Below are positions 1 through 21,022 of a stretch of 21,022 bases of DNA, piece by piece. Origin of the DNA: Stramenopiles sp. TOSAG23-3 (taxonomy: Eukaryota; Sar). The DNA is taken from positions 1 through 21,022 of the forward strand of contig LT642364.1 of the NCBI GenBank assembly GCA_900128585.1. Reading direction: 5' to 3'. A program made the position numbers and the translations under genes. How positions within the stretch are numbered: position 1 is the stretch's first letter; each line of letters starts with the position of its first letter. The notes under the pieces are model-generated. The model saw only the letters and a program-made list of their open reading frames with translations. It was not told the DNA's origin and made no database searches.

Positions 1-1
1 A

Positions 2-781
2 GTCCATAGAGAGGACAATGACGTTGAAATCAATTTCATGGACGATGTTCCCGGTCGAAAATCTAGTGTTAGCGTCAGCAGCAGTCCCCCTTCATTACAA
101 AAAAAAGAATTGCCGAAAAGTAAGCTGGGAACCCAGTCGTGGTCTCGGTCGTCTGCAGTAAGTGATGCGAGCATCTCGCTTGGAGCTATGTCAACAAAAA
201 AACCGAAATTGGAGCCCGAAGTTGGCCCCGATAACACACAACGCTCGATATTGTGGGCAGACGCGAGTGTCCAGCACCAATTGAATTTAGCAAACGAGAA
301 TTTGGAACGAGAAGAAATCGAACAGAAAATTGTCCAGGACCTATCCGCGCTGAAAAAACATTTAGACCGTTTTGAGCTTCAGAATAGAGAAACAAAACCA
401 ACGCGTGCATCTATCGAACTGACCACTGCTTTTGAGAAAACATTTTCGTTAATCGAAGGCAAAGTACAAGAACTGCAGAAAGAAATACAGAAATTGGTTT
501 GAGCGCACCCGCGCACCATTTAAGATTTTGAGGTGTTGTACAATGAGTTGGAAAATTGGCGTCAGCACGAGACGAGGCGGATTAACGAGAAGGAGCGGTT
601 AGAAGAGCAGACCAAGCTCCTCTCGAAGCAAACGAAGCTGGTGCAAACGATCGACCGGTTGAAAATAGGTAGGGGCGTACATAAAGAATTTTTGGGCTTG
701 ATGTCGGCGCCGAAGCAGTGGCAAATGAGCGACGGGGACGTCGCGGACACTCCGAAATTAAAGCTTAAAAAGACTTCGTAA
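2..781 (+). CDS. Coiled-coil protein, 5' partial, probably two exons
   Basis: I do not recognise this protein. The reading frame is open back to base 2 (VHREDND... upstream of the first Met at 38), so the true start probably lies outside the window; 38 is only the first visible ATG. Exon 1 would be 2-496 and exon 2 533-781, in the same frame. They are separated by 36 nt that hold two in-frame stops (TGA at 500, TAA at 521) and are bounded by GT and AG. The visible product is about 247 residues. It has a Ser/Lys-rich, probably disordered first part with a basic patch (TKKPKLEPE). A charged helical region follows, with heptad-like spacing across the proposed junction (QELQKEIQKL, then VLYNELENW). 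The end is lysine-rich (KLKLKKTS). It faces the ODA1-like gene tail to tail. The alternative is two separate ORFs or a decayed gene; matching frames and continuous coiled-coil character favour one spliced gene. Confidence 0.6.
497..532 (+). other. Candidate 36-nt intron
   Basis: The stretch begins GTTTGAG and ends TTTTGAG. It is exactly 36 nt, contains two in-frame stops, and its removal fuses two open frames without a shift. The donor is not a strong consensus and no clear branch point is visible, so this rests mainly on frame logic. It is much shorter than the 124-nt intron at 8875-8998. Confidence 0.45.
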
Positions 782-831
782 GAGTATTAAAAACAAATTA
801 TATTTGTAATGCTTTAAGATTATAGAAAAAG

Positions 832-888
832 CAAGAAAATTGGCTGTTAATTAAAAATATAAAATATATAGTATTGGCTGTTAATTTA
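832..888 (+). repeat. Two copies of an ATTGGCTGTTAATT motif
   Basis: CAAGAAAATTGGCTGTTAAT begins at 832, 51 nt after the stop of the upstream gene. A second copy sharing ATTGGCTGTTAATT lies at 873-886, flanked by short AT tracts. The same CAAGAAAATTGGCT core recurs at 5686 and 5807, also just downstream of a plus-strand gene in a convergent spacer. A 3'-end processing or termination element, or a dispersed repeat, are both possible. Confidence 0.6.
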
Positions 889-947
889 ATATATAAGTGT
901 AGTATATGATGTGCATTTGTTTTTAACACTTAATGCACGCACCATAC

Positions 948-964
948 CACACACACACACACAC
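948..964. repeat. (AC)n microsatellite
   Basis: About eight AC dinucleotides lie in the 215-bp convergent spacer between the first gene and the ODA1-like gene. It is simple sequence with no coding role visible. Confidence 0.85.
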
Positions 965-996
965 GCATTATTATTTTCCCGGGAAAATGACCGAGT

Positions 997-2739
997 TTAA
1001 ATTGCTAGTTTGTGCAATGCTTCTTCCATTCCTTGATGCCTTTTTGATTTTTTCAGGTTAATCTCCGCATATTTCCCCGCGTTCTTCATTAGTTCGGTTC
1101 TTGTCAAAGGCCTATCATCGTCCATCATAGCATCTGGCATAGGCCCATAGTCTTCAAATTTCGGCGGTTCAATTTTTAATTCTACCGTGCCACTTGGAAC
1201 AGTTGGGCCGTCTCCCATGGGTAAAATATCACTAACCCCTACGTTCTCGGTGCTGTGATCTGCAGCGATTCCCTGTTTTCCTCCAACGTCGCTTCCGTGG
1301 GACTGTACCGTTGCGTAATACATTTGCAAAATTTCGTTTGTGCGCTGCTCAATCACCCCCAAGTATTGCATTAAGTTCCCGTCTGTAATCCCGTGACTAC
1401 TATGCAGAACACCCACGTTGCCCATGCTTTTGCAGCCGATAGAATCGTACACCGTCAATACCTGGTTTTTGATTTCGCTCAAGACGTAGGTAGCGTCTTT
1501 GTGCCTAGCATCGTAATCTTTCACTCGTGCTTCCGTTCGCGCCAAACGCGTCTCTAATTCCCTCAGAATTTTCTTCCGCTGGGTATTATTCTCATTGTCT
1601 TGTCCACGGTATTTTTCAATTTCATTCTTGACTTCACCAATGGAAATGTCCAGCTTTTCCAACTCCTCATTCAAGTGGTTTACATAATTGAACATGCTGA
1701 AGTTTTTCTCTTCCGCCGCTATGAACTTGTCCACCAACACGTGAATGTCATTTATTCCCGTGGTCGCCAATATTTTTGCAAACGCTTCCTCGTACGCTGT
1801 TATACGCTCCTGAGACAGGGCCAAGTGCGCCTTTTCTTTCGCAATTTTCCACGCCCCCGAAAGCACTTTGCGCCTGAGCCGTTGCTCTTCTCCTGCTGCT
1901 ACTTGCCGCAAACTCTCTTGCTCCTCCTCTGCTTTTTGTCGATCCAACTCTCGCTTCCTGGCATCTCTCCCCCCGGTCTCCAACGATATGGCATTCCCCA
2001 ATCGTGCCCACTCTGTCTCGAATGATTTTTGTTCATCTGTCATAACAGTCTTCAGCTCGTCCAGTTCTTGCAGCAGAGAATCTCGAATTTCATACGCTTC
2101 GTTGGAATCTGCAATAATTTTTGCCATTTTCCTCTTCTTCCCTGCCAATTCCTGCTCCAGTTTTTTGTACACTGCATCGTACACCATTCGCTGCCGTCTG
2201 CTTTCGTTGATTTCCTCCCTTAGGGATTTGTTACGGGACAGACTCTCGTTGTATTTGATCATGGACTGGTCCAGTTTGTTTTCTAATACTTTCAAGCGCT
2301 TATTGACCGCAATCTGGTTTTCTCGCGCAGCATTTATACCGCCCATCTTCTTCCTTTGGTCGGAAGACTTGGCAAGCAGCGTATCAATTTTCTCCTGCAA
2401 ATCGTCAATTTTTCTTTTTTCGATTTCAATTTTTCTGGTAAACATGTCCCCTTGATCTTGTAATTTTGCGATGAGGTCGACAGGTTTCCGCCGTTGCTTC
2501 GAAGGTGACTTCCCCCCTTCGTTTCCCCCCTTTTTCGAGCTAGTCTTTTGCCCTGGTTTTGACACGGTAGTGTTGAGTGCCTGCTTTAGATTCTGATTCC
2601 TCTTCTTCAAGTCGTTCAAGTCATTTTTCTTGTCTTGCAGTCTGCCATCGTTTGCTTTTAACGCGGCCAAGACAGAATTTATATTCTGTGCAGCGTCTTT
2701 CGTTGCCGTGGCGTTCGTGGCAGTAGCAAAATTCTCCAT
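997..2739 (-). CDS. ODA1: Outer dynein arm docking complex coiled-coil subunit (ODA1/ODAD1/CCDC114-like)
   Basis: This protein would help anchor outer dynein arms to axonemal doublet microtubules; Chlamydomonas ODA1 (DC2) and animal ODAD1/CCDC114 are the reference family. The ORF is 580 residues, intronless, with an ATG at 2739. Chlamydomonas ODA1 is, from memory, close to 550. It is almost entirely helical and charged. A low-complexity Lys/Gly/Ser linker lies at about 61-86. Family-like blocks follow: LQDQGDMFTRKIEIEKRK (about 93-110), MGGINAARENQIAVNKRLKV (132-151) running into VLENKLDQSMIKYNESL (151-167), and REEINESRRQRM (174-185). Next come FETEWARL (240-247), GAWKIAKEKA (295-304), FIAAEEKNFSMFNYVNHLNE (339-358) and YLGVIEQRTNEILQMYYA (459-476). 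The last block is a family hallmark. The tail (about 480-580) is less conserved but contains DDRPLTRTEL. Confidence is high for the family; orthology to ODA1 rather than the paralogue CCDC63 is inferred. Its presence implies a motile flagellum. Confidence 0.9.
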   Translation of the reverse strand: MENFATATNATATKDAAQNINSVLAALKANDGRLQDKKNDLNDLKKRNQNLKQALNTTVSKPGQKTSSKKGGNEGGKSPSKQRRKPVDLIAKLQDQGDMFTRKIEIEKRKIDDLQEKIDTLLAKSSDQRKKMGGINAARENQIAVNKRLKVLENKLDQSMIKYNESLSRNKSLREEINESRRQRMVYDAVYKKLEQELAGKKRKMAKIIADSNEAYEIRDSLLQELDELKTVMTDEQKSFETEWARLGNAISLETGGRDARKRELDRQKAEEEQESLRQVAAGEEQRLRRKVLSGAWKIAKEKAHLALSQERITAYEEAFAKILATTGINDIHVLVDKFIAAEEKNFSMFNYVNHLNEELEKLDISIGEVKNEIEKYRGQDNENNTQRKKILRELETRLARTEARVKDYDARHKDATYVLSEIKNQVLTVYDSIGCKSMGNVGVLHSSHGITDGNLMQYLGVIEQRTNEILQMYYATVQSHGSDVGGKQGIAADHSTENVGVSDILPMGDGPTVPSGTVELKIEPPKFEDYGPMPDAMMDDDRPLTRTELMKNAGKYAEINLKKSKRHQGMEEALHKLAI

Positions 2740-4221
2740 GATTTAGTGTACTATACAATGTGGGGTGGGTTGGAAGAAACAAGCCAACAAAAAATAAATA
2801 CCACCTAATATCACTCACAGGTTGTGGTTGCGCACGTCACACGTTCAACGTATTACCGGCAGGCCCTCGACGCTGAGCAGAAAACTTCTAATCCTTCTAC
2901 TTGTGCAACCCCAACAGCAAACACTATGTATTGTATTCTTACGTCACCTGTTAAAGATTACCATTCAATTGAATTAAGTATTTCTTCAGAACAATGAAAT
3001 GAACCTTTTTCTTTCTTCAATTTTTGAATGTGCGTTTCTTTCTTTTTTTCTTCTTTGTTGATATACTGATGATGATGATTGAATAATAATTATATATAAT
3101 AATAATATTCTTCTATTTTTTTTTTATTATTATTATAATGTAGTTTTGTGGTGTTGTCCAGCAGCAGAGGATGATGGTATTTTACTTCAATTTTTGTTTT
3201 ACCGGTAGGTAAAAAAGGCACCCGAACCCGTGCTGCATAACGGTTTTTCAAAGTCTAATAAAATATAGAATAAAAAAGAGAGTTCTAAATTGGAATAATT
3301 GCAATTATAGTTATATAGGAAGTAAACAAAAGTAGTACAAATATCCCTATTACTAATTCCAATACATGCACACAGTATAATATTTCCTTCCACAATTTTT
3401 TTCATCGTCGCTTTGTTTATTTTGCCTGCCTTCCTTTGCTGTTGCTTGTTCCATTCTAAAGCTTTTTACAGTTTTACTAAAAGCTTTCTTGTGCCACTTA
3501 TTATTACGCTCGTAGGCTACGAGTACGTATTTATTAAAAAAACGTTCAGAAAATAGAAACCAACTGGGTGCTATGTAGAAATACATTAATGAAGGACATG
3601 GAGAGAGTGTTGCTAGACTATATAAATTTGTGTGGATGAGAAGAGCGAGTTGTATTTATTCCCTTCGTCATTATTGCTTTATTCCTTTCTATTATTAAGG
3701 ATAATTTATTTTATTGTTACTGATCACTTTGTGATAAATAAGTATTTAATATAATTAATATAAAATATGAATTATTAGAAATAGAAATATATTATTATCC
3801 TTAAAATAAAAAGTAAATTTGCGATTCTTTTATTATTTTTAGATTAAAAAATCTTGTCTTCTTCTTTTTCTTTGAAGAAGAAGAAATACGAGGAGTATTT
3901 AATACGGGGTTTTACCGGCGTTGGTTAATAATAAATAGTTAACTAAATAAATATTAATTAAAAAAAAATGTATAATAAAATATAATTAACAACAACAACA
4001 AAATCATCATCTTCTTCTTCTCGTCGACGATCGTTTCTATTTTATTATTATTAATTAAAATTGAAACAAGTTTCTCCTACTTGAACGAATGAAAAGAATG
4101 CGTTTCAAGCTGATAAAATGTTTTATATGATCTCTGTTTCGTAGAACCAACGTACCATCGGTGCAAAATACTACGTTGAGAGAAATTCATACTGTTCGCT
4201 TTAGTGTTTTTTGTACAAAAT
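2740..4221. other. Divergent AT-rich spacer
   Basis: No convincing gene is visible. Open frames at 3199-3586 on the minus strand are low-complexity and lack family features. Two ACGTCAC words sit at 2834-2840 and 2941-2947, about 100 and 200 nt upstream of the ODA1 start (GTGACGT on its strand). A TATATAAA lies near 3619. Small hairpins are visible, for example TTTTACC/GGTAAAA at 3197-3214. Tracts of TTA, GAT and TTC triplets fill much of the rest. Promoters of both flanking genes must lie here, but none can be fixed. Confidence 0.6.
3988..4029. repeat. Chain of trinucleotide microsatellites
   Basis: Consecutive short triplet runs follow each other without a gap: AAC x4, AAA, ATC x3, TTC x3, TCG x2, ACG. 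Each run differs from the next by one or two bases. It lies about 190 nt upstream of the tail-anchored protein gene. Confidence 0.7.
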
Positions 4222-5559
4222 ATGAGCGAAGCTTCCGCAACTTCCAAAGGGGGGTCTCCCAAGAGTAAACAAAATGGTGCAAAGGGTGACGCAGGCCCTC
4301 GAGGAAAAAATAAACGCGGTGATCGAAAGAAAAAGAAAAAGCCAAAGAATCCGGACAGCGCAACGGAGACATCAGTCAGAGAAAAGAAAAAGCCAAAGAA
4401 TCCGGACAGCGCAACGGAGACATCAGTCGGAGAAAAGAAAAATGTTCCCGTTCCGCTGAAACACAACCGGCGAGATTCTACATCTGGCTTTCCCTCGTTG
4501 CACAGTGCAAAAACTGTAAAACTATCTCGAGAGGACAAACGGAGAGGGAAAAAATTAGGCGACGCTCACGCGGAAATGTTGGCTGTCAAAAAGGCGAGCA
4601 GTAAAGAGGACACAAAAACAGCAAAGTCACCGACCCGACAAGAAGGCCAAAAGAAGAAAAAACGGTCTCCAAGGGGCAAGAAAAAAAACAAGAAACAAGA
4701 AACAACACCGGACACTACACCAACAGTAGACAAAGTAGCCGAAGCCGAAGAAGCAAGTGTTGATAGTGAAACAAAAACGACTGTGGCTGCCGTAGAGGAG
4801 GTGCCTCCAGCAGAAAACAAACAGGAGGACAGAAAAAATGCCCAGGAGCAGCAGAAGCGCGAGGACGACGAAGCGCGGAAGCAAAAGAAACGTATGGAGG
4901 AAGAAGCCCGAGAGCGAAAGGCCCAAGAACAAAAGAAGCGGGAGGAGGCAGAAGCCCTTGAGAAAAAGAAACGCATGGAGGCGGAAGCCAGGGAGCAAAA
5001 GGAACGCCAAAAAGTGCAAGCTCTTGAGAAAAAGAGACGTATGGAGGCGGAAGTCAGAGCGCAAAAGGAACGCCAAGAAGCACAAGCTCTTGAGAAAAAG
5101 AAACGTATGGAGGCGGAAGCCAGAGCGCAAAAGGAACGACAAGAAGCAGAAGCCCAAGAGAAGGTCCGACAGGAGGGTTTGCTACGAGTTAAATTAGCGG
5201 AAGAGAAGGAACGGTCCCGGCGCGTTTCGGAGCACAAAGAAGCCGATAGTGAAAGCAAAGCAATGCGTGAGCAAAACGTTCGATCTGCCAAAAAGTTGGC
5301 AAAAGCCGAACGCTTGCGACGATTGTCTGGTGGGGAAAATGACAAAAAAATGCAACAGAACGCACAGGAAACTGTAGGAAGAGAGACGAAAGCAGTGGAG
5401 ACTGTTGAAAAGAAGGTAGTGCCTGTAAGGGCCATTAGAAGTGCCAAAAAGAAGGCAAGCACAGTAGACCAGGGGGACGATACTTTTTACTACATCGCGG
5501 CTTCAGGTATCGTTGCTGCAATTGCCGTAGGCGCCTTTTTCCTAACTCGCAAGAAGTAA
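4222..5559 (+). CDS. Highly charged, repeat-bearing tail-anchored membrane protein
   Basis: The function is unknown. I chose ATG 4222 (MSEASATSKGG); the frame continues upstream only to a GTG. The product is 445 residues. The N-terminal third is very Lys-rich and disordered, with a 17-residue duplicated unit (KNPDSATETSV). The middle, about residues 195-340, is almost only E, K, R, Q, A and M. It includes three near-identical 22-residue repeats (LEKKKRMEAEAREQKERQ), typical of a stable single alpha-helix or coiled coil. The C-terminus has one hydrophobic segment (YYIAASGIVAAIAVGAFFL) followed only by TRKK. There is no signal peptide. This layout fits a tail-anchored protein with a long cytosolic rod, on ER, mitochondrial outer membrane or another organelle; the short basic tail does not decide which. 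It is convergent with the sterol oxidase-like gene. The large open frame on the opposite strand is a by-product of Lys/Glu codons. Confidence 0.85.
   Translation: MSEASATSKGGSPKSKQNGAKGDAGPRGKNKRGDRKKKKKPKNPDSATETSVREKKKPKNPDSATETSVGEKKNVPVPLKHNRRDSTSGFPSLHSAKTVKLSREDKRRGKKLGDAHAEMLAVKKASSKEDTKTAKSPTRQEGQKKKKRSPRGKKKNKKQETTPDTTPTVDKVAEAEEASVDSETKTTVAAVEEVPPAENKQEDRKNAQEQQKREDDEARKQKKRMEEEARERKAQEQKKREEAEALEKKKRMEAEAREQKERQKVQALEKKRRMEAEVRAQKERQEAQALEKKKRMEAEARAQKERQEAEAQEKVRQEGLLRVKLAEEKERSRRVSEHKEADSESKAMREQNVRSAKKLAKAERLRRLSGGENDKKMQQNAQETVGRETKAVETVEKKVVPVRAIRSAKKKASTVDQGDDTFYYIAASGIVAAIAVGAFFLTRKK
4331..4443 (+). repeat. 51-bp tandem repeat inside the tail-anchored protein gene
   Basis: Copy 1 is 4331-4381 and copy 2 is 4382-4432; they differ at a single base (Arg versus Gly). 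An 11-nt start of a third copy follows at 4433. The unit is in frame and encodes 17 residues (KKPKNPDSATETSV plus REK/GEK). Near identity implies a recent duplication. Confidence 0.92.
4957..5154 (+). repeat. Three 66-bp tandem repeats encoding a helical rod
   Basis: Units start at 4957, 5023 and 5089, exactly 66 bp (22 residues) apart, each beginning CTTGAGAAAAAG. They encode LEKK(K/R)RMEAE(A/V)R-x-QKERQ-type units. A diverged relative precedes them (about 4885-4956) and a decayed partial copy follows at 5155. 22 residues is about three heptads plus one, which suits a single alpha-helix better than a strict coiled coil. Confidence 0.9.
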
Positions 5560-6136
5560 ACACACAGCACTGTGCAGGGTTGACGAGCCCAGTTTGATAT
5601 CGCAGAAAGCAGTAAATCTCTCTTACATTGTCGGATTTTCGTGTTAACAGTTACAGAATCCGCACTATCAGTTAAAACATAAAAACAAGAAAATTGGCTG
5701 TTATTTTATAGTAATTAAAATTAAAGAAAAAAGAAGGTGTCAGTTCAAGAACAATATCGTCAAGATTCCAATTGATTGGTCTTAAAAGTACACAGCGAAC
5801 ATAAAACAAGAAAATTGGCTAAACATATAATTTAGCTTTTCTCAATATGATTAGTTATCATATAAATAATTTAAAAAATATTTTTTACCACTTGGTGTTG
5901 TAAATACTCTCTTTTACGATTGTAAGAGGGCATTATGATTCTATAGCGCTTCTTCCTCGTATTATTTTGTTTTTGATTAAATGGCTTAAACTACACTTAT
6001 GAAATTGTGTTTGAGCTTCATCCCAGCGTGGTAAACTTAAATTATCTGGGCGCTTGATATTTTTGCAACGGCAACGTGATGCGGCCGTCCGTACCAGCAC
6101 CTTTTCCTAGAAAAATACTATTTGACTCATACAGGA
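5560..6136. other. Convergent 3'-3' spacer
   Basis: No coding frame is supported. The left half is AT-rich and carries two copies of the CAAGAAAATTGGCT motif. The right part (about 6010-6110) is richer in GC and probably belongs to the 3' UTR of the minus-strand enzyme gene. Confidence 0.6.
5686..5820 (+). repeat. Two copies of the CAAGAAAATTGGCT motif
   Basis: Copies lie at 5686-5703 (CAAGAAAATTGGCTGTTA) and 5807-5820 (CAAGAAAATTGGCT). Both are preceded by AACATAAAA. They lie 127 and 248 nt after the stop of the tail-anchored gene, in the same orientation as the copy at 832. Confidence 0.75.
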
Positions 6137-7411
6137 TCACTGCTTCGTTTCCGTTTTTTCGACCCTCTTTTTTCGTCTTTGGGATACCGAATTGTAATCA
6201 GTTTCATAGTAGTAGTCAAACCAAGTAAAGAAAGGCTGAAAATTACACATCGGCAGTTCGTGGTGTCGATCGTGGTGAACTGTGCCACCCCAAATGGAGC
6301 GCCCTTTGAAACAAACAATTTTGTCCAGAAAGCCAAAATCGTACCCAGTGTGTGCTTCTACACTAAGTTGGACTGCAAGCACAAGCCAGACCCACTCTGT
6401 CAATGGGTGGCACCCAACGCAGATGGGGATTGCCATGCTAAAAAGTGCCACGGCCATAAGCTCAAGAAAATGTTCATATTGTGTCACCCACACAAATGGT
6501 GCATGGTATTCGTGGTGAATACGGTGGATGTAGCGATACAGGGGCCGGGAAAGGTGGTGGAAACGGTGCCAATAGTGGTACGATAAATCAAACACTAAAA
6601 GGCACACCGTCAGATCCACCATAAACTCGCAATTCGAAGGGGCACTGTTTGGGAAAAGGACGTTTCCATCGCAGTGAAGCAAACAAATTCTATTAGATAT
6701 CAAAAATTGGGACAAAGCTTCTTCTCCGGACCCTTCCGTTGCATTTGTCTGTTTATGGTTGCCCCAATGCTCATGGGAGTAATACATCCAAGGGCCTCGC
6801 ATAATAACTTGGTACACCATTCCTGGAACAGCAAAGATAAAATTGTTTCTTAGCGAATGCAAAAGTGTATCGCACACCTGGTGGCGGACTAAATTCCCAG
6901 GAACCTTCCGTTCCGAGCTCGTCCTTTGTATTTTGTACGGTTTCGCAAAGTCCGGCTGAAAAATGTGCAGCAGCGCACCAGGCACACACGCGACGAAATA
7001 GAACATGGACGACAACGCCCCTGGAAATACAGGGGCATTGACGAACGCTACAAACGGCCCATCTTTTGTCATGTAGTCCCAGATGTAACTTAGCCCCGTC
7101 GCCGACATTGTCCCTGGTGCTAGGGACTGCCCAGAAAAAAGGAACTGGCGCTTCAACTTTCGCACGAATACGCCGAAAACAACTATGCCTACCAAGATGG
7201 TCAAAGTCAGAGCAAGGGACGCAATCATGGCTCCCGTGGCAACAGGCATACCGATGCACCCAGAATAATATTTGATGTAAAACGGATCAGTGCTCTTTTT
7301 GACGCCATCGTTCTTACCAGAAACATGTGACTGCAACAGAGTTTTCGATTTTCTGGTGGAGCTACTACGCAGCTTCCTCTTCACCAGGGCCGCTTTCGTC
7401 GAGGTTCCCAT
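6137..7411 (-). CDS. Membrane sterol desaturase / fatty-acid hydroxylase superfamily enzyme
   Basis: The family comprises di-iron membrane oxygenases of the ER, including C-4 sterol methyl oxidase (ERG25/SMO), C-5 sterol desaturase and fatty-acid hydroxylases. I took ATG 7411 (MGTSTKAALVKRK), since the frame extends only to a GTG four codons earlier; the product is 424 residues. Three histidine clusters are intact: HYWHRFHH (about 278-285), HRIHHEYH (about 294-301) and HHDRHHE (about 379-385). QYEHFLE sits where sterol methyl oxidases have a Y-x-HP-x-E motif. This gives the HX3H, HX2HH, HX2HH ligands expected for iron. An N-terminal extension of about 130 residues carries a strong hydrophobic helix (about 56-83), making the protein longer than a typical 270-300-residue SMO. 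Several further hydrophobic segments precede the His boxes. The basic tail (RRKKRVEKTETKQ) is probably cytosolic. The exact substrate cannot be read from the sequence; a sterol is a reasonable guess, not shown. Confidence 0.85.
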   Translation of the reverse strand: MGTSTKAALVKRKLRSSSTRKSKTLLQSHVSGKNDGVKKSTDPFYIKYYSGCIGMPVATGAMIASLALTLTILVGIVVFGVFVRKLKRQFLFSGQSLAPGTMSATGLSYIWDYMTKDGPFVAFVNAPVFPGALSSMFYFVACVPGALLHIFQPDFAKPYKIQRTSSERKVPGNLVRHQVCDTLLHSLRNNFIFAVPGMVYQVIMRGPWMYYSHEHWGNHKQTNATEGSGEEALSQFLISNRICLLHCDGNVLFPNSAPSNCEFMVDLTVCLLVFDLSYHYWHRFHHLSRPLYRYIHRIHHEYHAPFVWVTQYEHFLELMAVALFSMAIPICVGCHPLTEWVWLVLAVQLSVEAHTGYDFGFLDKIVCFKGRSIWGGTVHHDRHHELPMCNFQPFFTWFDYYYETDYNSVSQRRKKRVEKTETKQ

Positions 7412-7984
7412 AACGAAAAACACTACGATAAAGGATACGCAGAGATTACTTTTGGAATCGATACAGTGGTAACAACGTCTATAAAGAAACCTCCTTCGTG
7501 TAGCACAACTTAACTACATTGCAATAAAAGTGACAATGCTTTCAATGCGACTTGCAGTTGCTTCTTGTTTCCACATTCTTTCCTTTTTCTTCGTAGTATT
7601 TTATTTGAGTCATTATTATTATATAATAAAAAATTATTATTTTATATTATTAAAAAACACCACAACTTCTTGAAGATGGTGTGTTGCTGTTCTTTGCGGT
7701 GCCCTTTCCAAACTAACAAAAGGAATAACAGGAAAACAGCATTAAAAAAACTTAACGACCATTACTCGTCCTCCTCTATTTTTTTAAATCCAGCTTGTGT
7801 GCCTATATTCTTTGTAGTAATTTGTCATCAAACAATGTAGAATGTTATATTTAAAAAATAAATCAACCAAAGCAAAAAATTGGGATTAAAGAGGAAAGGA
7901 AAAAGGAAGAAGGAAGAAGGAAGAAGAGAAAGTCATCAGAAAAAAAAAAGAAGAACGAAAGATTTATTTGATTTATATTATAAT

Positions 7985-8536
7985 GTACTATTCTACTGTA
8001 CCGTACTTTTTATTACATCAAAACAAACAAAAAATGAAGGAGGGGAAGTGTTAGAATTAAGGTACCGATCTTGATCCTCATGATACCAATAAAAGTGAGA
8101 TTCGTGGCGGTCGATAGAAAGATAGGTGAACAACAGGTGAAATAAATATCAATATAGATACAGTACGCGTACTGTATCTATATTTCTGAAATTATTGAAC
8201 TCCCTCCATTCCACAATGAGCAATTAAAAAAGGAAGGGGAAAAGCAAGGAAAAGTTATTCGTTTCCAATCAAATAGTAAACATCAATTTTATTATACGAT
8301 TCATGTGTACTACTAAGTAAAAATCAATCAAAATGATGACTGACAAGTACGTAATTCTTCGTACTCTACCTACAAAAAAATCAAAAAGATATTTTTTAAT
8401 AATTACCACCACCATATCCTCGTACTGTACAGAGATCTATCTTTCTTTCTTCTAAAAATAAAAATTACATAATAATAAAATACATTTATTTATACCGTAA
8501 TACAATAGAGTACAAACAGCAAAAGAAAAAAAGTAC
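7985..8536. promoter_or_regulatory. Cluster of 13 GTAC tetramers
   Basis: GTAC begins at 7985, 7998, 8003, 8062, 8163, 8169, 8307, 8347, 8361, 8422, 8427, 8510 and 8533. None is seen in the preceding 540 bp of the same spacer. From the AT-rich composition I would expect about two in this length. GTAC is the core recognised by SBP-domain regulators such as the copper regulator CRR1 in Chlamydomonas. Whether this organism has one is unknown, so a regulatory role is only a possibility. Confidence 0.35.
8151..8184. repeat. Perfect 34-bp palindrome
   Basis: The left arm is AATATAGATACAGTACG (8151-8167) and the right arm (8168-8184) is its exact reverse complement with no spacer. The symmetry breaks at 8150/8185. 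It could form a cruciform or hairpin, or be a dimer binding site. Confidence 0.95.
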
Positions 8537-8855
8537 AATAAATGAAAAAGGCCTCAGGTGTGTCCGTCCTCCTCTCCTTGCCTATTTCTATATTGTTTTT
8601 AGCTGCTACTACTTTTCAGCAGACGACGACGAACGACGATGCAAGCAAAACATATAAACTCACGAAATAATAAATAAGTATCCAGTTTCCATATAATCCT
8701 TCTGTTTCGTTGCAAGGGTCAGCATTCGTTACCATTATTTAGTCTATGCCTCCTTTTACGGAAGGAATTCGACTTGTATTTGAGGACTTTATTTTTAATT
8801 TGCGCGACGCTAATTATCAAACATTAACTTTACAAAGAAGAAGATTCAATACACT

Positions 8856-9183
8856 ATGAGCGTACTTGTGAACAGTAAGTTGGCCCAAAACTTTCCCTCA
8901 CCGTCCTATGTATCCATACTCTGCTCGGCGTAACAACAATTTCTTTTTCCTTCCTAATCTGCAAACTAACTCTAATTTTACACGATCTCCCCACACAGAA
9001 AAAAATATGGACAGCGGAATGTTTTTCCTGCGCTTAAATTTGTTTCTTGGGACCCTTTTTGCGTGCTTTCCAACTGTTGCTGCCCAGGACGCGGCGGATA
9101 CTATCGGGACAATTCTCTTTGTCCTCATCATCCTAACTTGTGTTTGCGCGGGTCTGGGATACTACAAACGCTCCCGAGGTTAA
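8856..9183 (+). CDS. Small membrane protein, two exons (8856-8874 and 8999-9183)
   Basis: The family is not recognised. Splicing out 8875-8998 joins a 19-nt first exon (ATG AGC GTA CTT GTG AAC A) in frame to exon 2, giving 67 residues ending at TAA 9181-9183. Exon 2 also has its own ATG at 9007, which would give 58 residues if the first exon were non-coding. Residues about 14-35 (MFFLRLNLFLGTLFACFPTV, then AAQ) look like a signal peptide with an A-x-A-type cleavage site. A short polar linker (DAADTIG) follows. A second hydrophobic helix (TILFVLIILTCVCAGLGYY) comes next, then KRSRG. The predicted form is a tiny type I membrane protein with an almost absent ectodomain and a basic cytosolic stub, or a two-helix hairpin. 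Its strand opposes the giant secreted-protein gene downstream. Confidence 0.7.
8875..8998 (+). other. Spliceosomal intron, 124 nt
   Basis: The donor is GTAAGT at 8875-8880 and the acceptor ends CCACACAG at 8998. A GCAAACTAACTCTAA stretch about 28-35 nt before the acceptor resembles the CTAAC branch-point consensus, and the stretch between is pyrimidine-rich. Removal keeps the frame across the junction (A plus AA gives Lys). Confidence 0.75.
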
Positions 9184-9248
9184 AATGAAACTGCAGAAAC
9201 ACACTGAAAGGTTCGCTGGACCACCGGCGTTAAATTTTGCAACGGACA

Positions 9249-9392
9249 ATGAATTCACTTTTAGTAGTACGTAAGAATCTTACGAAATATGCGAAAAGCG
9301 CCTCTGGGGCCGCGAAGGAAGAAAGACCGTATGAACCCGAAGTGACGATTTTGTTGAAAACACAAAAATTAAAATTTAAAAAGACAAGTTGA
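9249..9392 (+). CDS. Possible 47-codon micro-ORF
   Basis: ATG 9249 to TGA 9390-9392 encodes MNSLLVVRKNLTKYAKSASG... ending KLKFKKTS. The local base composition is richer in GC than ordinary spacers here, which is why I list it. A second frame from ATG 9185 (MKLQKHTERFAGPPALNF...) runs 29 codons and reaches GTAAGA at 9271. A 28-nt excision (9271-9298) would join it in frame to the end of the first frame, giving about 59 residues. Neither model is proven, and the region could equally be 3' UTR of the mini membrane gene. The final eight residues resemble the end of the first gene (KLKLKKTS). Confidence 0.3.
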   Translation: MNSLLVVRKNLTKYAKSASGAAKEERPYEPEVTILLKTQKLKFKKTS

Positions 9393-9580
9393 AGAGAGGA
9401 GAGAAAACAATGTTGCACACTCGTATTTTTTGTATTTAGCTTTTTCGTTTCAAACTTATGTATGGGTTATTAAAGTACGATTAACTTTTGTCCTTCTTTT
9501 AAATTTATATAGCGCTCGGTATGTTACAGGAGCTTATTCTTATAAGATTACTATCATACTTAGCGAAATAATAAACGCGC
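9393..9580. other. Short convergent spacer
   Basis: About 190 bp lie between the micro-ORF and the end of the giant gene. A TTACA at 9526-9530 reads TGTAA on the minus strand, about 50 nt past the giant gene's stop; TGTAA is the polyadenylation word of green algae. No other feature is visible. Confidence 0.4.
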
Positions 9581-12500
9581 TCAATTCTCAATTGCCGAAT
9601 ATACAGGGGACGCCTGGCGCTTACAGTAAGCTTTATTCTTCGCCCTGGCGGCAATTTCATCGTCGTCTTCGATGACAACGTAAGCGGTATACTCTTTTCC
9701 CACCAACACGTCCCCTCCAGGTAAAAATAAGGAAAGTTTGAAAACTTCTTGAAACGCTTCTGGGCAGAAATCATCGATGGCGAAAAGGCGAATAGCACTG
9801 TCTTTCTGCCCTGGACCCCATGTAATTGTACCCGACTGTTCCACGTAGTCCCCGCATTCGCCACGTTCGCTTTTGTAGTATTTCATACATATTTCGTAAT
9901 CTGCTGGAGGGGTGCCGGTTGCTGTTATATCAGAGGTGGCATATTTCAGAGAAAGCGATTTAGACAAGTCTCCTATTCTGTCAATATAAACGTCGATAAA
10001 GTTTGGATCGTTCTCATTGCTGAATTCTTGGATGACCCACTTCTGTTTTCGAAACCGTACAAGATCAATACGAAGGTTAAAATACGCAACGGAACCTACT
10101 TGCTTATAAACTTCAGAGTAAGTTGCCGGTTCCTTCGGGGCCCCGGCAAACGCTTCATACCCTACCAAAGCAACAGAAAACCCCAAGTGATCACGGTCAA
10201 GCTTTGCGGGAGACTGTGTTTTCAGTTTCTCCGTGACGTTCCATTTGCTTGCTTCCGTCAGGCGGCCGTCACCAGCACGAGATTCTGGCCAACGGGTAAA
10301 TAAATAAATAGAACCAGACCGCCACGGTTGGTCGTCCGCGCGAAAACCCATGATGCGACCCACTTTCGGGTTGTTTGGATTGCTGGGGAAGTTGGTCTTC
10401 TCCGTGTTTGGCGTGAAACCTCCCGTGTGTGCCCAATCGGTTTGTAATCTTCCCGACCGACTGTTTCGATTGAATAGATCCACTATACGACCCCCCGGCG
10501 CACCGACAAGAACGATGCCAGCCCCGAAATCAATAGCTACATCGTTTCCGAACATATCATTTTCGCGCTTGTCGGAGGCTTGGAATTTTTGTTCCTCGTA
10601 CCAGTAACACTGCCATCGATCAATGTCCTGGACTTCCCCACCCCACCCTTCCGAATAGCCGTTAAAAAAACACCCGTTTGAATCACAAAACTGTTGACAC
10701 AGCTCAGGGACAGTTAGCCCATTGATGTCCTCCGTTCTCGCTTTTGAGACTCTACGATAAACATATGCGGCCCCAGATGATTCCCCGTAGTGGTGCCCGC
10801 ACTGCCCATGACTACAAGGCTCTATGTTACCGGCACCACCATTTGTGGCTGGATTGTTATCCCAGTCAAATTGAAAATCATCTACGTTTATATGGGCCCA
10901 AAGCATTGTACTCATGTCCACGATTCGGATTTGACCAATTTTTCCTATCCACTCCCCAACGTTCCACGTAACTCTATGCATCGTTTCCGTGCATTTTCCT
11001 GTGACACGATATACGGGTATGGCAGCCGTTCCTGTGTCAAAACCCCCCAACAAGGGAGACTTATAATTAGGGAAATACCCAGACTCACCATCAACAAACA
11101 GTTCCACCCACACTTCGTTTATTCGGCATCCTCCTCCGACCAGAAACGAAATTTCTGTCCCTCCAATCATGAAAGGGTCGGACGTCAAGGTTCCAGTAGG
11201 GATGTCGCCTTGTACGTTCCCAATGGCAGTATTGTTGTCGTGTCTTTTCTCGTACGTACCTATCCAGTACTTGCCTCGCTTCCCACTCCTTTGGCTAGGG
11301 TTTCCTTTGTAAGCAAAGGTCGGCAATCGGATGGACTCTGTATACGTATACTCAGCTTCTCCCGCAGGATCTCTGACGCTGTCAGCTACTCCACCCGAGG
11401 TCTGGTACATTCGGGTTCCTTCGCCAGTGTATTGTTTTCTCGTATAATACGTGGTATCTTCGCCCGCCATGACCGTGTGACCATACACATCTCGCCCCAT
11501 GGTATTGTCTCCCAGCGTTGGTTGATAGTCAAACGCATCTCCCGTCTTGTGCCAGCCTACCAAATTACCTGTTTCGAAATCCCATGTTGAGCGAGCCTTC
11601 ATATCCTCATTTGGAGCACCAATCACCAAATAATCCTGATCAATGGCTATGCTGCTCCCAAAATTATCTTGGGCTTGTTTATCTTTGGCTTGCAATTCAG
11701 TTTGGAGCTCCCACATCCCCGACGTAACATTGATGAGATATTGATACACAATACCACGTCCATGGAAACCTTTCTCTGTCGGCCGCCCACCGCCATCATT
11801 GGTGTTGGAACTAAAAGAATTTTTTGTGGCGTAATCATCAGCGTACGTTTGATGAGAGTGGTCTGCTTTGGGCGCGCCAACAAGTAGTGTATCGGACCAC
11901 ATTGCGACTGCCGCTCCGTAGTCCTTGTGATTACGGTATGCCGTACGTAAAATTACAGTCTCGTTATAATCTTGCCGGATGCGCTGCCAACGGACCCACG
12001 AAGTGCCATTGAACTTGTAAATGAACACAGCCTCTGCACCTTTCGCTCCTACGACTATCCAGTTGTTCCATACAGCCACTGCATTTCTATCCCCATACCG
12101 ATCCATCGTGTCCAGTTCGCTCCACGAAAGTTTTTCTTCCATTAACCACTTACTTGAATTTGTGTTATACCTGTATACAAATGCGCACGATAACCCAGGG
12201 GTTCCTACAACCATCGTTTTGTTGTGTAGACTAACTGAAGTTCCAAAGAAGATGTTACTCTGGTTGTACCCGGTGGGGCAGGTCACTACCTGCACCTTCG
12301 TCCACATGCCAGTGGATTCCGTTTTTTCGTACATATGCACTTCGCCAACTTTGCTGTGAGTCATATTCCCCACTGCAGCGCCAGCATACGGCATACCGAC
12401 CGCTAAGATTACGTCCCCACTGTCTTCAATCAACTCAGGGCGATACATTCCCGGGGTAGGCTTCCGAGCTGAACTGCCTACCGCTGACACACTGTACCCA

Positions 12501-15500
12501 AACTTCTGGTGCCCAATAGCACCCGGTGATGATTCGAAAAGGTCAAAGTAGGTTTCTGCGCCTATACCACCGTCTCCATCGTCCTCAACGGTTACATCAG
12601 ACCACAAGTTTCCACCATAGGATGGCTGAAACCCTGGAGCAAGGAGGCGCACGTTAAACATTTCATTGGGGCTTTCGTAAACGTGATCATCGGTTATTAT
12701 GACCTCGACCTGAATCTGTGAGTCATTTTTAGGATAATTCAACGCGCCGTAGTGTGGCGCATAGTCCGATAGCCCGAGTGGATCGTAAGCAGCGGGCTGC
12801 GTGACTTTTCCGCTTGACGGTAACCACAAACATTCTTGTGACCCAGCACTCCGTCGCAGACAGTCCCCACGCCCTGTTGCCGAACTGGCGCAACCACGGG
12901 CTGATGAACATGTTTTATCACCTCGCAAAATTAATTTCGGTTCTACCAAAATCTTTTGGAGCCCAGTAGACAAGCCATCCCCAATTTGGTATTCAAACGG
13001 CAGATCGTACGAGTTGTCCCCATAATGGCATTTTGGAGAACATCTCAGGACAGTAATGTTGTGCTTCCCCCCACCGATAGAGGATTCACTGAACGCATAC
13101 GATCGGTGTTCGAACTTCAGGGATAAAAAATTTAAATTAAACATAAACGCTGCACCGGCGTTGTTCCCTGAGAATAAAGTGTCTCGGTTAGCAGCTGATA
13201 TTATTGCAAACGTTCCTCGTACGCCAATTTGATGCGCGCCGAACAAGTCAGATCCTTGGTGAGACCCTGGGTTTAGTACCCCCTGTTCCGTCCACGACTT
13301 ATATTGGGCATCGCGAGTGAAAATTACAGTCCCTTTGCGCATGTTTAACATAGGTGTGCTGAGAGTCTTAACCCTCACTTGCACCCTGCTGCCAGTTAGT
13401 GAATCGGACCGTGCCCCAAGGGGGGGCACGACCGTAGGGTCATGCTCCTGAAATGTTATTCTCCACGTGTAACCTCCAAAACTGTCCGGACCGATTCTGT
13501 CTACAGACAACTTCCCGGTCCCCAATTCATTTTGCATTTGGTCGCGAAGCGCACTGGCAGCAATATCATAAGGAAGTCTAGTTGTTTTTACAACACGATA
13601 TTTTTTACGGTGGTCAGAGGATTCATCGAGCCAGTTAATTCTCCGAATGCGGTCTCGCGTTACATCAGGTTCCCAAAGGCCATTTTCATATTGTATACCG
13701 TATGTTCCATCAGTGTTCGCAACTGACTTCGGGGACCGAGTAACTCGCCCAGGGTACCATCTTTCAGCCAGCACGTTCACCGGAGTTCGACTGAGAAAAC
13801 CGGTGCCAACAGCACCAAAGCGTGCTTCGACGCGGGTCCCCACAGGAATTATATCAAGCTCACTACCGGTTGCAAAATGGCCGGGGGAAGGCCTCACAAA
13901 CTGCTGTACGCGCCATGTCACATAAAAGTGTCCACCAATCGCAGAATTTGCAGTGACTGTCACAGCCTGTACACTTTTTCGTATCCGCCAATTGAAAGCC
14001 GGAAATTCTTCATGGTACGAAGCAATGAGGGTGTTTAACTCGACGCCCACGGTTATACCAAAGCGATCTGCGCCTTCAAAATCGTTCGGTTTAAGCTGAC
14101 TGTGTTTGTAAAACAACTGGCCAACGTTTGTTCGTTCGAAAACGACCACAGCTCCCTCTGCGCTGGATGCTCCATCTCGGTAGGGTGCGCCAACGACGAG
14201 GGTATTTTCGTGAATGGACAACGTATACCCAAATGCATCTCCAATATGACTTGATACATCACTTATGATTTGCTCCGGAAGAAAATTCCCCCCTGGACTA
14301 TTTCGTTTGTAAACATAGACTTCGCCTTGGTTGAGTTCCCTCAACTTTTTTGTTTTTGGATAACCACCTACTATTAGGGTGTTCCCTTGTAACGCAAGAC
14401 TGTACCCAAACTGCAACCCCTGGTACTTCTGGGTACTGTAATAGCACCCCAAACCGCATTCGTGGTCCAAGAAGCCGAGTTTCTGAAGTTCCTTCCAGGA
14501 CCCGTCAGATTTGTAAAAATGGTAAACCGCTCCAGCCCCGTCACCATCTCGATCATCCTCTAATGCTGTCGCGACGAGGGTATCTCCGCGCAGAATGACC
14601 TTCCCACCAAATTCATCCCCGGGCTGACCACCGGAGGGCATTATCTTTGTTTCCTCATTCCATGCACCGTTAGCATTGCGTTTAAACGTGTAAACGGCCC
14701 CAGTTTGAAAGTTATCCAAGCCTTGGGCCAACTGAACATCAACTATCTTAATTGAACCGGGGGAAGCCTCCGTAGCCGTATCCAGTTTTGGAAAATATAA
14801 GGGCGCCACATTGGCGGTGAGTTGTTGAATGGAAGTCAGACTTTCCTTTATGTTGGGACTAGAAATACGAATCGTGAACGTCGTTGGCGCACTTTCGTTG
14901 CAAAACAAAAGCGGCATCACTGTGGAATCTATCTCGTTATCGGAATTGACTGCTACAACTCGCCCAAGAGAAGAAATTGCGGACAGCCCTTGCAGCAGGT
15001 CTGACAGAGTGCACGTCGAAGCATCAAATGGGGCTGTAGTTTGACCTTGATAACTTAAAGTGAAGTAGCCCTTCGACGCACTGCACTCAAGAGACTTTTT
15101 TGATGCCTGTCCATAATTTTCAGCCCCGGGGGCTCCTACTGCCACTGTGTCCACACTGACGGACACGCTAGTCCCAAACTGGTCGTATGAATCGGTGTCA
15201 TGCCCAAGAAGCTTAAATTCTTGCGGCCAGCGTTCTTCTACGCGCGTGAAGACGTAAGCCGCGCCCGCACGGCGACCGTGATTGCCTTTTCTAGCTCTCC
15301 TTTCAACATCGAGATGTAGAGACGGAGACGTGGTATCCTTGATATTTAAATTGTCTTCATCTGAAAGGTCGCTCGTTGAAAACACTTCGTGGACTCTGAC
15401 CGTAGCGTCTATCCCGGTCAACATCGTTTCATTCGCGACCAGCGGGGCTAAGTTTCCAACAGTATCTTCCAAGAAACTATATTGTTTCAGATCTAGGTCG

Positions 15501-18292
15501 TCTATGAACGGGTACACGCTGCTGTCCAGGCCTGCTACTTTATTAAACACTATCGTCCATGAAAACCCGCCTGCAAAATTCATATCTCTCCGCTCCACGT
15601 TTACTTCAGAAATACTCTGCAAAGCCTCCAACGCGGCTTTCATGTCCGATGCAGAAGCATTCCATTGAATAGGAGAGGTTGTCGTTGCCCACTGCCCATA
15701 CGTAAGGTGGCGCTTTACATCTTCTCTAAACGACAACCGAAAGGTTCCCCCAAGAGGTGCTCTCCCCGGTTTTATCGTGGTCGAAATAAGTTTAGCGCCA
15801 TAGCCACCGAGGGTGGATCCATCAGAAATGACCAAGGGGGGATTATAGTATGCTTGCGTTGCAATATAGGTAATGGACCAGACAAATCCGAGTTGATTAT
15901 TTGGGCCAGATCTAGTCACTCGGACGTCTGTAAAATTCCATAATTCCGCCTTGAATATATTCTCGACGTATTCGGCGGTTGCATCAAATGGTATGGGTGA
16001 ACTAGTTACAGCAGGTTGGGCGACATTATTGTTGTAACCGTCATGAATAATCGGGGGGAATGACAGACGAAAATAGTCTGACAATGTGGTGGAGTCTTGT
16101 TGGCGCTTTACTGAGGATGCCAGGTAACTCCCAGTAACGTTCATTACAGAATCATCGAAAATTAAAATTGGCAAGAATCCTTTTGCACTCCGAAACGTGA
16201 TTTTCCAATTGTAGCCGCCCTCGCAGCCACAATCTACGTTTGGGGATCTGGTGGCGTCTATCCACCCAACATCAACGGACTTCAAATCTTCTTGCATGAT
16301 GATTGCGAGTTGTGTAGCGGACACATCTGCTTCCATTAAGCGGGTGGTAACGTTTCTCCACCTTAATTTAAACATTGGGATATTGTCCCCGTACCCTACA
16401 ACAGGTTTTCTAAGCAGAGACGTCTTTGGAATCCCAATAGTTTGTATGACTTGTATTTCATTTCTGTGCCAAGCCGATGAGGATACTGTTTGGACCTCGG
16501 AAACATAAATACTAGACGTTCCCTCCGTCTGCACGACTTGAATTTCATCAAGAGCTCGATCCTCGTATGGTGCACCTACGACTGCCATATCTTTTAGACT
16601 TGAATTTACATCATCGACCAATTGAATGTCGTTGGAAAACCCAAAACGATCATTGGGCTGTTTGTCATTGCTGCTCAATTGGAACTCTGTCGCGTAACGA
16701 ACTGCGACAAATTGCGACACCTCAAACGTTGGGTCGACGCTTGTCGTGTACTTGATACCATATCCTTCTCCATGCTTTTCAATGGCCAAGTTTTGAAAAG
16801 TTGCAATCCCCAAGTCATACTTCGCTGTTTTCACCCCCAAAAGTGGATACCCTGTGGGATTAATGTACAGAGTGGCTGTGACAATGTTTGTACTATCGGT
16901 TACAACTATGTTTTCACCACCATCGAGAAGGGCAACAATGGGTTGGTTTTGAAACGGAGTACCACCTGCCCACGCATCCGAAGCTGCTTGTAGCAATTTA
17001 AGTGATTTTGGCACTCCCAGCAAAACATTAAACGACGGGGAAAGATTAAAAATAGAGCCCGTCCATTGATATGGGTTAGGAAATAGTGGGTCGGCCGTGG
17101 CGGTATATTTCAGTTGGTACAGCGGGCCGACTTTGTCAATGAGCATGCCATCAAATTGTGCGACACCTGCGTAAACTGGTACAGTTAGCCTAAACCCTTT
17201 GCATTTTTGGAGGGCCGAGTCATATATGCAACCTGGCTTTTGGTTACAGTTCGCATACGCCCCATCATACATTGTGCACGCAGTCAAATTCGAGACGTCC
17301 AGTCGCCCAGCGGACGGGTTGATATGAATGGACACTTCTATTGTACTGGTAAAGTCTTCTACCAATAGGTTCCCACCACTGTCCAGCAGATTTAGAACAG
17401 GGGCCGTAGAAAAATTGAAAGTTTTGCCGGCGATAACAAAGCTCGGATGCCGTGCCACTTCCACTACAACAGCCTTGCCAACACCGACAGTCATTTTAAC
17501 TTGATCTATGTAATTCGCTTGCCCGTTGGTATCAAAAATAGGGTGGTCTACTGAAAACCGTAAAGCATACGGGAACCCTGCAATGTCAATTTTTAACCCA
17601 ATGAACGTGGCAACTCCATTTGTCATCTTCGCATAAAACCCGGCAGCTCCCAAGGTTGACGTGAGCGTACCGTTTTTTGGCTGGTTCGCTGGACGCGATA
17701 TCATCTCTACCAATGCTGATGTAGTGGAGTCAGTAATGACGGTATTGTAACCACGGTCGGCAACTCTGACACGTGGTTGTGGAATAAACGGTTCCCCCCC
17801 ACGAGCAGTCCCGGGTGGCTGCTCAAACAGCACCGTGTGGACAGGGCCAAGTAAAATATTGAACGCGCCTGACTCTATTTGTTTACCTAAGTCTATAGAC
17901 ACAAAATTCAACGTAAAGCCACTTCCGAGCATTGTTATGTACAACCCAGAAAAAGTCGCAATCCCTTTTTCAAAAGTTACCTCCGCGTAAGGCCTGGGGG
18001 GATCAAACGGCTCTCCCTTGGAAGTCCCAGTTACATTATACGCATTGACCCCAGCATATATCGCTGGATTGTTTTTAATTTCTACAAAAATTCTCGACGC
18101 GCTATCTTCTGCACAAGGCAATCCTGATGTATTGAGCTGTTGAACGATGGGCTGAGTTAATAAAGGATCCCCACCGTACCCATTTCCAGGCTGCGTAGTC
18201 ACTTGAAGAGTGTTCGGAAAGCACACCGCAGCGTTCCCCCCCGTGCAGCTCCAAACCGATACCAACGCCACCACGAAAACCCTCAAATACAT
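9581..18292 (-). CDS. Giant secreted protein with twin FG-GAP propellers, Calx-beta domains and nested inserts
   Basis: The product is 2903 residues, intronless, starting at ATG 18292. A signal peptide (about 1-22) is followed by four Ig-like repeats (about 26-535) of the form GG-x-PF-x-x-QP-x-V...D-x-G-x-N...DST. An FG-GAP propeller with seven blade starts follows at about 548, 1038, 1223, 1293, 1351, 1408 and 1682. The first Calx-beta domain is at about 1712-1908. A second propeller has seven blade starts at about 1927, 2012, 2062, 2124, 2208, 2578 and 2699. The last Calx-beta domain is at about 2740-2885. Inserts sit between a blade's VGAP and GAVYVF strands: five W-x-I-T-F beta modules in the first propeller, and a levanase-C-terminal-like beta-sandwich (about 2236-2480) in the second. 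A Cys-rich insert lies at about 2522-2570. There is no C-terminal membrane segment, so it is probably secreted or wall-bound. FG-GAP blades bind Ca2+ in integrin alpha (DDRDGDGAGA near 1244). Adhesion or a surface scaffold is inferred; no catalytic motif is seen. Confidence 0.88.
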   Translation of the reverse strand: MYLRVFVVALVSVWSCTGGNAAVCFPNTLQVTTQPGNGYGGDPLLTQPIVQQLNTSGLPCAEDSASRIFVEIKNNPAIYAGVNAYNVTGTSKGEPFDPPRPYAEVTFEKGIATFSGLYITMLGSGFTLNFVSIDLGKQIESGAFNILLGPVHTVLFEQPPGTARGGEPFIPQPRVRVADRGYNTVITDSTTSALVEMISRPANQPKNGTLTSTLGAAGFYAKMTNGVATFIGLKIDIAGFPYALRFSVDHPIFDTNGQANYIDQVKMTVGVGKAVVVEVARHPSFVIAGKTFNFSTAPVLNLLDSGGNLLVEDFTSTIEVSIHINPSAGRLDVSNLTACTMYDGAYANCNQKPGCIYDSALQKCKGFRLTVPVYAGVAQFDGMLIDKVGPLYQLKYTATADPLFPNPYQWTGSIFNLSPSFNVLLGVPKSLKLLQAASDAWAGGTPFQNQPIVALLDGGENIVVTDSTNIVTATLYINPTGYPLLGVKTAKYDLGIATFQNLAIEKHGEGYGIKYTTSVDPTFEVSQFVAVRYATEFQLSSNDKQPNDRFGFSNDIQLVDDVNSSLKDMAVVGAPYEDRALDEIQVVQTEGTSSIYVSEVQTVSSSAWHRNEIQVIQTIGIPKTSLLRKPVVGYGDNIPMFKLRWRNVTTRLMEADVSATQLAIIMQEDLKSVDVGWIDATRSPNVDCGCEGGYNWKITFRSAKGFLPILIFDDSVMNVTGSYLASSVKRQQDSTTLSDYFRLSFPPIIHDGYNNNVAQPAVTSSPIPFDATAEYVENIFKAELWNFTDVRVTRSGPNNQLGFVWSITYIATQAYYNPPLVISDGSTLGGYGAKLISTTIKPGRAPLGGTFRLSFREDVKRHLTYGQWATTTSPIQWNASASDMKAALEALQSISEVNVERRDMNFAGGFSWTIVFNKVAGLDSSVYPFIDDLDLKQYSFLEDTVGNLAPLVANETMLTGIDATVRVHEVFSTSDLSDEDNLNIKDTTSPSLHLDVERRARKGNHGRRAGAAYVFTRVEERWPQEFKLLGHDTDSYDQFGTSVSVSVDTVAVGAPGAENYGQASKKSLECSASKGYFTLSYQGQTTAPFDASTCTLSDLLQGLSAISSLGRVVAVNSDNEIDSTVMPLLFCNESAPTTFTIRISSPNIKESLTSIQQLTANVAPLYFPKLDTATEASPGSIKIVDVQLAQGLDNFQTGAVYTFKRNANGAWNEETKIMPSGGQPGDEFGGKVILRGDTLVATALEDDRDGDGAGAVYHFYKSDGSWKELQKLGFLDHECGLGCYYSTQKYQGLQFGYSLALQGNTLIVGGYPKTKKLRELNQGEVYVYKRNSPGGNFLPEQIISDVSSHIGDAFGYTLSIHENTLVVGAPYRDGASSAEGAVVVFERTNVGQLFYKHSQLKPNDFEGADRFGITVGVELNTLIASYHEEFPAFNWRIRKSVQAVTVTANSAIGGHFYVTWRVQQFVRPSPGHFATGSELDIIPVGTRVEARFGAVGTGFLSRTPVNVLAERWYPGRVTRSPKSVANTDGTYGIQYENGLWEPDVTRDRIRRINWLDESSDHRKKYRVVKTTRLPYDIAASALRDQMQNELGTGKLSVDRIGPDSFGGYTWRITFQEHDPTVVPPLGARSDSLTGSRVQVRVKTLSTPMLNMRKGTVIFTRDAQYKSWTEQGVLNPGSHQGSDLFGAHQIGVRGTFAIISAANRDTLFSGNNAGAAFMFNLNFLSLKFEHRSYAFSESSIGGGKHNITVLRCSPKCHYGDNSYDLPFEYQIGDGLSTGLQKILVEPKLILRGDKTCSSARGCASSATGRGDCLRRSAGSQECLWLPSSGKVTQPAAYDPLGLSDYAPHYGALNYPKNDSQIQVEVIITDDHVYESPNEMFNVRLLAPGFQPSYGGNLWSDVTVEDDGDGGIGAETYFDLFESSPGAIGHQKFGYSVSAVGSSARKPTPGMYRPELIEDSGDVILAVGMPYAGAAVGNMTHSKVGEVHMYEKTESTGMWTKVQVVTCPTGYNQSNIFFGTSVSLHNKTMVVGTPGLSCAFVYRYNTNSSKWLMEEKLSWSELDTMDRYGDRNAVAVWNNWIVVGAKGAEAVFIYKFNGTSWVRWQRIRQDYNETVILRTAYRNHKDYGAAVAMWSDTLLVGAPKADHSHQTYADDYATKNSFSSNTNDGGGRPTEKGFHGRGIVYQYLINVTSGMWELQTELQAKDKQAQDNFGSSIAIDQDYLVIGAPNEDMKARSTWDFETGNLVGWHKTGDAFDYQPTLGDNTMGRDVYGHTVMAGEDTTYYTRKQYTGEGTRMYQTSGGVADSVRDPAGEAEYTYTESIRLPTFAYKGNPSQRSGKRGKYWIGTYEKRHDNNTAIGNVQGDIPTGTLTSDPFMIGGTEISFLVGGGCRINEVWVELFVDGESGYFPNYKSPLLGGFDTGTAAIPVYRVTGKCTETMHRVTWNVGEWIGKIGQIRIVDMSTMLWAHINVDDFQFDWDNNPATNGGAGNIEPCSHGQCGHHYGESSGAAYVYRRVSKARTEDINGLTVPELCQQFCDSNGCFFNGYSEGWGGEVQDIDRWQCYWYEEQKFQASDKRENDMFGNDVAIDFGAGIVLVGAPGGRIVDLFNRNSRSGRLQTDWAHTGGFTPNTEKTNFPSNPNNPKVGRIMGFRADDQPWRSGSIYLFTRWPESRAGDGRLTEASKWNVTEKLKTQSPAKLDRDHLGFSVALVGYEAFAGAPKEPATYSEVYKQVGSVAYFNLRIDLVRFRKQKWVIQEFSNENDPNFIDVYIDRIGDLSKSLSLKYATSDITATGTPPADYEICMKYYKSERGECGDYVEQSGTITWGPGQKDSAIRLFAIDDFCPEAFQEVFKLSLFLPGGDVLVGKEYTAYVVIEDDDEIAARAKNKAYCKRQASPVYSAIEN
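13390..13970 (-). other. Nested module: Tudor/SH3-like insert within a beta module within an FG-GAP blade
   Basis: These bases encode residues about 1441-1634. A beta module begins GGHFYVTWRV and resumes at PYDIAASALRDQM...GGYTWRITF. Between the halves lies a Tudor-like segment (about 1478-1551): GTRVEARFG, WYPGRVTR, DGTYGIQYENGLWE, then RIRRI. The whole lies between LNTLIAS and KGTVIFTRD of the sixth blade. Confidence 0.65.
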
Positions 18293-19556
18293 TGCACTAC
18301 GGCCAAGACGGTCGCCAACTACGATATGAGAGAAAGTACGGCGTCACAAATGAAAATAGGTGGGGCTACAATTTTTTTACAGGTTCTATAGCATTTCCGG
18401 GCGAAAAATAGGAATCGAAATCTGAGCATCTAATGTATACGCCCGAAGACAGCAAAGGTGTGTGTATTATATATACCTCCTCCGTCTTTTTTCTTCTTCT
18501 TCTTCTACAAGTAAAACTAATAAAATATATAAAAAATAATAATTATTTTAAAAAATAACGCTCGGCCGCCACCGAGGAGTACCGAGTACCGCCGAGTACT
18601 GGTATTATTTTAAATTATACCATTAATAAATAGTATTATAGTAAGTCTAAATAATACCCCCCCAGGCACTCAACTCAGGCAGGTATTAATTAATAGACTA
18701 GACTATTAACCAGGTACGGTAACGAGAGTTAAAGTGTACATTGTAAGCGGCTCCAATGAGAAAATAGTAGAAGTCTACTTTAAATTATATACATTAGGAC
18801 GTAGTATTCGATCTATAATAATCTCTAAAATAGTCCAACACAAAAAGTCATTTTGGGATTCTGGGACATTACGTTGTGTCGGTGTTAATTAAGTTAATCA
18901 GCAACAGCGGTTTACTTTTTTAACCAATCAGCATTCCGATTTAGGGACTTTTACATAGAGCAAAATAAGCCTGAAATTTATTATTCTAAAGATGTTTGTT
19001 AGTCAATTTGAATTTCGATTTCGCATCAATCAAGTAAGTATTCACACACAAAATCGCATATTATAATTTGGGCTTTTATTATTCAGTTATTATTATTATA
19101 GTTATTATTTTAGTTATTTGTAAATAATAATTTAGACGACTAGAATGTTTTGTCGTCTTCTCTGGGTTTTTATACCGACATCACATCACACATTATGGTG
19201 TCATCATGCTGTTATTTATTATTCGGGGAAATGAGCAAAATATGGTACGTACGACGTAGTACAACTCCAACAACAACGAACTAAAAAATAAAATATAATT
19301 GTTGCTAATGATGATGATGAATAGCCGTTTTTTTGTAGTTCCAACAAAGTACAGCTTCTTCAGTTGCTTTTCGCTTCATTGTAAATACCATCCCGGGAGG
19401 ATCTTTCTTTTCATATATTTTTGATGCTCTGGATACTTGACCAGCTGCAATTTTGTCATGGCACAGCGAAAGGTAGCGCAACTGCGTTTCAGGACGAATT
19501 TGGCCATTCTACTAATTGGTTGCAGAAAGTAACAAGTTCGCCAAGTAAACAGGTCA
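18293..19556. other. AT-rich divergent spacer
   Basis: No gene is supported. It contains a GC-rich island at 18561-18600 with three GAGTAC words, TTC and GAT triplet runs near 18490 and 19310, and nine or so GTAC words. A 60-codon frame from ATG 19424 overlaps the start of the next gene in another frame and is not in continuous phase with it; I regard it as 5' leader. Confidence 0.55.
18466..18475 (-). promoter_or_regulatory. TATA-like element upstream of the giant gene
   Basis: On the minus strand the word is TATATATAAT, about 175 nt before the ATG at 18292. In this AT-rich background such words are common, so it is only a candidate. Confidence 0.25.
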
Positions 19557-20945
19557 ATGATCTACGAAGGTGCAGGTTTCACAGACGCCCAACAAAGCCT
19601 AGAAACTGAGGCCAGTCTCGAAGCTGAAACCTTATCCACAAAACGCCTTTTTCAAAAGCTTCATGCAAGGGCAGTTGACGATGTTAGAATAACATCATTG
19701 TACAGAGTATTGTGGAAACTCCCTCACCTCTTGTCACCCGGTGACCACGGTTTACAGTATATTGGGCGGAACATTTTACTGCGCTCCGCCGGTTTTCGTT
19801 GTGGGCCAAATATTCGGCCTTTGCCAGCGTCTTACAAAGAGCTTCTTGAAAGTGCTAAAAACGAACCACTCATTACATTCCTATTGCGCTTGTCGTACGT
19901 GCCCAATAAGGAAATAACCATAGTAGGATTGCAGGTGCTGTTACAAATACTATCGTTTGATTTGAAACACATGAAAATGATAGAAATTGTGACGTTTTGT
20001 GGGTCAGTCGGACGTGCCGTGCAAGACTTTAAAAGCAGCGAGAATCTGCTTCCTGTGCTGTTGGTTGCTCGAGAATTATCGAATCGGAAACCGACCATCC
20101 CCTGGTTTAGGAAACCTTTTCTTGAAGTATATTTTGAATCACTTTGTTTCCATATTGAAAACGAAGCAGAGGTTCCCGAAAAGGATTTAATTGTTCGCAT
20201 TAGAAGGCAGCTGGGCAAGGGCAAAAATAACAAAATTGAAGGCTGGGAAATAGAAACGGAAAAGCGAAGGTTCTTGGCAGAGCAGGAAAGTTCAAGAGAC
20301 GCAGCATGTTTACTGTGCGATTCATTGGCGAATCTAGTGGGAGACCCAATTGCAAGTCAAGAAATTGCGGGGGGGCAACGGCTGATTCCGTATATTTTTA
20401 ATCTAATACAAATGAAAACAGCAACCGAAGTGATTAACGTAGCCATCTTCGATTTGCTTTGGAGGTTATCGTTTTCTAAACCCTCTCAAGACTGCGTTTG
20501 TGAGCTGATGTATAACGATTTAGAAGTTTACAACATTCTTTTAGAATACTGTGCTCCAGAGTCAATTTTTTTGTTACAAGCGGTTGGAGTCTTGTGGAAT
20601 TGCCTCGGGTCTCCAAGCCGCTGCATGAAATTTCAAACTATATTTGAAAATGCCGCCAATCGAGCCGACAGTCGTCAAAATGATCCATCCTCAAGGAATT
20701 TGACAAGAAACAACCTGTTGTATGTTATTGTTGTAGTAGTGAACAAAAGCGACGATTTGGATGTGCTGTCGGTAGCCTGCGGCTTATGTTCACAGCTATT
20801 GTATAATGATTACAATGTGTTTTATATGTCCCAACAAGGGGGGTTCATGGACCGTCTTGTAGATCTTGCGGCAGTCAACACTGAAGGAAAGGGCAGGGCT
20901 ATGGCCGTTAACGCAAATCGTGCACTTATAGCTGCACGGCATTAA
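19557..20945 (+). CDS. ARM-like helical-repeat protein
   Basis: The specific family is not recognised. ATG 19557 (MIYEGAGFTDAQ) is the first in frame after an in-frame TAA at 19530, and the product is 462 residues. It is predominantly helical, with repeats that look like armadillo/HEAT units: LRLSYVPNKEITIVGLQVLL (about 107-126), ACLLCDSLANLVGDPIASQE with a following GGQRLIPYIFNLI (about 246-280), VINVAIFDLLWRLSF (about 286-300), IFLLQAVGVLWNCLGS (about 334-349), and LSVACGLCSQLLYNDYNVF followed by GGFMDRLVDLA near the end. The Gly-Gly/hydrophobic turn before helix 3 is ARM-like. No signal peptide or membrane segment is obvious, so a cytosolic or nuclear binding scaffold is likely; the partner is unknown. 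A TGTAA lies about 25 nt after the stop. Confidence 0.75.
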   Translation: MIYEGAGFTDAQQSLETEASLEAETLSTKRLFQKLHARAVDDVRITSLYRVLWKLPHLLSPGDHGLQYIGRNILLRSAGFRCGPNIRPLPASYKELLESAKNEPLITFLLRLSYVPNKEITIVGLQVLLQILSFDLKHMKMIEIVTFCGSVGRAVQDFKSSENLLPVLLVARELSNRKPTIPWFRKPFLEVYFESLCFHIENEAEVPEKDLIVRIRRQLGKGKNNKIEGWEIETEKRRFLAEQESSRDAACLLCDSLANLVGDPIASQEIAGGQRLIPYIFNLIQMKTATEVINVAIFDLLWRLSFSKPSQDCVCELMYNDLEVYNILLEYCAPESIFLLQAVGVLWNCLGSPSRCMKFQTIFENAANRADSRQNDPSSRNLTRNNLLYVIVVVVNKSDDLDVLSVACGLCSQLLYNDYNVFYMSQQGGFMDRLVDLAAVNTEGKGRAMAVNANRALIAARH

Positions 20946-21022
20946 AGCAAAAAGAAATATTATACTTGTAATAATTACCTATATAAATGCGTATAGTGAT
21001 TAATACCCAGTTTTTCCGTCAT
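20946..21022. other. 3' flank of the ARM-like gene
   Basis: Only 77 bp remain. It is AT-rich and begins with an A-rich stretch and TTGTAATAATTA, which may include a poly(A) signal. Nothing else is visible. Confidence 0.4.

Follow-up and report, generated by a model that had tools for sequence, protein, structure and literature searches.

The window analysed here, a 21,022-nucleotide contig from a stramenopile draft genome (660 contigs, 12.9 Mb), carries eukaryotic genes, among them one at 9581..18292 on the reverse strand encoding a protein of 2903 residues in a single open reading frame, with an ATG start and no need of an intron (all its features given below lie on the same strand). The proteins P0002 (2897 residues, 99.6% identity) and P0003 (matching residues 2193–2903 with full identity) represent this very gene, or nearly so. 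Neighbouring genes on the reverse strand encode an ODAD1 outer-arm-dynein docking protein (997..2739, Pfam E 5e-57) and a fatty acid hydroxylase (6137..7423, E 9e-18), and the GC content of positions 3001–4000 is 26.7%, with the remaining kilobases of the window at 34–49%. No second copy of the gene was found in the draft genome, where the second half of the protein matched itself and, weakly, C530 (E 5.6e-4). Hydropathy predicted a signal-peptide-like N-terminus (residues 1–22; 18227..18292), with hydrophobic 19-residue windows starting at residues 5–7 only, and indicated no membrane segment after that N-terminus, nor any after the second Calx-beta domain. The ensuing N-terminal region (residues 23–530; 16703..18226) is repeated, as judged from shifted BLAST matches; it aligned out of register with its relatives, had no Pfam match and looked Ig-like by eye.

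Two blocks of FG-GAP blades follow, block 1 at residues 535–1722 (13127..16690) and block 2 at residues 1913–2747 (10052..12556), both including inserts. The FG-GAP_2 family of Pfam (PF14312) matched the protein with E 3.3e-72 and 238.9 bits as compared to a cut-off of 23, in 11 stretches at E 10 and six at E 0.01, and was present in all 13 members that we scanned with Pfam from the protein family presented below. By motif, the blades start at residues 550, 1039, 1228, 1295, 1354, 1411 and 1684 in block 1 and at residues 1931, 2016, 2066, 2125, 2211, 2581 and 2693 in block 2. The first-pass annotation of this DNA had counted seven starts per block of a repeating FG...VGAP unit, a number upheld by these positions together with two AlphaFold models; the unit itself proved less regular than had been proposed, block 2 having LG in place of FG in its final blade and block 1 lacking GAP in several of its blades, and Pfam alone therefore detects at most 11 of the 14 blades. 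All 14 blade profiles matched each other with HHalign probabilities of 80–99%.

The AlphaFold models, built on alignments of 23 sequences, covered block 1 (mean pLDDT 77.9, pTM 0.56) and the stretch from Calx-beta domain 1 through block 2 to Calx-beta domain 2 (mean pLDDT 67.9, pTM 0.74). Reading the strand lists of both models, we found seven blades in each block, as in integrin-type seven-bladed propellers and in agreement with the blade number first suggested, each blade having strands A (FG), B (GAP), C (GAVYVF) and D, with the D strand of blade 7 modelled as supplied from before blade 1, as it is in integrins. Foldseek gave integrin alpha as the best match for both models (E 1.1e-7 and 1.1e-13), and integrins were the only family among the 50 structure matches listed for each block, those 50 being taken from a re-ranking of Foldseek's top 1000, outside which other families may still match. 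For block 1, Foldseek also returned sialidases and DDB1 propellers, at E-values weaker than those of the best integrins, and at the level of sequence profiles the match to integrin alpha-6 was weak (E 0.0016). The models and the Foldseek matches support the integrin-type fold that had been proposed, and we consider it well supported that both blocks are predicted seven-bladed propellers of the integrin-alpha fold.

Large inserts were placed by the models between strands B and C of the blades. In block 1 they follow strand B of blade 1 (residues 579–1006; 15275..16558), blade 2 (residues 1060–1194; 14711..15115) and blade 6 (residues 1431–1650; 13343..14002), and they hold five copies of one domain, three in blade 1 (residues 637–742, 743–845 and 846–970), a fourth in blade 2 and a fifth in blade 6, the latter interrupted by a Tudor-like stretch. 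These five copies matched pairwise by profile with probabilities of 96–99.5% over 70–85 columns, and no Pfam family was over its cut-off in the block 1 inserts; the copies of this unnamed domain lie at 15383..16384, 14711..15115 and 13343..14002. In block 2, we found a short insert in blade 4 (residues 2146–2175; 11768..11857), a module in blade 5 (residues 2235–2477; 10862..11590) and an insert in blade 6 delimited from the model and the blade starts (residues 2604–2657; 10322..10483), and in P0012 (an oomycete) and P0024 (a brown alga) blade 4 of block 2 carries a further copy of the block 1 insert domain. Among 35 clean proteins of the family with 7 + 7 blades, the gaps between blade starts exceeded 95 residues in all 35 for blades 1–2, 2–3 and 6–7 of block 1 and 5–6 of block 2, in 30 for blades 4–5 and in 26 for blades 6–7 of block 2, and in at most one for every other gap. 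To call the architecture exactly repeated, as had been done, is too strong, for the inserts differ between block 1 and block 2.

The insert domain matched by profile the repeats of the Mycobacteriophage Bxb1 tail tip cage protein gp23 (9d93), with E 3.9e-9 over the whole sequence and weak scores for single repeats; gp23 was also listed by Foldseek for block 1, and of three insert pieces compared with PHROGs, two had weak tail-protein matches (E 0.0034 and 0.15). Here, unlike in gp23, the domain serves as an insert inside propeller blades. The Tudor-like stretch (residues 1482–1541; 13670..13849; Pfam Tudor_5, E 4.6e-5) scored 23.6 bits, below its cut-off of 31, and was found at E 0.01 in two of the 13 proteins scanned, that of the window included, so that we place it outside the core plan; it forms an insert inside an insert of a propeller blade, in a probably secreted protein.

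The module in blade 5 of block 2 has many invariant columns, was present in all 60 proteins of the first search that had been chosen by Calx-beta domain 1 alone, and precedes exactly two blades in 64 of the 67 family members; AlphaFold confidence over it was low (pLDDT about 30–82). It has bacterial relatives with identities up to 46%, among the best 80 kept of 363 matched stretches, of which 335 were confirmed. Four bacterial open reading frames were read, and the module stood nearly alone behind a signal-like start in two (deltaproteobacterial), the other two being planctomycete proteins with the module in their N-terminal part; it is moreover repeated in six GH32-type proteins (P0099, P0101, P0116, P0117, P0120 and P0123). 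Neither Pfam nor NCBIfam gave a family for it, a profile search of the PDB yielded no solved relative, and within its own draft genome it matched itself only. It is a widespread bacterial domain without a Pfam or NCBIfam name, represented by 10862..11590 of the window and by the loci L017 and L021. An initial assignment by eye to a CBM66-like domain was not supported, there being no match in Pfam, the PDB or NCBIfam; that the module may bind glycans is our guess from the company it keeps.

For delineation of the family, a protein search with the 2903-residue sequence returned 100 proteins and a second search with residues 2193–2903 returned 35, with scores for only those candidates that shared most words. 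Selecting for blades, Calx-beta domain 1 and the blade 5 module, we obtained 67 members from both searches, the presence of the module in all 67 being a matter of selection and not a result. Exactly 7 + 7 blades were found in 41 of these, and the other 26 comprise 14 that lack one blade, several of the 26 being partial sequences. The blade profile was trained on 23 family sequences including the window's own, with 20 of the 35 clean 7 + 7 proteins in the training set; of seven new members outside it, six had 14 blades and a partial diatom record had 13. Organism names were attached to 12 of the 67 members, 11 being stramenopiles (Hondaea, Pythium, three Aphanomyces, Achlya, Albugo, Cafeteria, Scytosiphon, a pelagophyte and, as a partial record, Conticribra weissflogii) and one a dinoflagellate, Durusdinium; lineages were looked up for Hondaea and Conticribra, and it is on these 12 names that we speak of a stramenopile family. 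The Durusdinium record, P0010, is named glycosyl hydrolase ecdE, has 59% identity to the protein of the labyrinthulid Hondaea and may be a contamination.

Six other members were looked at by hydropathy, and in the sequences as given a signal-like start was seen in four and absent in two, with a hydrophobic window elsewhere in four (P0004, P0012, P0024 and P0027). Further Pfam matches at E 0.01 in the 13 members scanned were YHYH in three and Tudor_5 in two, and nothing else. Among the non-family proteins of the first search, 29 of 38 had a multiple of seven blades and 11 had exactly 14, so that twin seven-bladed propellers as such are not new. Judged from sequence, the protein belongs to a family that is old, apparently of stramenopiles and made up of very large, probably secreted proteins.

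Each block is followed by a domain of the Calx-beta type, as had been annotated and as supported here by Pfam for domain 2 and by profile match for domain 1. Domain 1 (residues 1722–1912; 12557..13129) has a cysteine-containing insert and domain 2 (residues 2743–2890; 9623..10066) lies near the C-terminus. The Pfam family PF03160 matched the whole protein with E 5.6e-9, in three stretches at E 10 and none that alone reached 0.01. When searched on its own, domain 2 scored 30.9 bits, over the cut-off of 27, and domain 1 scored 20.3 bits (E 5.7e-4), under it, probably because of the long cysteine-containing insert; domain 1 is therefore termed Calx-beta-like and not, by score, a member of PF03160. 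The profiles of the two domains matched with a probability of 98% over 130 columns, and that of domain 2 matched the solved exchanger domain CBD1 with E 3e-7. Since repeats of another Calx protein, P0070, matched the domain 2 profile equally well as did domain 1, a special closeness of domains 1 and 2 is not established.

The acidic residues of these domains are presumably calcium ligands, in roles that we take from exchanger structures. Conservation in domain 1 was complete for D1869, E1873 and E1877 (67/67), nearly so for D1843 (66/67) and high for D1907 (61/67), D1904 (60/67) and E1736 (60/67, with seven gaps), D1905 (40/67) and D1868 (27/67) being variable. In domain 2, found in 58 members, the corresponding counts were 55 for D2876 and D2878, 53 for D2815 and E2756, 52 for D2841, 49 for E2845, 45 for D2877 and 38 for D2840, and the commonest residues at the position of Q2848 were not acidic. 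The acidic residues expected to bind calcium in PF03160 domains are thus largely retained, most being near invariant and some variable. Of the 58 members with domain 2, 51 end within 25 residues of it, and it is absent after the module in nine of the 67, some of the sequences being partial in either count. Domains of the Na/Ca exchangers (3ead, 3e9t and 2qvk) share with ours the profile match, the fold match and most of the acidic residues, and differ in that the context here looks secreted and both domains have a cysteine-containing insert before a DY motif.

The first-pass annotation had derived the two halves from duplication of an ancestral propeller-plus-Calx-beta unit, a proposal that the analysis did not establish, and the outcome named there as refuting it occurred in part, the blocks resembling each other no more than they resemble other FG-GAP proteins. 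BLAST of block 1 gave about 41 bits against block 2 as compared to up to 119 bits against a non-family FG-GAP protein, and the mean identity of aligned blades was 30.7% between blocks versus 33.2–33.4% to non-family propellers, where all identities concern proteins retrieved by resemblance to the 2903-residue protein and cover part of each blade, as family blade portions outside the profile read as gaps. Pairing the blades in register was the best of seven shifts by profile score, without significance (425 or 323 of 5040 permutations reached that score), and by blade identity another shift was better. The two blocks stood together, apart from the rest, in 5% of 200 bootstrap trees; a tree holding them together was not rejected by the AU test (p-AU 0.594), its likelihood being slightly higher. 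Concatenated-blade trees of nine family members, among them an oomycete, a brown alga and Cafeteria, placed all block 1 propellers in one clade and all block 2 propellers in another (100/99 each), these not being sisters, and with such separate clades both blocks predate the split of the lineages of the nine. The trees used nine of 18 prepared family members and one propeller from each of 34 non-family proteins (the quick tree) or 33 (the careful tree, omitting P0091 with its long branch), these 34 having likewise been retrieved by resemblance to our protein; they were drawn from a prepared set of 71 non-family propellers from 37 proteins, which excluded clusters with blade counts not divisible by seven. 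Duplication of a propeller-plus-Calx-beta unit is possible and, if it happened, it was older than the split of the lineages in the tree.

With integrin alpha heads (PDB 9t3y, 8xfg, 3v4v and others) the protein has in common the seven-bladed propeller, the N-terminal strand closing the last blade and an Ig-like domain next in order, and it differs in having two propellers per chain, Calx-beta in place of the thigh and, within block 1, another domain inserted five times, as well as in having neither a calcium loop between FG and GAP nor a membrane segment. In integrin alpha, according to PMC3192720, three or four of the blades have a DxDxDG calcium loop between FG and GAP, and on reading the 14 blades we found none at that place, the sole DxDxDG of the protein being at residue 1247, after GAP of blade 3. 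In 29-residue windows counted from FG, which may reach past GAP, the motif occurred in 6 of 895 family and 14 of 1016 non-family cases. The integrin thigh domain (PF08441) was absent from the Pfam list of the protein at E 10; searches of the draft genome for PF08441 and for integrin beta (PF00362) were silent, as were their controls, and carry no weight either way.

Tandem FG-GAP_2 proteins with blades in sevens (P0039, P0058, P0065 and others, those with names being bacterial) differ from the present family in having blades of about 56 residues with few inserts, and neither the blade 5 module nor paired Calx-beta domains at these places; tandem integrin-type seven-bladed propellers are also described from bacteria in PMC3192720. 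From a stramenopile, the same source describes an Ectocarpus integrin-alpha-like protein that, by this published description, shares the seven FG-GAP blades and has a single propeller, in which all four of the human alpha-V calcium motifs occur, as compared to two propellers here.

We read the protein as a whole as a calcium-stabilised, bivalent, secreted matrix or adhesion protein with its inserts as binders, to which we assign a probability of roughly 55%. Secretion is suggested by the signal-like start, the lack of any other hydrophobic segment in the 2903 residues and, in most members, the end soon after Calx-beta domain 2, and the protein would then leave the cell. Going by their residues, the Calx-beta domains would be extracellular binders of Ca2+ that make the junction behind each propeller more rigid. 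In integrins, the propeller face that carries ligands includes the loop after strand B, and the inserts in that loop may project from this face and bind, the probable targets being glycans or partner matrix proteins. Two heads per chain would make a bivalent protein that links surfaces or builds matrix, its action resembling that of two secreted integrin heads although the protein itself is no integrin.

Among other readings, a true integrin alpha subunit or its direct derivative, paired with a beta subunit, would agree with the structural match of both blocks to integrin heads and with some block 2 matches reaching over Calx-beta domain 2 and the Ig-like thigh domain, but the lack of DxDxDG between FG and GAP, of a thigh domain in Pfam and of a membrane segment, as well as blades of the FG-GAP_2 type common to bacteria, make it very improbable. 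Hardly to be expected, either, is an enzyme, as the name of P0010 would have it: the blade 5 module does occur in GH32 proteins, but it is also nearly free-standing in bacteria, and the Pfam matches of the protein and of the 13 members include no catalytic family, the name ecdE probably having been transferred from the shared module. A feeding role, in which a phagotrophic or osmotrophic cell would bind bacteria or polymers before uptake, could explain why a large protein of many domains looks secreted and contains a module otherwise known from carbohydrate-active proteins of bacteria, and several named relatives are heterotrophs; the photosynthetic relatives (diatom, brown alga and pelagophyte) speak against it and we find it rather unlikely.

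The protein might instead belong to the stramenopile flagellar surface, for example in its tubular hairs (mastigonemes) or in the coat of gametes or zoospores. The named relatives are oomycetes, a labyrinthulid, Cafeteria, a brown alga, a pelagophyte and a centric diatom, whose groups mostly have flagellated stages, and with the ODAD1 gene in the window the cell itself is probably flagellated. PMC11412368 supports such stages in part, but it also records a loss of mastigonemes in diatoms, and the gene is present in a diatom. Known mastigoneme proteins are furthermore of the SIG1/EGF type according to PMC12223298, PMC3652789 and PMC3879662, and the word Calx is absent from the main texts of these three and of PMC7409359 and PMC12618581, all on flagella, zoospores or gametes, so that a place on the flagellum also seems improbable to us, and a secreted, bivalent matrix or adhesion protein remains our preferred reading.

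The suggestion that this architecture might be undescribed is consistent with the open-access papers searched, in which we found no account of it. A 2011 survey of 47 unicellular eukaryote genomes reported no seven-repeat integrin-type propeller, with a motif that included the metazoan calcium site (PMC3192720), and its main text does not contain the word Calx. An integrin head fold occurring twice per protein and without the metazoan calcium site in many stramenopiles is a well-delimited and conserved candidate component of adhesion or matrix in that group, the repeated insertion of one domain at the same propeller loop is a clear case of its kind, and the constant insert map makes members recognisable among records named hypothetical, Calx-beta-containing or glycosyl hydrolase. 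More speculatively, and with considerable doubt, the last common ancestor of stramenopiles may have secreted a protein in which two heads of integrin fold were combined with two calcium joints. Its parts would be of bacterial type (FG-GAP_2 propellers, the module known from secreted proteins of bacteria and from GH32 proteins, and a domain like that of phage tail tips), and it would still be basic to the cell surface or flagellar hairs of living stramenopiles, adding a third use of the integrin head to those in animal integrins and in the propellers of bacteria.

Two further loci of the same draft genome carry related domains. One (L004, C422:2025-2324) gave a Calx-beta match within an open frame of 11,683 residues. 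The other (L096, positions 61–2784, on C116) is an open reading frame of 907 residues with FG-GAP repeats in which integrin-type calcium loops are retained, and by eye it resembles a GPI-specific phospholipase D.
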